Assembly (NCBI GenBank): GCA_002155105.1
Contig: MUZD01000004.1
Coordinates: 1 to 64,000, forward strand
Reading direction: 5' to 3'
Length of the DNA stretch: 64,000 nucleotides
DNA from: Sedimentibacter sp. SX930
GTDB lineage: Bacteria; Bacillota; Bacilli; Lactobacillales; Aerococcaceae
The notes under the pieces: generated by a model
The model's input: only the letters and a program-made list of their open reading frames with translations
What the model was told of the DNA's origin: nothing
Databases searched by the model: none
Part shown: one piece after another, positions 1-64,000 of the stretch
Layout: each line of letters begins with the position of its first letter
Position numbering within the stretch: the stretch's first letter is position 1
Made by a program: the position numbers and the translations under genes

Positions 1-4
1 CCAT
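1..4 (-). CDS. First codon of a gene that runs off the left edge
   Basis: On the minus strand an ATG sits at positions 4-2, preceded by a strong ribosome binding site (GAGGAG, 7 bases before the ATG). Only the start codon is in the window, so the product cannot be known. A palindrome lies just upstream (15-42), an arrangement typical of autoregulated TetR-type or MarR-type genes, but that identity is only a guess. Confidence 0.4.
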
Positions 5-14
5 ATCAACACTC

Positions 15-42
15 CTCGTTATACATTATATTATATAACGAG
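15..42. promoter_or_regulatory. Palindromic operator candidate
   Basis: CTCGTTATA (15-23) and TATAACGAG (34-42) form a perfect 9-base inverted repeat with a 10-base A/T-only centre apart from one C. It lies directly upstream of the off-window minus-strand gene. Size and symmetry fit a dimeric repressor site such as those of TetR-type regulators; the regulator is not identifiable here. Confidence 0.5.
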
Positions 43-54
43 TTATAAGTCTAC

Positions 55-92
55 AAAAAAACCGCTATATATCAATCGTTACAGCGGTTTTT
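55..92. terminator. Bidirectional Rho-independent terminator
   Basis: Arms AAAACCGCT and AGCGGTTTT with an A-run before and a T-run after. It separates the palindrome from the SDR fragment, which therefore appears to have no promoter of its own. Confidence 0.6.
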
Positions 93-95
93 CGA

Positions 96-749
96 GTGAT
101 TATCGTTACACAATTCGGGAATGCAGGATGCAATGTTCAAGAAAAAGCAAATCTGCAAAAACTTTGGGACACTTCTTTGGAACAATGGGGTGAGATAGAT
201 ATATGGATCAATAACGCGGGGGAAAATACGCCGCACCTGCTTTCGTGGGAAACGAGCGAAACGGATACCGAAAATATTATCAAGACAAATCTTATTGGTA
301 TGATATACGGTTCACAGATTGCGGCAACGGGAATGCTAAAGCAGGAACAAGGCGCAATATACAGCATGGAAGGCCTCGGCTCAAACAACATGGTACAGAT
401 AAAAACAATATTGTACGGTACCACCAAGCACGCCTTAACGTACTTTATGAGAGGTCTTGCCAAGGAACTGGAGGGTACCAATGTAATCGCAGGGCGATTA
501 TCTCCGGGAATGGTGCTGACTGATTTTATCAAAAAAACGCCTGACGGTGAGCCGTCTGAGGTCATCGCAGATGAGAAGTTCAGAAAGACATTCAATATAT
601 TGGCAGATAAACCGGAAACGGTCGCAAAATATTTTGTGCCGAGAATACTGAGCAACCCCAAAAACGACGCCCAAATTGCTTGGCTGACAAACCGAAAAGC
701 GGCATGGCGTTTTATGACTGCAGGCTTCCGCAAAGACCGGCTGATATAG
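96..749 (+). pseudogene. 5'-truncated short-chain dehydrogenase/reductase
   Basis: The 217 residues match an SDR (NAD(P)-dependent alcohol/ketone oxidoreductase) from about the middle of the Rossmann fold onward: NNAG at 39-42, a serine at 90 and the catalytic pair YGTTK at 107-111. The N-terminal cofactor loop TGxxxGxG and roughly 50-60 residues that normally precede it are absent. The frame opens with GTG only 4 bases after a terminator hairpin and with no ribosome binding site. I read this as a gene whose 5' end was deleted when the terminator region was joined to it. Its stop overlaps the RBS of the downstream methyltransferase, so the two were probably one operon. Non-functional as an SDR unless a missing start lies elsewhere. 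Confidence 0.7.
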
Positions 750-760
750 GAGGTACATTT

Positions 761-1363
761 ATGGGAAACACCGATAAGTTTGATAGCATAGCGAACAGTT
801 ATGATAATCCAGAACGAACCCACATCGCAAAGGTTGCTTCAGACGCCATCAAAGAGCATTTGGGTGACACCAGAAGCAAAAGTGCGATTGACTTTGGCTG
901 CGGTACCGGTCTGGTCGGAATGAATTTGGTGAGCGAATTTGAATCGCTGCTGCTTATGGATACGTCAGAGAATATGCTTGATATCGTAAAACGGAAAATT
1001 ACTGATGCGGATGCTTTGAATGCACGTACCTTGTGTTTTGATTTTGAAACGTCAAGCCAACCCGATTTCCGTGCTGACTATATTTTCATGGTTCAGGTGC
1101 TGTTGCATATTCAGGATTATGAAGCACTACTAGCCAAACTCCACGCCGTTTTGAATGATGAAGGACATTTGCTGATTGTCGATTTCAATAAGAATGATAA
1201 GGTCGTTTCAGAACTGGTCCATAACGGATTCGATCAAGAGCAGCTCAAAGAATCGCTGCTGAAAATAGGCTACAAGGATATCCGAAGCAAAACCATCTAC
1301 AGTGGAACCAAACTATTCATGAACCAAGATGCATCTATATTTATAATGGATGGGAAAAAGTAG
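761..1363 (+). CDS. Class I SAM-dependent methyltransferase
   Basis: A 200-residue protein with the classic SAM-binding motif I (DFGCGTG at 44-50), an acidic residue closing strand 2 (D67 in LLLMDTS) and a motif III-like segment (LLIVDF). Together these indicate a cytoplasmic Rossmann-fold methyltransferase of the UbiE/Methyltransf_11-12 type; the substrate cannot be told. The start is chosen at 761 because GGAGG lies 7 bases upstream; an upstream in-frame extension to 680 would run through the SDR coding sequence. It follows the truncated SDR by 11 bases and ends before a strong terminator. With the upstream gene broken, its expression may depend on read-through. Confidence 0.8.
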   Translation: MGNTDKFDSIANSYDNPERTHIAKVASDAIKEHLGDTRSKSAIDFGCGTGLVGMNLVSEFESLLLMDTSENMLDIVKRKITDADALNARTLCFDFETSSQPDFRADYIFMVQVLLHIQDYEALLAKLHAVLNDEGHLLIVDFNKNDKVVSELVHNGFDQEQLKESLLKIGYKDIRSKTIYSGTKLFMNQDASIFIMDGKK

Positions 1364-1473
1364 GGCATTAAAAAATTATTTAACTGTCGATGACATTCTT
1401 ATTGAATTAAATCCGCTCCACCCATGCGGGAAGTCTCGCGAAATTTGATACACAAAGAATAAAAACCTAAAAA

Positions 1474-1510
1474 GAAGAGGCCAGGACAAAAGTCCGAGCC
1501 TCTTCCTTTT
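1474..1510. terminator. Rho-independent terminator
   Basis: GAAGAGGC (1474-1481) pairs with GCCTCTTC (1498-1505), with an inner GGAC/GTCC stem and a T-rich tail. It ends the methyltransferase transcript and, through the A-run in front, can act for the minus-strand remnant too. Confidence 0.75.
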
Positions 1511-1527
1511 CGATTTACCGTTCAGGT

Positions 1528-1650
1528 TTAGCGTGAAAACCCTCCGATAGGCGTCATATACTCACCGTTAAAGCCCTTCAACACTTCTCTCAATTCATCT
1601 GACGGATTACTGTATACATTAAATCCGGTCCCATCGCCTTTGCTATCCGG
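1528..1650 (-). pseudogene. Possible remnant of a minus-strand gene (about 40 codons)
   Basis: On the minus strand, after an in-frame TGA at 1653-1651, there is an open stretch of 40 residues with protein-like composition. It contains the segments GFNVYSNPSDEL and YMTPIGGFSR and ends at a TAA (1530-1528) just before a terminator. It has no usable ATG or ribosome binding site. It looks like the C-terminal tail of a deleted gene, but I do not recognise the family and the evidence is only composition and position. Confidence 0.25.
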
Positions 1651-1664
1651 TCAAACCTCGCCCC

Positions 1665-2039
1665 TCACGCCAGTATCTTCCAGAAAGAATCTTTGCGGAT
1701 AATTTTTCCTCCAGCGAACTCGAGCAGATCAACACCTCGCACTTCAAGCTGCTGCCCTGATTTAGTCGTACCAGTGAGAGTCCACTCCGACACTCCCAAA
1801 TCGCCGCAGCTCCAATGCTGATCCTCTCCATAATGCACATCCGGGATACCCTCGAATCGACTTGCCAGACCTGCTCTAACCTCCGCTTTTCCGACATATC
1901 GATCGCCACGGGGTTTGGCACCTCGAGGCATATAGAAGATGCAATCATCTGCGAAATAGCTCATGATGGAATCCAGGTCGTGACGATTGAATGCTTCCAG
2001 AAAGGCCTTCAATGTTTCAACGCTTACTTGCTCAGACAT
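1665..2039 (-). CDS. SnoaL-like / NTF2-fold protein
   Basis: A 124-residue protein of the nuclear-transport-factor-2-like superfamily (SnoaL, ketosteroid-isomerase type). Family features are the opening helix with LEAFNRHDLDSIMSYFADDC, the following R-G-Y-V-G-KAEVRAGL segment and the closing strands ending in a DSFWKIL tail. Members are small cytoplasmic cone-shaped barrels acting as isomerases, cyclases or ligand binders; no substrate can be assigned. Start chosen at 2039 because GGAGG lies 7 bases upstream; the ATG seven codons earlier has no good site. A lone gene, transcribed opposite to its neighbours. Confidence 0.75.
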   Translation of the reverse strand: MSEQVSVETLKAFLEAFNRHDLDSIMSYFADDCIFYMPRGAKPRGDRYVGKAEVRAGLASRFEGIPDVHYGEDQHWSCGDLGVSEWTLTGTTKSGQQLEVRGVDLLEFAGGKIIRKDSFWKILA

Positions 2040-2405
2040 AAAATAACCTCCATGTATCATACTTTATTCGGAAGAGCCGGATAGCTAGTGATCTGCAAGA
2101 TTGGATAAGTGCCACCGCAATCTCCTGATTACAGTCATGAATCAGTCGGCACGGTCTTTGGATCGGCTTAAACTTTGGTATGTATTTGTATGAAGACGTA
2201 TAATAATAACCAGAGGGATGGACAACTGTTTTGTGGACGCTCTAACTAAAGTATACGTTCCAGATTTCCATCAAGCAAATTACAGATTTGGGAACAGAAA
2301 TTTGATAGCCTATGTACGACATTTTCAAAGGGAGTATATTTTAAATCGCATAGACCTGAAAGTGATTTTTCTCTTTTTACTGGTAGATCAAAAGGGGCAA
2401 TTAGA
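2040..2405. other. Intergenic stretch with one promoter candidate
   Basis: Some 365 bases with no convincing gene. The only clear signal is TATAAT at 2199-2204, pointing right, with a poor -35. A 63-codon open frame from 2218 ends in an ATGA overlap with the next gene but has its GAGGG abutting the ATG and no recognisable protein; it is not annotated. Confidence 0.4.
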
Positions 2406-2999
2406 ATGACAAAGCGAAAATTCAAGTGGCGTCCTTTGCTGATTTCCATACCCATTCTATTCTTCATCAGCTTTGGAGACCAGGCAGGAACTTTTTATAC
2501 GTTGCCAATCCAGATATTCCTCATTTTGCTTATCAGCATACTATTGGGGTTCAAAAAAAGAGCAACTGATTTTATGTTGGGGAATCCAGTATCAACGATG
2601 CTTTTTGTGTCTGGAATTCTGAATGTATTCGCGGCCCCCGGGACAATCTCAACGAATTTGCTGGCATCAGAACCGTTGGCTCTACTGCGGTCATTCTCTT
2701 TAACGTTGCTGGCATATGCATCCTTCAGCCTTGTCAAAATCTTTATCGGAATATCCCAGGATTTGGACGAGAAGAACAGTCCGAAAAAGGATAAAACGAA
2801 GAAATTTATATCGAATTTTGCGATCATCGCTGTTTCTTATTTCGCTAATATCGGATTATATATTTTGATAAACAAAGGAGTACGAATGGTAGTTACATCC
2901 AATTTCGATCTTTCGGCAACGGATCCGTCCTTGAGAGGAACCTTTGAAGATTTGAACATGTGGGGAAATTGGCCATCGCAATTATCTGGAATAATGTGA
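2406..2999 (+). CDS. Hypothetical membrane protein
   Basis: 197 residues, not recognised. It has about five hydrophobic segments (roughly 10-28, 33-51, 60-80, 88-113 and 135-156) and a Lys-rich cytoplasmic loop near 118-133 (KNSPKKDKTKK). The C-terminal 40 residues are polar and end abruptly at GNWPSQLSGIM, so the protein may be shortened at the 3' end. The start has a weak AGGGG site. The codon composition is A/T-rich, like the other genes up to 4.7 kb and unlike the GC-richer genes after 5.8 kb, which fits an acquired or fast-decaying accessory block. Confidence 0.5.
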   Translation: MTKRKFKWRPLLISIPILFFISFGDQAGTFYTLPIQIFLILLISILLGFKKRATDFMLGNPVSTMLFVSGILNVFAAPGTISTNLLASEPLALLRSFSLTLLAYASFSLVKIFIGISQDLDEKNSPKKDKTKKFISNFAIIAVSYFANIGLYILINKGVRMVVTSNFDLSATDPSLRGTFEDLNMWGNWPSQLSGIM

Positions 3000-3020
3000 G
3001 GAAAAAGGGAGCTGATTGAG

Positions 3021-3704
3021 ATGATGCGTAAAATAATCTATGGGTTCATGGGAGGCGTTATTCTACTTGAAATCGGACTTTTTCTTGGTATGTTCATCGG
3101 CATGTCTATAGGGGGCAACTTTCTGACTGAGTTCGAATTCGCTGGCAGTATTGGTCCTGAGGCTGTCGGTAATGTAGGTTTTATAATCGGGGCCTTAATT
3201 GGCGCACTGTTTGGTGCATTGCTTGGGGTTAAACTGGCTGACAATAAGAGTCCTCGTGTATACAGAAAAATTCTTGTTATTAGCTTTATATTATCGATTA
3301 CATCATTGGTATTTCTTCTCAGCCGTAGTCCGGATGAGCGATTAAGCCTTGAACAGGCACAGACGGAAGCTGATTTTACAATCTATGAACCTGCTTATTT
3401 ACCTGAAAATGTGGTTTTGGGTTTCGTTGAGTGGACGGATGCAGGCGCCAAAGAAACTTTAGATTTATGGTATGCTAAAAAAACAGCAGTGTTTGAACTG
3501 ACTGAATCAAAGTTTACAAAACTTAAAATAGACCCAAACAGTGTCGAAGTCGATATTTCAGGCACTACTGGGTACTTATATAAACACGGGAATGTAACCT
3601 ATTTAACCTGGCATCAAAATGATACAGAACTGACCATCTCCACTGGGGTGTTAAGTGAGGAAGAAATTTTACAAATTGCACGGTCCATAAAAAAATATGA
3701 GTGA
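3021..3704 (+). CDS. Membrane-anchored protein with DUF4367-like C-terminal domain
   Basis: 227 residues. Three hydrophobic segments fill the N-terminal half: about 5-29, a very glycine-rich helix about 42-70 and about 85-101. The remaining 110-226 contain a soluble domain resembling DUF4367 (FTIYEPAYLPENVVLGF followed by short beta strands and the closing ILQIARSIKKYE). DUF4367 domains are usually found outside the membrane in Firmicutes lipoproteins and anti-sigma-like proteins. RBS GGGAG lies 10 bases before the ATG. It follows the previous membrane protein by 21 bases and may be co-transcribed with it. Function unknown. Confidence 0.6.
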   Translation: MMRKIIYGFMGGVILLEIGLFLGMFIGMSIGGNFLTEFEFAGSIGPEAVGNVGFIIGALIGALFGALLGVKLADNKSPRVYRKILVISFILSITSLVFLLSRSPDERLSLEQAQTEADFTIYEPAYLPENVVLGFVEWTDAGAKETLDLWYAKKTAVFELTESKFTKLKIDPNSVEVDISGTTGYLYKHGNVTYLTWHQNDTELTISTGVLSEEEILQIARSIKKYE

Positions 3705-3786
3705 GTAATTTGTAGCGATCAGGCTGTTACACGTCATGAAGCATAGTGGGATAATTCTTCGATAGGAATACAGGGGAGATAAATAT

Positions 3787-4254
3787 ATGGGGCATTTTGG
3801 CTTTTCTTACGTTGGACTTGTCTTTATGCTGATGCTGATAGTTCCCAATCTGATATGGACAAAGTATCAGCCCGAAGAATACGACTTTAAGGATGAAAAT
3901 AAAGTATTGCTTGTTTTTGAAAGGGTAGGACAAGTTGGCGTTACTGGCGCAGCCCTTGTGTTTTCCGATTTTAACATTCACGGTTGGTCGGGTTGGAGTT
4001 TCTGGCTGATTGCGGCATTTGTACTCATGATTCTTTATGAATGCTGGTGGATACGCTATTTCAAAAGCAACAGGACGTGGAAGGACTTTTATAATAGCTT
4101 TTATGGAATACCTGTCGCAGGTGCGATATTGCCGGTTGTCGCCTTCTTTTTTCTGGGAATATATGGAAGAGTGAGTTGGCTGATCGTTTCCGTCATTATT
4201 TTCGGGATAGGTCATATTGGTATCCATTTGCAGCACCGCAGAGAAATGCAATAA
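3787..4254 (+). CDS. Hypothetical four-TM membrane protein
   Basis: 155 residues with about four hydrophobic segments (5-25, 50-62, 69-88 and 113-146) and a conserved-looking YECWWIRYFKSNRTWKDF stretch between them. No motif for a catalytic or transport role is visible and I do not recognise the family with certainty. GGGGAG lies 8 bases before the ATG. It sits between two other membrane-protein genes on the same strand. Confidence 0.55.
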   Translation: MGHFGFSYVGLVFMLMLIVPNLIWTKYQPEEYDFKDENKVLLVFERVGQVGVTGAALVFSDFNIHGWSGWSFWLIAAFVLMILYECWWIRYFKSNRTWKDFYNSFYGIPVAGAILPVVAFFFLGIYGRVSWLIVSVIIFGIGHIGIHLQHRREMQ

Positions 4255-4292
4255 TAAATCCAAATTTATAGATCTGGAATTGAGGGAAACCA

Positions 4293-4697
4293 ATGAAAAA
4301 CGAACTCAGCAAGAAGGAAACAAAGCATTTGTGGATTTTCTTTGCAGCAACAATTCTGTGGACTTGGATAGTCGGTATGATACCAGTAATGCTTGGCATC
4401 AACAACACAACAATGGGTGATTATCTCTTTGTCTTCACTGCCAGCATTGCACCTTCATGTGTGGGAATCATTATGGTTCTGAAAACATATACAAAAGAAG
4501 CACGCAGGGATTATTTTGAGCGTTTTATACCGACATGGCATGGAGCCTGGTTCGTATTATTTTACTTAGCCTTATTTATTTTGCTCATGACTGGCGCACT
4601 AAGTTTATCCTTAGGGGAATATCCGGATTTTCAAACGCTCAAGGGCTTCATGCAAAATCCGCTATCGGAACTAAGCTTTATATTTTTTGTGCAATGA
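4293..4697 (+). pseudogene. Truncated CPBP-type intramembrane protease
   Basis: 134 residues matching the N-terminal half of CPBP-family (CAAX protease and bacteriocin-immunity, Abi) membrane proteins: an N-terminal helix WIFFAATILWTWIVGMIP, the SIAPSCVGIIMV segment and a third helix near 85-107. CPBP proteases carry their catalytic motifs (EExxxR, FxxxH and a late HxxxN) in the C-terminal half. The frame stops at 4697 exactly where the EExxxR helix would be expected, so all catalytic motifs are missing. I infer a 3'-truncated gene. The next 130 bases show no continuation that I can read. Confidence 0.6.
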
Positions 4698-4833
4698 TGA
4701 AGTTATCCAGCCATGTGAACCAAAGAAGCCATAAGTTGAAAAATGATTGAGACAAATGGATAAGCTAAAAATTTGGGAACATTGGTGCATGAGTAGTATG
4801 ATGAAGCTACGAATAAATATTAAGAGGAGTGGT

Positions 4834-5625
4834 ATGATGGCGGTATATGAACTACCAAAAGTGTGGCAGTGGGAAGAAGAGAATTCAAATAAAGTGGGTA
4901 ACCGTCCAACAGCCGGCAGTCGTTTCGAACAAAAATTACCAGTAGGAAAGGCTCCGTTCCAACTCTATTCATTGGGGACACCGAATGGCATCAAAGTAAC
5001 AATCATGTTCGAAGAGCTGAAGGAACTGGGAGTAGAGGGCGCAGACTACGACCTATACACTATTAATATTACGAAAGGCGACCAGTTTGGTTCGGATTTC
5101 GTCGAGATTAATCCGAACTCTAAAATTCCGGCGCTTGTGGATCAAAGTCTAAGTCCGCGTTTGGAAATTTTTGAATCAGGCTCCATTCTTCTATACTTAG
5201 CCGAGAAATTTGAGCAACTGATTCCGACTGATATCCATGGCCGGACCGAAACCCTTAATTGGTTATTCTGGCAAATAGGGGCAGGGCCCTATGTTGGGGG
5301 AGGATTTGGTCACTTTTTCGCTTATGCTCCTGAGCCTATGCAATACCCGATTGATCGCTTCACGATGGAGACGAAACGTCAGCTGGATTTGCTCGATAAA
5401 ACTTTAGCGGAGCGTCCTTATGTGGCAGGCGATACCTATACCATCGCGGATATTGCCATATGGTCTTGGTACGGTCGTTTAGCTTTAGGGAAACTATATG
5501 AAGGATCTTATGAATTTTTAAATCTGGATGAATACTCTCATCTCTTGGAATGGTCTAAGCGTATTGCAGAACGACCTGGTGTTAAAAGAGGTCTGGCAGC
5601 GGAGTATCAACCGCTTGGGGAGTAG
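4834..5625 (+). CDS. yghU: YghU-like glutathione S-transferase family disulfide-bond oxidoreductase
   Basis: 263 residues with the YghU/YfcG-type layout: an N-terminal extension (VYELPKVWQWEEEN), a thioredoxin-like domain starting at PFQLYSLGTPNGIKV and containing the cis-Pro segment NSKIPALVD and the ESGSILLYLAEK glutathione-binding segment, then the all-helical C-terminal domain ending with W-S-KRIAERPGVKRGL. YghU proteins use glutathione as a bound cofactor for disulfide-bond reduction in the cytoplasm. Start chosen at 4834 on the basis of AGAGGAG 5 bases upstream; the frame is open further upstream but without a site. It is preceded by a truncated gene and followed by a hairpin. Confidence 0.85.
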   Translation: MMAVYELPKVWQWEEENSNKVGNRPTAGSRFEQKLPVGKAPFQLYSLGTPNGIKVTIMFEELKELGVEGADYDLYTINITKGDQFGSDFVEINPNSKIPALVDQSLSPRLEIFESGSILLYLAEKFEQLIPTDIHGRTETLNWLFWQIGAGPYVGGGFGHFFAYAPEPMQYPIDRFTMETKRQLDLLDKTLAERPYVAGDTYTIADIAIWSWYGRLALGKLYEGSYEFLNLDEYSHLLEWSKRIAERPGVKRGLAAEYQPLGE

Positions 5626-5737
5626 TTTCAGAAAACGATGCGTTGACATTTAGTCCCCTAAAAATTATAATCAAATGATATTAACCAAATAGATAATCCT
5701 CTTTTTGCCACCGGGCAGAGAGTTCAAGGTGTTCAGA

Positions 5738-5781
5738 AACATTCCGTAGGTCTTTGAAGGAATGTTTTCGGGATACCTTTT
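5738..5781 (+). terminator. Hairpin, probable terminator
   Basis: AAACATTCC (5738-5746) pairs with GGAATGTTT (5759-5767); a T-run follows after about 10 bases. It lies between yghU and the MATE gene, 39 bases before the MATE start. It could also be a leader structure for the exporter gene, but I see no known riboswitch consensus. Confidence 0.45.
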
Positions 5782-5805
5782 TTATTTTTGGAAGGAGACT
5801 GTAGC

Positions 5806-7134
5806 ATGGAAAAATCATTATTGAAGGACTTTTCGAAGTATGTCAGCCTGAATATCTTAGGTATGATCGGTGTGTCGTTCTACATTTTGGCCGACACCTA
5901 CTATATTGCAAAAGCGTTAGGGGCCACCGGGATTGCGGCACTGAATTTCGCCATCCCGGTCTTCAGCATCATCCACGGTATCGGTTTGATGATCGGCATC
6001 GGCGGGGCTGCCCGTTTCGGCATCCTGAAATCCCGGTACAAACACAAAGAAGGCGAAGCGGTTTTCGTGGGGGCGCTCAAGCTAGGCATTCTGGCAGGCC
6101 TGCTGTTCGCTGCGCTCGGGTTGTTCGGATCAAGGGCATTGTCATCGGTTTTGGGTGCCGATGCGATCACATTGCCTTTGACACATCCCTATATGGCCAC
6201 GATTATGGTGTTTGCGCCGTTCTTCATCCTGAACAATACGGTCCTGGCTTTCGTCCGGAACGACAATAACCCCAGACTGGCCATGCTGGCGATGCTCGGG
6301 GGCAGTGTCTCGAACGTCATCCTGGATTACATTTTCCTGTTCCCGTTCAAAATGGGGATGTTCGGTGCCGCCTTTGCGACAAGCCTTGCCCCGATCATCA
6401 GTTTGGGCATCCTCTCAATCCATTTCGCAAGAAAGAAATCCCGGCCCGCTATTTTGAAGCACAAGCTGACGCGTCCGGCGATCAAGGACATCCTCAATCT
6501 GGGATCTTCCACTTTCGTCATGGAAGTGTCCTCGGCGGTCGTGCTTACGACCTTCAATCTGTTGATTTTGGGGCTCGAGGGAAACAAAGGTGTTGCCGCC
6601 TACGGGATTGTCGCGAACATTGCCTTCGTGGCGGTCGCGATCTTCACTGGGCTGGGTCAGGGCGTGCAGCCGCTCATCAGCAAATATTATGGTCTGAAGG
6701 ATCGCAATACGGTCCGGCGCGTGAACCGCTATGCATTGCTGACAGCGGGGTTCATCGCCGCCTTGATCTACCTGGGGACCTTCTTCAACTCGGAAGCGCT
6801 GATCGGTCTGTTCAACAACGAAAATGATCCGGTGATACTAAAGTTGGCTGACAGCGGAATGAAAATCTATTTTCTTGGATTTTTCTTTGTCGGAATCAAT
6901 ATCGTGACGGCGATGATCCTCAGCGCAACCGAAAAAGCACGCGCCGCCTTCGTTCTTTCGGTTCTGAGGGGACTGGCGGTCATCGTGCCGATGGCGATCG
7001 TATTGGGTAGCCTTTGGGGTATGACGGGCATCTGGTCGGCGTTTGTGCTTTCCGAGCTGATCGTTGCCGGATTTGCGTTCTATTTAGCGGGTGCGACCGA
7101 GAAGGGGGCCATAGCTTATGGAAATCCTGAATGA
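5806..7134 (+). CDS. MATE-family efflux transporter (MepA-like)
   Basis: 442 residues, about 12 transmembrane helices in two homologous halves, the normal MATE size. The first half contains ADTYYIAKALGATGIAALNFA and PVFSIIHGIGLMIGIGGAARF, both typical of the MepA/NorM-type multidrug and toxin extrusion exporters; the second half begins near the EVSSAVVLTTFNL segment. These proteins use Na+ or H+ gradients to export cationic drugs from the cytoplasm. Start at 5806 has GGAAGGAG upstream. The 3' end overlaps the following small gene by 17 bases, so the two are translationally linked. Confidence 0.9.
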   Translation: MEKSLLKDFSKYVSLNILGMIGVSFYILADTYYIAKALGATGIAALNFAIPVFSIIHGIGLMIGIGGAARFGILKSRYKHKEGEAVFVGALKLGILAGLLFAALGLFGSRALSSVLGADAITLPLTHPYMATIMVFAPFFILNNTVLAFVRNDNNPRLAMLAMLGGSVSNVILDYIFLFPFKMGMFGAAFATSLAPIISLGILSIHFARKKSRPAILKHKLTRPAIKDILNLGSSTFVMEVSSAVVLTTFNLLILGLEGNKGVAAYGIVANIAFVAVAIFTGLGQGVQPLISKYYGLKDRNTVRRVNRYALLTAGFIAALIYLGTFFNSEALIGLFNNENDPVILKLADSGMKIYFLGFFFVGINIVTAMILSATEKARAAFVLSVLRGLAVIVPMAIVLGSLWGMTGIWSAFVLSELIVAGFAFYLAGATEKGAIAYGNPE

Positions 7135-7492
7135 AACAGTCAAAGCAGAATCACTGAAATCCTTCCGATCAACGATCCGAAAATCCGAAAATGCATTGAC
7201 CAGTATGGCCGCTAAAGGTGCCAACACGACATTGGTGGCGAAACGGCTCAAAGCTCTCCGCATCGGCTTGGCTGTGCTGGAACAAGTTTGGGATGGAAAG
7301 CCCCATCCTTACACCCACGAGGACTTGGCGGAAGCCCGCATCCTGCTTGCCGCTTTGCTGCCCTCAATTGAAGGCATCCGTGCCAAATCCAAACTAGGCA
7401 GTCCGCAGAAAACCCTTCTGGAAAGAAGGATCAAGTCGCTGGAACTGGCACTTCAGGAAATGGATGATAGTACCGATAAAGATCTCAGCTAA
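7118..7492 (+). CDS. Hypothetical helical protein linked to the MATE gene
   Basis: 124 residues, soluble and strongly helical, with many Lys, Arg, Leu and Ala and no Cys. One Trp lies in the segment VLEQVWDGKPHPYTHEDLAEAR. The family is not recognised. It overlaps the end of the MATE gene by 17 bases and ends just before a strong terminator, so the pair forms a two-gene unit. Whether it influences the exporter is unknown. Confidence 0.6.
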   Translation: MEILNETVKAESLKSFRSTIRKSENALTSMAAKGANTTLVAKRLKALRIGLAVLEQVWDGKPHPYTHEDLAEARILLAALLPSIEGIRAKSKLGSPQKTLLERRIKSLELALQEMDDSTDKDLS

Positions 7493-7504
7493 TAAAATTT
7501 TCAT

Positions 7505-7550
7505 AAAAAAATCCTCGAAAGTCCACATTAGACTGTTCGGGGATTTTTTT
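7505..7550 (+). terminator. Rho-independent terminator
   Basis: An A-run, the stem ATCCTCGAAAGTC against GACTGTTCGGGGAT (with G-T pairs) and a run of seven T. It closes the MATE operon. Confidence 0.8.
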
Positions 7551-7753
7551 GCTAGTCGTAAAAGTTCGCAAAACTAAAGATACGTGCGATAATCTTTGTG
7601 AAACTAAAGATATTTTGCATGTAACACTTGTGGTTCGGCTCACTATATCGAAATATATTTTTCAACTGATTAATCTTCTTGAAAACAGATGGTCGTATTT
7701 CTTTTATGAGGCTTATCAAATCTAACAAAATACATTCAGACAGGAGAATGAAC

Positions 7754-8308
7754 ATGGGGAAAGTAATTTTAGGCCTGACCATTTCTTTGGATGGATTTGC
7801 GGAGGACAGTAATGGCAGTGTCAATCCATTGTATGCGGATTTGGATTTGCTCAAAGAAACGGAAGTCATGAAGGAGTCGATTTTGACGACCGGTTCGGTT
7901 GTGATGTCCCAAAAGGAATATGGAATGGCGGAAGATCCTGAGTGGTATGTGGATTATGAGTATCAAGTTCCGATATTTGTCTTTACCGATAAGGCTCCGG
8001 AAAAACATCCGAAAGAATCAGATAAGGTAACCATTACGTTTGTCACGACCGGCGTCGCTGATGCAATCCTCCAAGCCAAAGCGGCAGCGGGTGAAAAAGA
8101 TGTGAACATCATAGGCAGCGCACTGACCACACCGCTCTGTTTAAAAAACGGTTTGGTCGATGAATTGCAAGTGGATATCGTGCCCTGGTTTTTACGGACC
8201 GGATTTCGACCATTTGAGAATCTTGATAATAATGATGTCAAACTGGAAAGAATTCATTTGATTGGACTCCCTGCTGGCAGGACGCACGTCAGTTATAAAA
8301 TTATGTAA
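7754..8308 (+). CDS. Dihydrofolate reductase-like / RibD C-terminal-domain protein
   Basis: 184 residues of the RibD_C/DHFR fold: MGKVILGLTISLDGFAED at the N-terminus, a VVMSQKEY segment after it, the dinucleotide-binding DVNIIGSALTTPLCLKNGLVDE and the terminal HVSYKI strand. Members are NADPH-dependent reductases of unknown substrates, widespread in Firmicutes (YyaP/YwjB types). Start at 7754 places AGGAG 7 bases upstream; the ATG at 7748 would be too close. Monocistronic: preceded by a terminator. Confidence 0.8.
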   Translation: MGKVILGLTISLDGFAEDSNGSVNPLYADLDLLKETEVMKESILTTGSVVMSQKEYGMAEDPEWYVDYEYQVPIFVFTDKAPEKHPKESDKVTITFVTTGVADAILQAKAAAGEKDVNIIGSALTTPLCLKNGLVDELQVDIVPWFLRTGFRPFENLDNNDVKLERIHLIGLPAGRTHVSYKIM

Positions 8309-8537
8309 GGCCATTCTGTAGTTTCATAGGCTCTATTTCGAACCTCCAAATTATTTTTGAAAAACGTTTGACTTAATGTTCAGGTGAATTCGTAGAATGT
8401 AAATAGTAAGTCGCTCCAGCTAAAAAACTGCACGTACCGATGAAAATCAAATGTACCTCTTAACGATAAAGTAGGGGAAATGTGCAATTGTTCTCGTATG
8501 CCTCATGGGAATACCGACAATACAAGCGTGAATCTCG

Positions 8538-8551
8538 TGAAAACGTCACCA
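8538..8551. promoter_or_regulatory. Weak cre-like (CcpA) site upstream of pflB
   Basis: TGAAAACGTCACCA resembles the catabolite-responsive element core (TGNAANCGNWNNCW) with one mismatch inside the core and one in the flanking base. It lies about 120 bases upstream of the pflB -10. CcpA control of pfl is known in lactic acid bacteria; assignment here is tentative. The rest of the 414-base gap 8309-8722 is A/T-rich with no gene. Confidence 0.3.
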
Positions 8552-8673
8552 GTTGTATAACAAGTGATACAGAGTTTCCGTTGTAACTATAACAGGGATA
8601 TCCCTTTATAAAAGCTTTTTTATCTTTTTTATGATATAAAGGCATATCTGTTATAAAATCATTCGTGATGGTG

Positions 8674-8679
8674 TATAAT
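8674..8679 (+). promoter_or_regulatory. pflB -10 promoter element
   Basis: TATAAT 44 bases before the pflB start, with a poor -35, which suggests activator dependence or an alternative upstream promoter. The pflB ribosome binding site GGAGG is ideal, 8 bases before the ATG. Confidence 0.5.
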
Positions 8680-8722
8680 GTGAATATAAAAACAAACTTC
8701 TAAAATATGGAGGAATTAGTTT

Positions 8723-10993
8723 ATGAATAATGCGTGGCGTGGTTTTAAAGGTTCTCAATGGCAAAACGGTATTGACGTCCAAGAATTCATCAAAGATAAC
8801 TACACAGAATATGTTGGCGATGACAGTTTCCTGGAAGGTCCTACGGAAGCGACAAGTGAATTGTGGCAAGCAATCGTAGAACTTAAAAAGCAAGAAATCG
8901 CTAATGGTGGAGTTTTGGATGCAGATACATCTGTTGTCAGTACAATAACTTCTCATCCGGCTGGTTATATCAATAAAGATTTAGAAAAAATCGTTGGACT
9001 ACAGACAGAAAAACCATTGAAACGTGGCTTGAACGTTTATGGTGGTATCCGTATGGCAGAAACAGCATTAAAATCTTATGGTTATGAACTTGATCCTGAA
9101 TTAGATGAATTTTATACAGAACACCGTAAAACGCATAACCAAGGTGTCTTTGATGCTTACGATGATGACATTCGCATGGCTAGACGCAATAAGATCGTTA
9201 CGGGATTACCTGACGCTTACGGTCGCGGACGAATCATTCCAGACTTCAGACGCATCGCATTGTATGGTGTGGATTACTTGAAGAAACAAAAACTAAACGA
9301 TTGGAACGCCTTGCAAGCAAAAACGTATACTGAAGAAGACATTCGTTTGCGCGAAGAAGTTTCAACGCAATATCGTGCATTAGGCAAACTGATTGAATTA
9401 GGCAAAATTTATGGCTTTGATATCAGCAGACCGGCAGAAAATGCACAAGAAGCAGTGCAATGGGTTTACCTAGGATTCTTGGCTATGGTTAAAGAAGACA
9501 ATGGTGCTGCACAAGGTTTAGGGCGTATTGCAGAATTCCTGGATATCTATATCGAGCGTGATCTCCAAGAAGGCACTTTGACTGAGAAAGAAGCACAAGA
9601 ATTGATCGACCACTTGGTAATGAAAGTTCGTATCGTTCGTCAACTAAGAACACCAGAATACGAAGCTTTGTTTGCAGGAGACCCAACTTGGGCAACATTG
9701 ACATTTGCTGGTATGCTTGATGACAACAATTCATTGGTGACAAAAAATACCTTCAGATTCTTGCAAACACTCTATAATATGGGTAACGCACCAGAACCTA
9801 ACATGACTTTGATGTGGAATGAAAAACTTCCTAAAGGATTCAAGGATTTCTGTGCAAAAGTAAGTATTGATACAAGTGCTATCCAATATGAAAATGACGA
9901 TGTTATGCGTCACTATTATGGAAGCAATGACGTTTCAATCGCTTGCTGCGTAAGCCCGACAGCAGGAGATACGGGTAGTTCTATCCAATTCTTCGGTGCA
10001 AGAGCTTCCCTTCCTAAAATCCTGACTTATGCCGTTACTGGTGGTTACGATGAGAAAAACAGAAGTAAAGTTATCGATGGCCTGGAACCGATCGCAGATG
10101 AATACCTCGACTATGACACACTGATGGAAAAAATCGATGCTGTCATGGATTGGGTAGCAACAACTTATGTGAGAGCATTGAACATCATCCACTACATGCA
10201 CGATAAATATGCATACGAAGCTGTTCAATTTGGTTTGCTTGATACTAAACTTCACAGAATGATGGCTACAGGTATTGCTGGTATCGGCTTGGCAACTGAC
10301 TCAATGAGTGCTGTTAAATATTCTAAAGTCCGTATCGTTCGTGACGAAGAGGGCTTTCCGGTCGACTATGTTGTTGAAGGCGATCAGTTCCCGACATTCG
10401 GTAACAACGAAAAAGAGGCTGATGAAATTGCCGACATGCTGATCAAGAAATTTGTCGGCAAGTTGAAAGCTCAACCTACTTACCGCAATGCTGAAATTAC
10501 AACTTCTATTTTGACAATTACTTCAAATATCGTTTACGGAAAAGCAACAGGTGCTCTATTCAGTGGACAAGATGCGAAGTACAAAGGCTACAGAGAAGCA
10601 TTCACGCCATTGTCTCCAGGAGCTAACCCAAGCTACAGCAGCCCTTACAAAGGTGCTTTGGCAGCGTTGAAATCAGTAAGTACGATTGATTTTGAAGACG
10701 TTAAAGATGGTTCTTCCTATACATGGGCAGTTCATCCGAAAGCATTAGGAAAAGAACGTGACGTTCAAGTAGAGAACTTAACGATGCTATTGGACGGATA
10801 CTTTGGAAAAGATGGCGGACATCACTTAAACGTTAACGTATTTTCTAAGGAAGGCCTAGAAGAAATGTTGAGAAATCCAGAGAACTATCCACAAGCTACC
10901 ATCCGTGTATCCGGATATGCGTTGGAGTTAGCAAAAGCAACGAAAGAACAAATTTCCGACTTGCTGGAACGCGTTATCCACGGTTCATTCTAA
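8723..10993 (+). CDS. pflB: Formate C-acetyltransferase (pyruvate formate-lyase)
   Basis: 756 residues, the full PFL length. It converts pyruvate and CoA to acetyl-CoA and formate in anaerobic fermentation in the cytoplasm. The two active-site cysteines are adjacent at 408-409 (IACCVSPT) and the glycyl-radical motif RVSGYA lies near the C-terminus with Gly731 as the radical residue. The N-terminus (NNAWRGFKGSQWQNGIDVQ) is the usual PFL opening. The activating enzyme gene pflA, often adjacent, is not present here. The codon use is distinctly richer in A/T-ending and preferred codons than neighbouring genes, which fits very high expression. A promoter lies close upstream and a strong terminator follows. 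Confidence 0.97.
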   Translation: MNNAWRGFKGSQWQNGIDVQEFIKDNYTEYVGDDSFLEGPTEATSELWQAIVELKKQEIANGGVLDADTSVVSTITSHPAGYINKDLEKIVGLQTEKPLKRGLNVYGGIRMAETALKSYGYELDPELDEFYTEHRKTHNQGVFDAYDDDIRMARRNKIVTGLPDAYGRGRIIPDFRRIALYGVDYLKKQKLNDWNALQAKTYTEEDIRLREEVSTQYRALGKLIELGKIYGFDISRPAENAQEAVQWVYLGFLAMVKEDNGAAQGLGRIAEFLDIYIERDLQEGTLTEKEAQELIDHLVMKVRIVRQLRTPEYEALFAGDPTWATLTFAGMLDDNNSLVTKNTFRFLQTLYNMGNAPEPNMTLMWNEKLPKGFKDFCAKVSIDTSAIQYENDDVMRHYYGSNDVSIACCVSPTAGDTGSSIQFFGARASLPKILTYAVTGGYDEKNRSKVIDGLEPIADEYLDYDTLMEKIDAVMDWVATTYVRALNIIHYMHDKYAYEAVQFGLLDTKLHRMMATGIAGIGLATDSMSAVKYSKVRIVRDEEGFPVDYVVEGDQFPTFGNNEKEADEIADMLIKKFVGKLKAQPTYRNAEITTSILTITSNIVYGKATGALFSGQDAKYKGYREAFTPLSPGANPSYSSPYKGALAALKSVSTIDFEDVKDGSSYTWAVHPKALGKERDVQVENLTMLLDGYFGKDGGHHLNVNVFSKEGLEEMLRNPENYPQATIRVSGYALELAKATKEQISDLLERVIHGSF

Positions 10994-11057
10994 ATAAAAT
11001 AATAAACAGAGACTGTCTTTGCGGTAAGGTCATTAACACAAGCAACTTGATAACTGT

Positions 11058-11098
11058 AAAAAAGCGGGAATGCATTCATTGCATTCTTGCTTTTTTTT
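11058..11098 (+). terminator. pflB terminator
   Basis: AAAGCGGGAATGCA pairs with TGCATTCTTGCTTT, followed by a T-run of eight. Stable stem directly after pflB. Confidence 0.85.
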
Positions 11099-11137
11099 GA
11101 CTGCGGGCGGGGCCAAATTGTTTAATGTTCCTCAGTT

Positions 11138-11250
11138 ATTCGACAATATCGATCCGGCAAGATGCCGAATTGTCGAATGTTTCTCGACATTCGACAATCT
11201 CGGCTCAAACTGGTGTCAAAGTGTCGGATCTACCTCACGTATTCGACAAT
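11138..11250. repeat. Cluster of four ATTCGACAAT motifs
   Basis: ATTCGACAAT occurs at 11138-11147, 11189-11198 and 11241-11250, and its reverse complement at 11169-11178. The middle two form a perfect 12-base inverted repeat, ATTGTCGAATGT / ACATTCGACAAT, around a 6-base loop (11169-11198). The gap 10994-11385 (392 bases) otherwise holds the pflB terminator and no gene. Either an operator array for the following operon or an intergenic repeat element; not identified. Confidence 0.55.
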
Positions 11251-11385
11251 TTTGGGCGCCACGCTGAGCAGCTCTTCTGAATTTTGATCGCCAATCCCAC
11301 TGTGGACTGTCAAAGTCGGGATACTTCGTCACTAGGGATGTTGGCAACAATATGCTAAAATAACAGTAAATAGAGAATTCAAAAT

Positions 11386-11865
11386 ATGCTGAAAGAGACG
11401 ATGTATATGGAAGAATTTAAAACGGAAAAAGAGCACAGACTCACGCTGGAACTTGTAAAAGAACTCTGGTCAAAAACCTACAATACTGATGGGAAGCCTG
11501 ATTGGTCACACATCTTACCTTACTATGACGATACTATTTACTTTAAAGATACAATACAGGAGATCAGAGGTATTGTGGAATTCAAGGAAATGACGGATAG
11601 ACTGACAGAACGCTCAAAAGATTTGAATATGAAATTAGTTAAAGTTGTGCAACAGGGGAATGATATATTCATCGAATGGGAGATGACAATCAGCTACAAG
11701 AAATATCCTAGTTCCATCTTATACGGTCTTTCACGGTTAACCATAAATGAGCAGGGTAAAATTATTGAGCAACGAGATTATTATGATCTATGGGGAGATA
11801 TATTTGATAACATCCCGTTATTCGGTAAAAAATACAGAAAATTCATGAAGAAAAAATTTGGGTGA
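11386..11865 (+). CDS. NTF2-like (SnoaL-type) protein, first gene of a redox operon
   Basis: 159 residues (or 154 if the ATG at 11401 is used, which has GAGA close by; the start is uncertain). The NTF2-like fold is suggested by an N-terminal helix with LVKELWSKTYNT, the YYDDTIYFKDTIQEIRGIVEF segment, the strand DIFIEWEMTISYKKYP and the closing RLTINEQGKIIEQRDYYD. Such proteins are small cytoplasmic ligand-binding or isomerase-like barrels. Its end lies 4 bases before the start of the SDR gene, and the SDR overlaps the flavoprotein gene, so the three are one operon and probably act on one lipid-like or isoprenoid substrate. Confidence 0.65.
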   Translation: MLKETMYMEEFKTEKEHRLTLELVKELWSKTYNTDGKPDWSHILPYYDDTIYFKDTIQEIRGIVEFKEMTDRLTERSKDLNMKLVKVVQQGNDIFIEWEMTISYKKYPSSILYGLSRLTINEQGKIIEQRDYYDLWGDIFDNIPLFGKKYRKFMKKKFG

Positions 11866-11869
11866 CAAT

Positions 11870-12832
11870 ATGAAAAATAATGGGATAAAATTCGGGAAAT
11901 ATTTTAAAGAATATCGTCTGTCGAATGTGATGGCCATGATAAAAAACAACTCCAAAAGTCCATTGATTTGTGCGGATGATTGCAAGGGCAAGCTGGTTGT
12001 CATAACTGGGGCTACTTCCGGAATCGGCTATGCCACTGCCAGAAAGTTTGCCTCAAAAGGCGCTGATTTGATTTGCATCAACAGAAACAAAGAGCGCTCA
12101 GAAGCTTTGAAACATGAAATTGAGAGCGCGTACAAAGTAAAGTGTGATTATATTTTGGCTGATTTCAGCAGCATGGATGATACACATCAAGCTGCTCATG
12201 ATTTGCTGGAGCTTGAGAGACCAATTGATATCATCATTCATAATGCTGGCATTTATCTTACTAAGCGACAAATCACTTCAACTGGAATCGAGAAAGTCTT
12301 TATGGTCAACTACCTTTCCTCTTTCATCATGAACTACATCTTAAAAGAGAAACTAAAATCCCAGAGGAAATGCCGTATCATCTTGGTAAACTCAGAAGGG
12401 CACCGCTTTGCGGCTTGGGGGCTGCGTTTTGATGATTTGGATTGGTCAAAAAGACGTTATTCCGGTTTGAAAAGCTACGGTACGGCCAAACTCGCTGAAC
12501 TCTTAGCGATGATAAAATTTGATGAGTATTTCCGAGGGTCGGGCGTAACGATCAATGCGATGCATCCCGGAGCTGTAAAAACAGCCACAGGACAGGATAA
12601 TGGTCCATTATACAAGTGGTTCAAGAAGAATGTGTTGGACAAAACGTTAAACCCTGTTTCGGTTGCAGCAGAGGCGATATACTATATAGGGGTTTCTGAA
12701 AAGCTGGAAACATGCAGTGGTGAATTTTTCAATCTGACAACTCTTGAAGAACCTGCTCCACCAGCGTTGGATGTTGAAAATGCAAGAGTTCTGTGGGAAA
12801 TAAGTTTGAAAATGGGGAATTTGAATGAATAA
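11870..12832 (+). CDS. Short-chain dehydrogenase/reductase, retinol-dehydrogenase-like
   Basis: 320 residues. The cofactor motif TGATSGIG lies at 46-53, HNAG follows mid-protein and the catalytic YGTAK is at 203-207, so the enzyme is complete. The N-terminal 40-residue extension, the wording LVNSEGHRFAAWGLRFDDLDW before the active site and the HPGAVKT segment resemble the RDH11-14/WWOX-like branch of the SDR superfamily, which reduces or oxidises retinoid, steroid and lipid alcohols with NADP(H). Start at 11870 with GGGTGA 5 bases upstream. It overlaps the next gene by 8 bases. Substrate unknown. Confidence 0.75.
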   Translation: MKNNGIKFGKYFKEYRLSNVMAMIKNNSKSPLICADDCKGKLVVITGATSGIGYATARKFASKGADLICINRNKERSEALKHEIESAYKVKCDYILADFSSMDDTHQAAHDLLELERPIDIIIHNAGIYLTKRQITSTGIEKVFMVNYLSSFIMNYILKEKLKSQRKCRIILVNSEGHRFAAWGLRFDDLDWSKRRYSGLKSYGTAKLAELLAMIKFDEYFRGSGVTINAMHPGAVKTATGQDNGPLYKWFKKNVLDKTLNPVSVAAEAIYYIGVSEKLETCSGEFFNLTTLEEPAPPALDVENARVLWEISLKMGNLNE

Positions 12833-14429
12833 TGCTGATCAAAAAAGATATGATGCCATAATTGTAGGTGGAGGACTCGCCGGGCTTACGTCTGCGGTGT
12901 TTCTTTCTCAAGCAGGCAAGAAAATTTTGCTTATAGAAAAAAATGCTGAATTTGGTGGATTGGTAAACTCATTTGAAAGGGATGGTTTTGTTTTTGATGC
13001 TGGAGCCAGAGCCATTTTAGGAGTCGTTTTAGCGATGCTGAAAGACTTGAAGCTTGATATTGAGGTTGTCTCAAGCAAGGTTTCCCTGGGCGTTGAGGAT
13101 AAAATCATCGGCATCGAAGGCCCAAATTCTGTTGGCGAATACAGAGATTTGTTGGTGAGCCTATATCCCGATAGCGTAGAGGATATCGATAAATTCATAG
13201 AAGTCATGATCAGAATAATGAAGCTGATCGATATCATCTATGGCATCGATAATCCATTATTTAAAGATATCAAGAAAGACAAAGCATATTTTTTAAAAGA
13301 ACTTTTGCCATGGCTGCCGAAGTTCATGTTCGCAATGAACAGGATTGAAAGGCTTTCCAAACCCTGCGAGGAGGATCTCAAGCAGCTTATTAAAGATCCG
13401 TCCCTTATCGATATCATTTCACAACATTTTTTCAAAGGCACACCAACATTTTTTGCATTGAGTTATTTCACGTTGTACAGCAGCTATGTGTACCCAAAAG
13501 GGGGCACAGGCAAGCTTGCCGAAGCATTGGTGGAAAAAATACAAGCGTTCAATGGTGACATACTCCCGAATACGGTTATAAAGAAAATCCATGCCGACCA
13601 ACAGGTGATTGTCGATGAGAACAACAACGAATACCATTATGAAGACCTTGTTTGGGCTGCAGACCTAAAAACTTTTTACACTATTGTTAGTCTGGATAAC
13701 CTGGCCCCAAAAATAAGGGAAAAGTTTGAAACAACAAAGGCATTGATGGCAAAAGGCAGGCCTAGCGAATCTGTCTTCTCGCTCTATTTGGAAGTTGATT
13801 TGCCGGTGTCTTATTTTAAGAAGTCCTTCAATGGGCACCTGTTTTACACACCTTCCAGAAAAGGTTTGGGCAACATCAATAAAAGTGAGCTTAAGGGTAT
13901 GCTGGAAAAATGGGGAGAGACGGATAAAGAAGAAGTTCTTTCCTGGTTGGATCGTTTCCTGGAAAACAACACTTATGAAATAGCCATCCCGGCTATGAGA
14001 GATTCTGATTTGGCCCCGGAAGGCAAAACGGGTTTGATAGTCAGCCTGCTTATGGAGGCGGAATTGTTCTATAAAGTTGAAGAATCCGGCTGGTATGAGG
14101 AGTTCAGAAGGGAAATCGAAAATAAGATAATCAGTGTGCTTTCTGAAAGTTTATGCCCTGAGTTAAAAGACAAAGTGGAGAAGCAATTTTCCTTTACACC
14201 TTTAAGTGTTGAAAACCGAGTCGGGAGTACTGGCGGGGCTATAGTAGGATGGTCTTTTGAAGCCCCGATTCCGGTTGTTTATAAAATGCAGCAAGTGAAC
14301 AAATCAGTGCTTACGCCTATTCCGAATATTTATCAAGTAGGGCAATGGGCCTATAATCCAGCCGGAACACCCACATGTATCATTACAGGTAAATTAGCTG
14401 CTGACAGGATAATTAAAAAACACAAGTAA
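12825..14429 (+). CDS. NAD(P)/FAD-dependent oxidoreductase, phytoene-desaturase/retinol-saturase-like
   Basis: 534 residues. The FAD dinucleotide-binding motif is at 14-20 (VGGGLAG) with the ribose-binding acid at E38 and the following FGGLVNSFERDGFVFDAGA segment typical of CrtI/amine-oxidase-like flavoproteins. The C-terminal FAD-contact region reads VGQWAYNPAGTPTCIITG. The family includes carotenoid desaturases and isomerases and retinol saturases. Overlapping start (8 bases) with the retinol-dehydrogenase-like SDR suggests consecutive steps on one hydrophobic substrate. No phytoene synthase or other carotenoid gene lies nearby, so a carotenoid role is a guess. Confidence 0.7.
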   Translation: MNNADQKRYDAIIVGGGLAGLTSAVFLSQAGKKILLIEKNAEFGGLVNSFERDGFVFDAGARAILGVVLAMLKDLKLDIEVVSSKVSLGVEDKIIGIEGPNSVGEYRDLLVSLYPDSVEDIDKFIEVMIRIMKLIDIIYGIDNPLFKDIKKDKAYFLKELLPWLPKFMFAMNRIERLSKPCEEDLKQLIKDPSLIDIISQHFFKGTPTFFALSYFTLYSSYVYPKGGTGKLAEALVEKIQAFNGDILPNTVIKKIHADQQVIVDENNNEYHYEDLVWAADLKTFYTIVSLDNLAPKIREKFETTKALMAKGRPSESVFSLYLEVDLPVSYFKKSFNGHLFYTPSRKGLGNINKSELKGMLEKWGETDKEEVLSWLDRFLENNTYEIAIPAMRDSDLAPEGKTGLIVSLLMEAELFYKVEESGWYEEFRREIENKIISVLSESLCPELKDKVEKQFSFTPLSVENRVGSTGGAIVGWSFEAPIPVVYKMQQVNKSVLTPIPNIYQVGQWAYNPAGTPTCIITGKLAADRIIKKHK

Positions 14430-14590
14430 GCGTCAAATGATTTAACTTTCTAACACAGAAATATTGTGTAATCAGTTGCAGCACCAAAGCCGGGGATTTG
14501 ATGCTGTACGGTTCCGATTATCTGGTGATTTTCCCAAGCGCTGGGACGAGGGAGTGTCGAGGTCACGTTCAGTAACTGATAACCGAATCA
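14430..14590. other. Intergenic stretch, nothing recognised
   Basis: Between the flavoprotein gene and the terminator at 14591 I see no gene and no clear signal. The whole gap to the Fic gene (14430-14734) is 305 bases and holds the terminator and the palindrome listed separately. Confidence 0.4.
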
Positions 14591-14625
14591 AGCGAGAGAT
14601 GGGTTGAACCATTTCTCGCTTTTTA
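14591..14625 (+). terminator. Rho-independent terminator
   Basis: AGCGAGAGATGG pairs with CCATTTCTCGCT, then a T-run. It separates the redox operon from the Fic gene. Confidence 0.75.
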
Positions 14626-14666
14626 CTTTGTTGAGCTGGAATTCCACCAACTGTTCATTACCTATT

Positions 14667-14682
14667 ATTCCGATATCGGAAT
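14667..14682. promoter_or_regulatory. Perfect 16-base palindrome upstream of the Fic gene
   Basis: ATTCCGATATCGGAAT reads the same on both strands. It starts 68 bases before the Fic start codon, in the promoter zone. Because the Fic protein carries its own N-terminal DNA-binding domain, this may be its autoregulatory operator. Confidence 0.45.
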
Positions 14683-14734
14683 GATATTGCTTTTCAACAC
14701 TAGGAAGCATAAAATGGAATTGAGGTGAGTGAAT

Positions 14735-15655
14735 ATGGCATACATCAGCACAAAAGAAGCAAGCAACAATTGGGACATAAGCGAACGCAGGATTCGGGGA
14801 CTTTGCCAAGAAGGTCGGATTGAAGGGGCAGTCAAAATCGGTCGTAACTGGGCGATCCCTGTTGATGCGCACAAACCTGTGGATGCAAGGCAAAGTGAAC
14901 AAAAAAAGTATCTCGGCTTGGGATACGATTTCAGCCAAATCGATACGGCGATGGATACCATCAATAGACACAGACCGTTTTCAAAGGGATTGGCGGATTC
15001 CCTACATGAAAAACTGATCGTTGAGTGGACTTACAACAGCAATGCGATCGAAGGGAACACACTGACCATGTCAGAAACGAAAGTCGTTCTCGAAGGGATA
15101 ACGATAGGCGGAAAAAGCCTAGTCGAACATCTGGAAATCATCAATCACCGCGACGCCATTCTGTGCATCGAACAACTAGTTTCCGACAAAGAACCGCTCT
15201 CCGAATGGAACATCAAGAACATCCATACACTGGTTCTGAAGCAAATTGATAATCAAAATGCGGGGAAATATCGGAGCGAGAATGTGGTAATCAGTGGTGC
15301 AAAGCATATTCCGCCGAAACATTATCAAATAAGCGAATATATGCAAAAATTGATTGCCGAATATCAGAACGAATGGCTAGGTTATCACCCCGTTGTGCGG
15401 GCGACTTTACTGCATGGCGAATTCGTGAAAATTCACCCGTTCATTGACGGAAACGGCAGGACATCACGGTTGTTGTTGAACTTTGAACTTATGAAATCCG
15501 GCTATCCACCAATCATCATCAAAAACGAAAATCGTGCTGACTACTATAAGGTGCTTGATCACGCCCACACGACCATGGATTACGGACCTTTCATAAAATT
15601 GGTAGCGGAACTCGTGATTGAGTCGGAAAAGTTGTGGCTAACTGTTCTGGAATGA
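14735..15655 (+). CDS. Fic-domain protein with N-terminal helix-turn-helix
   Basis: 306 residues. Residues 1-55 look like a MerR/excisionase-type helix-turn-helix (YISTKEASNNWDISERRIRGLCQEGRIEGAVKIGRNWAIP). The Fic domain carries the complete catalytic motif HPFIDGNGRTSR at 234-245, so AMP (or other nucleotide) transfer to target hydroxyls is expected. An inhibitory motif S102-xxx-E106-G-N lies N-terminal to the Fic core, making it a class II, self-inhibited enzyme. Start at 14735 with TGAGGTGAG upstream. No antitoxin partner gene is adjacent, as expected for a class II enzyme. Stand-alone bacterial Fic proteins of this type are thought to modify cellular targets under stress; the target here is unknown. 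Confidence 0.85.
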   Translation: MAYISTKEASNNWDISERRIRGLCQEGRIEGAVKIGRNWAIPVDAHKPVDARQSEQKKYLGLGYDFSQIDTAMDTINRHRPFSKGLADSLHEKLIVEWTYNSNAIEGNTLTMSETKVVLEGITIGGKSLVEHLEIINHRDAILCIEQLVSDKEPLSEWNIKNIHTLVLKQIDNQNAGKYRSENVVISGAKHIPPKHYQISEYMQKLIAEYQNEWLGYHPVVRATLLHGEFVKIHPFIDGNGRTSRLLLNFELMKSGYPPIIIKNENRADYYKVLDHAHTTMDYGPFIKLVAELVIESEKLWLTVLE

Positions 15656-15688
15656 CATAGCGGTTTTGTTCGAAAGGAAGGGAAGAAA

Positions 15689-16765
15689 ATGCCTGACAAA
15701 TTAACAAATCTGGGATTCACGGACAGGTTCGCGCAGGAGGCGATCCTTTATCCGGATCTTCATCCGGCCAGAGTCATCGCGCAATACAAGGAATTGTACC
15801 GGGTTGCGACCGCTGAATCGGAGATGCTGGCGGAAATATCCGGGAAAATGCGCCATGCTGCAGTCGATATGTCGGATTATCCTGCAGTCGGCGACTTTGT
15901 GATGATCGACCGGAATGAGGGAAGCCAGGACCATGCCATCATCCACCAGACACTGACAAGGAAAAGCGTCTTTATCCGGAAAGCAGCCGGAAAAGCGCAT
16001 GACATTCAGGTTGTGGCGGCGAACATCGACATTGTATTCATCTGCATGTCGCTCAACAATGATTTCAATCTGCGGAGGCTGGAACGCTACTTGGCGATCG
16101 CGTGGGACAGCGGGGCAACTCCGGTGATTGTGCTGACGAAAGCGGACCTGTGCGCGGATGTCCCGGAAAAGCTGCGTGAAATCGAGACGATCGCTTTCGG
16201 GGTCGATGTGCTGGTCACGTCGAGCCTGAGCGAGGACGGATACACGGCCGTCCTGAAATACATCACCCCGGGCCAGACCGTCGTTTTCATCGGTTCATCC
16301 GGTGTCGGAAAGTCAACCTTGATCAACCGGATACTTGGGGAAGAGCTGATTGAGACGCGGGAAATCAGAAGAGATGACAAAGGCCGGCACGCCACCACAA
16401 ACAGGGAACTATTCCTCATTCCGACGGGCGGCTGCATCATCGATACGCCGGGCATGCGCGAACTCGGTTTGGAAAGCGCCAACCTGGCGAGGACGTTCAT
16501 CGACATCGATGATTTGGCGGGAAAATGCAAATTCAAGGATTGCAAGCACGAAAATGAACCGGGCTGCATGGTCAGGAAAGCCATAGAGGAGGGTATACTG
16601 ACTGAAGAACGGCTGCAGAGCTACCTGAAGCTCAAGAAGGAAGCCAAGTATGAAGGCATGAATTCCAAACAGATCGAAAAGGAGAAAATCAGCACCATGT
16701 TTTCCGACTTCGGCGGCATTAAGAACGCCAAGAGGTACATCAAATCAAAAGATAAGGGCAAATAG
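15689..16765 (+). CDS. rsgA: Ribosome small-subunit biogenesis GTPase RsgA
   Basis: 358 residues, the circularly permuted GTPase that assists late 30S maturation. Domains in order are an N-terminal OB fold (about 40-100), the permuted GTPase with the specificity motif VLTKADL first, then the P-loop GSSGVGKST at 202-210 and the switch DTPGMRE, and a C-terminal zinc-binding knuckle (CKFKDCKHENEPGC). RBS GGAAGGGAAG is directly upstream. The DsrE-like gene follows after 18 bases and may be co-transcribed. In some Firmicutes there is a second RsgA copy near the protein kinase gene prkC; this copy, placed among unrelated genes, may be such a paralogue. Confidence 0.92.
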   Translation: MPDKLTNLGFTDRFAQEAILYPDLHPARVIAQYKELYRVATAESEMLAEISGKMRHAAVDMSDYPAVGDFVMIDRNEGSQDHAIIHQTLTRKSVFIRKAAGKAHDIQVVAANIDIVFICMSLNNDFNLRRLERYLAIAWDSGATPVIVLTKADLCADVPEKLREIETIAFGVDVLVTSSLSEDGYTAVLKYITPGQTVVFIGSSGVGKSTLINRILGEELIETREIRRDDKGRHATTNRELFLIPTGGCIIDTPGMRELGLESANLARTFIDIDDLAGKCKFKDCKHENEPGCMVRKAIEEGILTEERLQSYLKLKKEAKYEGMNSKQIEKEKISTMFSDFGGIKNAKRYIKSKDKGK

Positions 16766-16783
16766 AAAATTGGAGGAATCACA

Positions 16784-17104
16784 ATGAAATTAGGCATCAT
16801 CATCGAAACAAAGGAATACGAAAAATCATGGAACGCCATGCGATTCGCCGTGACCGCGAAGAAGACCGGCCATGAGGTGAAAGTGTTCCTGATGGGCGAA
16901 GCCGTCGAAATCGAAAACATGACCCATGAAAAATACGATGTGGCCGCACAGGTGCAAGCTTTCGATGAGCTTGACGGCGAAATATTGGCTTGCGGCACAT
17001 GCCTGAAGTCACGCAACATGGAAGGTTCGGATGTTTGCCCCATCAGCACCATGATTGATTGCGTGCAGATGGTTGAGTGGGCGGACAAGGTTGTAACTTT
17101 CTGA
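16784..17104 (+). CDS. DsrE/DsrF-like family protein
   Basis: 106 residues with the DsrE fold layout: LGIIIETKEYEKSWNAMRFA, a second strand VKVFLMGEAVE and a CGTCL motif at about 71-75 that offers a CxxC-like redox or persulfide site. Cytoplasmic sulfur-relay or peroxiredoxin-like proteins belong here, often homo-oligomeric; the exact role is open. GGAGG lies 8 bases before the ATG. It follows rsgA closely and precedes a hairpin. Confidence 0.75.
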   Translation: MKLGIIIETKEYEKSWNAMRFAVTAKKTGHEVKVFLMGEAVEIENMTHEKYDVAAQVQAFDELDGEILACGTCLKSRNMEGSDVCPISTMIDCVQMVEWADKVVTF

Positions 17105-17123
17105 AAAATGAGTAGAATCCAAG

Positions 17124-17170
17124 TGCTTCTGCATATTTTGTACCTCTAAATGTGCAGAAGCATAATCTTT
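17124..17170 (+). terminator. Hairpin, probable terminator
   Basis: GCTTCTGCA (17124-17132) pairs with TGCAGAAGC (17153-17161), followed by a short T-run. It lies just before the RBS of the next gene. Confidence 0.5.
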
Positions 17171-17195
17171 TTGGCAGAAAGAGGAGGGAGATACT

Positions 17196-18872
17196 ATGAA
17201 TATCAGCAACTTCCAAAAATACATCAATGATACCATCTTGGGTAGAGGCTATGATTACTATGTGGGCGGCCAAGTGGATGAGGAGTATGTCCGCAAAGGC
17301 GATACCTACATTTTTCGGGTGGAAGGAAGAGAAGCGTACGAAGTTTCAGTGGAGCTTGATGACTCGGGAGAGATCATCCATGCCGAATGCGATTGTCCTT
17401 ATGACCTTGGTCCCATCTGCAAACACAAAGCAGCGGTGTTTTTTCAGCTCGCGGAAATCATCAACAACGGGGACGTCAAATGGGATGCCAGGCAATCTCC
17501 GACTGAGCTGCCGGGAATCAAAGAGGTTCTGAATAAACTTCCTAAAGAGGAACTGATCAGGATCATAATGGAAATCGTCCCTAAAAATAAAACCTTGGAA
17601 GAAAGCCTGATCCTAAGATACTCTGATGGGAACAACGAGCAAGAGCTTAAACAAGTTACCAAGCTTATCCGGCGTATCGTGAATAAGTATGCCGGCAGAG
17701 GCGGATTTATAGCCTACGGAGAAATCAGCGATTATGTGGATGAGATGGTTGGTATCCTAGAAAAAGCTAGAAACACAGCGGACAGCTTATTGGCATTGGA
17801 AATCATTATCCTGGTCCTGCATGAAGCAATGGAAGCTTTCCAATACACGGATGATTCTGATGGCGAAATCGGTGGATTGGCTTCGGACTGCATTGAGGTG
17901 ATGGAAGAACTTGTCCTCGTGGAAAAAATTTCCGATAGCTCCTCAAATCAGAAGTTGTTCAACAGACTGTTGGAAGACAGCGATGACCACGCCTATGATG
18001 ATTGGCAGGAATACACAATCGATATTCTCCGATTGTGCGCGGAAGTCGCGGATACAGAAGCGTTGCGAGTACTGCTCAGAGCGAGGGTAATGGCCTATCT
18101 GGACAAATCTGACACTGATGGCTTCAGCACCTATTATGCAGCGCCCTTGCTGCAAATCCTGCACAGATTGATTGTTGTGTATGGAACGGATGCTGAAGCG
18201 TTGCAGTTCGAGGAGGAGAACAGCGCCCACGCATCCTTTCGGGAAATGTTGATTGAGAGAGCCAAAAAGGAAAATAACTTTGAAAAAGTCATCTCATTGG
18301 CAATTGACGGGGAAAAACAAGATGATTACTATGCAGGAAGAAAGCCTAAATGGAAAGAAATCCGCTATGATGCCTACAAAAAATTATCCTTAAAGGATGA
18401 ACAGGCACGATTAGCCAAGGAGATGCTCTTTGACGGCCATTTTGAATATTATCAGGAACTCAAGGATCTGAACACTGGGGACGAAAAAGAATTCTATGAT
18501 GAGTTGAAGGCAAAATTGAAAAAGGATACCCGTTGGCAAGCGAAGAGCATGTATATAAATCTCATTGAACAGGAAGAAGACACGGATGAAGTCATGGCGT
18601 ATGTCAGGGAGAATCCTCAGTACATAGCGAGATATGCAGAGCTTTTGAAAGACCATTATGCGGATGAAGTGGATGTGCTCTATTCGAATCACATAAGATC
18701 CGCTGCCCATTCATCCTCAAAAAGAAGCGCCTACCAAGATGTCTGTAGCCTCATCAGACGATACAAAAACATCGCCGGAAAAGCCAACGCTGCAGAATTA
18801 GTGAACGAACTGCTTGTCCTCTACAAGAAAAAGCGAGCTTTTGTGGATGAGCTGAGCAAGCTGAATTTCTGA
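17196..18872 (+). CDS. SWIM zinc-finger domain protein
   Basis: 558 residues. A SWIM zinc finger lies near the N-terminus: C65-x-C67 and C75-x-H77 (CDCPYD then ICKHKAA), matching CxCxnCxH. The rest is soluble, helical and repeat-like, with acidic stretches and a C-terminal region (SSKRSAYQDVCSLIRRYK) seen in related uncharacterised SWIM proteins. SWIM domains bind DNA or proteins; in bacteria they occur next to helicases, but no helicase gene is adjacent here. GAGGAGGGAG precedes the ATG. Preceded by a hairpin, so probably its own transcript. Confidence 0.8.
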   Translation: MNISNFQKYINDTILGRGYDYYVGGQVDEEYVRKGDTYIFRVEGREAYEVSVELDDSGEIIHAECDCPYDLGPICKHKAAVFFQLAEIINNGDVKWDARQSPTELPGIKEVLNKLPKEELIRIIMEIVPKNKTLEESLILRYSDGNNEQELKQVTKLIRRIVNKYAGRGGFIAYGEISDYVDEMVGILEKARNTADSLLALEIIILVLHEAMEAFQYTDDSDGEIGGLASDCIEVMEELVLVEKISDSSSNQKLFNRLLEDSDDHAYDDWQEYTIDILRLCAEVADTEALRVLLRARVMAYLDKSDTDGFSTYYAAPLLQILHRLIVVYGTDAEALQFEEENSAHASFREMLIERAKKENNFEKVISLAIDGEKQDDYYAGRKPKWKEIRYDAYKKLSLKDEQARLAKEMLFDGHFEYYQELKDLNTGDEKEFYDELKAKLKKDTRWQAKSMYINLIEQEEDTDEVMAYVRENPQYIARYAELLKDHYADEVDVLYSNHIRSAAHSSSKRSAYQDVCSLIRRYKNIAGKANAAELVNELLVLYKKKRAFVDELSKLNF

Positions 18873-18987
18873 ATGTCCCTGAGTCCTGTTCCATACTTAC
18901 CTTTTTGTGCATAATTTACAACTTCAAAATTCGTGCTAGACTGATGATAAGAACAGCACAAATCATTCATGTAAAGGGGAATAAAGT

Positions 18988-19593
18988 ATGAACATAGCTA
19001 TGAAAGCTGAAAATTTTATCGCAGTTAATTCCTTTATCAACAACCTCGATTTTGACGGAACCGAAGTGCTTAGGGTCATAAAAGATCCGAAAATCAAAGC
19101 TTTTGATGAACCGACATATGCAAGAGTAATCGGTACTAACTTCAAGAACGGCACGATCGAAGTGAAGGTTTTGAGCCGTCTTTTGCCGGACGCGCCTGAA
19201 TTCGCCAGAGGCTTCCTCGGCATTGCATTCCGCATCGATGAAAATAATGAGCGTTTTGAATCGCTGTATATTCGCCCAACGAACGGCAGGAATGAAAATC
19301 AATTGAGAAGGAACCGCTCCACACAATATTTCTCTTACCCTGACTACAAATTCGACCGATTCAGAGCCGAAAGCCCTGGGGAGTACGAGTCCTACGCCGA
19401 CATGGGTCTTGATGAATGGATCGACCTGAAAGTTAAAGTGGATGGCGAACATGCGGAATTGTACGTGAACAATTCGAAGTATCCCGTATTGGTGGTCAAT
19501 GACCTGAAACACGGACCGGATGCGGAAGGCGCCATCGCACTATGGGTCGAGGAGTGGACGGAAGGATTTTTCAAGGACTTGAAGGTTTATTGA
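18988..19593 (+). CDS. DUF1080/LamG-like (concanavalin-A-fold) protein
   Basis: 201 residues, cytoplasmic because no signal peptide is visible. The pattern of short beta strands with GTIEVKVLSRLLPDAPEFARGFLGIAFRI split over strands, then ESLYIRPTNGR, SVQYFS-like QYFSYPDYKFD, and HAELYVNNSKYPVLVVNDL fits the concanavalin-A-like jelly-roll of DUF1080 and LamG-type proteins. Those bind or cleave glycans, but no catalytic pair can be pointed out. AAAGGGG precedes the ATG. It converges with the following minus-strand gene with no gap. Confidence 0.55.
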   Translation: MNIAMKAENFIAVNSFINNLDFDGTEVLRVIKDPKIKAFDEPTYARVIGTNFKNGTIEVKVLSRLLPDAPEFARGFLGIAFRIDENNERFESLYIRPTNGRNENQLRRNRSTQYFSYPDYKFDRFRAESPGEYESYADMGLDEWIDLKVKVDGEHAELYVNNSKYPVLVVNDLKHGPDAEGAIALWVEEWTEGFFKDLKVY

Positions 19594-19881
19594 TCATTTT
19601 CCGTTTCGGTCGTGCCCTTTCATCATCATCGGCATCATCACGAACATCATGATCGGACAGATAAGCGGTGCGATGCTCAGCAGGATTCCTTGATAGCCAA
19701 TCAACGGCAAGCCGAACAGCAGCAAGAGCGGCAGTCCACAACACAAGGCCAAGTGGAGAAAGTGGTTTTTGTGGCTGTGCTTCGATGCTTTTGCATCGTT
19801 GTGGTCAGGGTTATTTTGTTGATCAGTGGAGTCAGTCGATAGATTCTTTTCTTCTGAGTCGTTATTTTTGCAACAATTCAT
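19594..19881 (-). CDS. Small Cys/His/Met-rich membrane protein
   Basis: 95 residues. A polar N-terminus starts with MNCCKNN and carries several His and Asp; two hydrophobic segments (about 42-60 and 63-85) follow, the second with a Met-rich end (MMFVMMPMMMKGH). Cys, His and Met in a small membrane protein suggest metal contact, but this is inference from composition only. Start set at 19881 because AAGGAG lies 9 bases upstream; the ATG three codons earlier is fused to the RBS. It faces the DUF1080-like gene tail to tail and diverges from the ADP-ribosylglycohydrolase gene. Confidence 0.55.
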   Translation of the reverse strand: MNCCKNNDSEEKNLSTDSTDQQNNPDHNDAKASKHSHKNHFLHLALCCGLPLLLLFGLPLIGYQGILLSIAPLICPIMMFVMMPMMMKGHDRNGK

Positions 19882-20004
19882 AGGGTTCATCTCCTTATTA
19901 ACTTTAATTAATATAGTTATACACTTTCAATGTGTGGATGATATGGATATGCTATTTTTTTTCAATCATGTTGGATGGACCAAGTGAGAAATGGAGGGAT
20001 TCCT

Positions 20005-20844
20005 ATGTTGGGTGCAATCATTGGGGACATCGTCGGCTCCCGTTTTGAGTGGGATAATCACAAGGACAAGCATTTTGAACTGTTTACGGAGGACTGCCGG
20101 ATGACGGACGACAGCATCATGACACTCGCGGTCGCCAAGGCGCTTATGGAAACCGAGAAGGCGCTGGAATCCGTGGCCGATGGGCAGGAATGGAACAACG
20201 ATTATTATGACTTGTTGGAGAAAATGAGCATCCAGTATATGCAAGCGTTCGGCCGCCGCTATCCCGATTGCGGCTTCAGCCGGGCTTTCTACCAATGGAT
20301 AGTCAGCGAAGATCCTCAGCCATACAACAGTTACGGCAACGGCGCGGCCATGCGGATCAGCCCGGTTGCGTATGTCGGCAGAACGGAAAAGGAGATTCAG
20401 AGTCTATCAAAAACCGTAACAGGTGTGTCGCACAACCACGCAGAGGGATTGAAGGGCGCAGAGGCTACGGCTACAGCAATCTTTTTGGCGCGATCAGGTT
20501 CATCCAAAGACGAACTCAGAAACAGGATTGCGGAAAATTACTACCCGCTGGATTTCACACTGGATGGAATCAGGGACTCCTACCGCTTCACAACGGATTG
20601 CCAAGCGACGGTTCCCCAAGCAATCAAAGCCTTCTCGGAATCCACTTCGTTTGAGGATGCCATCCGCAATGCGGTTTCGCTAGGCGGGGACAGCGATACG
20701 CTGGCCGCCATTGCAGGTGCGATCGCGGAAGCCCATTACGGCATTCCCGAAGACATCAAAAAGAGAGCCCTAAGCTATTTCGACGAGCGACAGTTTTCAG
20801 TGTATGAGGAATGGATTCAGTTTATTAAAACCAAAAATGAGTAA
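20005..20844 (+). CDS. ADP-ribosylglycohydrolase family protein
   Basis: 279 residues of the DraG/ARH fold. The metal-binding motifs are visible: GDIVGSRFEW at the N-terminus, MTDDSIMT (residues about 33-40, the TDD ligands) and GGDSDTLAAIAGAIAEA near the C-terminus, whose D-x-D supplies the second metal ligands. Such enzymes use two Mg or Mn ions to remove ADP-ribose from proteins or small molecules in the cytoplasm. Start at 20005 because GGAGGGA is 5 bases upstream. No ADP-ribosyltransferase gene is adjacent. Monocistronic, followed by a strong terminator. Confidence 0.85.
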   Translation: MLGAIIGDIVGSRFEWDNHKDKHFELFTEDCRMTDDSIMTLAVAKALMETEKALESVADGQEWNNDYYDLLEKMSIQYMQAFGRRYPDCGFSRAFYQWIVSEDPQPYNSYGNGAAMRISPVAYVGRTEKEIQSLSKTVTGVSHNHAEGLKGAEATATAIFLARSGSSKDELRNRIAENYYPLDFTLDGIRDSYRFTTDCQATVPQAIKAFSESTSFEDAIRNAVSLGGDSDTLAAIAGAIAEAHYGIPEDIKKRALSYFDERQFSVYEEWIQFIKTKNE

Positions 20845-20847
20845 CCA

Positions 20848-20892
20848 AAAGGAAAGCCTGTGGATCAATTGTTGATCTGCAGGCTTTCCTTT
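20848..20892 (+). terminator. Rho-independent terminator
   Basis: AAAGGAAAGCCTG pairs with CAGGCTTTCCTTT across a GATCA/TGATC inner stem. Long, nearly perfect stem, active in both directions. Confidence 0.8.
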
Positions 20893-21022
20893 GTCGTGCA
20901 TCCGGTTTGCGTGCTCACTCCGTTTCCGTAAGAGACTTATCCACAAATGTAACAATGAGGGCACTAATTCAATGTAAGAAAGCTCTTTGTTGCATATTGG
21001 AATTAACTATTTTTTCACAAAA

Positions 21023-21076
21023 TTTACAAATAACATAAATGCTGTTAACAAGAAAATTACATTCGAGGAGTACACT
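21023..21076 (+). promoter_or_regulatory. PhoP-box-like repeat array and promoter of phoA
   Basis: TTTACA (21023), CATAAA (21034), TTAACA (21045) and ATTACA (21056) start exactly 11 bases apart, the phase of PhoP binding repeats (TTAACA-type) known in Bacillus and Streptococcus. A plausible -10, TACACT, lies at 21071-21076. The array covers the -20 to -55 zone, as in PhoP-activated promoters that lack a good -35. The gap 20845-21141 holds no gene. Confidence 0.6.
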
Positions 21077-21141
21077 GAAATAGAAAGCGAAAGAAACAAG
21101 CAAGTTATTTTTGGGTATGCGATATGAGGAGGAATTGGAAA

Positions 21142-22536
21142 ATGGTAAACAGAAGAATCAGAAGAACAATTACGGCAGCTTTGATGGCAGGGGTTATGAG
21201 TACAGCGGCGGTTGTTCCGGTCATGGCTGCCTCAAACAACGATGCTAATTTGACTGGCAACGGCAAAGATGTCAAGAATGTCATTCTGATGATTTCCGAT
21301 GGCTGGGGATATAACCAAATTTTAGCGACGGATTACTATACCGAAGGGAAGGCAGGCACGCAAGTCTACGAAAACTTCCCGACACAATTGGCTTTGAGCA
21401 CGTATTCGTTGGGAGACCAAACGACGGAAGACAATGCTGACGGCGTGTATGACCCTGCTACTGCGTGGGAAAATTTCAACACATTGATGAACAACCCAAC
21501 TGACTCTGCCGCTGCGGGTACAGCGATGTCAACCGGAGTGAAAACCTATGATGCCGCAATCGGTGTCGATGAGCAACCAGTAGATTTGACGCATATGACA
21601 GAAAATTTCGAAGCGCAAGGCAAAGCTACGGGTGTGGTCAGTTCTGTGGAATTCAGCCATGCGACGCCAGCAAGTTTTGTGGCGCATCACGAGAGCCGCA
21701 ATGATTACAGCATTTTGGCGAATGAAATGATCAAGGATAGCGCTACTGACGTCATCATGGGTGCCGGAAATCCGCTTTATACCGATAATGGTGATGCTGC
21801 AGCTACGCCGAACTACAGATATGTAGGTGGAGTAGCTACGTGGAACGGATTGGTTGACGGTTCATTGGATGTTTCCGATGCGGACGGCGACGGGATTGAT
21901 GATGCCTGGACACTTATCCAAAGCAAAGCGGAGTTCGAAGCGCTTCAAACCGGTGAAACTGCAAGCCGCGTCATCGGCGTTCCGGAAGTCTATACGACTT
22001 TGCAGCAAGCCAGAGGTGGGGATGTGCAAGCCAATGCTTATGCAGTAGAGCAAAACAGCAACGTGCCTGGACTTGACGTGATGGCGACAGGCGCTTTGAA
22101 CGTCCTGGACAATGACGAAGACGGATTCTTCCTGATGGTCGAAGGCGGAGCGATCGACTGGGCAGGGCATGCCAACCAGAGCGGACGCCTGATCGAAGAA
22201 CAAGCAGCCTTCAATGATTCTGTAGAAGCTGTCTACGAATGGGTAGAAGAAAACAGCAACTGGGGCGAAACGCTGCTGATTGTTACCGGAGACCATGAGA
22301 CCGGCTATCTGACGGGAACAAAAGGCGTGTATGATGAAGTGGTGAACAACGGAACAGGCGTGATGCCGACGATGGCATGGAATTCCGGGAACCATACCAA
22401 CCAACTGGTTCCATTCTTTGCGAAGGGTGCAGGGGCAGAAATCTTCAAGAAAGTTGCCGACGAAACGGATACTGTTAGGGGCGCATACTTGGATAACACG
22501 GAAATTTCCGAAGTCATCCGCACGCTGATCGACTAA
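21142..22536 (+). CDS. phoA: Secreted alkaline phosphatase
   Basis: 464 residues including a signal peptide: basic start MVNRRIRR, hydrophobic core about 9-27 and a likely cut after VMAA (residue 30). The mature enzyme shows metal-binding D53 in MISDGWG, the nucleophile S122 in PTDSAAAGTAMSTG, the EGGAIDWAGH segment and the GDHETG metal site, which together define an alkaline phosphatase of the E. coli PhoA/Bacillus PhoA-PhoB superfamily. It releases phosphate from organic phosphoesters outside the membrane. Start at 21142 because AGGAGG lies 9 bases upstream; an ATG 18 bases earlier is upstream of that site. A PhoP-box-like array upstream predicts induction by phosphate limitation. Confidence 0.93.
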   Translation: MVNRRIRRTITAALMAGVMSTAAVVPVMAASNNDANLTGNGKDVKNVILMISDGWGYNQILATDYYTEGKAGTQVYENFPTQLALSTYSLGDQTTEDNADGVYDPATAWENFNTLMNNPTDSAAAGTAMSTGVKTYDAAIGVDEQPVDLTHMTENFEAQGKATGVVSSVEFSHATPASFVAHHESRNDYSILANEMIKDSATDVIMGAGNPLYTDNGDAAATPNYRYVGGVATWNGLVDGSLDVSDADGDGIDDAWTLIQSKAEFEALQTGETASRVIGVPEVYTTLQQARGGDVQANAYAVEQNSNVPGLDVMATGALNVLDNDEDGFFLMVEGGAIDWAGHANQSGRLIEEQAAFNDSVEAVYEWVEENSNWGETLLIVTGDHETGYLTGTKGVYDEVVNNGTGVMPTMAWNSGNHTNQLVPFFAKGAGAEIFKKVADETDTVRGAYLDNTEISEVIRTLID

Positions 22537-22560
22537 TAGAACTTAGCTGAAGGCTTTCCC

Positions 22561-22597
22561 AAAAGGGTGCTGTCTCAATGTGAGGCAGTCCCTTTTT
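22561..22597 (+). terminator. phoA terminator
   Basis: GGGTGCTGTCTCA against TGAGGCAGTCCC with a T-run. A second, weaker hairpin of related sequence (GAGCCGTCTCA / TGAGATAGCTTC) follows at 22642-22680; the rest of the gap to 22839 holds only the promoter at 22731. Confidence 0.7.
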
Positions 22598-22727
22598 CCG
22601 CCCAGATTATGTCGCAGAATGCGAGCGCATATAAATAGATGGAGCCGTCTCAAATTAAAATGAGATAGCTTCTTTTCTTTGGTTTGGGTCATAGCAAGGT
22701 ATCAGAAGTACAGCTGAATACATAAAG

Positions 22728-22736
22728 TGGTATAAT
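22728..22736 (+). promoter_or_regulatory. Extended -10 promoter of the hydrolase gene
   Basis: TGGTATAAT, the extended TGnTATAAT form, about 100 bases before the hydrolase start. Confidence 0.5.
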
Positions 22737-22839
22737 AATCTTGTAAATAATGAGCCTTGTTTTGGATTTTTAATCCATAGCTTCTGTGCAAAGAAGGGTA
22801 CCTTCCTTTCGCAAAACGAATATGAGGAGAGTCTTTGTC

Positions 22840-23586
22840 ATGAAATTCCACGAGTTCGGGAACAAAAACCAAGCTACTGTCATGCTTATCCATGGCCTTG
22901 GGACTACATGGGAGAAGAGCTTCGGTAAAGTGATTCCCTTGCTGACGCCTCATTATTTTGTCGTTGCTGTCGGGCTCGATGGGCATAATCCAGAAGAAAA
23001 ATCGGATTATATCAATGGGGAAAAAGAAGCCGAGGAGGTCGAAAAATATATTCAAAATAATCTTGGTGGAAAAATAGATGTGATTTATGCCTCATCTTTG
23101 GGTTGTATCCCCGCGCTCTTGACGGCCTACCACCGTAACGTGACAGTCAGTAATATTATTCTGGACGGTACAGCCGATATGTCGCTTGGTCTATTCAATA
23201 AACCGGCCTCAAAAGTTGCCGGATGGTTTGGCAAAAAAATCATCACAGGAAAGATGAACTGGTTTCTGAAACTGGGAGGCATCACGCCCGAGATGCTGCA
23301 AACATTTCTGTATCCCGGAATCTCCAGAATGACCATGAAAAACGCCTTCTATGACGCGGCCTCGATGTTCAACCAGATCGATAAAATGGAGCCCTATCAA
23401 GCCGTCCGGGTAGCCTGTTGGTATGGCAGCAAGGAAAAGTTGGCTGCGAGAGGTGCGAAAAAAATCAGAAAAGCATTCCCGAACGGCAAAGACACGCTCT
23501 TTGAAGACTTTGGACATGGTGAAATCCTACTTCATCCAGAGCAATTCTGCAAAGAAATGCAACGTTTTTTGAAAGCAATCGTTTAA
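22840..23586 (+). CDS. Alpha/beta hydrolase
   Basis: 248 residues with the alpha/beta-hydrolase order: oxyanion segment LIHGLGTTW at 16-24, nucleophile elbow YASSLGC with Ser86, and a late histidine in DFGHGEIL. The elbow has Ala in place of the first Gly (A-x-S-x-G), which is seen in several members. No signal peptide, so cytoplasmic; substrate unknown. The start is placed at 22840 because GAGGAGAG lies upstream and the earlier in-frame ATG has none. The lipoprotein gene follows after 45 bases. Confidence 0.8.
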   Translation: MKFHEFGNKNQATVMLIHGLGTTWEKSFGKVIPLLTPHYFVVAVGLDGHNPEEKSDYINGEKEAEEVEKYIQNNLGGKIDVIYASSLGCIPALLTAYHRNVTVSNIILDGTADMSLGLFNKPASKVAGWFGKKIITGKMNWFLKLGGITPEMLQTFLYPGISRMTMKNAFYDAASMFNQIDKMEPYQAVRVACWYGSKEKLAARGAKKIRKAFPNGKDTLFEDFGHGEILLHPEQFCKEMQRFLKAIV

Positions 23587-23631
23587 TAGACAGTGGCAGT
23601 AAGCAACAGTTGCCGAAAGGGTGGAATAGCA

Positions 23632-24618
23632 ATGAAACAGAGACTGATCATTGGATTATTGTTTTCGATCTTATTATTGGGTGGATGCAATGCATGGGAT
23701 AAAGCATACGAAGAAGCAGGATCAGCTAGTTTTACAGTTGCGTCGATTACTGGGCCTGCTGCGCTGGGATTCGTCAAGGCGATGGAACCAAGCATCGATC
23801 CTCAAGTGAGGCTAGGGGACACGGTGCAGTACTCTTTCGAAGAGGATGAGGAAGCGATTTATGCGCAACTGCTGGAAGGTAAAGCTGATATGGCAGTTGT
23901 ACCCACAGAAACTGCCGCGAAGCTCTATCGTGAGGGTGCCGGATACCAATTGGCGGCTGTTAATACAGGCGGGTACCTCTATCTTTTGTCAACTGATGAG
24001 TCAATCAATGCTGTTTCTGACCTCAAAGGGAAAACTATTACGATTGTAGGAGAGGGATCAACTGCTGACGTTGTTATTAGACAGTTGTTGATTCAAGCTG
24101 GCCTCGATCCGGATAATGATTTGACCCTAACATATGCTGAAAGTGTAGAGACAGCGATGGGAAACGTTGCAAATAGTGACCTCATCCTGTTATCTGAGCC
24201 AGGGGTGACCGATTTGTTGGATGAAAACAGCGACTTCAGCATTGCTTTGGATATCCAGGAAGAATGGATGAGGATCAACGAGGATGGGATGCCATTGCCT
24301 TTGACATGCTTGATCGTTAAGAAGGAAATTCCTATTGCCAGAGCAGAAGAATGGGGTTTGTTTGTCGAGGATTATAAGGATTCCATCGAGTGGATAAACA
24401 GCAATCCAGCTGAAACGGCCGAACTGCTTGATAATCATGAAGTCGGGATCACGAAAGAACAGGCCGAGGGAGTGATTTCCCGCAGCAATTTGGATTATTG
24501 GGATGCAGCAAACTCCAAACAAACAGTAGAAAAATACCTGAGCCTATTTTTGGATGCGGAAGCCGACGGAACCGTAGAAAGCCTACCTGATGCAGCATTC
24601 TATCTGACGGAAGAATAA
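23632..24618 (+). CDS. NMT1-type solute-binding lipoprotein (orphan)
   Basis: 328 residues. A lipoprotein signal with lipobox LLGGC (cysteine at 19) anchors it outside the membrane. The mature part has periplasmic-binding-protein type II features of the NMT1/ThiY/SsuA group: GPAALGFVKAME, the LEGKADMAVVPTETAA segment, LKGKTITIVGEGSTADVVIR and WINSNPAETAELLDNHEVGITKEQ split across helices. Relatives deliver aromatic sulfonates, thiamine precursors or similar ligands to ABC importers. No permease or ATPase gene is next to it. A small membrane protein gene follows after 13 bases with an ideal RBS. Confidence 0.8.
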   Translation: MKQRLIIGLLFSILLLGGCNAWDKAYEEAGSASFTVASITGPAALGFVKAMEPSIDPQVRLGDTVQYSFEEDEEAIYAQLLEGKADMAVVPTETAAKLYREGAGYQLAAVNTGGYLYLLSTDESINAVSDLKGKTITIVGEGSTADVVIRQLLIQAGLDPDNDLTLTYAESVETAMGNVANSDLILLSEPGVTDLLDENSDFSIALDIQEEWMRINEDGMPLPLTCLIVKKEIPIARAEEWGLFVEDYKDSIEWINSNPAETAELLDNHEVGITKEQAEGVISRSNLDYWDAANSKQTVEKYLSLFLDAEADGTVESLPDAAFYLTEE

Positions 24619-24631
24619 GGAGGAAACTATC

Positions 24632-24913
24632 ATGAAAATGCAGTTTTGGTCCAAAACGACAACCGGGAAATGGGCAGCGGGTCTGACTTTGGCCTTTATC
24701 GTGCTGATGTCTTTAAAAATGATTGGGCTTGGTGCTGCAATCAGGCTCCCGTTGCCTTCACCTGCGCTTGCGTTGATGGGAGTGATTGGTTTCATTATGG
24801 GATTGATAGCCGTCATAAAATATAAGGACAGAGCCTTGTTGACGTTGCTGTCCATTCCTGTAGGGTTAATCATCATCGCATGGACAATTGCTGAGATTGC
24901 TTTCCCGCACTGA
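24632..24913 (+). CDS. Small three-TM membrane protein (paralogue at 32216)
   Basis: 93 residues with three hydrophobic segments (about 14-32, 41-62 and 67-88) and an N-terminal TTTGKWAAGLTLAFIVL motif. The same motif, S/T-x-x-GKWA-x-GLT-x-A-x-IV, starts the 87-residue protein at 32216, so the two are paralogues. AAGGAGG precedes the ATG. It follows the NMT1-like lipoprotein in the same operon. Function unknown; no known family recognised. Confidence 0.6.
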   Translation: MKMQFWSKTTTGKWAAGLTLAFIVLMSLKMIGLGAAIRLPLPSPALALMGVIGFIMGLIAVIKYKDRALLTLLSIPVGLIIIAWTIAEIAFPH

Positions 24914-24942
24914 TGCATCGTTATCCGAAAATCATATCGAGT

Positions 24943-24975
24943 GAAGACGTCCTTGTTCAGGGCGTCTTCTTTATT
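24943..24975 (+). terminator. Rho-independent terminator
   Basis: GAAGACGTCC pairs with GGGCGTCTTC, then T-rich sequence. It closes the hydrolase-lipoprotein group. Confidence 0.7.
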
Positions 24976-25031
24976 TGCCCTTTGTAATACCTTTACGATG
25001 GATAGCTATACAGGATTCACTGGTGGCAGTA

Positions 25032-25064
25032 TGGTATAATGTGGTCGAAAATAACGGTTACAAA
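25032..25064 (+). promoter_or_regulatory. Extended -10 promoter with conserved CGGTTACAAA leader
   Basis: TGGTATAAT at 25032-25040, then CGGTTACAAA at 25055-25064. The promoter at 30855 has the same two elements with the same 14-base spacing. Confidence 0.5.
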
Positions 25065-25125
25065 AAGAGGACAGTCGCTTAGGTCTGTTTGCAGGGTGCT
25101 GAATTTGGGAATGAGGAGCAATATT

Positions 25126-25626
25126 ATGGAATCATTAAATGAATGTATAATGGAATATACTGCGCAGTTAAGAAAAGGGCAGATTCAGAAAGCTTACAAA
25201 GGAATCCTGACATTTATGTCAGAACTACGCTCCTACCTGGAAAGCGGGTACCCAGATTATACTGCCGGCAGCTTATATTCTGGATACATGGATATGACGT
25301 ATTTTGCTTTTACACCCCCTGATTTAAAAAATAAGAAGCTGAAAATAGCCGTAGTCTATTTGCATGAAAAAGGCGTGTTTGAGGTTTGGTTAGCTGGAAA
25401 TAACAGAAAAATTCAGGCCGAGTACATCGCGTTGATGAGCCATGAAAATATTGGTAAATATAAATTATCGCAGGCTATTCCGGGAGTTGATTCCATTATA
25501 GAATCGATTCTGGTTGAGAAGCCGGCTTTTGACCATCCTGAGGCACTGAAGCAGGAGATTGAAAAAATGACGATGGCATTCGTAAAGGATATGATTTCTA
25601 TTCTGGATGAACCAAAAAGGGTTTGA
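25126..25626 (+). CDS. Conserved hypothetical protein (DUF7000-like)
   Basis: 166 residues, soluble and with no signal. It opens with ESLNECIMEYTAQLRKGQ and contains YPDYTAGSLYSGYMDMTYFAF, which I recall from an uncharacterised Firmicutes family (I believe DUF7000); this link is from memory. GAGGAG lies before the ATG at 25126; the frame is open further upstream but without a site. It starts a transcript that may include the next membrane protein gene (33 bases later). Confidence 0.6.
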   Translation: MESLNECIMEYTAQLRKGQIQKAYKGILTFMSELRSYLESGYPDYTAGSLYSGYMDMTYFAFTPPDLKNKKLKIAVVYLHEKGVFEVWLAGNNRKIQAEYIALMSHENIGKYKLSQAIPGVDSIIESILVEKPAFDHPEALKQEIEKMTMAFVKDMISILDEPKRV

Positions 25627-25659
25627 TAAGCGGATATAAGGATCGGAGCTGAATGGACT

Positions 25660-26088
25660 ATGAATAAAAAGTCTGGAGTAATTAAGGAAGGAATACTGGT
25701 TACAATCGCGAGCCTGCTTACTTTGGCAGTAGCATTTATGCTGTATTTTCTGATCTTCATGATTTTTGAATCCTTTGTAAATCAGGATGGTTCCTATGGT
25801 TTTGTGTCACTATTGCGCGTTGGGTATGGGATTATTTGGCTTGGCCTATGTTTGATCGTGTATCGTACGACGATAAACGACTTGCTTAAAGCTAGCGTGC
25901 TGGCTGCTTCACTTACCACGTTTATGGTAGGAATTGGCGTACAATTATATGAAAGTCCCATTATTGTGGGGTTGATCCTGTTATTGGTTGCTTCAACAAG
26001 TATATTTCTGCTTCATAAAATGAAACAGAAATGGTATCACTACTATGCTATTGTAATTTCCATCATTGCCGCATTATTTTATTTATAA
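25660..26088 (+). CDS. Hypothetical four-TM membrane protein
   Basis: 142 residues with four to five hydrophobic segments (about 10-38, 49-68, 76-95, 98-116 and 124-141) and few charged residues. The family is not recognised and no motif is visible. GGAG lies 12 bases before the ATG, a weak site. It is between the DUF7000-like gene and the GyrI-like gene. Confidence 0.5.
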   Translation: MNKKSGVIKEGILVTIASLLTLAVAFMLYFLIFMIFESFVNQDGSYGFVSLLRVGYGIIWLGLCLIVYRTTINDLLKASVLAASLTTFMVGIGVQLYESPIIVGLILLLVASTSIFLLHKMKQKWYHYYAIVISIIAALFYL

Positions 26089-26117
26089 CCCATTCGAACT
26101 AAGGGAGGAAAAAGAAA

Positions 26118-26783
26118 ATGCCAGGTCCATTAGATTTCAAAAAAGAATTCAAGAACCTCTATCAGCCCAAGACGGCCCCTGTGATCGTCGATGTGCCGAA
26201 GATGACATTCATCATGGTCGACGGCAAGGGAGACCCAAACGAGGAATCGGGGGAATACGCGAAAGCGATCGAAATGCTTTACGGGCTGTCCTATACCATC
26301 AAAATGAGCAACAAAAGCGGGAATGCCCCGGCGGATTTCTTTGAATATGTCGTTCCGCCATTGGAAGGCCTGTGGTGGACGGAAATTGATCGCCCTTTTG
26401 ACACGGTTCAAAAGGACAAATTGATTTTTACAGCGATGATTCGGCAGCCGGAATTTGTCACCGATGAAGTATTCCGCTGGGCCGTTGAGGAATTGAAGAA
26501 AAAGAAACCGGATCTCGCCCTCGTAAAGGCAAGGTTGGCGGAGTTCACCGAAGGGCTTTGCGTACAGATGATGCACATGGGGCCCTATGATACGGAAGCA
26601 GTAACGGTCAAGGCTATCGACGATTTTGCCGCAGCCAATGGATACGTCAATGCCATTTCCGAAGTAAGTCCGGATGGTACTGTCCGCAGGCACCACGAAA
26701 TTTACCTGAACGATCCGCGCAAAGTCGCTCCCGAAAAGATGAAGACAGTCGTCCGCCATCCGATCATGGAAAATTTGAAATAA
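26118..26783 (+). CDS. GyrI-like small-molecule-binding protein
   Basis: 221 residues of the GyrI-like/SHS2-like effector-binding fold (Pfam GyrI-like). Typical elements are the N-terminal PGPLDFKKEFKNLYQPKTAP segment, FIMVDGKGDPNEESGEY, the LEGLWW strand and CVQMMHMGPYDTE. Members bind small drugs or hydrophobic compounds, sometimes hydrolysing cyclopropanoid or related ligands; no DNA-binding domain is attached here. AGGGAGG precedes the ATG. A second, distantly related GyrI-like gene lies at 46369. Confidence 0.8.
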   Translation: MPGPLDFKKEFKNLYQPKTAPVIVDVPKMTFIMVDGKGDPNEESGEYAKAIEMLYGLSYTIKMSNKSGNAPADFFEYVVPPLEGLWWTEIDRPFDTVQKDKLIFTAMIRQPEFVTDEVFRWAVEELKKKKPDLALVKARLAEFTEGLCVQMMHMGPYDTEAVTVKAIDDFAAANGYVNAISEVSPDGTVRRHHEIYLNDPRKVAPEKMKTVVRHPIMENLK

Positions 26784-26904
26784 AACGCTTCCCTTAGAGT
26801 GCACTCCAAGGTGTATACTCTGTTTGTAATGCGAGTGGCGCTATTTTGATTCTTTAAAAGGCGCGATGATCAAAATAAACAGCTTCGGGAAGGAAGGAAA
26901 TAAT

Positions 26905-27729
26905 ATGACAACATGGTTGATTACAGGCTGCTCAAGCGGCATCGGCAGAGGGATCGCAAAAGCAGTCTTGAAAAATGGGGACAACGCGGTCGTGACTGCG
27001 AGAAACGTTGCAACATTGACGGATATCGTCGAAGATTATCCCGACACTGCTATCGCGGTGCCTTTGGATATCACGAATAAAGAGAGTATCGCGGCCGCCG
27101 TGAAAGCGGCAGAAGATAACTTTGGCGGGGTGGATATCCTCGTGAACAACGCTGGTTACGGCTACCGTTCTTCCGTCGAAGAAGGCGAGGAAGACAGCGT
27201 GAATCTGTTGTTCGACACCAACTTCTTCGGACCGATTGCATTGATCAAGCAGGTTTTGCCCTACATGCGAGAGCAGAAAAACGGCGCCATCATCAATGTT
27301 TCCTCGATCGCTGCCGCCCGCTCAGGTGTCGGCTCCGGCTATTATGCAGCATCCAAGGCCGCTTTGGAATTGATGACGGACGGCTTGATGAAAGAAGTCG
27401 CACCGTTGGGGATCAAAGTGATGATCGTGGAACCGGGCGCTTTCCGGACCAAATTCTACGACACTTCCCTGAAAGGTACGCAGAAGCAGATCGAAGATTA
27501 CGCGGAAACTGCCTGGAAGACCAGAAAAGAGAACATCGTAGACAACCAGGACCAACCCGGAGATCCGGATAAGGCGGGAGAAGTCATCTACGAAACTATC
27601 CAAAAAGAGACCATTCCGAAACGCTTGTTGCTGGGCTCGGATGCAGTGAACATCGTATCCGCCGAGATGAAAGAAAGATTGCAGGAAATCGAAGCGTGGA
27701 GCGACGTCAGCAAACAGACGGACTACTGA
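26905..27729 (+). CDS. SDR-family oxidoreductase
   Basis: 274 residues with a complete classical SDR set: TGCSSGIG at the N-terminus, NNAGYGY and the catalytic YYAASKAAL with the preceding NVSSIAA serine. It fits the retinol-dehydrogenase/YusZ-like branch that oxidises or reduces small alcohols and ketones with NADP(H). Start at 26905 because GGAAGGA is just upstream; an upstream ATG has no site. Preceded by a short promoter-like gap and followed by a terminator. Confidence 0.85.
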   Translation: MTTWLITGCSSGIGRGIAKAVLKNGDNAVVTARNVATLTDIVEDYPDTAIAVPLDITNKESIAAAVKAAEDNFGGVDILVNNAGYGYRSSVEEGEEDSVNLLFDTNFFGPIALIKQVLPYMREQKNGAIINVSSIAAARSGVGSGYYAASKAALELMTDGLMKEVAPLGIKVMIVEPGAFRTKFYDTSLKGTQKQIEDYAETAWKTRKENIVDNQDQPGDPDKAGEVIYETIQKETIPKRLLLGSDAVNIVSAEMKERLQEIEAWSDVSKQTDY

Positions 27730-27765
27730 TCTGGTTTCTGGAAATGTAAAAACATAGTAATGATG

Positions 27766-27808
27766 AAGACTGCGGAGACGGGCATGATGCCTTTTCCGCA
27801 GTCTTTTT
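27766..27808 (+). terminator. Rho-independent terminator
   Basis: AAGACTGCGGA pairs with TCCGCAGTCTT and a T-run follows. Confidence 0.8.
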
Positions 27809-28024
27809 GCGTGACGGGTAGTGCTGAGGGTGAGGTTTCCCTTACACACTATTGGAGCTCGCTTCCTGAATGATACAATTAAAAATCGCGCCTCTTGCAA
27901 AAGAAAGTAACTTGTAATAAAATATATGCATGTGCATGCATTACGAATGAGCCGAGCGTTATGTTTGGATATTTCCGGCAGGCTCGGTAAAATGATAAAA
28001 AGCGACCCAAGAGGAGAGAAAAAT

Positions 28025-29131
28025 ATGTCAACAATGAACAGTAAGCTGACTTTCAAACGCGGCCTTGAGCTAAAGAACCGCATCATGATGGCGCCAATGA
28101 CGACGAAGATGAGTTTTTATGACGGTGTCGTGACATCCGACGAAATCAATTATTATGCGCTTCGTTCCGGTGAAATCGGAGCGGTCATCACGGGCGCAGC
28201 GAATGTGCAGAACGACGGCAAAGGCTGGGAAGGCGAATTGAGCGTCGCTTCCGATGTGTTCATACCGGGTTTGAGCAAATTGGCTGCAGCCATCAAAAAG
28301 AACGGCACCAAGGCGATCCTGCAGATTTTCCACGGTGGCCGCATGACGGATTCAAGCGTCTTGCGGGGCGTTCAGCCAGTGGCGCCGAGTGCTGTAGCTG
28401 CCGAAAGACCGAATGCCGAGACGCCTAGAGCATTGGCAGGCGACGAAATTCTGGACTTGATCGAAAACTTCAAAGCCGCGACCCGTCGCGCAATCGAAGC
28501 CGGGTTTGACGGTGTGGAACTACACGGCGCCAATACTTATCTGTTGCAACAATTCTTCTCGCCGCACTCCAATCGCAGAGACGACGAATGGGGCGGCACG
28601 CTGGAAAAACGGTTCAGTTTCATCGACAAGTTGGTTGATGAAGTGACGGCAGTCGTGGATGAATCAGGCGCCGAAAACTTTATCGTCGGCTACCGCTTTT
28701 CCCCAGAGGAATACGAAAATCCTGGCATCCGCTTTACAGATACACTGTTCCTTGTGGACCAATTGGCCGATAAAGGCTTGGATTATCTGCATATCTCTTT
28801 GAGAGACCACAATCTTGTTTCCGTTTCTGAGGAACATAAAGAGAAAAGCATGATGGCGTACATCCATGAGCAAATCAACGGACGCGTGCCGTTGGTCGGC
28901 GTCGGCGACGTCCGCACAAGCGAAGATGCAGAGCATGTATTGGAACATTCGGAGCTTGTTGCCGTTGGGCGTGCGTTGCTGATTGACCCGCATTGGGGCG
29001 CGAAAGCCCTCGATCAAAAGGATGAGCTGATCCGCCAAGCAATATCCAAATATGACCGCGAAGAACTGTTCCTGGCGAACGGAGTGTGGGGCTTCATGGA
29101 ATTCATGATGCCTGACCGTTTGGGGAAATAA
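28025..29131 (+). CDS. NADH-dependent flavin oxidoreductase (Old Yellow Enzyme family)
   Basis: 368 residues forming a TIM barrel with FMN. Signature segments are LKNRIMMAPMTTKMS near the N-terminus, LQIFHGGRM, the catalytic-site stretch GVELHGANTYLLQQFFSP with the NRR-x-DEWGG that follows, and VGRALLIDP near the end. Members reduce activated alkenes (enones, nitro-compounds) with NAD(P)H in the cytoplasm. Start at 28025 because GAGGAGAG is upstream. It lies alone between two terminators. Confidence 0.88.
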   Translation: MSTMNSKLTFKRGLELKNRIMMAPMTTKMSFYDGVVTSDEINYYALRSGEIGAVITGAANVQNDGKGWEGELSVASDVFIPGLSKLAAAIKKNGTKAILQIFHGGRMTDSSVLRGVQPVAPSAVAAERPNAETPRALAGDEILDLIENFKAATRRAIEAGFDGVELHGANTYLLQQFFSPHSNRRDDEWGGTLEKRFSFIDKLVDEVTAVVDESGAENFIVGYRFSPEEYENPGIRFTDTLFLVDQLADKGLDYLHISLRDHNLVSVSEEHKEKSMMAYIHEQINGRVPLVGVGDVRTSEDAEHVLEHSELVAVGRALLIDPHWGAKALDQKDELIRQAISKYDREELFLANGVWGFMEFMMPDRLGK

Positions 29132-29170
29132 ACGTAAGAATGTTAATCGGCAGTCTTGTTTATACTTACG

Positions 29171-29186
29171 GCTGATTATAATCAGC
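29171..29186. repeat. Perfect 16-base palindrome
   Basis: GCTGATTATAATCAGC, 40 bases after the OYE stop codon and just before its terminator. Could be part of the 3' UTR structure or an operator; unassigned. Confidence 0.35.
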
Positions 29187-29193
29187 ATAAGGG

Positions 29194-29237
29194 AGACCGT
29201 ATGCACTACCTGAAAAGGTGAGTCTGTACGGTCTTTT
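29194..29237 (+). terminator. Rho-independent terminator
   Basis: AGACCGTA pairs with TACGGTCT around an inner CACCT/AGGTG stem and a T-run follows. Confidence 0.75.
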
Positions 29238-29398
29238 TATTTTGTTATGAATAAATTGGCTCCTGTATATATTTAGTGGAAACTTAAGTATTGTCCACAC
29301 CTACTTGCTATAGAAACTGGAAATGAGGATATTGACAAGGTAAGTGGTTTAATGTAGGTTATGTAGATAAGTATAAATATCGAAAGGGATTGACAAAA

Positions 29399-29512
29399 AT
29401 GGAAGATGAACCTGGGGAAACGCCGAGTATCAAATATGTTGCAAGTTTATTTGTAATGCCTAAACGTAATCAAATAAAATTTAATACGTCATTTAACTAT
29501 TGTAGACCATGA
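29399..29512 (+). CDS. Possible 37-codon small gene or remnant
   Basis: An ATG preceded by AAAGGGA opens a 37-residue frame beginning MEDEPGETPSIKYVASLF and ending in NYCRP. TTGACA at about 29333 and an A/T-rich zone could serve as promoter, and a hairpin overlaps its end (29504-29552). The composition is A/T-rich. It may be a true small protein or the relic of a larger gene. The rest of the 504-base gap 29132-29635 holds the OYE terminator and no other gene. Confidence 0.25.
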   Translation: MEDEPGETPSIKYVASLFVMPKRNQIKFNTSFNYCRP

Positions 29513-29552
29513 TACAGCCTATTTATGCTGTTTTTGTAGTCTGTTTTTTTTT
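29504..29552 (+). terminator. Hairpin with T-run
   Basis: AGAC/GTCT outer pair and ACAGC/GCTGT inner stem followed by nine T. Probable terminator before the AI-2E-family gene. Confidence 0.55.
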
Positions 29553-29635
29553 CTGGAAATACTGGACTAGTCGTCAAGAACCTAATACTTTAAGCAAAAA
29601 CGTACTTGAATATAATCTGATAGATTGGAGACAAC

Positions 29636-30715
29636 ATGGAATCTCAGTACAATAAAAAGAAACGCTTTATCATAAATACCATTTATTTTTTTCTGATTGC
29701 CCTCATTGCGTATGTCTTTTTCAACTATGCAATTAATTTGATAAGTCCTTTTATCTTTGCATTTTTGATTGCATACTTGCTTAAAAGGCCAACCAAATCA
29801 ATAGCGGTAATGTTAAAAATATCTCCGAAAATAGTGTCGGTTGTTCTCGTCTTACTTTTTTTCAGTACAATCGGACTGCTCTTTTCGTTGATTGGCGTAA
29901 AATTAATAGCTGTCGTTACAGCACTCATTTCAGGGCTTCCGATGATATATGACACGCAACTGGAGCCATATCTCATAAACACTTTTAACGGCATAGAACA
30001 AGCTATTTATCGCTTGGACCCGGCCCTTGTAGATTTTCTGAACGAAGGATTTGACCAATTTGTCAATTCACTAGGCGAGGATGTCAAAAATATCTCTTTG
30101 TCACTTGTTGGTTCTTTATCAAGCATAGCGTCATCATTACCAGAATTTTTGCTGAAAATAGTGTTGATGATTATTTCGACTTTCTTCATTGCAATGGATT
30201 TCGACGCTTTAGAAAAATTCATATCAAGGCAGTTCTCAAACAGAAATAATGAAGTTATTCATAAGATTAAACAATACCTATTCCACACGCTTTTTGTGGT
30301 GGTCCGTTCATACCTGTTAATTATGGGTATTACTTTTATCGAACTTTCCATAGGACTTTCTGTCATTGGGATCCCAAATGCAATATTGATTGCCTTCATA
30401 ATTGCGATATTCGATATATTGCCTGTATTGGGTACGGGTGGCATAATGATTCCATGGACACTCATCACTTTTATCCAAGGAAATTATCAAGTTTCAATCG
30501 GAATAATGGTTGTTTATATAATAGTGACGATTGTAAGGAATGTTCTGGAACCGAAAATTGTTGGCGGGCAATTGGGGCTTCACCCTGTTGTGACACTAAT
30601 GAGTATGTTTGTAGGAGTTAACTTAATAGGCGTTATTGGATTGTTCGGATTCCCTATCACATTATCCTTGCTGAAGCATCTAAATGATACTGGAACGATC
30701 AAGCTATTCAAATGA
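29636..30715 (+). CDS. AI-2E family (YtvI/PerM-like) membrane protein
   Basis: 359 residues with seven to eight transmembrane helices and a soluble stretch in the middle (about 105-160), the AI-2E_transport layout. Family signatures are LISPFIFAFLIAYLLKRP near the N-terminus, ISTFFIAMDFD in the middle and NVLEPKIVGGQLGLHPVVTL near the end, split here across helices. Relatives include TqsA (AI-2 exporter), YtvI and Na+/H+ antiporter-like members, so the substrate is uncertain. Markedly A/T-rich relative to neighbours, which suggests separate ancestry. RBS TTGGAG is upstream; a strong terminator follows. Confidence 0.82.
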   Translation: MESQYNKKKRFIINTIYFFLIALIAYVFFNYAINLISPFIFAFLIAYLLKRPTKSIAVMLKISPKIVSVVLVLLFFSTIGLLFSLIGVKLIAVVTALISGLPMIYDTQLEPYLINTFNGIEQAIYRLDPALVDFLNEGFDQFVNSLGEDVKNISLSLVGSLSSIASSLPEFLLKIVLMIISTFFIAMDFDALEKFISRQFSNRNNEVIHKIKQYLFHTLFVVVRSYLLIMGITFIELSIGLSVIGIPNAILIAFIIAIFDILPVLGTGGIMIPWTLITFIQGNYQVSIGIMVVYIIVTIVRNVLEPKIVGGQLGLHPVVTLMSMFVGVNLIGVIGLFGFPITLSLLKHLNDTGTIKLFK

Positions 30716-30756
30716 TGAATTAATGCTCAATTATTTACAAAATAGTTAAATTATAG

Positions 30757-30809
30757 AAGACCATACGGATCACGCTTTAGTCGGGCGAGTGATCTGTATG
30801 GTCTTTTTT
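30757..30809 (+). terminator. Rho-independent terminator
   Basis: A 17-base stem (AAGACCATACGGATCAC against GTGATCTGTATGGTCTT, one G-T pair) and a T-run of six. Confidence 0.85.
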
Positions 30810-30854
30810 GCGTTGCATCAAGTAGAGCCGCACGCGATTCCTGGGCTGGTGATA

Positions 30855-30888
30855 TGTTATAATGAGGGCGAAAAAGAGCGGTTACAAA
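30855..30888 (+). promoter_or_regulatory. Extended -10 promoter with conserved CGGTTACAAA leader
   Basis: TGTTATAAT at 30855-30863 and CGGTTACAAA at 30879-30888, copying the arrangement at 25032-25064. Confidence 0.5.
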
Positions 30889-30952
30889 TGCGCTGTATAG
30901 TCGATTTTCTTCCTTTACCATAGTTTTTTGTCAGTCCGAGGAGGGCCTTCAG

Positions 30953-31552
30953 ATGATCAAAAATACCCAACGCCGATGCACGTTTTTCTTCATTGTGACC
31001 CTGTTGCTGTTTATCTTTTCGGGTTGCGGTTCATCGAGCGATGAAGCAGCCTCATCTGCGGATCCGGAAGCGATCAGGGAGAGCCAAATCAGCGAACTGG
31101 AAAGCAGCGATCTGATCGGGAATGTGGATGCATATGCGGCTATCCAAGGCGTTCTTGCGGAAGGGCCGGCGCCTACTCCAGCCAAAGTGTTCATCATCGA
31201 AAACGATGAATCCGTTGAGGAAGGGGCCGGAGAAAAGTACGTGTATTCGCCGCACTATCTCGATTTGCCGGAGGAACTGCAGGCCAAGTCGGATGCCGAG
31301 ATGAACGTGCTGGTGAAGCTGCGCAGCTATTACATGGAGACCGGAACGTACTCCAATGAAGGGATCGCCTACACGCGCTATGTCCAAATTACCATCCTGG
31401 ACAGGGCAGCCGGCACCATTATCCATGAGGAAACAATGATCGGATCGGCGCCGTTCAGCATCAGCGAAGATCAATCAGCCGGTTATGGCTATGTCCCCGA
31501 ATACCAAGTGCTGGAGAAAATTCTGGCGTATTTTGGCTATTCAGATGCATAA
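30953..31552 (+). CDS. Hypothetical lipoprotein
   Basis: 199 residues. A lipoprotein signal (hydrophobic about 11-23, lipobox IFSGC with Cys25) is followed by a Ser/Ala/Asp-rich linker and a globular part with the segments LRSYYMETGTYS and YTRYVQITILDRAAGTIIHEE. The conserved-looking domain is not one I can name. It acts outside the membrane. GAGGAGGG lies about 14 bases before the ATG. Its promoter resembles that of the gene at 25126. Confidence 0.65.
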   Translation: MIKNTQRRCTFFFIVTLLLFIFSGCGSSSDEAASSADPEAIRESQISELESSDLIGNVDAYAAIQGVLAEGPAPTPAKVFIIENDESVEEGAGEKYVYSPHYLDLPEELQAKSDAEMNVLVKLRSYYMETGTYSNEGIAYTRYVQITILDRAAGTIIHEETMIGSAPFSISEDQSAGYGYVPEYQVLEKILAYFGYSDA

Positions 31553-31635
31553 AGACCGTCTTCACGATTCGGGCCATTTCTGAGTATAGGAAAAATCAAC
31601 TCAACGCGCTGTCCTCAAGAAAGGTGAAGGGAATT

Positions 31636-32166
31636 ATGAGTAATAACAAAGATGGCTGTTCTTGCAGTGGTGAGTGCTGCCCACAAAAGCAAGCAAAAAA
31701 GAAAATTGACATCGATTTCTTGTATCTGGATTTAAATACATGCAAAAGGTGTCAGGGGGCTGAAAGTAATTTGGAGCTGGCAATAAATGAAGTTTCGGCG
31801 GTTTTGACATCCGCTGGCTATGATGTGAGTGTAAATAAAGTAAACATCTCATCGCCCGAGTTGGCAATCGAATATGAATTTCTCAGCTCGCCAACGATAA
31901 GGATCAACGGTAACGACATTGCTTTGGATGTTACGGAAACCTTATGTAAGGATTGCGGGGACATTTGCGGAGATTCTGTAGATTGCAGGTCCTGGATTTA
32001 TGAAGGTACAGAACATCCTGAACCACCAAAAGCAATGATCGTGAATGCTATTCTGAAAGAAGTCTATGGAGGGCAGTCAGAATCCCAAAAATCCAAAGAG
32101 GAATACAGGTTGCCGGATAATCTGAAAGCATTCTTCACTGGGATTACGGCAAAGAAAGAGGAATGA
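31636..32166 (+). CDS. Cys-rich DUF2703 domain protein
   Basis: 176 residues with 12 cysteines. The N-terminus carries a CSCSGECCPQK metal-ligand-like cluster, then a thioredoxin-fold domain (DUF2703) with the LNTCKRCQGAE motif, which places a CxxC at the redox position, and a second cluster LCKDCGDICGDSVDC. The predicted cis-Pro segment FLSSPTIRING fits a thioredoxin-like fold. DUF2703 proteins often neighbour arsenic or mercury resistance genes, but none is here. Start at 31636 with AAGG upstream; the alternative GTG at 31624 overlaps the RBS. Cytoplasmic. Confidence 0.75.
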   Translation: MSNNKDGCSCSGECCPQKQAKKKIDIDFLYLDLNTCKRCQGAESNLELAINEVSAVLTSAGYDVSVNKVNISSPELAIEYEFLSSPTIRINGNDIALDVTETLCKDCGDICGDSVDCRSWIYEGTEHPEPPKAMIVNAILKEVYGGQSESQKSKEEYRLPDNLKAFFTGITAKKEE

Positions 32167-32215
32167 GAAAAGCAGAAGACTATGCCAAAACTTACCATAA
32201 GTTGGGAGGAGAATT

Positions 32216-32479
32216 ATGATGAAGGTAGTTCCAGAAAGTAGCGCGGGGAAATGGGCGGTAGGATTGACGTCGGCTAGTATTGTGTCGCTAGTGATATTTT
32301 TTCTTTTCGAAACGATGGGATTCATATTATTAGCAGCCATTCTCCTGGAGTTGGCTGCTATAGTCCTCAGCATAAAGGCACTCCGAAAGGAACGAACAAT
32401 CTTGGTTTACTGTGCATTGATCTTTGGCGTTGTGGTCATCCTATTTTTGCTGACACACAGTCTTTTCATTCAAGACTGA
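32216..32479 (+). CDS. Small three-TM membrane protein (paralogue of 24632)
   Basis: 87 residues (86 if the second ATG at 32219 is used, which is better spaced from GGAGGAG). The segment SSAGKWAVGLTSASIVSLV corresponds to the N-terminus of the protein at 24632, followed by further hydrophobic segments to the C-terminus. The loop between the second and third is basic (KALRKERT). No function known. It lies between the DUF2703 gene and the ICMT-like gene on one strand. Confidence 0.6.
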   Translation: MMKVVPESSAGKWAVGLTSASIVSLVIFFLFETMGFILLAAILLELAAIVLSIKALRKERTILVYCALIFGVVVILFLLTHSLFIQD

Positions 32480-32521
32480 TCGTATTCTAGATGCAACACG
32501 GAAAATATTGAGGTGCTGACT

Positions 32522-33097
32522 GTGAAAATTATTGGGTTGATGCTGTATTTTTCCTTTTATATAAGCTTCTACATCAAAATGTTTGTGCAAAGCAGACACG
32601 GCATAAAGACTATCCAAATCGGAAGAGGCGATAAACCCCAAAAAACAGTTGTCATTGAAGTTAGTCTGGTAATTGTGCTGGTGCTGACAGCATTAACACA
32701 ACTCCTGACTATTTTGTTCGTTGAAAAATTCCCACTCATCTTACGGCATGATTCTGTCAGATACCTTGGGGCTATTCTTTCCGTAGCGGGAATCATCACA
32801 TTGATTGTTGCCATGGCAACGTTGGGCGACAGTTGGAGAGGCGGCATTGATTACAATCAGAAGACTGGGTTGATAACGACTGGTGTATATAAGTACAGCA
32901 GAAATCCTGGCTTTGTCGGATTTGATTTGTTCTTTATCGGAATGGCGTTGTTGTTTTCCAATCTGTTCACTATTATATTTTCCTGCATGCTGCTATTTCT
33001 CCTTCACCTTCAAATATTGGAAGAGGAAAAGTTCCTCTCCAGCGCGTTTGGAAAAGAATATACAGATTACCAGAAGAAAACGAGAAGGTACTTTTGA
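32522..33097 (+). CDS. Isoprenylcysteine carboxyl methyltransferase-like membrane protein
   Basis: 191 residues, four to five transmembrane segments. The C-terminal half holds the ICMT/PEMT-type SAM-binding signature: GLITTGVYKYSRNPGFVGF followed by HLQILEEEKFLSSAFGKEYTDYQKKTRRYF (quoted in parts), which matches the isoprenylcysteine carboxyl methyltransferase family. Bacterial members methylate lipids, phosphatidylethanolamine or small hydrophobic compounds in the membrane; the target here is unknown. Start set at the GTG at 32522 because TTGAGGTG lies 6 bases upstream. Confidence 0.8.
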   Translation: MKIIGLMLYFSFYISFYIKMFVQSRHGIKTIQIGRGDKPQKTVVIEVSLVIVLVLTALTQLLTILFVEKFPLILRHDSVRYLGAILSVAGIITLIVAMATLGDSWRGGIDYNQKTGLITTGVYKYSRNPGFVGFDLFFIGMALLFSNLFTIIFSCMLLFLLHLQILEEEKFLSSAFGKEYTDYQKKTRRYF

Positions 33098-33257
33098 AGA
33101 GGCGGTATTCCGATAAAATGGTCATGTCAGGCAGCAATACGTTCTATTTGATTGCCTTCATGATAAGAAGCACCGCTTGGACTGAGTACGGATTCAGTGT
33201 GTTCACATTTTGTCCGCAAGACTGTTGGATTATGGACAAAATGTAGGCGCTTAATCA

Positions 33258-33266
33258 TGATATAAT
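33258..33266 (+). promoter_or_regulatory. Extended -10 promoter of the HIT gene
   Basis: TGATATAAT 34 bases before the HIT start codon; the extended TGn form. Confidence 0.5.
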
Positions 33267-33300
33267 GGACCGGAAGTATATTTCTAGGAGGTCTGTGTTT

Positions 33301-33723
33301 ATGAAAGATGAAAATTGCGCCTATTGCATGGAAGGCGAAATGGTATTGGCATTCGGTTACCCTTGTTGTGAATTGCCTTACAGCAAAGTCTACGTTTTTA
33401 AAGAACAAAGCCATAAAGGCCGTGTGATCGTTGCCTACAAAGACCACGTGAGCGAATTGGTGAACATCACGGATGAAGAGCGCAACGGCTACTTCGCGGA
33501 CATCGCCACAGTTGCGAATGCGCTGCACAAAGCCTTCAGCCCTGAAAAGGTCAACTACGGTGCTTACGGCGATACCGGCAAACACCTGCACTTCCATTTG
33601 GTGCCAAAATACAAAGATGACGCATTCGAATGGGGTTCGACTTTCGACATGAACCCAGGCCGCGTTACCCTGACGGACGATGCGTACGAAGCATTGGCTG
33701 AACAAATCCGCACGAATATGTAA
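33301..33723 (+). CDS. HIT-family protein
   Basis: 140 residues. The histidine triad is present as GKHLHFHLVP (H-x-H-x-H, residues about 99-103), and the N-terminus carries CAYCMEG and the YPCCELPYSKVYVF segment. HIT proteins are nucleotide hydrolases or transferases in the cytoplasm. The Cys pairs in the N-terminal part may bind zinc, as in several HIT proteins. Start at 33301 because AGGAGG is 9 bases upstream; the frame is open further upstream without a site. Own promoter, followed by a large hairpin. Confidence 0.82.
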   Translation: MKDENCAYCMEGEMVLAFGYPCCELPYSKVYVFKEQSHKGRVIVAYKDHVSELVNITDEERNGYFADIATVANALHKAFSPEKVNYGAYGDTGKHLHFHLVPKYKDDAFEWGSTFDMNPGRVTLTDDAYEALAEQIRTNM

Positions 33724-33733
33724 GAGAGCGTGA

Positions 33734-33831
33734 GAAAAGTCGTTTAGCTCCCCGTGCGTTGGAGCATCCCACGAAGTGAACCTCTTTTCTTCACTACGTG
33801 GGATGTGAAACGTTAGTGGGAGCTGACTTTT
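33734..33831. repeat. Large intergenic palindrome
   Basis: Nested inverted repeats: AAAAGTC...AGCTCCC pairs with GGGAGCT...ACTTTT on the outside, and CATCCCACGAAGTGAA pairs with TTCACTACGTGGGATG inside. A long imperfect stem-loop of almost 100 bases after the HIT gene. It is much larger than a terminator, so a mobile or palindromic intergenic repeat is more likely. Confidence 0.6.
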
Positions 33832-33865
33832 CGAACGCGTTTAGAGCGTGTGATGAATCCGAACT

Positions 33866-33897
33866 AAAAAAGCTGGCTCCAGGCGGAGTCAGCTTTT
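33866..33897. terminator. Bidirectional terminator
   Basis: AAAAAGCTGGCTCC pairs with GGAGTCAGCTTTTT. It lies between converging genes (HIT and the pentapeptide-repeat gene) and can serve both. Confidence 0.8.
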
Positions 33898-33953
33898 TGC
33901 TTTACTCAAAGGAGAAGAACAGTAACTGATGCAACGTAAAAATTATCAATAAA

Positions 33954-34805
33954 TCAGGCAGTCCAATGAGAGGGTCTTTGGATATGAGGGGGTAGCAAAG
34001 TCTTTTCATCACCCTTAGCCGAATTCATTTGCATTTGAGTCAAAAACATACTCGTAGATAAGTCTGCTCCCCTTAAATCAGCGTCACGCAAATCAGCCCC
34101 GATAAAATCCGCACCTCTTAAATCTGTGTCGCTCAAATCGGCAGCAATCAGATACGCTCCCCTCAAATTGATTGCCTTTAGATCTTGTCCACTTAAATTT
34201 TTCGCGATCCAGTCGGCTCTTTCATGATTATAATCCTTGGCTTTTTTAGGGTTGGATAGTTTTGAAGCCAACATTTCCCGAATATGCTTGCTGGTTTCCG
34301 ATAGCAACCCATTTAAGGGGAATCTGTACATCACTATATCCAAAGACAGCAGGTGATCAGCATCGCGTTTTGTCAGGCTCTGCAACTCCTTTAGCTGCAC
34401 GTTTAATTTCTCGGACAAATCCTGGGGTAATTCATATGACAAGGCTTCTGCCGCGTAGGCAATCATTTCATGGATTTGTTCCATAATCGGAAACACTTGG
34501 AACATTTTTGCTCCAATTTCAGGATCATCCCTCCAGTTTTGACCCTTAAACGTAACTTGGGAAACAACTTGTCCAGCACCCAAACAGTCAAACACAGTGC
34601 AGCCCTTAAAACCTTTCTCCCGTAAGTTAGCGTGAATTTGACACCCGTAATCGGATTGCAAATTGACGCAAGGACTGCCTGCCGGTTTGTTGATTGGAAA
34701 ATCGCTTGACGCTATAAGGTTGAGCGCTGTACAGCAGAGCCCAAAGCACTGCGAACAATCGGCCCTTAAACTTTCTCTAATATTTTTGGCTATTTCGTTA
34801 TCCAT
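33954..34805 (-). CDS. Cys-rich (YkgJ-like) and pentapeptide-repeat fusion protein
   Basis: 283 residues. The N-terminal part has a cysteine pattern (CSQCFGLCC near the start, then C in AGSPCVNL, YGCQIH, KGCTVFDC) resembling YkgJ-family zinc or iron clusters. The C-terminal third (about 205-260) is a pentapeptide-repeat coil: AINLRGAYLIAADLSDTDLR and on, with A(D/N)LxG repeats every five residues, forming a right-handed beta-helix. Pentapeptide proteins may mimic DNA or act in resistance; the fusion with a metal-like cluster is unusual. Start at 34805 with AAAGGA upstream at wider-than-usual spacing. Cytoplasmic. Confidence 0.78.
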   Translation of the reverse strand: MDNEIAKNIRESLRADCSQCFGLCCTALNLIASSDFPINKPAGSPCVNLQSDYGCQIHANLREKGFKGCTVFDCLGAGQVVSQVTFKGQNWRDDPEIGAKMFQVFPIMEQIHEMIAYAAEALSYELPQDLSEKLNVQLKELQSLTKRDADHLLSLDIVMYRFPLNGLLSETSKHIREMLASKLSNPKKAKDYNHERADWIAKNLSGQDLKAINLRGAYLIAADLSDTDLRGADFIGADLRDADLRGADLSTSMFLTQMQMNSAKGDEKTLLPPHIQRPSHWTA

Positions 34806-35002
34806 TTTTGCAACAATCCTTTTCGCGTTGGTCGAGGTTCAAAAAATAAGGAGACTAATTTTCAGGTTACTAGCCCCGTTTATATTTTTGAACGGAAGAG
34901 AAATTCTTGACTCCATTATACATGATTTTTAATCCACCTGTGGATGCAAATAACGACTAACCTAGTTGCTTCCCGGTCCACAAAAATAGGCGGATCGGAT
35001 GC

Positions 35003-35015
35003 GATGTTCTATAAT
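35003..35015 (+). promoter_or_regulatory. Promoter of the photolyase gene
   Basis: GATGTTCTATAAT contains the -10 TATAAT at 35010-35015, 40 bases before the photolyase start. The same 13 bases occur before the gene at 54976. Confidence 0.5.
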
Positions 35016-35055
35016 AAGTATGACAATTAACGCAATCATATACGGGGGAAAACGG

Positions 35056-36420
35056 ATGATACTGGAAGAAAGAATCAAGCAATTGAACGATAAGAACGTA
35101 GTGGCGGAGCGACCGTATGTCGTCTATTGGATGCAGAGTTCGCAGCGGGCGGAGTACAACCATGCATTGGAATATGCAATCCGTCAGGCCAACCGGCTCG
35201 AGAAGCCGCTGGTCGTCTACTTCGGGGTCACTGACGGCTTTCCGGAAGCCAATGAGCGCCACTATGCATTCATGCTGGAAGGGCTGAAGGAAACGAAGGA
35301 CGCATTGGAGCAGCGCGGCATCCAACTGCTGATCCGGAAAATATCGCCGGAACAAGGAGCTTTGGAAATTTCCAGATTGACGGCCTTGCTGGTTGTGGAC
35401 CGCGGCTATCTCAGAATTGAGCGGCAATGGCGTGTTGCCTTGGCCGAGGGTGCCGAATGCGCGGTCGTCCAGATTGAAAGCAACGTCGTTGTTCCGGTCG
35501 AGCTGGCTTCTCCCAAAGAGGAGTATTCCGCTGCGACCTTGCGCTCCAAACTGAAGAAAATCCTGCCGCAGTGTCTGGCACCATTGGAGGAGAATGTCTG
35601 CAGCCTTCCGTCCACCGCAGCGGAGCTACCTTTCGAGGCGTATGACGTTTCAAATACCGAACAAGCCTTAGCCGGCTTGGCTATCGATCGCAGTGTCCCG
35701 CGCGTTTCCGATTATATCGGCGGAACCGCGGAAGCAAAACGCTGGCTTGAGGATTTCATCGAAAATAAATTGGCCGGATACAGCGAACGGAAGAACCGTC
35801 CTGGTGAGTCCGTTACCTCAAACTTGAGCCCCTATCTCCATTTCGGCCAGATTTCGCCGCTCTATATCTACCGCAGACTGATGGGGATGGACAGCGAAAG
35901 TCAGCAGAGTTTCCTCGAGGAACTTGTCGTCAGAAGGGAGTTGGCCGTCAATTTCGTTTACTACAATGAAAAGTACGATTCCTTCGATGCCGTGCCGGAT
36001 TGGGCCAAGAAGACGCTGGCCAAGCACTTGGCGGATGAACGGGAATATCTGTATTCCTTGGCGGAATTGGAAGCGGCCAAAACCCACGACGACTATTGGA
36101 ATGCCGCGCAGCTGGAGATGAACCTGACCGGGAAAATGCACGGGTACATGCGGATGTACTGGGCCAAAAAAATTCTGGAGTGGAGCAGCACACCGGAAGA
36201 AGCCTATTGCAAAGCGATTTACCTGAACAACAAGTATCTGTTGGACGGCCGCGATCCGAACGGTTTCGCCGGGGTGAGCTGGTGCTTCGGCAAACATGAC
36301 CGACCTTGGGGGGAACGGGCCATCTTCGGGAATGTCCGTTTCATGAACGACAAAGGTCTGAAGCGCAAGTTCGACATGCAGCTGTATCTGGATCAGGTTG
36401 CGAAACGGTCGCGCAAATAA
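35056..36420 (+). CDS. Class II deoxyribodipyrimidine photolyase
   Basis: 454 residues. It repairs cyclobutane pyrimidine dimers using blue light through FAD and an antenna pigment. It matches the class II rather than class I type: RPYVVYWMQSSQRAEYNHAL at the start, the FAD-site stretch NLSPYLHFGQISP, and the C-terminal YLLDGRDPNGFAGVSWCF, GKHDRPWGERAIFGNVR signature. The Trp residues near the C-terminus can form the electron chain. RBS GGGGG before the ATG at 35056; an earlier in-frame ATG has none. It heads a same-strand group with DUF2238, DUF6448, signal peptidase and heliorhodopsin genes. Confidence 0.92.
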   Translation: MILEERIKQLNDKNVVAERPYVVYWMQSSQRAEYNHALEYAIRQANRLEKPLVVYFGVTDGFPEANERHYAFMLEGLKETKDALEQRGIQLLIRKISPEQGALEISRLTALLVVDRGYLRIERQWRVALAEGAECAVVQIESNVVVPVELASPKEEYSAATLRSKLKKILPQCLAPLEENVCSLPSTAAELPFEAYDVSNTEQALAGLAIDRSVPRVSDYIGGTAEAKRWLEDFIENKLAGYSERKNRPGESVTSNLSPYLHFGQISPLYIYRRLMGMDSESQQSFLEELVVRRELAVNFVYYNEKYDSFDAVPDWAKKTLAKHLADEREYLYSLAELEAAKTHDDYWNAAQLEMNLTGKMHGYMRMYWAKKILEWSSTPEEAYCKAIYLNNKYLLDGRDPNGFAGVSWCFGKHDRPWGERAIFGNVRFMNDKGLKRKFDMQLYLDQVAKRSRK

Positions 36421-36435
36421 AAGGAGGCGGAACGG

Positions 36436-37080
36436 ATGGCCGGAAATGGCAAAAAGGCAGAACCCTTGCATATAATCCTTTTGATGCTCTTCATCATAGC
36501 GTACCTTATTTCGGCCATCTGCCCGTTGGATCGGCTGGCTTGGATGGGTCAGATGACGCCTGCGCTCCTGCTCGTTTTCTTGTTGGTTGTGACTTACTGG
36601 AAGTTCCGTTTCAGCACTTTCGTCTATGTGATGGCTTTTCTGCATGCTTTGTTGTTGGTTTACGGCGCGCACTTTACTTATTCCCAGAACCCTTTGTTCA
36701 ATCAATGGAAAGAACAGTTCGGTTGGGAGCGCAATTACTTTGACCGGGTGGGGCATTTCGCCCAAGGTTTCGTGCCGGCTTTTTTGGCCAAGGAGTTTCT
36801 GCTGCGTGGCGGCTATGTCAAGAAAGGCAAGATGCTGACTCTCATCGTCATTCTGTCCTGCCTCGGCTTCAGCGCAGCCTATGAACTGAGTGAATTTGCG
36901 ATCGTCAAAATTATGGACGTGCCCGCTGATGCTGTCATGGGGACGCAGGGCGATGCCTTCGACAGCCTTTGGGATATGATTTGGGCATTGATCGGTGCGA
37001 GTCTGGCGGTGTTTGTGTTCGGGCCATTTCACGACAGCCAAATCGAAAAGATGAGGGATCCCGATGGACCGCTCCGTTAG
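36436..37080 (+). CDS. DUF2238 family membrane protein
   Basis: 214 residues with about five or six transmembrane segments. The segment FGWERNYFDRVGHFAQGFVP is the DUF2238 signature, with the later AAYELSEFAI and GTQGDAFDSLWDM stretches also typical. The family includes YjdF-like proteins of unknown role; conserved Asp, Arg and Glu residues in and near the membrane suggest ligand or ion handling. It starts 15 bases after photolyase with AAGGAGG, so the two genes are co-transcribed. Confidence 0.8.
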   Translation: MAGNGKKAEPLHIILLMLFIIAYLISAICPLDRLAWMGQMTPALLLVFLLVVTYWKFRFSTFVYVMAFLHALLLVYGAHFTYSQNPLFNQWKEQFGWERNYFDRVGHFAQGFVPAFLAKEFLLRGGYVKKGKMLTLIVILSCLGFSAAYELSEFAIVKIMDVPADAVMGTQGDAFDSLWDMIWALIGASLAVFVFGPFHDSQIEKMRDPDGPLR

Positions 37081-37100
37081 CCAGATTTCAACTGTAGGCC

Positions 37101-37106
37101 TATAAT
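37101..37106 (+). promoter_or_regulatory. -10 promoter element before DUF6448
   Basis: TATAAT in the only gap (37081-37168) of the photolyase-heliorhodopsin group. It could start a second transcript covering DUF6448, signal peptidase and heliorhodopsin. No good -35 is visible. Confidence 0.35.
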
Positions 37107-37168
37107 TAAGATGAAGCTAAGGTTTCGAGTGGTAGCTGTTTTTTGTTTGCGAGAAGGAGGAAAATGAA

Positions 37169-37759
37169 ATGGAACTGATGCTGGTAATGGCAGCCGTTGT
37201 ATTTTTCAGCGTTCTTTTTGTACCTGTGAAAGCAAAAGCACATTGTGACACCATGGATGGACCGACAGCTGTTGACGGGAAACGAGCACTGGAGACCTGC
37301 AACGTTAATTATGCGTTAAAATGGATCCTTCCGGAGCACGAAGAAGAACTAAAGGAAATCTTTGCTTTGAGCAGTAAGGTCAGGGCACTCGGGCCGGACG
37401 CAAAGGAATTGGCGGACAGATATTTCCTTGAGAATCTTGTCAGAATGCATCGGGCCGGGGAAGGCGCCTCCTTTGAAGGGTTGAAACCTTCGGGAACCCC
37501 CATCGATGAAAAAGTTGCGGCAGCCGATAAATGCATCGAAGTAGGGAACTTATCCCCATTGGAGGGGCTGTTGCCCCATGAAGAAATCCATGAACTGGAA
37601 GGGAAATTCAAAAAAGCTTTGTCACTGAAAGAATTCGCTGTTGATGACGTTGAAGCCGGGAGAGCCTACATAGAGGCTTATGTCGATTTCTTCAAGACGG
37701 TGGAAGGTGAACACCATGCACATAAACACGATCATGGCCATGCTGCGCACCCGCACTGA
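37169..37759 (+). CDS. Secreted DUF6448-type His-tailed protein
   Basis: 196 residues. A signal peptide (hydrophobic about 2-20, likely cut after VKAKA) is followed by HCDTMDGPTAVDGKRALETCNVNYALKW, then a helical domain with the segments EHEEELKEIF and RMHRAGEGASFEGLKPSG. The C-terminus is a poly-His tail (HHAHKHDHGHAAHPH), suggesting metal binding outside the cell. I assign it to DUF6448 from memory of the N-terminal motif. The last 44 bases overlap the signal peptidase gene, giving tight coupling. Confidence 0.7.
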   Translation: MELMLVMAAVVFFSVLFVPVKAKAHCDTMDGPTAVDGKRALETCNVNYALKWILPEHEEELKEIFALSSKVRALGPDAKELADRYFLENLVRMHRAGEGASFEGLKPSGTPIDEKVAAADKCIEVGNLSPLEGLLPHEEIHELEGKFKKALSLKEFAVDDVEAGRAYIEAYVDFFKTVEGEHHAHKHDHGHAAHPH

Positions 37760-38252
37760 TCTGGAACAGGGCATTCTGTATATTTCGTTGATTATTGCCG
37801 CCGTTTCCGCCGCTGGACTCGTCCGAAAACATCTATTTTTCCTTACTGTGGTGCAGTCTGATTCGATGTATCCCGCGCTGCGGCCGAAGGATTTGGGAGT
37901 CACGCTTCGCATCCATTGCGTAAGGGAAATCAAAAGAGGCGACATCCTCGTTTTTTATTCCGCTGAGCTTAAGGATAGGTTGGTGAAAAGGGTCATCGGA
38001 TTGCCGCATGACCAGATTGTCTGTGAACAGGATGGTGCCGTTTACGTCAACGGCAAAAAATTGGAAGAACCCTATCTCAAGCAAACGGATGGGAAAAGGT
38101 CGGAATATCGGGTGCCGGCAGGCAAGTATTTTTTGTTGGGGGACAACCGGGCGCATTCATATGACAGTCGTTCCTTTCTTGATCCGTTCATCTCGGAAAA
38201 GGCTATCCAAGGAAGACTCATTTTTTCCCTCGTGCCATTCCGAAAAATCTGA
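37716..38252 (+). CDS. lepB: Type I signal peptidase
   Basis: 178 residues, one N-terminal membrane anchor (about 20-36) and an extracytoplasmic catalytic domain. The serine-lysine dyad is visible as QSDSMYP (Ser50) and LVKRVIG (Lys91), and GDNRAHSYDSRSF is the later conserved box. It removes signal peptides from secreted proteins. The start at 37716 has GGAAGGTGA 5 bases upstream, inside the end of the DUF6448 gene. It probably serves as a dedicated peptidase for its secreted neighbour, though it could be one of several housekeeping copies. Heliorhodopsin follows after 68 bases. Confidence 0.9.
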   Translation: MHINTIMAMLRTRTDLEQGILYISLIIAAVSAAGLVRKHLFFLTVVQSDSMYPALRPKDLGVTLRIHCVREIKRGDILVFYSAELKDRLVKRVIGLPHDQIVCEQDGAVYVNGKKLEEPYLKQTDGKRSEYRVPAGKYFLLGDNRAHSYDSRSFLDPFISEKAIQGRLIFSLVPFRKI

Positions 38253-38320
38253 TCGGAACGATAAAGCAGGTCCGCTATACAATCAGTTCATTTTCTTAAG
38301 AGAAAGGAAGGTGCATCATC

Positions 38321-39112
38321 ATGAAAGAGATTACGACAGAAAAGCTCCGTCGCTTCAATATGATCATGGGAGGACTCCACCTGGTCCAAGGGATTGCGAT
38401 GCTGTTCTTGGCAACGAACGTCATCCAGAAAATCGGTGAGTTCAGCCCGGAAATCAGCCAGTTCTATCTGGCCTTCAATCCCGAAACGCGCTCACTGGAA
38501 ACGGCCTCGCGTGTCCTGTTTGAATTGCCGTTCGGTATGCTTGTCGCTTCGTTCTTGTTCATTTCCGCTATCGCGCATGCCTTGATTTCCATTCCGAAAA
38601 ATCTGAATGCAATCTATAATGCCGATTTGGAAAAGGGCATCAATAAATTCCGCTGGTTCGAGTATGCGCTCAGCTCATCCATAATGATTGTTCTGATTGC
38701 GACCTTGTTCGGCATCTACGATATCGCTTCGCTCATTCTGATCTTTATCGTGAACGCCACTATGAATCTCTTCGGGCTCGTGATGGAACAGCTGAATGTG
38801 GGGCATTCAAAAGACAACATCCAATGGGGGCCGTTCATCTGGGGCTCGATTGCCGGAATTGCGCCATGGATCGCCATTTTGCTCTACATGTTCGGGACCG
38901 GTAATTTCGGTGAGGTGCCTTGGTTTGTCTGGGCAATCGTCGGCACTTATTTCGTTGCTTTCAACACTTTCCCGATCAATATGATTTTGCAGTACAAGAA
39001 AGTCGGGAAATGGGCGGACTACCTCTATGGGGAGCGGGTCTATATCGTGCTGAGCTTGGTTGCGAAATCGATTCTTGCCTGGCTCGTGCTTTTCGGTGCG
39101 ATGCAGCCATAA
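38321..39112 (+). CDS. Heliorhodopsin
   Basis: 263 residues, seven transmembrane helices, inverted topology as in all heliorhodopsins. Key residues can be placed: Lys249 in helix G (SLVAKSILAW) is the retinal Schiff-base lysine, Glu114 in RWFEYALSS is the counterion, and His20 (GGLHLVQG) and His86 (AIAHALI) match the conserved pair of the family. The QYKKVGKWADYLYGERVYI stretch before helix G is also typical. Heliorhodopsins bind retinal, have long photocycles and do not appear to pump ions; roles in light sensing or in regulating partner enzymes are proposed. RBS AAGGAAGG precedes the ATG. The genes upstream include a class II photolyase. Confidence 0.93.
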   Translation: MKEITTEKLRRFNMIMGGLHLVQGIAMLFLATNVIQKIGEFSPEISQFYLAFNPETRSLETASRVLFELPFGMLVASFLFISAIAHALISIPKNLNAIYNADLEKGINKFRWFEYALSSSIMIVLIATLFGIYDIASLILIFIVNATMNLFGLVMEQLNVGHSKDNIQWGPFIWGSIAGIAPWIAILLYMFGTGNFGEVPWFVWAIVGTYFVAFNTFPINMILQYKKVGKWADYLYGERVYIVLSLVAKSILAWLVLFGAMQP

Positions 39113-39136
39113 TTCAGGGAGGCTTAAGGTACTGTC

Positions 39137-39191
39137 GTTTACAAAAAAATTACAGTGTTTTTTGATACAGTTTACAAAAGAGTTGTATAGT
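39137..39191 (+). promoter_or_regulatory. Orphan promoter with 10-base direct repeats
   Basis: GTTTACAAAA occurs at 39137-39146 and 39170-39179, exactly 33 bases apart, around a promoter TTGATA (39162-39167), 18-base spacer, TATAGT (39186-39191). The transcript would enter a strong terminator about 60 bases later (39255). The gap 39113-39427 has no convincing gene. Confidence 0.5.
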
Positions 39192-39254
39192 GAGTGTGTG
39201 GAGGAAATGTATTTTGTTTCTGCTTTACTTATATTTGAATGACATGCTTCAGCC

Positions 39255-39314
39255 GGACAGGTTGGGCGTCCACCAGAAGGAATCTGATGGATGCCCAACC
39301 TGTCCGTTTTTTTG
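39255..39314 (+). terminator. Strong Rho-independent terminator
   Basis: GGACAGGTTGGGC pairs with GCCCAACCTGTCC, with further inner pairing, then a run of seven T. It either ends the short transcript from the orphan promoter at 39162 or acts as an attenuator upstream of the gene at 39428. Confidence 0.85.
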
Positions 39315-39427
39315 CGGTTTTAAGTGAGAATGCCATTATTGGCAATCGCGAGAGCGAAGGGATACAATGGTTTTGAAGAAAAGAATGCAGTTGGGATCCA
39401 AATTGTCAGAAAGGACGGGGAAGAACA

Positions 39428-39931
39428 ATGGCTATGTCTCAAGCCATCATGGATGGATTGATCTGGTCGCTGCTTTGGGCGGCTGTCATCACCTTGACGA
39501 TCTGGAAGGCACCTCAGCAACTTGTGCATGACTACCCCAAGGAAATCCAAGCTGTCGTGGTCCTGCCTCCCTTGAACAAGAAGATATACAGACGGATCAT
39601 CGTTCCGGCACTCATCATTTTGATCGGGTATCTGTTTTTCAGCGTCATCAGAACATACGGCGCTGCCGAAGTTGCGTTCTGGGTGCCGGTGCTGCATATT
39701 TTTATCATGTGCATCGTCTGGAACAGTGTCGATCTGCTTGTAATGGATTGGCTGATCTTTTGTACGATCCAGCCGAAATTCATGATTCTGCCGGGCAGCG
39801 AGGGGCATCCAGCCTACAAGGACTACTACTTCCATTTCCGGGGCTTTCTGATCGGATGCGGCTATTCAGTGATCGGCGGTGGTGTCTGCGGTGGCATCGG
39901 CTATGCGCTCCTGAAACTGTTTGTCTGGTAA
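39428..39931 (+). CDS. Hypothetical four-TM membrane protein
   Basis: 167 residues with four hydrophobic segments (about 7-25, 56-74, 80-108 and 137-163), a Lys/Pro-rich loop after the first and a glycine-rich last segment (GGGVCGGIGYALL). The polar loop before the last segment carries SEGHPAYKDYYFHFRG. No family recognised. Preceded by AAGGACGGGGAAG. The Cdd1-like gene follows after 23 bases. Confidence 0.5.
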   Translation: MAMSQAIMDGLIWSLLWAAVITLTIWKAPQQLVHDYPKEIQAVVVLPPLNKKIYRRIIVPALIILIGYLFFSVIRTYGAAEVAFWVPVLHIFIMCIVWNSVDLLVMDWLIFCTIQPKFMILPGSEGHPAYKDYYFHFRGFLIGCGYSVIGGGVCGGIGYALLKLFVW

Positions 39932-39954
39932 AAATGAATTGAGGGGGAAATAAG

Positions 39955-40203
39955 ATGAAAGAACTGGAGCAAATTCCCGGCATCGGGCCGAAGATGGCGG
40001 CTACGCTTGTTTCTTTGGGGATAAATAAAATCGCGGACCTGCGCGACAAGGATCCGCAAGAACTCTATGAGCGTCTGAACAGGATAACCGGTCAGCGGCA
40101 AGATCCTTGCGTGCTGTACACTTTCCGCTGCGCCGTCTACTATGCTACCGAACCGCATCCGGATCCGGAAAAACTGAAATGGTGGAACTGGAAAGACAAT
40201 TAG
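39955..40203 (+). CDS. Pathogenicity-locus (Cdd1) helix-hairpin-helix protein
   Basis: 82 residues. The helix-hairpin-helix motif IPGIGPKMAATLVSLGI lies at the N-terminus, followed by LRDKDPQELYERLNR, RQDPCVLYTFRCAVYYA and the ending KWWNWKD, which is the Cdd1 family pattern. HhH domains bind DNA without sequence preference. Small cytoplasmic protein; its role is unknown, and the family name comes from the C. difficile toxin locus neighbourhood rather than from proven function. GAGGGGG is upstream. Confidence 0.82.
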   Translation: MKELEQIPGIGPKMAATLVSLGINKIADLRDKDPQELYERLNRITGQRQDPCVLYTFRCAVYYATEPHPDPEKLKWWNWKDN

Positions 40204-40221
40204 GTCAGCTAAAATGTCCCC

Positions 40222-40250
40222 TTTACTATACATACCTGCAGGGGTATAAT
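40222..40250 (+). promoter_or_regulatory. Promoter of the CMD-family gene
   Basis: TTTACT (40222-40227), 17-base spacer, TATAAT (40245-40250), 46 bases before the start codon. Confidence 0.55.
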
Positions 40251-40296
40251 GGTTTTTAACAAATCCGGCGAAGCTTATAGGGTAAAGGAGACAGCA

Positions 40297-40890
40297 ATGG
40301 CACAGGAATTCTACAAGAAAATATACTCGGTTCGGGAATTTTATACGATTTTGTATGATGGAGTCCGCACAATGAAATACATGATCAAGGCCAAAAAGAA
40401 AAAGGAATTGAGTGCAGAGTTCATCGAAAGGATCATGCTGGGCGTTACGGAAGTCAACGGCTGCGAAGTTTGCTCCTATGCCCATACGAAGATGGCTCTC
40501 GAGCAGGGGATGGCTGCAGAAGAAATTCAGCAATTGTTGGCGGGATCCGCTGGCGAAATCCCTGTGGATGAAATGCCAGCGTTCCTTTTTGCCCAGCATT
40601 ATGCCGACAGGAGAGGGTATCCGACCGAAGAATCCTGGGATCGGATCGTTTCGCTTTATGGAGAAGATAAGGCCAAAGGAATTTTGGGTGCCGTCCGGGC
40701 TATCATGGTCGGCAATGCGCACGGCATCGCAATCAGTGCCTTTATCAGCCGATTGAAAGGCAAGCCAGTCAAAATGAGCAGTTTGCTTTATGAATTTACG
40801 ATGATGCTCAGCATCATCGTCTATCTGCCGCTTACCTTGATCCAAGCGATGATGGACGGCCTGTTCAAGAGACCGATCATCACATTCTGA
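40297..40890 (+). CDS. Carboxymuconolactone decarboxylase-family (AhpD-like) protein
   Basis: 197 residues. The AhpD/CMD motif is the CEVCSYAH at about 58-65 with the preceding ERIMLGVTEVNG, giving the C-x-x-C...H active site used for peroxidase or disulfide chemistry. The C-terminal 40 residues are hydrophobic (FTMMLSIIVYLPLTLIQAMM), an unusual tail for this family that may attach it to the membrane. Start at 40297 because AAGGAGA is 5 bases upstream. A separate promoter lies upstream and a hairpin follows. Confidence 0.78.
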   Translation: MAQEFYKKIYSVREFYTILYDGVRTMKYMIKAKKKKELSAEFIERIMLGVTEVNGCEVCSYAHTKMALEQGMAAEEIQQLLAGSAGEIPVDEMPAFLFAQHYADRRGYPTEESWDRIVSLYGEDKAKGILGAVRAIMVGNAHGIAISAFISRLKGKPVKMSSLLYEFTMMLSIIVYLPLTLIQAMMDGLFKRPIITF

Positions 40891-40938
40891 GGACGCAGCT
40901 GAACTAAAATCAGTCTGTTTGTGGATAACGAAAAAAGA

Positions 40939-40982
40939 ATAAGCTGTGGAAAACCATTTCAAATGGCTTTTCCACAGCTTAT
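40939..40982. terminator. Bidirectional hairpin between converging genes
   Basis: ATAAGCTGTGGAAAA pairs with TTTTCCACAGCTTAT, with an inner CATTT/AAATG stem. Long and symmetrical, between the CMD gene and nadC. Confidence 0.7.
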
Positions 40983-41009
40983 CTGCGTTTTAATGGGCAT
41001 AACTTTCCG

Positions 41010-41846
41010 TCAGATCCGTTCCAGGTTCTTCAGCGACAGATCGAGGATCTCCGAAGAGTGGGTCAGGGCACCTGATGAAAGGTAATCGACTCCGGTATCG
41101 CGCAAGGCGGCGATGTTTTCAACGGTGAGGTTGCCGGAACATTCCACCAAGGCGCGCCCGTCTATCAGAATGACGGCTTCCTTCATCTCAACCGGGGTCA
41201 TATTGTCCAGCATGATGATGTCGGATTTCGCTTCGATCGCCTCTTTGACCATATCCAGGTTTTCCACTTCGACTTCGATCTTATGCACAAAAGAAGCATA
41301 TGCCTGCGCCGCAGCGACAGCCTGCTTGATGCCGCCCGCCGCAGCGATGTGGTTGTCCTTCAGCATGATGCCGTCGGACAGGCTGAAGCGGTGGTTGCTT
41401 CCGCCGCCGACCTTCACGGCGTATTTTTCGAAAATCCGGTTGTTCGGTGTCGTCTTGCGGGTGTCGAGCAGCGTAATGCCGCTGCCTTCAAGCAAGTCGA
41501 CGATCTTGCGGGTATGCGTGGCGATGCCGCTCATGCGCTGGAGATAATTCAGGGCGGTGCGTTCGCCGGAAAGGATGACACGGATATCGCCGATCACTTC
41601 AGCCAACAAATCTCCCGATTTGACGGCATCTCCGTCCTGAAAATGGAAAATCACTTCGGTCGCATCGTCAAGGAGGGCAAAGGTCCTGGCGAAGACGTCC
41701 AGCCCCGCAATGATGCCATCCTGTTTGCACAACAGCTCGGCCTTGCCTTTTGTGTAGCCTGTGATGATGGCATTGGTCGAAAGATCCTCGGTTGGGATAT
41801 CTTCCTCCAGCGCCGCCAAAATCAGGCGATCCATATTACTTTGCAT
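41010..41846 (-). CDS. nadC: Nicotinate-nucleotide pyrophosphorylase (quinolinate phosphoribosyltransferase)
   Basis: 278 residues. It makes nicotinate mononucleotide from quinolinate and PRPP, the third step of de novo NAD synthesis. Recognisable stretches are LNYLQRMSGIATHTR, DTRKTTPNNR, KDNHI and VDYLSSGALTHS with substrate-binding Arg, Lys and His residues. GGAGG lies 6 bases before the ATG. It overlaps nadB by 11 bases as the last gene of the nadABC operon. Confidence 0.95.
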   Translation of the reverse strand: MQSNMDRLILAALEEDIPTEDLSTNAIITGYTKGKAELLCKQDGIIAGLDVFARTFALLDDATEVIFHFQDGDAVKSGDLLAEVIGDIRVILSGERTALNYLQRMSGIATHTRKIVDLLEGSGITLLDTRKTTPNNRIFEKYAVKVGGGSNHRFSLSDGIMLKDNHIAAAGGIKQAVAAAQAYASFVHKIEVEVENLDMVKEAIEAKSDIIMLDNMTPVEMKEAVILIDGRALVECSGNLTVENIAALRDTGVDYLSSGALTHSSEILDLSLKNLERI

Positions 41847-43116
41847 GAATTTCCTCCTCGATTCCGATCAATTCTAGTAGGTTTCTTGTAGCTTTCGTCA
41901 AGCCATCCGCGATGGAACGGGCATCAGGTTCGGGAAACGGGCATGTCAGCTCTTTTCGGAATTCCGCTTCGATGGCTTGGGCAGCGCGTTTGCTGAACAC
42001 CAAGCTTTCCAACAGCGAGTTGCTCGCCAGTCGGTTTTTCCCGTGCACGCCGTTGCAACTCGTTTCCCCTGCGGCATACAGATTAGCCAGCGAAGTTTTG
42101 CTCTGCAGATCGACTTCGATGCCGCCCATGAAGTAATGCTGGGCGGGCACGACCGGGATATAGTCCTCGGCCAGATCATAGCCCTCTTGCAGGCAGTGGG
42201 CATGGATGCCCGGGAACCTTTCAGGAATCGATCCTTCCACGTGGCCTTTCAGGAACATGCGGACATAGGGCAATCGATCTTTTTCCATCTGGGCATAGAT
42301 TGCTTTCGTCAACAGATCGCGCGGCAACAATTCATCAGCGAAGCGATTGCCGTCCTTGCCGACAAGGATGGCGCCTTCCCCACGCAGTGATTCCGACATC
42401 AGGAAAGCTCTTCCTGGACGTCCGGTATACAACGAAGTGGGGTGAATCTGGACATAATTCATGTCCTTGACGCGGATGCCGTGCTTCAGGGCGATGGCGA
42501 TAGCATCGCCGGTCAAGTGCGCAAAGTTGGTTGATTTGCTGAACAGGCCGCCGATTCCGCCGGTGGCGAGTAGGGTGGCCTGTGCATAAACGTTGGATAA
42601 CTTTCCGGACTGGTCGCGGAGCACCGCGCCGTGGCAACGGTCGCCGGCAACCAAAAGATCGACAAGCGTGCTGTTTTCCAGGATGCTCACATTTTTCAGC
42701 TCTTTCACCCGTGCGATCAGTTTGCTGTTGATTTCCTTACCGGTCATATCCTTGCAGTGTAGGATCCGGGCTCGGGAGTGGGCGCCTTCTTTGGTATAGG
42801 AGAAACCGGCTCCCTTTTTGTCGAAGGCTACGCTCAAACCGATCAGGTCTTTGATGATTTCCCGCGAGGACCGGATCATGGCTGAAACCGCCGCCTCGTC
42901 GTTTTCGTAGTGGCCGGCACGCAGCGTGTCCTCCAGGAAAGGTTTGAAATCCGTCTCGTCGCGCTGGACGCAGATGCCGCCTTGCGCCAGGAAGGAATCG
43001 TTCTCTTCCAGAGTCCCCTTGGTGACGATCAGGATTTTTTTGTCGTTGTTGAGGTTGAGGGCCGCAAAAAGTCCGGCCACACCAGTTCCGATGATAAGGA
43101 CATCATAGTTGCGCAT
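41836..43116 (-). CDS. nadB: L-aspartate oxidase
   Basis: 426 residues, FAD flavoprotein oxidising aspartate to iminoaspartate, the first step of de novo NAD synthesis; anaerobically it can use fumarate. The FAD motif GTGVAG is at 10-15, and NADB/succinate-dehydrogenase-like segments follow (SFLAQGGICV, HPTSLY, RGEGAIL, GGIEVDLQSKTSL). About 100 residues shorter than E. coli NadB because the helical C-terminal domain is reduced, as in several Firmicutes. GAGGTGAAG precedes the ATG. It overlaps nadA by 14 bases and nadC by 11. Confidence 0.93.
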   Translation of the reverse strand: MRNYDVLIIGTGVAGLFAALNLNNDKKILIVTKGTLEENDSFLAQGGICVQRDETDFKPFLEDTLRAGHYENDEAAVSAMIRSSREIIKDLIGLSVAFDKKGAGFSYTKEGAHSRARILHCKDMTGKEINSKLIARVKELKNVSILENSTLVDLLVAGDRCHGAVLRDQSGKLSNVYAQATLLATGGIGGLFSKSTNFAHLTGDAIAIALKHGIRVKDMNYVQIHPTSLYTGRPGRAFLMSESLRGEGAILVGKDGNRFADELLPRDLLTKAIYAQMEKDRLPYVRMFLKGHVEGSIPERFPGIHAHCLQEGYDLAEDYIPVVPAQHYFMGGIEVDLQSKTSLANLYAAGETSCNGVHGKNRLASNSLLESLVFSKRAAQAIEAEFRKELTCPFPEPDARSIADGLTKATRNLLELIGIEEEIHAK

Positions 43117-44032
43117 GGGTCTTCACCTCAGCTAATTCCATCATCCGTTCTAGCGGCTGCAGTCCTTTGATGCGCAAAGATACATCCATTTCCACAGCAG
43201 GTTCGAACGTTTCCAGAGCATAGATGATCTTCTCAACGGTGTTCAGTTTCATGTCGGGACAGACCTGCCCGATTGAAGGGGCATGGAATCTTTTGTCCGG
43301 CGAACGTTTCTCCATGTCATGGATGACGCCGATTTCCGTGCAGATGATGAAATCCTGGGATGGGCTCTTTTCGGTATAGGCGACGAGGTCCGACGTGCTG
43401 CCGACGAAGTCCGCCAAACCTAGGATCTCTTCCTTGCATTCCGGATGCGCCAAGATTTCGGCTTGCGGAAAGTCGCGTTTCATCTTCAGGACATCGACAA
43501 CGCGGATGCTGGTATGGATCGGGCAGTAGCCGTCATTGAAGAGGAACGTTTTCTCGGGAAGCTGATGGGAAATGTATCTGCCCAGGTGCTCGTCGGGAAT
43601 GAAATAGATATAGCGGTTGGGAAGGGCAGCGATGACGTTTTTCGCGTTGGAAGAGGTGACGCAGACATCGGCATGGCCCTTGATTTCGGCGGTTGAGTTG
43701 ATGTAGCAGACGACAGCCACGTCTTCGTAAGTTTCGCGGATTTTCTGGATGTCGCGGATCTTGACCATGTGTGCCATCGGACAATCCGCTTTCAGGTCGG
43801 GCATCAGGACGACTTTCTCCGGATTCAGCATCTTCGCGCTTTCGCCCATGAAGGCGACGCCGCAGAAAACGATCACTTTTTCCGTGACCTGTGCTGCAAT
43901 TTTGCTCAAATAGTACGAATCCCCGATAAAGTCTGCGATATCTTGAACGGCTCCAGGAACGTAGTAGTGTGCGAGAATGACGGCATCTTTTTCTGCTTTC
44001 AGTTGCAATATTCTTTCCGTAAGTTCATCCAT
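43103..44032 (-). CDS. nadA: Quinolinate synthase
   Basis: 309 residues, the short archaeal/Thermotoga-type NadA. It condenses iminoaspartate and dihydroxyacetone phosphate to quinolinate using a [4Fe-4S] cluster. The three cluster cysteines fit C84 (ADCPMAH), C170 (DGYCPIHTSI) and C258 (GQVCPDMK). Other landmarks are AHYYVPGAVQD and FMGESAK. AAGGGG is upstream. First gene of nadABC, controlled by the promoter and operator at 44070-44103. Confidence 0.95.
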   Translation of the reverse strand: MDELTERILQLKAEKDAVILAHYYVPGAVQDIADFIGDSYYLSKIAAQVTEKVIVFCGVAFMGESAKMLNPEKVVLMPDLKADCPMAHMVKIRDIQKIRETYEDVAVVCYINSTAEIKGHADVCVTSSNAKNVIAALPNRYIYFIPDEHLGRYISHQLPEKTFLFNDGYCPIHTSIRVVDVLKMKRDFPQAEILAHPECKEEILGLADFVGSTSDLVAYTEKSPSQDFIICTEIGVIHDMEKRSPDKRFHAPSIGQVCPDMKLNTVEKIIYALETFEPAVEMDVSLRIKGLQPLERMMELAEVKTHAQL

Positions 44033-44069
44033 TGTTGCGACCCCTTTTTATGATAGTTTAATGAAAATG

Positions 44070-44103
44070 ACTATATCACGTAACTTTACAAGTGTCAAGA
44101 CAC
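44070..44103 (-). promoter_or_regulatory. nadABC promoter with overlapping NiaR-like operator
   Basis: On the minus strand: -35 TTGACA (44098-44093), a 17-base spacer and -10 TATAGT (44075-44070). The inverted repeat GTGTC-AA-GACAC (44092-44103) covers the -35 box. Firmicutes NAD-synthesis genes are repressed by NiaR (YrxA), whose sites, as I recall, centre on TGTCTTGACA, the sequence seen here on the coding strand. Repression by nicotinic acid is therefore predicted. Confidence 0.7.
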
Positions 44104-44270
44104 CTTTCGGGGGGTGGAAAGGTGCCTAACTCCGGTGAACGGGGCTACACCGGAGTTAGGCCAACAATTCCGCTGATTTACTCCGATGAGTGCAACGTCG
44201 TCGAAGTTGATGCCGAACCTCGATGGTTTCCACCGGTGAGCACACTCTTCACCGGAACTGAATTTTGATT
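44101..44270. repeat. Intergenic repeat element with CCGG hairpins
   Basis: Three stems in a row: CACCTTTC/GAAAGGTG (44101-44124), a perfect 13-base stem CCTAACTCCGGTG/CACCGGAGTTAGG (44125-44160) and CCGGTGA/TCACCGG (44233-44255). A related element with TTAGCTCCGG/CCGGAGCTAA and a second CCGG stem lies at 55590-55740. Both sit between a minus-strand gene's terminator and another gene. The gap 44033-44367 holds nothing else except the nad promoter. Confidence 0.55.
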
Positions 44271-44314
44271 ATCGCGATTTCATCCATCCAATGAGTATCG
44301 TAGTCGTTCACAGC

Positions 44315-44349
44315 AAAAAAAGAGGATGTCCCGAAATGAGACGCCCTCT
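44315..44349 (-). terminator. Terminator of the DUF2202 gene
   Basis: Read on the minus strand: AGAGGGCGTCTC, a short loop, GGGACATCCTCT, then seven T. It lies 19 bases after the DUF2202 stop codon. Confidence 0.75.
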
Positions 44350-44367
44350 AAGTAGGAGACTAACTTA

Positions 44368-45024
44368 TCAATATTTCTCGAGGCTCTTGTTGAATGCATC
44401 CAGATGTCCTTCCGAAGCGTTCCGCAAAGCCGTAAAGGTTGCGCGTACGTCATCAGGGATATCCTGTTCGAGGAATTTATTGTACATCGCGATATTGTCG
44501 ACTTCTCCCGTGGCGCAGTTCTCCAAGGCCTCCTTGATATCTGTCGCCTGTTTTAGGTGATTTGCCGACTCATCGGTCGGAATCGCCAAATTGTATTTTT
44601 CGAACAGAACGGTCATTTCAGAGATGTGCTGAGCTTCGGCGGATACGATGTTGTTGAACGGAGCTTGATCCCCGAATGTTTCCAGTACGTAGGCGTATTC
44701 TCCATGGGCCAATTGTTCATCCTGGATGGCATATGTGAACATCTCTTCCATCGTCAGATCGTCGTCTGCCATGGCGCCGACCGCACCGTAGCTGTATGGT
44801 GCGTCATTCGATTCGTCTTCTTCCATGTCGCTTTCTTCGCTGTCTTCCATCATGGATTCATCTTGTTCGGAACTGTTGGCTGCTTCTGAACTACTTTCGA
44901 CCATTTCCGATGAGCCGACTGCTGAAGAATCATTTGTTGAGGTATCATCGTCCGCGGTACAACCGACCAACAGCAATAGGCTCAAAAATGTGGCCGACGC
45001 GTAGAGTTTCTGCTTCCTGTTCAT
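44368..45024 (-). CDS. DUF2202 ferritin-like lipoprotein
   Basis: 218 residues. Lipobox LLLVGC (cysteine at 22) follows a hydrophobic signal, so it is anchored outside the membrane. A long Ser/Asp/Glu linker (about 25-75) leads to a ferritin-like four-helix domain, DUF2202: EEMFTYAIQDEQLAHGEYAY, EAQHISEMTVLFEKY, MYNKFLEQDI and NASEGHLDAFNKS. The Glu and His residues are placed to bind a di-metal centre, as in related ferritin-like proteins. Proposed roles are iron handling or oxidative defence; neither is shown. AAAGGACG lies upstream. Its own promoter is at 45139-45167. Confidence 0.82.
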   Translation of the reverse strand: MNRKQKLYASATFLSLLLLVGCTADDDTSTNDSSAVGSSEMVESSSEAANSSEQDESMMEDSEESDMEEDESNDAPYSYGAVGAMADDDLTMEEMFTYAIQDEQLAHGEYAYVLETFGDQAPFNNIVSAEAQHISEMTVLFEKYNLAIPTDESANHLKQATDIKEALENCATGEVDNIAMYNKFLEQDIPDDVRATFTALRNASEGHLDAFNKSLEKY

Positions 45025-45138
45025 TTTATTCGTCCTTTCATTTCAAAGCGATAGGAGCAACTGAGTTGGGGGATTTGGAAGATAGCTAACGCTCTCAGAG
45101 GATAAACGGTAAGGAAGAACGAAGATTTTGTCACCTTA

Positions 45139-45167
45139 AAAGTACGCCTAAGTTGGGTAAATGTCAA
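45139..45167 (-). promoter_or_regulatory. Promoter of the DUF2202 gene
   Basis: On the minus strand TTGACA (45167-45162), 17-base spacer, TACTTT (45144-45139). Consensus spacing and a perfect -35. Confidence 0.6.
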
Positions 45168-45221
45168 AAAATTGGGGCTATTCTGAAGAAAAAAATTTCA
45201 GGTTCCGAGCTGTCTCAATAT

Positions 45222-45250
45222 TTGCATAGGCACGCTGTTTTGAGTACTAT
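45222..45250 (+). promoter_or_regulatory. Promoter of the TspO-like gene
   Basis: TTGCAT (45222-45227), 17-base spacer, TACTAT (45245-45250). It diverges from the DUF2202 promoter; the 328-base gap 45025-45352 has no gene. Confidence 0.55.
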
Positions 45251-45352
45251 TGAGTTAGGAGAATAACGTATTTATTTCGTGATACGCTGTATGACCGGTT
45301 ACTTAAAGGTAATTATTTTTTTATTGGGCTCATTGGATAAGGAGGAAATAAG

Positions 45353-46174
45353 ATGGAAACGAAATTGGAAACGAAACAACTGGAAACACCCATCAAAATA
45401 ACGGTGGCTGTGACTTACCTGATCATGATCCTCGTCAATGCATTGGCAAACATCCTGCCGATCAACGGCATCGACACGGGTGCGGTGTCGGATGCCTATC
45501 CGAACTTGTTTGCGCCCGCAGGATTGACGTTTTCGATCTGGGGTGTCATCTATCTGTTGTTGTTGGGTTATACGCTTTACCAATTCGGTATTTTCCAAGG
45601 GGATAAGGGCAAGGTGAAGACGGAGTTGTTGCGGAAAGTCGGCATTGTCTTTTCAGCCAGTTCAGTAGTGAACGCTGCTTGGATCTTCAGTTGGCATTAT
45701 CGCATGATTGGTCTGTCGGTGATCCTGATGCTGGTGCTTCTACTGAGCCTGATCTACATCAACCAGTTGATCCTGAAGGAAAAACTCGATCAGAAGGAAA
45801 AACTGTTCATCCGTCTGCCGTTCAGCGTCTATTTCGGCTGGATCACGGTGGCGACGATCGCGAACATCACAACGCGGCTGGTCGACATCGGCTGGAATGG
45901 CTTCGGAATCTCCGAATCAGTCTGGACAATACTTATAATCGTAATCGGGCTTGCGATCGGAGCCGTCACGATGATCCGCAACCACGATATCGCATACGGA
46001 CTCGTGATCATCTGGGCTTATGCGGGCATTCTGATCAAGCATATGTCCGAGGCTGGATTCAACGGCCAATACTCGGGCATCATCACGACCGTCATCGCCT
46101 GCATCGTGCTGATGGGCGTGGCGATCGGCTATGTACTCTTTGCGAAGAAACAAACTCCATCTATCCTAAAATGA
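45353..46174 (+). CDS. TspO/MBR-related (tryptophan-rich sensory) membrane protein
   Basis: 273 residues with seven to eight hydrophobic segments; canonical TspO has five and about 160 residues, so this is a longer relative. Segments that match the TspO/MBR pattern are LFAPAGLTFSIWGVIYLLLL (helix with the W), NAAWIFSWHYRMIGLSVI and RLPFSVYFGWITVATIAN. TspO proteins bind porphyrins and haem-like compounds in the membrane and take part in tetrapyrrole or stress responses. AAGGAGG lies upstream. Its own promoter is at 45222; a terminator follows. Confidence 0.7.
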   Translation: METKLETKQLETPIKITVAVTYLIMILVNALANILPINGIDTGAVSDAYPNLFAPAGLTFSIWGVIYLLLLGYTLYQFGIFQGDKGKVKTELLRKVGIVFSASSVVNAAWIFSWHYRMIGLSVILMLVLLLSLIYINQLILKEKLDQKEKLFIRLPFSVYFGWITVATIANITTRLVDIGWNGFGISESVWTILIIVIGLAIGAVTMIRNHDIAYGLVIIWAYAGILIKHMSEAGFNGQYSGIITTVIACIVLMGVAIGYVLFAKKQTPSILK

Positions 46175-46211
46175 TTATAATTTCGACAATGGGGTAGTTT
46201 GATGGATTAGA

Positions 46212-46260
46212 AACAGGTCTCAGCACTGATTCAACTGAATTGGTGCCGGGACCTGTTTTT
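46212..46260 (+). terminator. Rho-independent terminator
   Basis: AACAGGTCTC pairs with GGGACCTGTT around a GCAC/GTGC inner stem; a T-run follows. Confidence 0.75.
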
Positions 46261-46368
46261 GCGCCGTTTCAGCCCCTTTCCGCTATCATCGTATTGATGG
46301 TTCTGCGGTTGTGGAAGTGATAAAATAAGCATGAGACAATGGGCTTCAGAAAAGGAGACGTGGAGAAA

Positions 46369-46827
46369 ATGAGCTTTTTGATCGAAATGGTGGAGACGCA
46401 GGAACAACCGACTTTGATTTTGAGAACGGTTACTCCGGTGAGCGAACTTCCGAAAATATTGGGGAAGGCCTTCATGGACATCGTCACGCACATCATTGAA
46501 TTGGGTGAACAACCGGTTGGACCGGCTTTCGTCGGCTATTTCAATATGGATATGGAAAGGCTCGAATTGGAAATCGGTTTTCCGGTGTCCAAATCATTAC
46601 CAGGTAAAGGTGAAATTCAACCCAGCAGTATCCCGGCCGGCAAACAGGTCAGCTGCATGTACAAAGGTCCTTATATGGAGATGCCGCCTGCATATGAGGA
46701 AATTGAGAAATGGATCAAAGATAATGGCTACAAACTGCTTGGTCCCGTCTATGAACATTATTACAATTCGCCTGAGGAAGTACCCGAAAGCGAACTGCTG
46801 ACGAAAATCGTATTCCTGGTGGAGTGA
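46369..46827 (+). CDS. GyrI-like / AraC effector-binding domain protein
   Basis: 152 residues covering one complete GyrI-like effector-binding fold: QEQPTLILRTVTPVSELP, the FVGYFNMDMERLELEIGFPV strand pair with the substrate-binding Glu and GPVYEHYYNSPEEVPESELL near the end. Related domains bind drugs and small hydrophobic ligands, and are found at the C-terminus of AraC and MerR regulators; here the domain stands alone. Start at 46369 because GGAG precedes it; the ATG ten codons earlier lacks a site. It may be co-transcribed with the DUF5655 gene 40 bases downstream. Confidence 0.8.
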   Translation: MSFLIEMVETQEQPTLILRTVTPVSELPKILGKAFMDIVTHIIELGEQPVGPAFVGYFNMDMERLELEIGFPVSKSLPGKGEIQPSSIPAGKQVSCMYKGPYMEMPPAYEEIEKWIKDNGYKLLGPVYEHYYNSPEEVPESELLTKIVFLVE

Positions 46828-46867
46828 GCATACGCCAATCCCTATTTCAAAAAATGAGGCGATACCT

Positions 46868-47278
46868 ATGACAGATGTAATGATCAACAAAGAAGTGGAA
46901 GCATTTTTTACCGGAAAACCTGAAACGAGAGCATTGTTCAGGGCTGTGGAAAGGAAAATCCGGGCAATCGGACCCGCCATCATCACGGTGACAAAGACCC
47001 AGATTTCCTTCGCTACAAGAACGCAATTCGCCTGGATCTGGATGCCGCAGCCTACAGACAGAAAGCGACCGCTGCACAGTCTGGTGCTGAGCTTCGGATG
47101 CGGGCGCCAAATTGTGCATGAACAGATTGTCGAAGCGGTCGAACCGTACCCCGGCAGATGGACGCACCACGTCATCATTGCGGAGGAAGCGGATCTGACG
47201 GGTATCCTTGATGTTTGGCTGCTGGAAGCCTACCGGTTCTCGGAAACGCGCGGACGCCAGCCTGCTTCAAAGATATAA
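46868..47278 (+). CDS. DUF5655 domain protein
   Basis: 136 residues. The pattern VEAFFTGKPETRALFRAVERKI at the start, TKTQISFATRTQFAWIWMPQ and HHVIIAEEADLTGILDVWLLEAY at the end is the DUF5655 (PDDEXK-like, predicted transport) family. In larger relatives the domain has a putative ligand or metal site; catalysis is not established. Cytoplasmic. RBS GAGGCG is upstream. Ends 35 bases before the nucleoside kinase start. Confidence 0.75.
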   Translation: MTDVMINKEVEAFFTGKPETRALFRAVERKIRAIGPAIITVTKTQISFATRTQFAWIWMPQPTDRKRPLHSLVLSFGCGRQIVHEQIVEAVEPYPGRWTHHVIIAEEADLTGILDVWLLEAYRFSETRGRQPASKI

Positions 47279-47313
47279 GCAACCGCAAAACGAGAGTAAG
47301 GGGGGAGAACATT

Positions 47314-48699
47314 ATGAGTGAAACGCATCTGCACAGAGGTCGCCAGACTGTCAAATTGGGTTTGATCAAGGTAGTGCATGATCTTTTTCCGGAAGAGACG
47401 CTGAAGACATCCTATTCCATTTTGGAAGGGGTCTTCTGCAATCTGTACGGATCGATCTTGTCGACAAGGGAAGTGAAGCAGATCGAATTGAAACTGCGGG
47501 AATGGGTCGAAAAGGACTGCGCTATCGAGCTGCTGGATAAAGAGGGCGGCTATTACCATTATCAGGTGGGGGACATCATCGTGAAGGCTGTCTATCCGGC
47601 TTTCACGGAGCCCCACCTTGTCGAACCGTTCACCATCCTGCCGTTTTCCTACGGGTTCATCGTGGATTTCGGGGATATCGACAAGGGCAGCAATCGACCG
47701 CTGATTCCGCCTGTGCAGTTATCCCAAGCATTCGAAAAGAACCAGATCTGGATGGACAATATCAACATCGAGCTCGTCAATGACGTGAATGACTATATCC
47801 GATCCGGGCGCACGATGAAATTGGTCAGCATCGCCGAAGCTCTGCACGAAAAGGAAATTTCCATCATTGCGGACGCCATCCTGCAGCATCGGCGCGCCTT
47901 GCGCCTGCTGTTGGTTTCGGGGCCTTCCTCTTCAGGGAAAACATCCTTCACTCAAAGATTATCAACGCAGCTGGAAGTGAACGGGCTGAAGCCGGTCGCA
48001 CTGTCTTTGGACCATTATTTCGTGGACAGGGAGCATACGCCCCGGGATTCAGACGGAAAGTACGACTTCGACAGCATGGAGGCGTTGGATCTGCCCTTGC
48101 TGAAGCAACAAATCGCGCAGCTGATCGCCGGCGAGCGTGTATCCGTCCCTCAATTCGACTTCATCACTGGCCAGCGCCAGGCCGAATATAAACCGATGCA
48201 GGTTGGTCCATCGGAGATCCTTATCATTGAAGGTATCCATGCGCTGAATCCGGAATTGGTCACCAGCATCAACCGCAACCTTATCTACAAAATCTACATC
48301 AGTGCACTCGGCGGCCTAAACATCGACCTGATGAGCCGGGTTCCGACTTCGGAAATCCGGCTGCTGCGCCGTTTGGTCAGGGATGACAAATACCGGGGCG
48401 TCACGCCGGAAAATACGATCCATCAATGGGACAGCGTGCGCCGCGGCGAATACCAGAACATCTTCAAATTTCAGGAAGAAGCCGACGTCATGTTCAATTC
48501 CAGTATGATCTATGAGATGAACGCCCTGCGCCCCTTCGCGGAAACAGCGCTGCAGAAGATTCCGGCCGATAGCCCTTATTATGATACGCGGGAACGGCTC
48601 CTGAACCTGCTGAGTTTCTTCGAACCGCTGGATGTCTCCAAAGTGCCGTTCAATTCCATTCTGAGGGAATTCATCGGCGGCAGCATTTATTACGATTGA
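47314..48699 (+). CDS. Nucleoside (uridine kinase-like) kinase with N-terminal extension
   Basis: 461 residues. The C-terminal 260 residues are a P-loop kinase of the uridine-kinase/phosphoribulokinase fold with Walker A GPSSSGKTS, a DHYF segment (SLDHYFVDREHTPRD), and EILIIEGIHALNPELV as the lid. The N-terminal 200 residues (VSEATLHRGRQ-like start followed by HYQVGDIIVKAVYPAF and the FGDIDKGSNRPLI segment) match TGS-like nucleoside-kinase proteins from Firmicutes such as YjbM-neighbouring or udk-related kinases. The substrate is probably a pyrimidine nucleoside. AAGGGGGGAG precedes the ATG at 47314. Confidence 0.8.
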   Translation: MSETHLHRGRQTVKLGLIKVVHDLFPEETLKTSYSILEGVFCNLYGSILSTREVKQIELKLREWVEKDCAIELLDKEGGYYHYQVGDIIVKAVYPAFTEPHLVEPFTILPFSYGFIVDFGDIDKGSNRPLIPPVQLSQAFEKNQIWMDNINIELVNDVNDYIRSGRTMKLVSIAEALHEKEISIIADAILQHRRALRLLLVSGPSSSGKTSFTQRLSTQLEVNGLKPVALSLDHYFVDREHTPRDSDGKYDFDSMEALDLPLLKQQIAQLIAGERVSVPQFDFITGQRQAEYKPMQVGPSEILIIEGIHALNPELVTSINRNLIYKIYISALGGLNIDLMSRVPTSEIRLLRRLVRDDKYRGVTPENTIHQWDSVRRGEYQNIFKFQEEADVMFNSSMIYEMNALRPFAETALQKIPADSPYYDTRERLLNLLSFFEPLDVSKVPFNSILREFIGGSIYYD

Positions 48700-48718
48700 G
48701 CCGAAAAAGGAAGGGCAT

Positions 48719-49660
48719 ATGGAAATGAATAGGGAGGAAATCATCGCGTGGCTTCTGGAAGGCGATCCAGCCATCCAATATCAGACAAGACGCGATCTGT
48801 TGCATGAAGACCAGGCTGTGTTGGCTGACCTGCGGAACAGGATAGCAAAGGAAGGTTGGGGCCGCGCTTTTCTGGAACGGCAACAGCCTGATGGGCACTG
48901 GGGACGTTGGTTTTATCAGCCGAAATGGACAAGCAGCCATTACACCTTGCTGGATCTGCGGAACCTCTGCATCCCGGCGACCCGGGAAATAAAAAAGGCG
49001 CTGGATCTCATCCTTGCGACCGTCATCGCCACTGATGGCGGTATCAATCCGGCAAAAGGCATCGAGCAGAGCGATGTCTGCGTCAATGGCATGTTCCTGA
49101 ACTATGCCTGCTATTTCGGGACGGAAGAAGACAAGCTCAGAACGGTAGTGGATTTCGTCATCAGCCAACAGTTGCCGGACGGCGGCTTCAATTGCCGGCT
49201 GAACCGTTCCGGTGCCCGGCACAGTTCGGTGCATTCCACGCTCAGTGTGCTTGAAGGCATCCGGGAGTACGCTGCAGCCGGTTATGTTTATCGTTTGGAT
49301 GAATTGAAACGGATCGAAAGCGGAGGACAGGAATTCCTTTTGCGGCACCGGCTGTACAAATCCGACCACACCGGCGCAATCATCCATCCGAGCTTTTTGA
49401 AATTGGTCTATCCGCCGCGTTGGCGCTACGACATTCTGCGCGCGCTCGATTATTTCCAAAGTGTCGGTTATCCGTATGACGAAAGGCTGCAAGATGCTCT
49501 GGACGTTCTGAACGCTAAACGCTTGCCGGACGGACGCTGGAAAACGCAGGCCCATCATCCCGGCGAAGTGCATTTCATGATGGAACAGGCCGGAAAACCG
49601 AGCCGATGGAATACGCTCAGATGTCTGCGGGTGCTGGAATACTATAGTCAGGACTTTTGA
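48719..49660 (+). CDS. Terpene-cyclase/prenyltransferase-fold (alpha-alpha toroid) protein
   Basis: 313 residues, soluble and helical. QW-like repeats are visible: QQPDGHWG, QLPDGGFN and RLPDGRW, which mark the (alpha/alpha)6 toroid shared by squalene cyclases and prenyltransferase beta subunits. The acid catalyst motif DxDD of squalene-hopene cyclases is not seen. Uncharacterised bacterial relatives are annotated as hypothetical. GGAAGG precedes the ATG at 48719. It follows the kinase gene by 20 bases and the YdeI-like gene starts 39 bases later, so all three may share a transcript. Confidence 0.7.
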   Translation: MEMNREEIIAWLLEGDPAIQYQTRRDLLHEDQAVLADLRNRIAKEGWGRAFLERQQPDGHWGRWFYQPKWTSSHYTLLDLRNLCIPATREIKKALDLILATVIATDGGINPAKGIEQSDVCVNGMFLNYACYFGTEEDKLRTVVDFVISQQLPDGGFNCRLNRSGARHSSVHSTLSVLEGIREYAAAGYVYRLDELKRIESGGQEFLLRHRLYKSDHTGAIIHPSFLKLVYPPRWRYDILRALDYFQSVGYPYDERLQDALDVLNAKRLPDGRWKTQAHHPGEVHFMMEQAGKPSRWNTLRCLRVLEYYSQDF

Positions 49661-49698
49661 GTTTTAAAGAAAAAAATCAACGTAGAAGGAGCGCTCAG

Positions 49699-50292
49699 AT
49701 GGATGCAACCGGATTTCCAAAAGATTGGCTCAGAGTGCAAGGGCCTCAGGAATGGCATGAATGGCTGGCGCAAAACCATGATCAAAAGGATCAAATCTGG
49801 CTGGAAATAAAAAAAGCCCATGCTGCAGGCGAGGGCATCCTGCTCGCGGAGGCAGTCGAAGAGGCGCTCTGCTTCGGCTGGATAGACGGCAAAATGTACA
49901 GTCTGGATGAAGATAGCTTCATCATTCGGGTCACGCCCCGCAGATCAGGAAGCGTCTGGTCGTTGGTAAACCGGCGGCGTGCGGAGGCTTTGATAGAGGC
50001 TGGGAGGATGACTGAGTCTGGTTTGGCAGCGATCCAAGCAGCAAAGGACAGCGGGAAATGGCAAGCGGCCTATTCCTCGAAGGAAGTTCCGGAGCTACCC
50101 GAGGAATTGGAGCAGGCATTCAGGGATGACCCTGCTGCCCGCGTTTGTTTCGATGGCTGGCCGACCGGCGAAAAAGCCCACTATCTTTTCTGGATCGCCC
50201 AAGCCCAACGTGCGGATACCCGCCAAAAAAGGATCGCCGAAACGTTAGAACGGGCAAAAGCCAAAAATAGCTATAAAAAGCCATCCCCTTGA
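49699..50292 (+). CDS. YdeI/OmpD-associated family protein
   Basis: 197 residues. Typical segments are WHEWLAQNHDQKDQIWLEIKK, CFGWIDGKMYSLDEDSFII, VTPRRSGSVWSLVNRRRAEALI and the closing FWIAQAQRADTRQKRI, which match the bacteriocin-protection YdeI/OmpD-associated family. YdeI-type proteins have been linked to antimicrobial-peptide tolerance in Gram-negatives; in Gram-positives the role is unknown. Start at 49699 with AGAAGGAG upstream. Converges on the monooxygenase gene (50325). Confidence 0.82.
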   Translation: MDATGFPKDWLRVQGPQEWHEWLAQNHDQKDQIWLEIKKAHAAGEGILLAEAVEEALCFGWIDGKMYSLDEDSFIIRVTPRRSGSVWSLVNRRRAEALIEAGRMTESGLAAIQAAKDSGKWQAAYSSKEVPELPEELEQAFRDDPAARVCFDGWPTGEKAHYLFWIAQAQRADTRQKRIAETLERAKAKNSYKKPSP

Positions 50293-50324
50293 AGAGGATG
50301 ACTAAGCTTGATTCGTAAGGCTGC

Positions 50325-51320
50325 CTAAAGTAATTCCTGCGCCAACAAGGAATAGGTTTTGAGCCTCGCCTGTTGGGAATGCGGCATGCTGATGATCATC
50401 GCTTCGTCGAAACCGTACTGTTCCTGCAGATTCAGCAATGTTTCGGCTGTCTCTGTTGCGGTCCCGATAATATGCGTCTCGCGGATGTCGTTGATAAGCT
50501 GCTTCTCGATTTCCGTCAGCGGGTAAGCGGCGGCTTGTTCCGGGGTCATCAGGTGGTTGCGCATCATTCCGCGGAAAAGCTGCATCTTGAAAATCGCATA
50601 CGGCAACTCTTCATAGAGCGCTTCTTCGCGCGTGTCCGCGACGATGGCATGGAAAGCGACACTGATCTGTTTTTGGGGCATGGCTGCGGATGGAACAAAA
50701 TTCTTCTTGTAGAGGTCGAAAATACTTTTATCAAGCGTCCCGGTGAAGAACTGCGCGAATGAATAGCCGACGCCCATTCTGCCGGCCTGCACGGCACTGT
50801 TTCCGCTCGAACCCAATAACCAGGTCTGCGGAACGGTCACGTCTACAGGCGCCGCGGGAGTGTCCCGGTAAAGTGGGTCCTGGGGTTTTCGGTCTTCCAA
50901 AAGATCCAATATCGTCCGCAGTTTTTCGTAATGATTCTCCAATTGGGGCGGGTTGCCTTGCGCCAATGCGTACATGGACTGACGATCGCCTCCGGGTGCC
51001 CGGCCGACACCCAGATCAATCCGGCCGGGCGCAAAGCCGGACAGTGTTTTGAAGACTTCTGCGATTTTCAAAGGGGAGTAATGCATCATCATGACGCCTC
51101 CGGTTCCGACCCGGATCCGATCCGTCGCGGCCGCTATGAAGGCGGCGATGATTTCGGGTGCGGCGCTCGCCATCAAATTGCTGCCGTGATGCTCGGCGAA
51201 CCAAATTCGTTCGTACCCGAGGCTGTCCCCTAAACGGGCGAGTTCTTTGGCGTTCTGCAGGGACTGCTCGGCTGTACCGCCTGCTGTGATGTGGACTTGG
51301 TCCAAGATGCTTAGTTTCAT
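50325..51320 (-). CDS. Luciferase-like (LLM class) flavin-dependent monooxygenase
   Basis: 331 residues, TIM barrel using reduced FMN. LLM signatures are LGYERIWFAEHH near the N-terminus, VGTGGVMMMHYSPLKIAE, the GFAPGRIDLGVGRAPGGD stretch and YGFDEAMIISMPH at the end, matching the YvbT/MsnO8-type group. Such enzymes oxidise small organic compounds using O2, and several act in alkanesulfonate or hydrocarbon metabolism. The start is set at 51320 (MKLSILDQV), where GGAGG is found 5 bases upstream; the frame is open for a further 87 codons upstream without a site. Confidence 0.85.
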   Translation of the reverse strand: MKLSILDQVHITAGGTAEQSLQNAKELARLGDSLGYERIWFAEHHGSNLMASAAPEIIAAFIAAATDRIRVGTGGVMMMHYSPLKIAEVFKTLSGFAPGRIDLGVGRAPGGDRQSMYALAQGNPPQLENHYEKLRTILDLLEDRKPQDPLYRDTPAAPVDVTVPQTWLLGSSGNSAVQAGRMGVGYSFAQFFTGTLDKSIFDLYKKNFVPSAAMPQKQISVAFHAIVADTREEALYEELPYAIFKMQLFRGMMRNHLMTPEQAAAYPLTEIEKQLINDIRETHIIGTATETAETLLNLQEQYGFDEAMIISMPHSQQARLKTYSLLAQELL

Positions 51321-51444
51321 AATTTCCTCCGATTTTTCATTCTGAATAATTTGTGAAGGCTTTGTGCGAAATGCTGATAAGATGACTATAACAAACCCAG
51401 TCGCTTGGGACAAAGAATCAGCTTTTAAAATGTAAGCAGAAAGA

Positions 51445-51594
51445 GTGGAATCAAATACAAAGAAAGTATGGCCAAAAATAAAAGTAATCATAAAAGATGT
51501 ACTGACGGGTTTGCTTATTTTGTACACGATCATCGCGGTAGGCAACGATAATGTCGGGCCGATCCTGTACGCCAAATTCAAGCGATTATCTTAA
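51445..51594 (+). CDS. Possible 49-residue single-TM small protein
   Basis: A GTG opens a 49-residue frame (MESNTKKVWPKIKV at the start). It has a basic amphipathic N-terminus, one transmembrane helix (LTGLLILYTIIAVG) and a short polar tail ending YAKFKRLS, the profile of a genuine small membrane protein. It ends 19 bases before the VOC gene on the same strand, in the divergent gap 51321-51613. The upstream RBS is weak (AGAAAG). The reverse strand also extends an open frame here, so the call depends on composition and position. Confidence 0.45.
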   Translation: MESNTKKVWPKIKVIIKDVLTGLLILYTIIAVGNDNVGPILYAKFKRLS

Positions 51595-51613
51595 CGGAAA
51601 AGGAAGTGGTTAA

Positions 51614-52033
51614 ATGAGCATCATCCATCATATCGAAATCAATGTCAGCAATCTGGCAGCCAGCAAGCAATTTTGGTCGTGGCTATTGGAAAAGCTGGGC
51701 TTCAGCAAATACCAGGAATGGGAGCAAGGCTTCAGCTACAAGGAAGATGATACTTACATCGTCTTCGTCCAGACAGCCGAACGCTTCCTGGATGGAGCCT
51801 ATCACCGCAGCCGGACGGGATTGAACCACCTGGCCTTCGCTGTAGACACAAAACATCAGGTGGACGAACTGTACAAGGAACTGCAAAGTCGCGGCATCCC
51901 TCTGTTGTATCCCGAAAGGCATCCCTTCGCAGGTGGTAAGGAACATTACGCCGTCTTTTTCGAAGACCCCGATCGGATCAAAGTAGAGGTTGCGGCAAGG
52001 TCCCCATTCGGACAGACGAAACACATCCATTAA
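51614..52033 (+). CDS. VOC-family (glyoxalase/bleomycin-resistance) protein
   Basis: 139 residues, one complete pair of beta-alpha-beta-beta-beta modules. HHIEINVSNLAASKQFW opens the first module and GLNHLAFAVDTKHQVDELY the second; the EDPDRIKVEV strand carries the metal-ligand Glu. His, His and Glu ligands in those three positions suit a divalent metal. Function cannot be told within this superfamily of lyases, dioxygenases and drug-binding proteins. AAGGAAG precedes the ATG. The flavodoxin gene follows after 36 bases. Confidence 0.85.
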   Translation: MSIIHHIEINVSNLAASKQFWSWLLEKLGFSKYQEWEQGFSYKEDDTYIVFVQTAERFLDGAYHRSRTGLNHLAFAVDTKHQVDELYKELQSRGIPLLYPERHPFAGGKEHYAVFFEDPDRIKVEVAARSPFGQTKHIH

Positions 52034-52069
52034 TGGCGAAAATTTAAATAACAGAAAGTGGGAAAGGCT

Positions 52070-52570
52070 ATGGAAATCGGGATCATCATCCATTCTCTGA
52101 CCGGCAATACCTTGTCGGTAGCGGAGCGACTGCAGGAAAGGTTGACGGCTGACGGGCATGATGTGGAGATCGAACAACTCAAGACCATAGGCGAGGAAAA
52201 TACAAACGAATCAAACAGCGCGAGCATCAAACTGAAGTCCTATCCAGATCCGCAGGCACACGATCTTCTGATCATCGCCGGACCGGTGAGAGGCGCTTCC
52301 GCTTCCCCTGTCCTGAAGCATTATTTTTCGCGGGTCGGCCAATTTGAGAACAAGCCCACGCTCCTGTTTGTGACCGAGTTCTTCCCTTTCCCGTGGATGG
52401 GCGGAAAAAATGCCTTGAAGCAGATGACGGCACTTTGCGCAGAACACGGTGCCGAAGTCATCGGCAGCGGCGTCATCAACTGGAAGAATCCTCACCGCGA
52501 AAGGCAGATTACGGATTTGCTTCAGCAGTTCAGTGATTTGGCCGCGCGGATGGATCAAAAAATCAAATAG
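52070..52570 (+). CDS. Flavodoxin family protein
   Basis: 166 residues with the flavodoxin fold: the phosphate-binding loop HSLTGNTLSVAERL directly after strand 1, a FMN-contact segment AGPVRGASASPVLKHYF and strand 4 LLFVTEFFPFPWMGG. FMN-dependent electron-transfer or reductase role in the cytoplasm. The ATG at 52070 is preferred over an in-frame GTG at 52058, which overlaps the purine-rich region that probably serves as RBS. Between the VOC and rtcB genes on the same strand. Confidence 0.8.
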   Translation: MEIGIIIHSLTGNTLSVAERLQERLTADGHDVEIEQLKTIGEENTNESNSASIKLKSYPDPQAHDLLIIAGPVRGASASPVLKHYFSRVGQFENKPTLLFVTEFFPFPWMGGKNALKQMTALCAEHGAEVIGSGVINWKNPHRERQITDLLQQFSDLAARMDQKIK

Positions 52571-52608
52571 CTGCGCTGCGCAAGATATCCGGAAAGGGGC
52601 ATCAAGAG

Positions 52609-53856
52609 ATGATTACCATCTTCAATTCCAAGGAACAGAAGTGGCCAATCAAGGTGTGGCTGGAGAATGAGGAACAGATAGGCGAGGATTGTCTGCAGCA
52701 AGCGAAGAACTTGTCTAATCTGCCGTTTCTGCATCAATGGGTTGTATTGATGCCGGATACGCATTCCGGCTATGGGATGCCGATCGGAGGCGTCATCGCT
52801 GCCGAAAAGGTCATCATTCCGAATGCGGTCGGGGTGGATATCGGATGCGGGATGAGCTTTGTCCAGACGAACATTCCGGTTGAACGGCTGATCGAAATCG
52901 AGACGCCGAACGGGAAACTGGCCCAGGCGATCGCGGGCGACATCCTGCGGAATATCCCGACCGGCTTCGAGCACCATAAGAAAAAACAGCAATGCAAATC
53001 GGTAACCCGCTTCCTTGAGAGCATGACACCCGAGGAAAAGGAAACAATGCCGCAGGAATTGATGAAGGAACTGGACGATGCCGTCTATCAAGTCGGCACG
53101 CTCGGCAGCGGCAACCATTTCATCGAACTGCAGACGGACGATCAGGGAAAGCTTGGCATCATGCTGCATTCCGGATCGCGCAATCTGGGCTTCAAAATCT
53201 GCCATTATTTCAACGATCTGGCCAAGGAAATGAACAAGCAGGACCAGTCTCCGGTCCCTCCCGAATGGGATCTGGCTTATTTTTCAACCGAAAGTGATCT
53301 CGGGAAACAGTATCTGCGCTGGATGAAATTGGCGATGGATTTCGCCGAAGAAAACCGCAACCAGATGATGGAGATAGTGCTCGATATCGTCCGACTCTGG
53401 GTGAAAAAATACGCCGGCATCAACCATGTCAATTTGTCGGATGCCGTCCACTGCCACCACAATTATGCCGCACTGGAAGATCATTACGGCAAAGAAGTCT
53501 GGGTCCACCGCAAAGGGGCGATCCGCGCCGGTGTGGGCGAACTGGGCATCATTCCGGGCGCGATGGGGACCTATTCCTATCTGGTCAAAGGCAAAGGCAA
53601 TCCGGAAAGTTTCCAGTCCTGTTCACACGGGGCTGGCAGGCGCATGAGCCGATTGGATGCTAGAGAGCAGTTCAGTGTCCAGGACACCATCCTGGATTTG
53701 AGGGCATTAGGAGTCTTTCTCGCGAAAGCCAAACGGACAGACGTCGGCACAGAATCGCGATTTGCCTATAAAGCCATCGATTTTGTGCTCTCCCAGGAAC
53801 TGGATCTCGTTGAACCGGTACGCCGCCTAAAGACCGTCGCAGTTGTAAAAGGCTGA
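52609..53856 (+). CDS. rtcB: RtcB-family RNA ligase
   Basis: 415 residues. RtcB joins 2',3'-cyclic phosphate RNA ends to 5'-OH ends using GTP and Mn2+. Motifs are visible in order: MPDTHSGYGMPIGG, VGVDIGCGM (Mn ligands), GSGNHFIEL, HSGSRNLG, CHHNY, RKGAIRAGVGELGIIPGAMG and SCSHGAGRRMSR, in which His340 is the expected guanylylated histidine. No archease or RtcA gene is adjacent, as usual in many Firmicutes. GAAAGGGGC is upstream. The HAAS-like membrane gene follows after 19 bases. Confidence 0.92.
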   Translation: MITIFNSKEQKWPIKVWLENEEQIGEDCLQQAKNLSNLPFLHQWVVLMPDTHSGYGMPIGGVIAAEKVIIPNAVGVDIGCGMSFVQTNIPVERLIEIETPNGKLAQAIAGDILRNIPTGFEHHKKKQQCKSVTRFLESMTPEEKETMPQELMKELDDAVYQVGTLGSGNHFIELQTDDQGKLGIMLHSGSRNLGFKICHYFNDLAKEMNKQDQSPVPPEWDLAYFSTESDLGKQYLRWMKLAMDFAEENRNQMMEIVLDIVRLWVKKYAGINHVNLSDAVHCHHNYAALEDHYGKEVWVHRKGAIRAGVGELGIIPGAMGTYSYLVKGKGNPESFQSCSHGAGRRMSRLDAREQFSVQDTILDLRALGVFLAKAKRTDVGTESRFAYKAIDFVLSQELDLVEPVRRLKTVAVVKG

Positions 53857-53875
53857 AAAGAAAAGAGGGACAAAA

Positions 53876-54853
53876 ATGGAACTGCAGGAAAGGTACATCG
53901 CGGCCGGCCTGAAACATATACCGCCGACCGAAAAAGATGGAGTGGAAAGGGCCATGCGCCGCATCATTGCGGAGCGGCTACAGGAACGCGGCGATGCTTC
54001 CGAAGAAACGGAACGCGAAGTGTTGAGGGGATTGGGGAGTCCGAGGATTCTGGCTGAAAAGCAACTGAGTGAACCGCCCCATCTGATCGGACCGGAACTC
54101 TACGGCACCTACATGTTGATCGTAAAAATCGTCATGACGGTGGCGGTCATTGGCACGCTGATCGGAAATACCGTCGATTTCATCGTCAATGATGTGGAAT
54201 TGCTGCGTTATTTCGCCATAAGTTTCGCGACGGCAATAAGTGCGGCAATCGGTGCCTTCGGGTGGGTGACGCTCGTGTTCGCCATCATGGAAAGGACGGC
54301 AAAAGAGAAGATCCTTAGAGAAATCCAGGAAGACTGGAGTCTGGCTGATCTGCCCGAGAAGGAAGTTCCGCAGAAACCGTTCAGCAGGATTGGGGTCATC
54401 ATCGGCATCATCTTTACGGTGCTTTTCCTCGTCCTCGTCAACCAATACAGCCAGCTGCTGGGATTCTACTATACACTGGACGGCAGCATCCAGGAAATGA
54501 TTCCGGTGTTGAATCAGGAAGTGTTCCGCAGTTACCTGCCTTACATCAACGCCATGTTGGTGCTGCAATTGCTGTTCTCCGCCAGCAAACTCGTTTTCAG
54601 GAAGTGGACCTATCCGGTCGCGACCGCCAATCTGATTTTGAATGTGCTTTCGTTTGTATTGTTGTGGTTCATCCTTCAAGATACAGCCATCCTGAATCCG
54701 GAGCTCGTCACGAAAATCGCCGAAGCCACGGATGGGCAAAGGGTGCTCAATACTGCATTCAACTCGATCAAAGTTGTATTCCTGTTCATCTTCCTGCTGG
54801 ACTCCTTTGAGGGTTTCCATGATGCCTACAAAAACAGCAAAAAGCCGGTCTGA
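53876..54853 (+). CDS. Membrane protein with HAAS-like N-terminal domain
   Basis: 325 residues. The N-terminal 70 residues, RYIAAGLKHIPPTEKDGVERAMRRII and RGLGSPRILAEKQL (in parts), resemble the HAAS/DUF1700 signalling helix bundle that normally pairs with PadR-type regulators. Six hydrophobic segments follow (about 81-101, 111-135, 172-192, 219-238, 244-263 and 288-310). No PadR gene is next to it. Function unknown. It may form an operon with rtcB (19-base gap), which would be an odd combination. Confidence 0.6.
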   Translation: MELQERYIAAGLKHIPPTEKDGVERAMRRIIAERLQERGDASEETEREVLRGLGSPRILAEKQLSEPPHLIGPELYGTYMLIVKIVMTVAVIGTLIGNTVDFIVNDVELLRYFAISFATAISAAIGAFGWVTLVFAIMERTAKEKILREIQEDWSLADLPEKEVPQKPFSRIGVIIGIIFTVLFLVLVNQYSQLLGFYYTLDGSIQEMIPVLNQEVFRSYLPYINAMLVLQLLFSASKLVFRKWTYPVATANLILNVLSFVLLWFILQDTAILNPELVTKIAEATDGQRVLNTAFNSIKVVFLFIFLLDSFEGFHDAYKNSKKPV

Positions 54854-54892
54854 ACCGACAAACAATTGCTGCGGGTATGTGAAAAGCGGAGC

Positions 54893-54906
54893 GGATGTTC
54901 TATAAT
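54893..54906 (+). promoter_or_regulatory. Promoter sharing GATGTTCTATAAT with the photolyase promoter
   Basis: -10 TATAAT at 54901-54906 preceded by GGATGTTC, the same as at 35003-35015. It serves the gene at 54976. CGGTTA follows at 54924, a partial copy of the leader element of the promoters at 25032 and 30855. Confidence 0.5.
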
Positions 54907-54975
54907 GGGAATGCAAAACAAAACGGTTATTCCGCTGAGCGGTGGACCGGTATTTTTGGAGGGAACCAATTAATC

Positions 54976-55347
54976 ATGGAACAGTCAAAAGCAAAAGAAT
55001 ACATCCTTCTTAACGAAGTCACGAACGAATATCTGACGCGTGTCACCTTCATGGGCAGTACCGTCTACAAGACGACGACGCTCGATTTGGCGATGCGTTT
55101 CTCCGAGCAGGATAAGGAGAGCTTGGAAGCGATGGGAGCCGGCAATCCGGAAAAGGTGCTGAACAACATCGAAGCGACCGCCTTCGGAAACGACAGCGAT
55201 GTGAAGGAAACATACAGATTGTCCAACTTGAGCTTCCTGTCGATCAACGACTTGACGCCGGAGGAAAGGGCAGCCTTCAATCAGGAAATCGAAGAGGGAA
55301 AAAAGAAAGCCGCCAGGATCCATTGCTGCCGGATCGTCAGCAGATAA
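54976..55347 (+). CDS. Hypothetical protein
   Basis: 123 residues, soluble, not recognised. It contains VTNEYLTRVTFMGSTVYKTTT, DKESLEAMGAGNPEKVL and DLTPEERAAFNQEIEEGKKK, plus two adjacent Cys near the C-terminus (IHCCRIVSR). GGAGGG lies 11 bases before the ATG, a wide spacing. The gene is preceded by its own promoter and ends before a long intergenic stretch with a terminator at 55522. Confidence 0.55.
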   Translation: MEQSKAKEYILLNEVTNEYLTRVTFMGSTVYKTTTLDLAMRFSEQDKESLEAMGAGNPEKVLNNIEATAFGNDSDVKETYRLSNLSFLSINDLTPEERAAFNQEIEEGKKKAARIHCCRIVSR

Positions 55348-55521
55348 TCCGCCAAGACGCAGCAAGCAGCAATCAATCAAACCAGTCATTATTCAGGATA
55401 GAGCAGTAGGCAAATTTTCAGGTCAGGTTGCACAAGCCAGCCCCGTAAAAAGGCTGCTGCTGACTTCGAATGACACTCCTCGACGGATGGGCGAGGAACG
55501 CCAGCGAAAAGGCAAAAAAAC
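55348..55521. other. Intergenic stretch, no gene seen
   Basis: Part of the 470-base gap 55348-55817. This first portion has no recognised gene or signal; the later parts hold the terminators and the hairpin repeat listed separately. Confidence 0.4.
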
Positions 55522-55573
55522 GGGGCTGTATCAAACCAGAAGATAATTTTCTGGTTTGACACAGCCCTTTTCT
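55522..55573. terminator. Long-stem terminator
   Basis: GGGCTGTATCAAACCAGAA pairs with TTCTGGTTTGACACAGCCC (one mismatch), followed by four T. It also has an A-run on the left, so it may work both ways. Confidence 0.75.
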
Positions 55574-55589
55574 ATGGAAAAATGAATTT

Positions 55590-55740
55590 ATGCTGACGAT
55601 TAGCTCCGGGCAGGAGATCTTCCGCCGGAGCTAAACAACAAAAAAGAGCATCACCTCCGACCACCACGGCTTCGCAGGAGAACAGCCACCAATTCCGACT
55701 CCAGCTCCGGCCAGCATTCTCTCACCGGAGTTGAAGTTGA
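55590..55740. repeat. Intergenic repeat element with CCGG hairpins
   Basis: TTAGCTCCGG (55600-55609) pairs with CCGGAGCTAA (55625-55634); a second stem CTCCGG (55705-55710) / CCGGAG (55725-55730) follows. The layout and parts of the sequence (CCAATTCCG, CTCACCGGAGTTGAAGTTGA against CTTCACCGGAACTGAATTTTGA) match the element at 44101-44270. Confidence 0.55.
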
Positions 55741-55769
55741 GCTACCCGGCATCCCTGCCACCAAAGCAG

Positions 55770-55805
55770 AAAAAAGAGGCTATCTCTTATGAGACGGCCC
55801 CGTTC
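55770..55805 (-). terminator. Terminator of the acetate-uptake-family gene
   Basis: On the minus strand: CGGGGCCGTCTCATAAGAGA, paired with the following TAGCCTC, then six T. It lies 13 bases after the stop codon. Confidence 0.7.
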
Positions 55806-55817
55806 TTGTTTCATATT

Positions 55818-56465
55818 TTATTTGCTTGTTGCTACTTCGACTTTTGCTGCCTTCTTAACAGTCGTCACATTGCCCAACGGCAGGACTTCTTCGCCATAGA
55901 CTTCGTTCAAAACTTGTGCCAATGCGCCGTAGATTGCTGAGAATCCGCAGAAGATACCTTCGTAACCCGCGATAGTCGCAATCATTTCATTGCCTGTGAA
56001 GTCTCCCAAAGCAAGCAAGAAGAAAAGCAATGTTAATGAACCGAAGACGATCTGCAGGTTTTTGCTGATGCGCAATGTTCCGACGAACATGCCCAACGTG
56101 AACAGACCCCACATGAACAGGTAAGCAGCCATCGCTTGAGCCGAAGCCGCTTCGCCCATGCCAAGTCCAGGCATAACGATCGTTCCGACAAGGGAAAGCC
56201 AGAAGAAACCGTAAGAAGTGAAGGCAGTTGCGCCGAAAGTGTTGTTTTTCTTGAATTCCATGATGCCGGCAATGACTTGCGCCATGCCGCCGAAGAAAAT
56301 GCCCATAGCCAAAATCATCGTGTTCATCGGGAAGTAACCTGCGTTGTGGATGTTCAACAATACAGTAGTCATGCCGAAGCCCAATAAGCCAAGCGGCGCT
56401 GGATTAGCAGTGAATTCTTTCAAGCTGACGATCGTGTTGTTCTGTGTATTTGATGCGTTTTTCAT
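55818..56465 (-). CDS. GPR1/FUN34/YaaH (SatP-like) acetate uptake family transporter
   Basis: 215 residues, six transmembrane helices. The family signature [18 protein letters not shown] lies at the start of helix 1 (about 19-36), preceded by a soluble N-terminus. Characterised relatives (SatP, AceP) move acetate or succinate with H+ in or out of the cell. Start set at 56465 because AAAGGAG lies upstream; the frame is open 33 codons further. A fermentative organism making acetate by PFL would benefit from it. Promoter at 56515-56543 with tandem repeats further upstream. Confidence 0.85.
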
Positions 56466-56514
56466 TAGTAGTCCGTTCTCCTTTGATTTCAAATCTGAAA
56501 ATAATGTCAGGGTG

Positions 56515-56543
56515 ATTATATCCATATTGCTTGATGCCGTCAA
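56515..56543 (-). promoter_or_regulatory. Promoter of the acetate-uptake-family gene
   Basis: On the minus strand TTGACG (56543-56538), 17-base spacer, TATAAT (56520-56515). Near-consensus. Confidence 0.65.
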
Positions 56544-56555
56544 TCTGTTTCGGAA

Positions 56556-56577
56556 AAAGTACACTTAAAGTTCACTT
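56556..56577. promoter_or_regulatory. Two adjacent 11-base direct repeats
   Basis: AAAGTACACTT (56556-56566) and AAAGTTCACTT (56567-56577) are contiguous and differ by one base. They lie 12 bases upstream of the -35 box, a good place for an activator; 11 bases is one helix turn, so both copies would face the same side. Confidence 0.5.
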
Positions 56578-56697
56578 TTGATGCTACGGCAAGTGCGTCT
56601 GGATGTAAGCGTTCTTTCTATGTGAGCGCTGTGAAGAAGTGATTCTGCAGAGAAAATAATAAAACGATTTTGAGGATTCGAAAGGATGGAAGATGAA

Positions 56698-57558
56698 ATG
56701 ATAGCGATAAAGAAAATCATTGCGGTCGGCGGGGTTCTGCTCGGGACTGTCGGAGTTGTGCATGCCTATCTGCGCACGGCGCCTTCCAAAGCCGCTGGGG
56801 AATTTGCCGATTTGGCGGAGGATTTATTGAAGGAAACGGAGCCGGCAAAGGGTCGCTTCACAGAAACAGATATTGCGACGCTACCCGGCCCTGTCCGACG
56901 TCATCTACGCCGTTGCGGATATCTCGGGAAACCGAAAATGGCCTACATGAAGGTAGTTTTTCCGAATGTCTCCTTTTCGCTCGGAAAGGGAAAAAAGGCC
57001 ATCAATATTGCGTATACACAATATAATTTTGTGGACGGTCCCGACCGGATCGCCTACATCGACAGTTCACTCTATGGCGTACCTTTCGAAGGGGTTGATG
57101 CCTATGTCGACGGCAAGGGCTCGATGAAAGGGATTTTGGCAAAAAATATCACACTGTTCGACATTGACGGAGAAGCGATGGACAAGGCCAGTCTGGTGAC
57201 GTTCCTGTCCGAGTGCCTCTTCGTTCCGAATGCGGCTCTTCAGGACTACATCCGCTGGGAGGCAATCGATGCGCACCACGCCAAAGCAGTGATCACGGCG
57301 CACGGCACCACTGCGGAAGGGGTCTTCACTTTCAATGAAGATGATGAAATGATTGCCTTTTCGACCAACGACCGGGAAGCTACGACGATGGATGGAAAAA
57401 GTGAAAAAGTCAGATGGTCAGCCATCTGCGGTGGATACAAGGAAATCAATGGCATTCGTCAGCCGACGGATCTGAAGGCGGTCTGGCACTATGACGAAGG
57501 GGATTTCACTTACTTTGATGCGAAAGCTGCGATGATGAGTTATGACAAACAAGAATGA
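56698..57558 (+). CDS. DUF6544-like protein
   Basis: 286 residues. A hydrophobic N-terminal helix (KIIAVGGVLLGTVGVVHAYL) probably anchors it in the membrane. Then come TDIATLPGPVRRHLRRCGYLG, which I associate with DUF6544 from memory, and a domain of beta strands with SSLYGVPFEGVDAYVDGKG, RWEAIDAHHAKAVI and FTYFDAKAAMMSYD. Function unknown. The start at 56698 has GGAAG at 5-base spacing; an ATG 12 bases earlier is too close to AAAGG. It overlaps the P-type ATPase gene by 17 bases. Confidence 0.65.
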   Translation: MIAIKKIIAVGGVLLGTVGVVHAYLRTAPSKAAGEFADLAEDLLKETEPAKGRFTETDIATLPGPVRRHLRRCGYLGKPKMAYMKVVFPNVSFSLGKGKKAINIAYTQYNFVDGPDRIAYIDSSLYGVPFEGVDAYVDGKGSMKGILAKNITLFDIDGEAMDKASLVTFLSECLFVPNAALQDYIRWEAIDAHHAKAVITAHGTTAEGVFTFNEDDEMIAFSTNDREATTMDGKSEKVRWSAICGGYKEINGIRQPTDLKAVWHYDEGDFTYFDAKAAMMSYDKQE

Positions 57559-59986
57559 TTGGAATGAATGGAAAGGATTGACGGAAGCGGAAGCGGCTGA
57601 GCGGAGAGTCCGATATGGACCAAACGCGCTGCCGGTACCGAAGCATCGCCTCCTTAGGCTGATCGCAAGGCAATTCCGGGGCATCTTCAATCTTATGCTA
57701 TTGATTGCGGCGGGAGTGACCTTTTCTTTGGGTGAGCCGATCGACGGCGCCTTTATCCTGTTGTTTGTGTTCCTCGGGACAGCGCTCAACGTCTATCAGG
57801 AGCACAAATCGAATCAGGCGGCCGATAAATTGAAAGCCTATCTGCTGAGCACGATCACGGTGATGAGGGACGGAGTGGAAACGGAAGTGCCGACCGAGAT
57901 GTTGGTGCCCGGGGACATCCTGAAGCTCGAGTCGGGTGATATCGTCCCTGCAGACGCCATTGTCCGCGAAGACCGCGATCTGCTGGTGGATGAAACGACT
58001 TTTACGGGAGAGTCCATTCCGGTTACGAAACGTGCGTCCGCGTCAAGCGCAACCGTTGCCGACAAAGCGACGGTTGCCGCCGATGAAGAGCGCCTGCTGC
58101 AAGGGATTGTGATCGTGCGGGGGAATGCATTGGCTGAAATCACCGCAATCGGTCAGGAAACGAAGTTGGCCCATATCGCTTCAACGGCATCCACCGTCCA
58201 GGCGGAGAGCGAACTCGTCAAGAGCGTGGATAAAATCAGCAACTTCATCATGAAAGTGACGCTGCTGACGCTCGGATTCGTCGTGGTGGCGAACATCCTG
58301 ATCGAAGGCCGGCAGGCGGATGTCACGGGCCTCCTGATTTTTGCGATCGCGTTGGCCGTTTCAGCCATACCGGAAGCTTTGCCTTTGGTGCTGACGTTCT
58401 CTCTTTCACGGGGAGCCTTGGAATTCGCCAAACGCGACGTCATCGTCAAGCGGCTTTCCGCGGTCCAGGATTTGGGATCCGTCAATCTGTTGTGCACCGA
58501 CAAGACCGGCACAATCACGGAAAATCATCTTGTATTCAGCAATGTTTATCCGATGGCGGAATCACCCTACGATCCACTGGTCTTGGCGCGGTTGGCCGCC
58601 ATCAATCTGCATGAGCGTATACCGGAACCTTTCGACCACGCAAGCGATGAGGCCCTCACACAAACGCAACGCCAGATTGTGGAGCGCTACATTCTGGTCC
58701 AGGAGGAGGCCTTCGATCCGGCGCTGCGCAGCAACGGCGCAGTCGTGAAACAGGCGGACGGTTCGACGCTGCATATCCGCCGCGGGAGCCCGGAATATTT
58801 CTTCGGGGAAGGATTGATTCCCCGGGATGCAGTTGCGGATTGGCTGCAGGCAGAGGAAGAGAACGGTCACCGGGTCCTGGGCGTGAGCTACGACGACGGT
58901 AGTGGCGCGCGCTTCGGCGGATTTGTCTCTTTTGTGGACCGCATCAAGGATTCCACTATTGCGACCGTAGCGGCCGCAAAACAGATGAATGTCGCCATCA
59001 CGGTCATCACCGGGGATGCCCTGAAGGTGGCCGAGGCAGTCGGCAGGGAAGCCGGTCTGGTGACGGAGAGCGCTGAAGTTACGGAGGCTGCCGCCTTTTT
59101 GGCATTGCCGCTTGCCGAAAGGAAGAAACGTCTGCCCTCCATCCGCGTCTTTGCCCGGACCACGCCGGAGCAGAAACTGGAAGTGATCCAACTATTGAAA
59201 GAACAGTTCACGGTCGGTTATTTGGGCGAAGGGATCAATGATGCACCGGCCCTGAAGGCGGCACATGTCTCGATGGTCGTGCAATCGGCTGCCGATGTCG
59301 CCCGTGAGACCGCCGATATCGTATTGCTCCAGAACGATCTGCGGGTGATCATCGAAGGCATCCGCTTCGGACGGGAAACGCACGCCAACACGATGAAATA
59401 CATCCGCGCCACTTTGATCTCGAACTTCGGGAATTTCTATGCGGTCGCGATCGGCTCGCTCTTCATCAGCTTTTTGCCGATGTTGCCGAAACAGCTGCTG
59501 CTCCTGAATCTGCTTTCCGATTTTCCGATGATGGCCATCGCTTTTGACCGCGTATCGGCCCAGGAAGTGGAACGGCCGCAGCGCTATGATCTGCATTCCC
59601 TCTACATCATTTTCGTCACGATGGGGCTCGTCAGCACGGTTTTCGATTTCATTTGCTTCGGGCTGTTCTATCGGATTTCCCCGGCGGTGCTGCAGACCAA
59701 CTGGTTCATCGCCAGCGTTCTGACTGAGATATTGTTGATGCTTTCCATCCGCTCCTTGGCGCCGATCACCAAAGCTGGCTGGCCGGCGCCGTCGATCGTG
59801 GTCCTATCGGTGATCGCCATGGTACTTGCCGTAGGATTGCCGATGATCCCCGCTACTGCCGCCTTCTTTGAATTCCAAACGCCGACAATGGCGCATTTGG
59901 GGATCATCTTGGGGATTGCCTTCGCTTATCTTATTGTTACGGAACTCGTCAAACGTCCATTGTCAGGTTTCGTCAAAAAGAAATGA
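57542..59986 (+). CDS. Cation-transporting P-type ATPase
   Basis: 814 residues, typical of P2/P3-type ATPases, with about 10 transmembrane helices. Motifs in order: TGES at 155-158, PEALPLVLTF in the transport helix, the phosphorylation site DKTGT with Asp320 and the hinge segment GEGINDAPAL at 562-571. The hinge normally reads GDGxNDxPAL; here Glu563 replaces the first Asp. Members move Mg2+, Ca2+, H+ or other cations across the membrane; the ion cannot be told. The gene overlaps the end of the DUF6544-like gene by 17 bases, so they form an operon. Confidence 0.9.
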   Translation: MTNKNDWNEWKGLTEAEAAERRVRYGPNALPVPKHRLLRLIARQFRGIFNLMLLIAAGVTFSLGEPIDGAFILLFVFLGTALNVYQEHKSNQAADKLKAYLLSTITVMRDGVETEVPTEMLVPGDILKLESGDIVPADAIVREDRDLLVDETTFTGESIPVTKRASASSATVADKATVAADEERLLQGIVIVRGNALAEITAIGQETKLAHIASTASTVQAESELVKSVDKISNFIMKVTLLTLGFVVVANILIEGRQADVTGLLIFAIALAVSAIPEALPLVLTFSLSRGALEFAKRDVIVKRLSAVQDLGSVNLLCTDKTGTITENHLVFSNVYPMAESPYDPLVLARLAAINLHERIPEPFDHASDEALTQTQRQIVERYILVQEEAFDPALRSNGAVVKQADGSTLHIRRGSPEYFFGEGLIPRDAVADWLQAEEENGHRVLGVSYDDGSGARFGGFVSFVDRIKDSTIATVAAAKQMNVAITVITGDALKVAEAVGREAGLVTESAEVTEAAAFLALPLAERKKRLPSIRVFARTTPEQKLEVIQLLKEQFTVGYLGEGINDAPALKAAHVSMVVQSAADVARETADIVLLQNDLRVIIEGIRFGRETHANTMKYIRATLISNFGNFYAVAIGSLFISFLPMLPKQLLLLNLLSDFPMMAIAFDRVSAQEVERPQRYDLHSLYIIFVTMGLVSTVFDFICFGLFYRISPAVLQTNWFIASVLTEILLMLSIRSLAPITKAGWPAPSIVVLSVIAMVLAVGLPMIPATAAFFEFQTPTMAHLGIILGIAFAYLIVTELVKRPLSGFVKKK

Positions 59987-60039
59987 GCTGTTCGACAACG
60001 CAGGAATAGACCAGTAATTTGAAAGAGAAGGTGAGTGGT

Positions 60040-60303
60040 ATGCATCCTTTTTATGGGGCCGTAAACGAATTTTTTGCAGAAGGGTATTGGTGGGTCGGAT
60101 TGCTGTCGATGGCCATGTACCTAATCTTCTGGGCTGTCGTCATCCTTTTTGCGGTCAAGCTCTTCAAAAAATATTTCACCGATAGGCCAACTCCGCCAAA
60201 ATCGGAGGAAGATTCGGCACTGAAGATCCTTCGCGAAAGGTATGCGCGCGGCGAAATCGATGCCGAGGAATTCAAACAGAAGAAAAGCGATTTGCTGGAA
60301 TGA
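60040..60303 (+). CDS. Small membrane protein with C-terminal SHOCT domain
   Basis: 87 residues. One transmembrane segment (about 17-40, WWVGLLSMAMYLIFWAVVIL) is followed by a charged linker and the SHOCT motif ALKILRERYARGEIDAEEFK with KSDLLE at the end. SHOCT domains are short oligomerisation or tethering modules. Start at 60040 with AGAAGGTGAG upstream. It follows the ATPase gene by 53 bases and precedes the truncated radical SAM frame. Confidence 0.78.
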   Translation: MHPFYGAVNEFFAEGYWWVGLLSMAMYLIFWAVVILFAVKLFKKYFTDRPTPPKSEEDSALKILRERYARGEIDAEEFKQKKSDLLE

Positions 60304-60341
60304 GGCAATAAGGAACAGTTTTGGCCTGGAAGGGGTGCATC

Positions 60342-60494
60342 ATGGAACTGCGTTCGTTGCTGCAATTGGCGTACTTTGGCGCTACAACGATTATATTCAA
60401 AAGGAAACGGCCGCTGGTGGGTTCCATCATCCTGACCGACAAATGCAATTTGGCCTGCAAGCACTGCGCCGTCAGCAACATCACTAGGAGGTGA
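60342..60494 (+). pseudogene. Radical SAM N-terminal fragment (50 residues)
   Basis: The frame opens with ATG after GGAAGGGG and runs 50 residues. It ends with SIILTDKCNLACKHCAVSN followed by ITRR and TGA. The CxxxCxxC motif (C-NLA-C-KH-C) is the [4Fe-4S] binding site of radical SAM enzymes, but the rest of the barrel is missing. The stop codon falls inside the RBS (AGGAGGTGA) of the next radical SAM gene. I read this as a radical SAM gene whose middle and end were lost by deletion while its start and the following gene remain; a real mini-protein is less likely but not excluded. Confidence 0.6.
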
Positions 60495-60498
60495 AGTT

Positions 60499-61752
60499 AT
60501 GCGTTGGACATCATTGTTGCGGATATACCTTACCCGCTCGTTCAAGCCTTTCGTATTTGAAGGGACCCATGAGAATACATTGGATTTTGAAAAACTGGAT
60601 GATCTGGGGCTGTATGTGCATATCCCGTTCTGCCGTTCGTTGTGCAGTTTCTGCCCTTATTGCAAAGTGGTCCACAATAAACCGCAGGCGGATGCCTATA
60701 AGATTGCGCTGCTGAAGGAAATCGACCTGGTCTGCAAAGGGATGTCCGGCAAAAAACAGGCGACGAGTCTTTATTTCGGCGGAGGGACGCCGGCCATGAT
60801 GTTGGACGATCTGAAGGACATCATCGCGAAGCTGAAACAATACTTCGTTCTGACGGGCGGAATCGGCGTGGAACTCCACCCCAGCGACATAACCGAAGGG
60901 AATCTGCAGAAGTTGAGGGATGCGGGGGTGACGATGTTGAGCATCGGTATCCAATCCTTCCAGGAAGACTGCCTACGGAAAATCGGGAGAAGAAACGACT
61001 CATTCGTCGAAAAGATCAGTTTGGTGAGAAGTTCCGGCTTTGACGTAGTCGACGTGGACCTGATATTTGCCATCCCGGGTCAGACCGACGAGATTCTGGC
61101 GAATGACATCCATACGGCCTTCGCCAGCGGGGCGACGCAAGTCTCGACTTATCCCTTCATCGACTTCACTTTCGCCGACAATGCCTACAAGCCGATGAGC
61201 GAAGAAGTAAAGCGGGAGATGCTGGAGCATTTGACGGATTATTGCCATGCAAATGGCATCGAGCGGACATCGGTCTGGACGTTCGCGCAGCGGCAAACCG
61301 AAAAATATTCTTCCGTCACGCGGGATGCCTTTCTCGGATTCGGCGTTTCCGCAACCACGCTGCTGAAGGATACCTTCAAGATCAATACGTTTTCGATTCC
61401 CGAATACATCAAGCGAATCGAGGGAGACGCATTGCCTACCTCCTTGACGCTCCATTTCACCAAAAGGCAGCGGGCGGTCTATTATCTGTTCTGGAGCGCC
61501 TATGCCATGCAGATTGATGCTGACAGATTCGAGGAACTCATCGGCACCCCCTTGAACCGGATGTTCGGACTGGAGCTGTTCTTGGCGACCAAGTTGGGCT
61601 ATCTCAGGAAAAAAGGACGTGTCTACGAGCTGACCGACAAGGCCGCTTATCTCTATCATGATGTCGAACAGGCATATACGACAGCCTACATCGATAAGAT
61701 GTGGCATATTTCAAGACTCCAGCCTTTCCCTGAAAAGATCATCCTGAAATAA
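60499..61752 (+). CDS. HemW/coproporphyrinogen III oxidase-like radical SAM protein
   Basis: 417 residues. The SAM cluster motif CRSLCSFCPYC (C-x3-C-x2-C, with a further Cys) lies at about 44-54, after YVHIPF. YFGGGTP and GVELHPSDI follow, and GLDLIFAIPGQ-like VDLIFAIPGQTDE is present, matching HemN/HemW-type radical SAM proteins. Members act on haem precursors or deliver haem. About 40 residues of extension at the N-terminus are unlike the usual HemW start. AGGAGGTGA lies upstream. It comes directly after the truncated radical SAM fragment. Confidence 0.82.
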   Translation: MRWTSLLRIYLTRSFKPFVFEGTHENTLDFEKLDDLGLYVHIPFCRSLCSFCPYCKVVHNKPQADAYKIALLKEIDLVCKGMSGKKQATSLYFGGGTPAMMLDDLKDIIAKLKQYFVLTGGIGVELHPSDITEGNLQKLRDAGVTMLSIGIQSFQEDCLRKIGRRNDSFVEKISLVRSSGFDVVDVDLIFAIPGQTDEILANDIHTAFASGATQVSTYPFIDFTFADNAYKPMSEEVKREMLEHLTDYCHANGIERTSVWTFAQRQTEKYSSVTRDAFLGFGVSATTLLKDTFKINTFSIPEYIKRIEGDALPTSLTLHFTKRQRAVYYLFWSAYAMQIDADRFEELIGTPLNRMFGLELFLATKLGYLRKKGRVYELTDKAAYLYHDVEQAYTTAYIDKMWHISRLQPFPEKIILK

Positions 61753-61766
61753 CAAAATGACAAATC

Positions 61767-61800
61767 AAAAAGGCTGATTCCGCGTGGGAGTCAGCCTTTT
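61767..61800. terminator. Bidirectional terminator
   Basis: AAAAGGCTGATTCC pairs with GGGAGTCAGCCTTTT. It lies between converging genes (HemW-like and MFS). Confidence 0.8.
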
Positions 61801-61826
61801 GGGTATGGATCAGATGCAACGCGGGA

Positions 61827-63062
61827 TCAATTGTCCTCTGTGCGCAGCATCAGCACGCCTCCGATGATGAAGAGGAGGGAAATGCTGGCGAGCCCGTTGC
61901 GCGAGTCACCGGTCAATTGGCTCGTCAACGCATAGAGCGCCGGGCCCATGATGGCGGCAAATTTGCCGAGGATGTTGTAGAAACCGAAATATTCATTGGC
62001 GTTCTCCTTCGGCACAAGCTTGGCGAAATAGGAACGCGACAGTGCCTGGATACCGCCCTGCGAAGTTGCGACCAGAGCAGCCAGAATCCAAAATTCTAGG
62101 GCTGTGGTCATGCGGAAAGCCAGCAGACAAGCAAACAGATAAATGACGATGCCCACCAAAATCATCTTTTTGCTGCCGAAGCGCTTGGCCAGTACTCCGT
62201 AGAGGATCGTGAAAGGAAATGACAGAATCGGAATCACCAGCACAGCAATCATCAGCATATCAGACACGACACCGATACTGTCGCCGAAGACAGCTGCCAT
62301 GTGGATGATTGTGTTCAGCCCATCGATGTAAAAGAAGTAGGCAATCAGGAACAGGAACATTTTTTTGTGGCTGCGGATTTGGTGCAGCGTTTTGTTAAGG
62401 CGGGCGAAACTGTCATGGATGATGTGTTCGCTGGCCGGGACAAAATAGCGCTGTTTCACATTACGCAGCATCGGAATCGTGAAGACAATCCACCAAAATG
62501 CTGTGAACAGGAAGGAGGCTTTGATGGCGGTCGTCCTGGAAATGCCGATTTTCTCGCCGAACATGATCAGCAGGATCGAAAGCACGAATGGGATGGTACT
62601 GCCACCGATGTAACCCATCGCAAATCCGTAAGTGGAGACCCGGTCCATTCGATCCTCTGTCGCGACATCGACCAAAAAGGCATCATAGAAAATATTAGCA
62701 CCCGAAAAGCCGATTGTCGTGAGCATATAGAAGGCAAGCAGCAGGCGCCAATCGTCCGTGAAGCTCAATGCGGCGGTTGCGACAACACCGATCAAGAAGA
62801 AACTTTTGAATAGCCGCATTTTCCATTTCGGATAATCACCTATCGTACCGAGGATCGGGGCGAATACTGCTATAGCCAAAGTCGCGGCAGAGGTCGCATA
62901 GCCCCAATAGGAATCCGCCAAGTTCGGGGCAATGCCTTCGCCGGTCGTGATCGATTTATAAAAAAGCGGCAGAATGACCGAGGAGATGATGATGGAGTAG
63001 GCGGAATTCGCCCAATCGTACATGATCCAACTTTTTTCCTGCAGCGAAAAACTTTTTAACAT
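61827..63062 (-). CDS. MFS transporter, UMF1/Atg22-like family
   Basis: 411 residues, about 12 transmembrane helices. The N-terminal EKSWIMYDWANSAYSIIISSVILPLFYKS is typical of the UMF1/Vacuole-effluxer Atg22-like branch (DWANSAY is the hallmark). The middle ALVATSQGGIQALSRSYFAKLVPKENANEYFGFYN (in parts) is the second signature. Eukaryotic Atg22 exports amino acids from the vacuole; bacterial substrates are unknown. Start at 63062 because GGAGG is 8 bases upstream; a TTG five codons earlier has none. Confidence 0.88.
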   Translation of the reverse strand: MLKSFSLQEKSWIMYDWANSAYSIIISSVILPLFYKSITTGEGIAPNLADSYWGYATSAATLAIAVFAPILGTIGDYPKWKMRLFKSFFLIGVVATAALSFTDDWRLLLAFYMLTTIGFSGANIFYDAFLVDVATEDRMDRVSTYGFAMGYIGGSTIPFVLSILLIMFGEKIGISRTTAIKASFLFTAFWWIVFTIPMLRNVKQRYFVPASEHIIHDSFARLNKTLHQIRSHKKMFLFLIAYFFYIDGLNTIIHMAAVFGDSIGVVSDMLMIAVLVIPILSFPFTILYGVLAKRFGSKKMILVGIVIYLFACLLAFRMTTALEFWILAALVATSQGGIQALSRSYFAKLVPKENANEYFGFYNILGKFAAIMGPALYALTSQLTGDSRNGLASISLLFIIGGVLMLRTEDN

Positions 63063-63291
63063 GGCTTCCGCCTCCAATCACCTAAATTGGTATCGCTCTC
63101 ATTTGTTTATAATTTATTTATAACAGTTGTTAAGGGATAGCACAAGCCCAAACCAGTCGAGCAGCCTAACTTTGCGGGAAAAATGAAAAATATGGTAAAA
63201 TTCAGGTATAAAGAAAGACCAGTATTTGCTGCCGCTATCCAATCAAACACGTATATATGCAGAATAAGGAACAGAATGGAGGATGAAAATA

Positions 63292-63816
63292 ATGGCCAAA
63301 TATGAACGCCCGGAATACACAGTGCTGCTGTCGGAGGAACCGTTTGAATTGCGGGAATACCGCGATTTCTACATCGTGGAATATGACAATGCCAATGATC
63401 CGGATGTGGACAGCGGGTTCGGCACCTTGTTCCGTTATATTTCAAAAGACAATCAGGCGGACCGGAAAATCAGTATGACCGTACCGGTGATCCAGGAACT
63501 ATCGGAAGATCGCATGAAGATGGCGTTCGTTGTCCCGAAGGCGGAATGGGAAGATATTCCGCAGCCCAACAGTCCTGCGCTGACCGTAAAAAAATTCGCC
63601 AGCGGCCTTTTTGCGGTCATCCAATACGGTGGTTATTCGAATGATCGCAAAGAACGGGACATGCTGGAGAAGCTAGCTCAGTGGCTGCAGGAGAAAAAGT
63701 ACCAGCCAGCTTCGAATTATATGCTGGCGTCCTTCAACGCGCCGTTCGTGCCGCCGATGTTCCGGCACAACGAAATCATGGTGCGGGTCGGAACGGATCA
63801 ACAGGATTCCGAGTAA
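63292..63816 (+). CDS. SOUL-family haem-binding protein
   Basis: 174 residues of the SOUL/HBP fold: EYTVLLSEEPFELREYRDF at the start, FGTLFRYISKDN, KISMTVPVIQ and SFNAPFVPPMFRHNEIMV at the end. SOUL proteins bind haem or other tetrapyrroles in the cytoplasm; the role in bacteria is unclear. Start at 63292 because GGAGG is 9 bases upstream, while the ATG three codons earlier is only 0-1 bases from it. Monocistronic in this window. Confidence 0.82.
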   Translation: MAKYERPEYTVLLSEEPFELREYRDFYIVEYDNANDPDVDSGFGTLFRYISKDNQADRKISMTVPVIQELSEDRMKMAFVVPKAEWEDIPQPNSPALTVKKFASGLFAVIQYGGYSNDRKERDMLEKLAQWLQEKKYQPASNYMLASFNAPFVPPMFRHNEIMVRVGTDQQDSE

Positions 63817-63885
63817 ATAATGGACAATCAGGTGTTCCTTTTGTATCGTATTCGAGAATAAACTTACCAAAAAGGGGACTAGTGC

Positions 63886-64000
63886 ATGAAAAACTTAAAA
63901 AGCGGCTTGAAAGGCTTGTTCGCTTTATTGGCGATCATTCTGGCCGTATGGTTCAACGGCGTAGACTCGCTTTTCGAGGAACAAACATCCGATTCTTCGA
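63886..64000 (+). CDS. Start of a membrane-anchored or secreted protein (runs off the right edge)
   Basis: Only the first 38 codons are in the window. The N-terminus KNLKSGLKGLFALLAIILAVWF is a basic start plus a hydrophobic signal or anchor, then FNGVDSLFEEQTSDSS begins an acidic Ser-rich linker. AAAGGGG lies before the ATG. It may be a secreted nuclease or similar, but that is a guess; no domain is visible. Confidence 0.65.
   Translation, partial: MKNLKSGLKGLFALLAIILAVWFNGVDSLFEEQTSDSS

What the first reader, a model, noticed from the sequence alone, without database searches (positions are those of the whole stretch)
35056..39112. Heliorhodopsin encoded beside a class II photolyase, DUF2238, DUF6448 and a signal peptidase
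Five same-strand genes over 4 kb: photolyase, DUF2238 membrane protein, secreted His-tailed DUF6448 protein, type I signal peptidase and heliorhodopsin (retinal Lys249, counterion Glu114, conserved His20 and His86 all present). Seen directly: gene order, spacing (15 bases, one 88-base gap with a -10, a 44-base overlap and 68 bases) and motifs. From memory of the literature: heliorhodopsin of Trichococcus flocculiformis has been reported to enhance photolyase activity. New here is the suggestion that the other three genes belong to the same light and repair unit, with the signal peptidase and the metal-binding secreted protein acting on the outside.
Basis: partly seen in the sequence, partly recalled or inferred. 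Interest (0 to 1): 0.88.

Follow-up and report, generated by a model that had tools for sequence, protein, structure and literature searches.

The report
Light-repair operon carrying a mobile passenger
A known bacterial light-sensing protein and DNA-repair enzyme sit in one gene cluster, and two of the five genes in it are a detachable, plasmid-type pair (a secreted protein and its own signal-cutting enzyme) whose relatives elsewhere sit among metal and stress genes rather than light genes.

Summary
The five genes, spacings and residues are as described. The genome is a Trichococcus. Photolyase, DUF2238 and heliorhodopsin stand in this order in 12 of 13 Trichococcus genomes held, and heliorhodopsin-photolyase binding and the operon drawing are in print (Shim 2022, PMC9769723). 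New here: (1) DUF6448 and the signal peptidase are not part of a conserved light unit: DUF6448 is in 5 of 13 Trichococcus genomes and the pair in 0 of 73 heliorhodopsin loci outside the genus; relatives lie on plasmids and phage-type contigs, in 8 of 10 regions read among iron, nitric-oxide or metal genes. (2) Its peptidase is a lineage apart from the housekeeping ones, shared with two plasmid pairs. (3) In 18 of 19 DUF6448 proteins the predicted cut leaves His-Cys-Asp at the mature N-terminus, as in nickel superoxide dismutase, though no homology to that enzyme was found. (4) Of the published photolyase contacts E97, R162 and K227, this heliorhodopsin keeps only K227. Against a mere passenger: all 5 Trichococcus copies lie within one gene of heliorhodopsin, in two layouts. 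Reading: a known light-repair operon carrying a mobile envelope metal/redox pair. First interpretation: partly supported.

The parts
35010..35015 (+). -10 like TATAAT of the photolyase promoter, in a stretch (ATGTTCTATAAT) conserved in 12 of 12 Trichococcus aligned (G009 not included)
   Evidence: no -35 assigned
35056..36420 (+). class II-type CPD photolyase
   Evidence: best model phr2, below its curated cut-off
36436..37080 (+). DUF2238 membrane protein, near heliorhodopsin in all 13 Trichococcus
37101..37106 (+). TATAAT of a likely internal promoter that goes with the DUF6448-peptidase pair
   Evidence: in 4 of 4 genomes with the same layout; also in the gap of G002, which lacks the pair; not in the gap of the 6 other pair-less genomes printed
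37169..37759 (+). DUF6448 secreted protein: signal peptide, predicted mature His-Cys-Asp N-terminus, His-rich tail
37169..37240 (+). predicted signal peptide ending Ala-Lys-Ala
   Evidence: cut site by the A-x-A rule, no predictor run
37241..37249 (+). codons for invariant His-Cys-Asp, predicted first residues of the mature protein
   Evidence: 19 of 19 have HCD; 18 of 19 right after (A/V)-x-A
37716..38252 (+). signal peptidase I of a lineage that accompanies DUF6448; overlaps its end by 44 bases
38321..39112 (+). heliorhodopsin; K249, E114, H20, H86; A97, H162, K227 at the published photolyase-contact positions
39254..39306 (+). strong hairpin followed by a T run, likely terminator; conserved in 12 of 12 Trichococcus aligned, single copy in the genome
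   Evidence: (85-base stretch folds at -47.0 kcal/mol); not among the sites listed by the scan

Best explanation
The locus is composite. Photolyase, DUF2238 and heliorhodopsin are the resident operon: heliorhodopsin binds the photolyase and raises repair in light (shown in vitro and in E. coli for T. flocculiformis by others; inferred here). DUF6448 with its signal peptidase is a mobile two-gene module that came to lie beside heliorhodopsin. The peptidase, a lineage of its own, cuts the DUF6448 signal peptide after A-x-A and so creates a mature protein beginning His-Cys-Asp. I infer that this new N-terminus, with the invariant His70/Arg71/Glu74 region (mature numbering), binds a redox metal outside the membrane and protects the envelope under iron, nitric-oxide or oxidative stress. 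Shown by computation: gene content, presence and absence, separate peptidase lineage, invariance and placement of HCD. Inferred: cleavage, metal binding, stress role, mobility as the cause of the patchy presence, and transcription of the pair and heliorhodopsin from an internal promoter.
For: Photolyase, DUF2238 and heliorhodopsin in this order in 12 of 13 Trichococcus genomes: directly consecutive in 8, with the pair (and DUF4332 in G005) between in 4. DUF6448 in 5 of 13; in none of 73 outside heliorhodopsin loci by tblastn or six-frame profile search, nor the peptidase; in 1 of 299 class and 3 of 398 phylum genomes sampled, own included in both; but on 47 of 72,556 plasmid records. Of 10 plasmid regions read, 8 have iron, nitric-oxide or metal genes nearby (Dps, Ric, hemerythrin, VIT1/CCC1, FetB, ferric reductase, hcp, flavorubredoxin, P-type ATPase); not 30 and 36; three of the 8 (35, 38, 40) carry nearly the same DUF6448. 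tblastn finds no heliorhodopsin in the 10 regions. The peptidase is adjacent on T. halophilus and Aerococcus plasmids and on the one Listeria-phage-labelled fragment read. The 7 module peptidases split from the housekeeping ones with support 100. HCD 19 of 19. A LysM domain on the T. halophilus protein fits an envelope location. GC3 of DUF6448 0.49 against 0.67 for heliorhodopsin.
Against: All 5 Trichococcus copies of DUF6448 lie within one gene of heliorhodopsin, in two layouts, and in G009 the pair stays with heliorhodopsin although the photolyase is on another contig; this speaks for a functional tie. Gain and loss are not told apart: the six-gene tree has weak inner support, and G002 without the pair keeps a TATAAT and a carrier-like DUF2238 tail. 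G381 and G674 carry DUF6448 with no signal peptide (MMPPHCD). The peptidase is not found beside DUF6448 in 10 of the 12 non-Trichococcus DUF6448 loci, so it is not generally needed. The peptidase tree samples few signal peptidases. No metal, cleavage or expression data exist here. The plasmid gene tables are incomplete.
Confidence: 0.6

Rival explanations
1. One reading: all five genes form one light and repair unit, the peptidase and the metal-binding secreted protein acting on the outer face of heliorhodopsin, for example by buffering a metal or radicals made in light.
For: All 5 Trichococcus DUF6448 copies lie within one gene of heliorhodopsin, in two different layouts; the overlap of DUF6448 and peptidase is kept in 4 of 4 genomes with the first layout.
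Against: 8 of 13 Trichococcus genomes lack DUF6448, including T. flocculiformis (G010) where the photolyase effect was measured; 0 of 73 outside loci have it; most plasmid copies read sit among metal and stress genes.
Confidence: 0.15
2. Plain hitch-hiking: the region around heliorhodopsin is a changeable spot where genes come and go, with no functional tie between the module and the light genes.
For: DUF4332 lies between peptidase and heliorhodopsin in T. alkaliphilus; HP167 is found in some Trichococcus only; the pair comes and goes; DUF6448 of a Peptoclostridium plasmid is nearly as close to the window's (68%) as that of G009 (74%).
Against: Two layouts, both beside heliorhodopsin; an insertion at random would not be expected to meet the same neighbour twice, unless one layout arose from the other by rearrangement.
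Confidence: 0.2
3. DUF6448 is a diverged nickel superoxide dismutase and the peptidase its SodX-like maturation protease.
For: Predicted mature N-terminus His-Cys-Asp in 18 of 19, the same first three residues as SodN; the peptidase matches the SodX model weakly (28.6 bits).
Against: The place of the second nickel-binding Cys (position 6, its role recalled) holds Asp, Gln or Lys; profile comparison finds nothing (E 0.2 over 17 columns away from the N-terminus); the peptidase is under the SodX cut-off of 63.25 and over that of ordinary signal peptidase I.
Confidence: 0.05

Closest known systems
Trichococcus flocculiformis heliorhodopsin-photolyase operon (Shim 2022, PMC9769723; parts 1-3 of 5 of the text and passages seen)
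   Same: Class II photolyase, DUF2238 and heliorhodopsin in the same order; HIT and DUF4332 genes around (loci L026/L033). The Fig. 2A legend, on T. flocculiformis, T. collinsii and T. pasteurii, already lists signal peptidase I and a hypothetical protein.
   Different: T. flocculiformis (G010) lacks DUF6448 and the peptidase at the locus. Heliorhodopsin contact residues E97 and R162 are A97 and H162 here.
Photolyase- and DUF2238-containing groups of heliorhodopsin operons (PMC11109279, passages seen)
   Same: Photolyase and DUF2238 in one heliorhodopsin operon.
   Different: The text does not name DUF6448 (0 occurrences).
Photolyase genes beside zinc-finger heliorhodopsins (Bulzu 2021, PMC8612252, passages seen)
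   Same: Photolyase among the neighbours of heliorhodopsins in monoderms.
   Different: Concerns heliorhodopsins with an N-terminal zinc-finger extension; Trichococcus, DUF2238 and signal peptidase are not named in the text (0 occurrences each).
DUF6448 + lepB pairs on Tetragenococcus halophilus pTHF and Aerococcus urinaeequi pT4302
   Same: Same two genes in the same order; peptidases on the module side of the tree.
   Different: On plasmids, no heliorhodopsin in the stretch read, metal and stress neighbours; a LysM domain (T. halophilus) or a hydrophobic tail (Aerococcus) instead of a bare His tail.
Nickel superoxide dismutase SodN with protease SodX (recalled; SodN letters checked)
   Same: N-terminal His-Cys-Asp exposed by proteolysis (SodN processing recalled).
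   Different: No Cys6, no profile similarity, different peptidase family model.

Membership tests
Heliorhodopsin (PF18761 / NF038020) | Profile match over the curated cut-off | tested here: met
   333.2 bits vs 26.7; 303.8 vs 100
Heliorhodopsin (PF18761 / NF038020) | Retinal Lys, Glu counterion, two His (roles recalled) | tested here: met
   K249, E114, H20, H86; of 85 relatives aligned 83, 85, 84 and 85 show them, the other 2 and 1 are not covered there
Heliorhodopsin (PF18761 / NF038020) | Inverted topology, long photocycle | not testable with these tools
   needs protein
Class II CPD photolyase (TIGR00591) | Full-length match over the curated cut-off | tested here: inconclusive
   best model, residues 3-447 of 454, 524.2 bits but cut-off 550.05; 0 of 13 Trichococcus reach it, including T. 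flocculiformis, published as class II
DUF2238 (PF09997) | Profile match over the curated cut-off | tested here: met
   145.4 vs 26.4 bits, profile 1-140 of 140
DUF6448 (PF20046) | Profile match over the curated cut-off | tested here: met
   182.7 vs 27 bits, profile 1-146 of 147
Signal peptidase I (TIGR02227 / PF10502) | Profile match; Ser-Met-x-Pro and Lys-Arg-Val-Ile-Gly motifs (their catalytic role recalled) | tested here: met
   127.2 vs 47 bits; both motifs in 7 of 7 module peptidases
SodX nickel-SOD maturation protease (TIGR02754) | Profile match over the cut-off | tested here: not met
   28.6 vs 63.25 bits
Nickel superoxide dismutase (PF09055) | His1-Cys2-Asp3 at the mature N-terminus | tested here: met
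   18 of 19 by the A-x-A rule; cleavage itself not shown
Nickel superoxide dismutase (PF09055) | Cys6 of the nickel hook | tested here: not met
   Asp, Gln or Lys at that place
Nickel superoxide dismutase (PF09055) | Profile similarity | tested here: not met
   hhalign E 0.2, 17 columns, NiSOD side of only 3 sequences; no Sod_Ni hit at E<=1 for 3 DUF6448 proteins
Nickel superoxide dismutase (PF09055) | Four-helix SodN fold | tested here: inconclusive
   all-helical model pLDDT 77; no Foldseek match under 0.001; VIA best Z 6.3
Published heliorhodopsin-photolyase interface (E97, R162, K227) | All three residues | tested here: not met
   A97, H162, K227 here; E/R/K only in 3 of 13 Trichococcus

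The most novel reading that the evidence does not exclude
DUF6448 is an unrecognised class of secreted metalloprotein whose metal site is created by signal peptide removal (N-terminal His-Cys-Asp), with a dedicated signal peptidase in lactic-acid-bacterial relatives, spread by plasmids and phages; in Trichococcus it has been tied to heliorhodopsin, so that light sensing and envelope metal/redox defence share one locus.
Probability: 0.2. Interest if true: 0.75.

Novelty: new variant of a known kind. Interest (0 to 1): 0.48.

Why it matters
It separates the heliorhodopsin-photolyase operon, which is known, from a passenger module that would be mistaken for part of it. It gives DUF6448, for which a full-text search of the held library found no paper, a testable mechanism. 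It also shows that the residue reported as essential for photolyase binding (R162) is kept in only 3 of 13 Trichococcus heliorhodopsins, although 12 of the 13 stand in line with a photolyase. K227 is kept in 13 of 13 Trichococcus and in 10 of 10 outside loci with a photolyase within 250 bases, against 19 of 63 others, so natural variants offer a ready test of the binding model.

Tried and rejected
NiSOD homology for DUF6448: rejected as membership, kept only as a likeness of the N-terminus. No SodN row is among those shown by the structural comparisons, which is not evidence of a different fold. DUF2238 structure: model pLDDT 57, too poor, so no fold search was run; no solved relative by sequence at E<=1. 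DUF6448 solved relatives: none credible. RNA families in 30-45 kb: none over gathering score. Single-sequence queries of DUF6448 and DUF2238 in viral contigs: none; the DUF6448 alignment found two. K227 association: three positions looked at, loci not independent by descent (8 parsimony changes for near-photolyase, 11 for K227), so the Fisher value of 3e-5 (near set) overstates it; with all 16 photolyase loci it is 12 of 16 against 17 of 57 (0.003). Position 162 K/R: near set 8 of 10 against 37 of 63 (0.30), all 16: 14 of 16 against 31 of 57 (0.02). K or R at 227: near 10 of 10 against 38 of 63 (0.01), all 16: 13 of 16 against 35 of 57 (0.23) (all). I counted 18 of 73 photolyase-like hits and dropped two at 24-25% identity (L035, L056) as another class. 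The tool labels G346 'same species', but its heliorhodopsin is 94% identical and matches the T. flocculiformis group at 97/162, so I rest nothing on that label. G006 and G007 are incomplete genomes (63% and 51%); the pair is absent at their locus, elsewhere it could be missed. In one search each pair of tandem housekeeping peptidase loci yielded the same copy twice, which does not touch the split.
Full report
What is there. The window lies in a Trichococcus genome: the nearest named relatives of the heliorhodopsin are seven Trichococcus records at 95-98%, and the G handles below are named by matching contig lengths. The photolyase is class II by best model, though under that model's cut-off like all 13 Trichococcus copies.

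What is conserved in the genus. Heliorhodopsin is in 13 of 13 genomes (12 of 12 plus G346), DUF2238 in 13 of 13, class II-type photolyase in 13 of 13. Photolyase, DUF2238 and heliorhodopsin stand in this order in 12 of 13: directly consecutive in 8, with the DUF6448-peptidase pair between in 4. In G009 the photolyase is on another contig, while DUF2238 (55% identical) lies about 1 kb from heliorhodopsin. DUF6448 is in 5 of 13: the window's genome, G004 (T. collinsii), G005 (T. alkaliphilus), G008 and G009. In the first four the order is photolyase, DUF2238, DUF6448, peptidase, heliorhodopsin, with DUF4332 between peptidase and heliorhodopsin in G005. In G009 the order is heliorhodopsin, DUF6448, peptidase, HP167, DUF4332. 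A tree of six joined genes scatters presence among absences with weak support, so gain and loss cannot be told apart. The four genomes with the first layout share a CCTATAAT stretch before DUF6448; T. patagoniensis (G002), which lacks the pair, still has a TATAAT in its DUF2238-heliorhodopsin gap and a DUF2238 tail like that of the carriers, a possible trace of loss.

What is conserved outside the genus. Class II photolyase-like genes (36-52% identity to the window's) are in 16 of 73, ten of them with hit ends within 250 bases: nine divergent and one (L098) directly downstream of heliorhodopsin on the same strand; six more at 1.7-4.2 kb. With at most about one such gene per genome of 2 Mb or more, fewer than one would be expected (my estimate, no control run). 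DUF2238 is in 2 of 73 and not adjacent; DUF6448 and the peptidase in 0 of 73 by tblastn at 1e-3 and by profile in six frames at 0.01. In one other genome of the family and one of another family in the order (G027, G044) tblastn finds none of the four other genes in the 17.5-18 kb around heliorhodopsin.

The photolyase contact residues. Shim 2022 (parts 1-3 of 5 of the text, and passages) reports that R162Q and K227Q abolish photolyase binding and that E97Q weakens it. The window's heliorhodopsin has A97, H162, K227. E97 with R162 occurs only in G001, G010 (T. flocculiformis) and G346; nine of 13 are A/H/K and G009 is D/K/K. K227 is in all 13 and in 10 of 10 outside loci with a photolyase within 250 bases, against 19 of 63 others; position 162 is K or R in 8 of 10 against 37 of 63, which is not a significant difference. 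Shared descent inflates these contrasts.

What the pair is elsewhere. DUF6448 is rare in sampled genomes (1 of 299 in the class, 3 of 398 in the phylum, own genome included in both) but is on 47 of 72,556 plasmid records, on two IMG/VR contigs, one of which has a phage terminase and portal, and on 2 of 50,697 phage records, both short and labelled Listeria phage. I read 10 of the 47 plasmid regions, chosen to span the taxa. Eight have iron, nitric-oxide or metal genes: Tetragenococcus halophilus, Aerococcus, Sinorhizobium, Salmonella Cubana, T. osmophilus, Marinobacter, Pelobacter, Shewanella; the DUF6448 of 35, 38 and 40 are nearly the same. Peptoclostridium and Serratia do not, beyond a cation transporter some 6 kb away in the latter. 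tblastn finds no heliorhodopsin in any of the 10. Two of the 10 have the signal peptidase adjacent, as does the one Listeria-phage-labelled record read. The window genome has three signal peptidases of this Pfam family; the module ones of five Trichococcus and two plasmids split from the housekeeping ones with support 100.

Mechanism. In 19 of 19 DUF6448 proteins HCD is invariant, with G7, P8, H70, R71, E74, G75, G80 and R141 (mature numbering), and in 18 of 19 it follows directly on an (A/V)-x-A site; several of the 19 are close relatives, so by my reading of the tree about a dozen distinct lineages. The exception, G381, has no signal peptide. A signal peptidase cut there exposes His-Cys-Asp, as in nickel superoxide dismutase, but nothing else links the families. 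The AlphaFold model is all-helical but for single-residue bridges (pLDDT 77, pTM 0.72), with no clear relative. Ends differ: His-rich tail in Trichococcus, LysM in T. halophilus, a hydrophobic tail in Aerococcus. I infer an envelope metal or redox protein made active by removal of its signal peptide, with a dedicated peptidase in part of the family.

Verdict. The light part is known. The DUF6448-peptidase pair is best read as a mobile module that in this genus sits beside heliorhodopsin in two layouts. Whether that neighbourhood is functional is open; the five-gene unit as proposed is not conserved.

Noticed in passing
window 39113-39320: Downstream of heliorhodopsin a promoter-like TTGATA/TATAGT (39162-39191) lies in a stretch conserved in 12 of 12 Trichococcus, followed by a strong single-copy hairpin with T run about 110 bases further on: a possible small RNA or a stand-alone terminator.
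   Followed up: partly
L015 / L019 (G002 contig 16): The genome G002 has a second, 36% identical heliorhodopsin on another contig; foreign gene or contamination not settled.
   Followed up: no
L035-L043 and others: Heliorhodopsins of Anaerolineaceae, Clostridia and Limnochordia MAGs are 80-83% identical to the Trichococcus one, closer than those of two genomes of its own order (58-59%), which suggests horizontal transfer.
   Followed up: no
L168 (NZ_CP141705.1): A heliorhodopsin gene on a 10.5 kb mobilizable Lactococcus petauri plasmid beside an IS6 transposase.
   Followed up: no
L023 921-5323 and 8632-9075: In G009 the heliorhodopsin locus has two amine-oxidase/desaturase-like FAD genes, a protein that looks TspO-like to me (no Pfam hit) and a divergent pyridoxamine-oxidase-like gene; the latter kind is also listed near DUF6448.
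   Followed up: partly
L147 (IMG/VR contig): DUF6448 on a contig with gpA-type terminase and lambda-type portal genes.
   Followed up: no
window 33954-34805 (-): Pentapeptide-repeat protein with a cysteine-rich N-terminal part, opposite strand upstream of the photolyase; found in some Trichococcus loci only.
   Followed up: no
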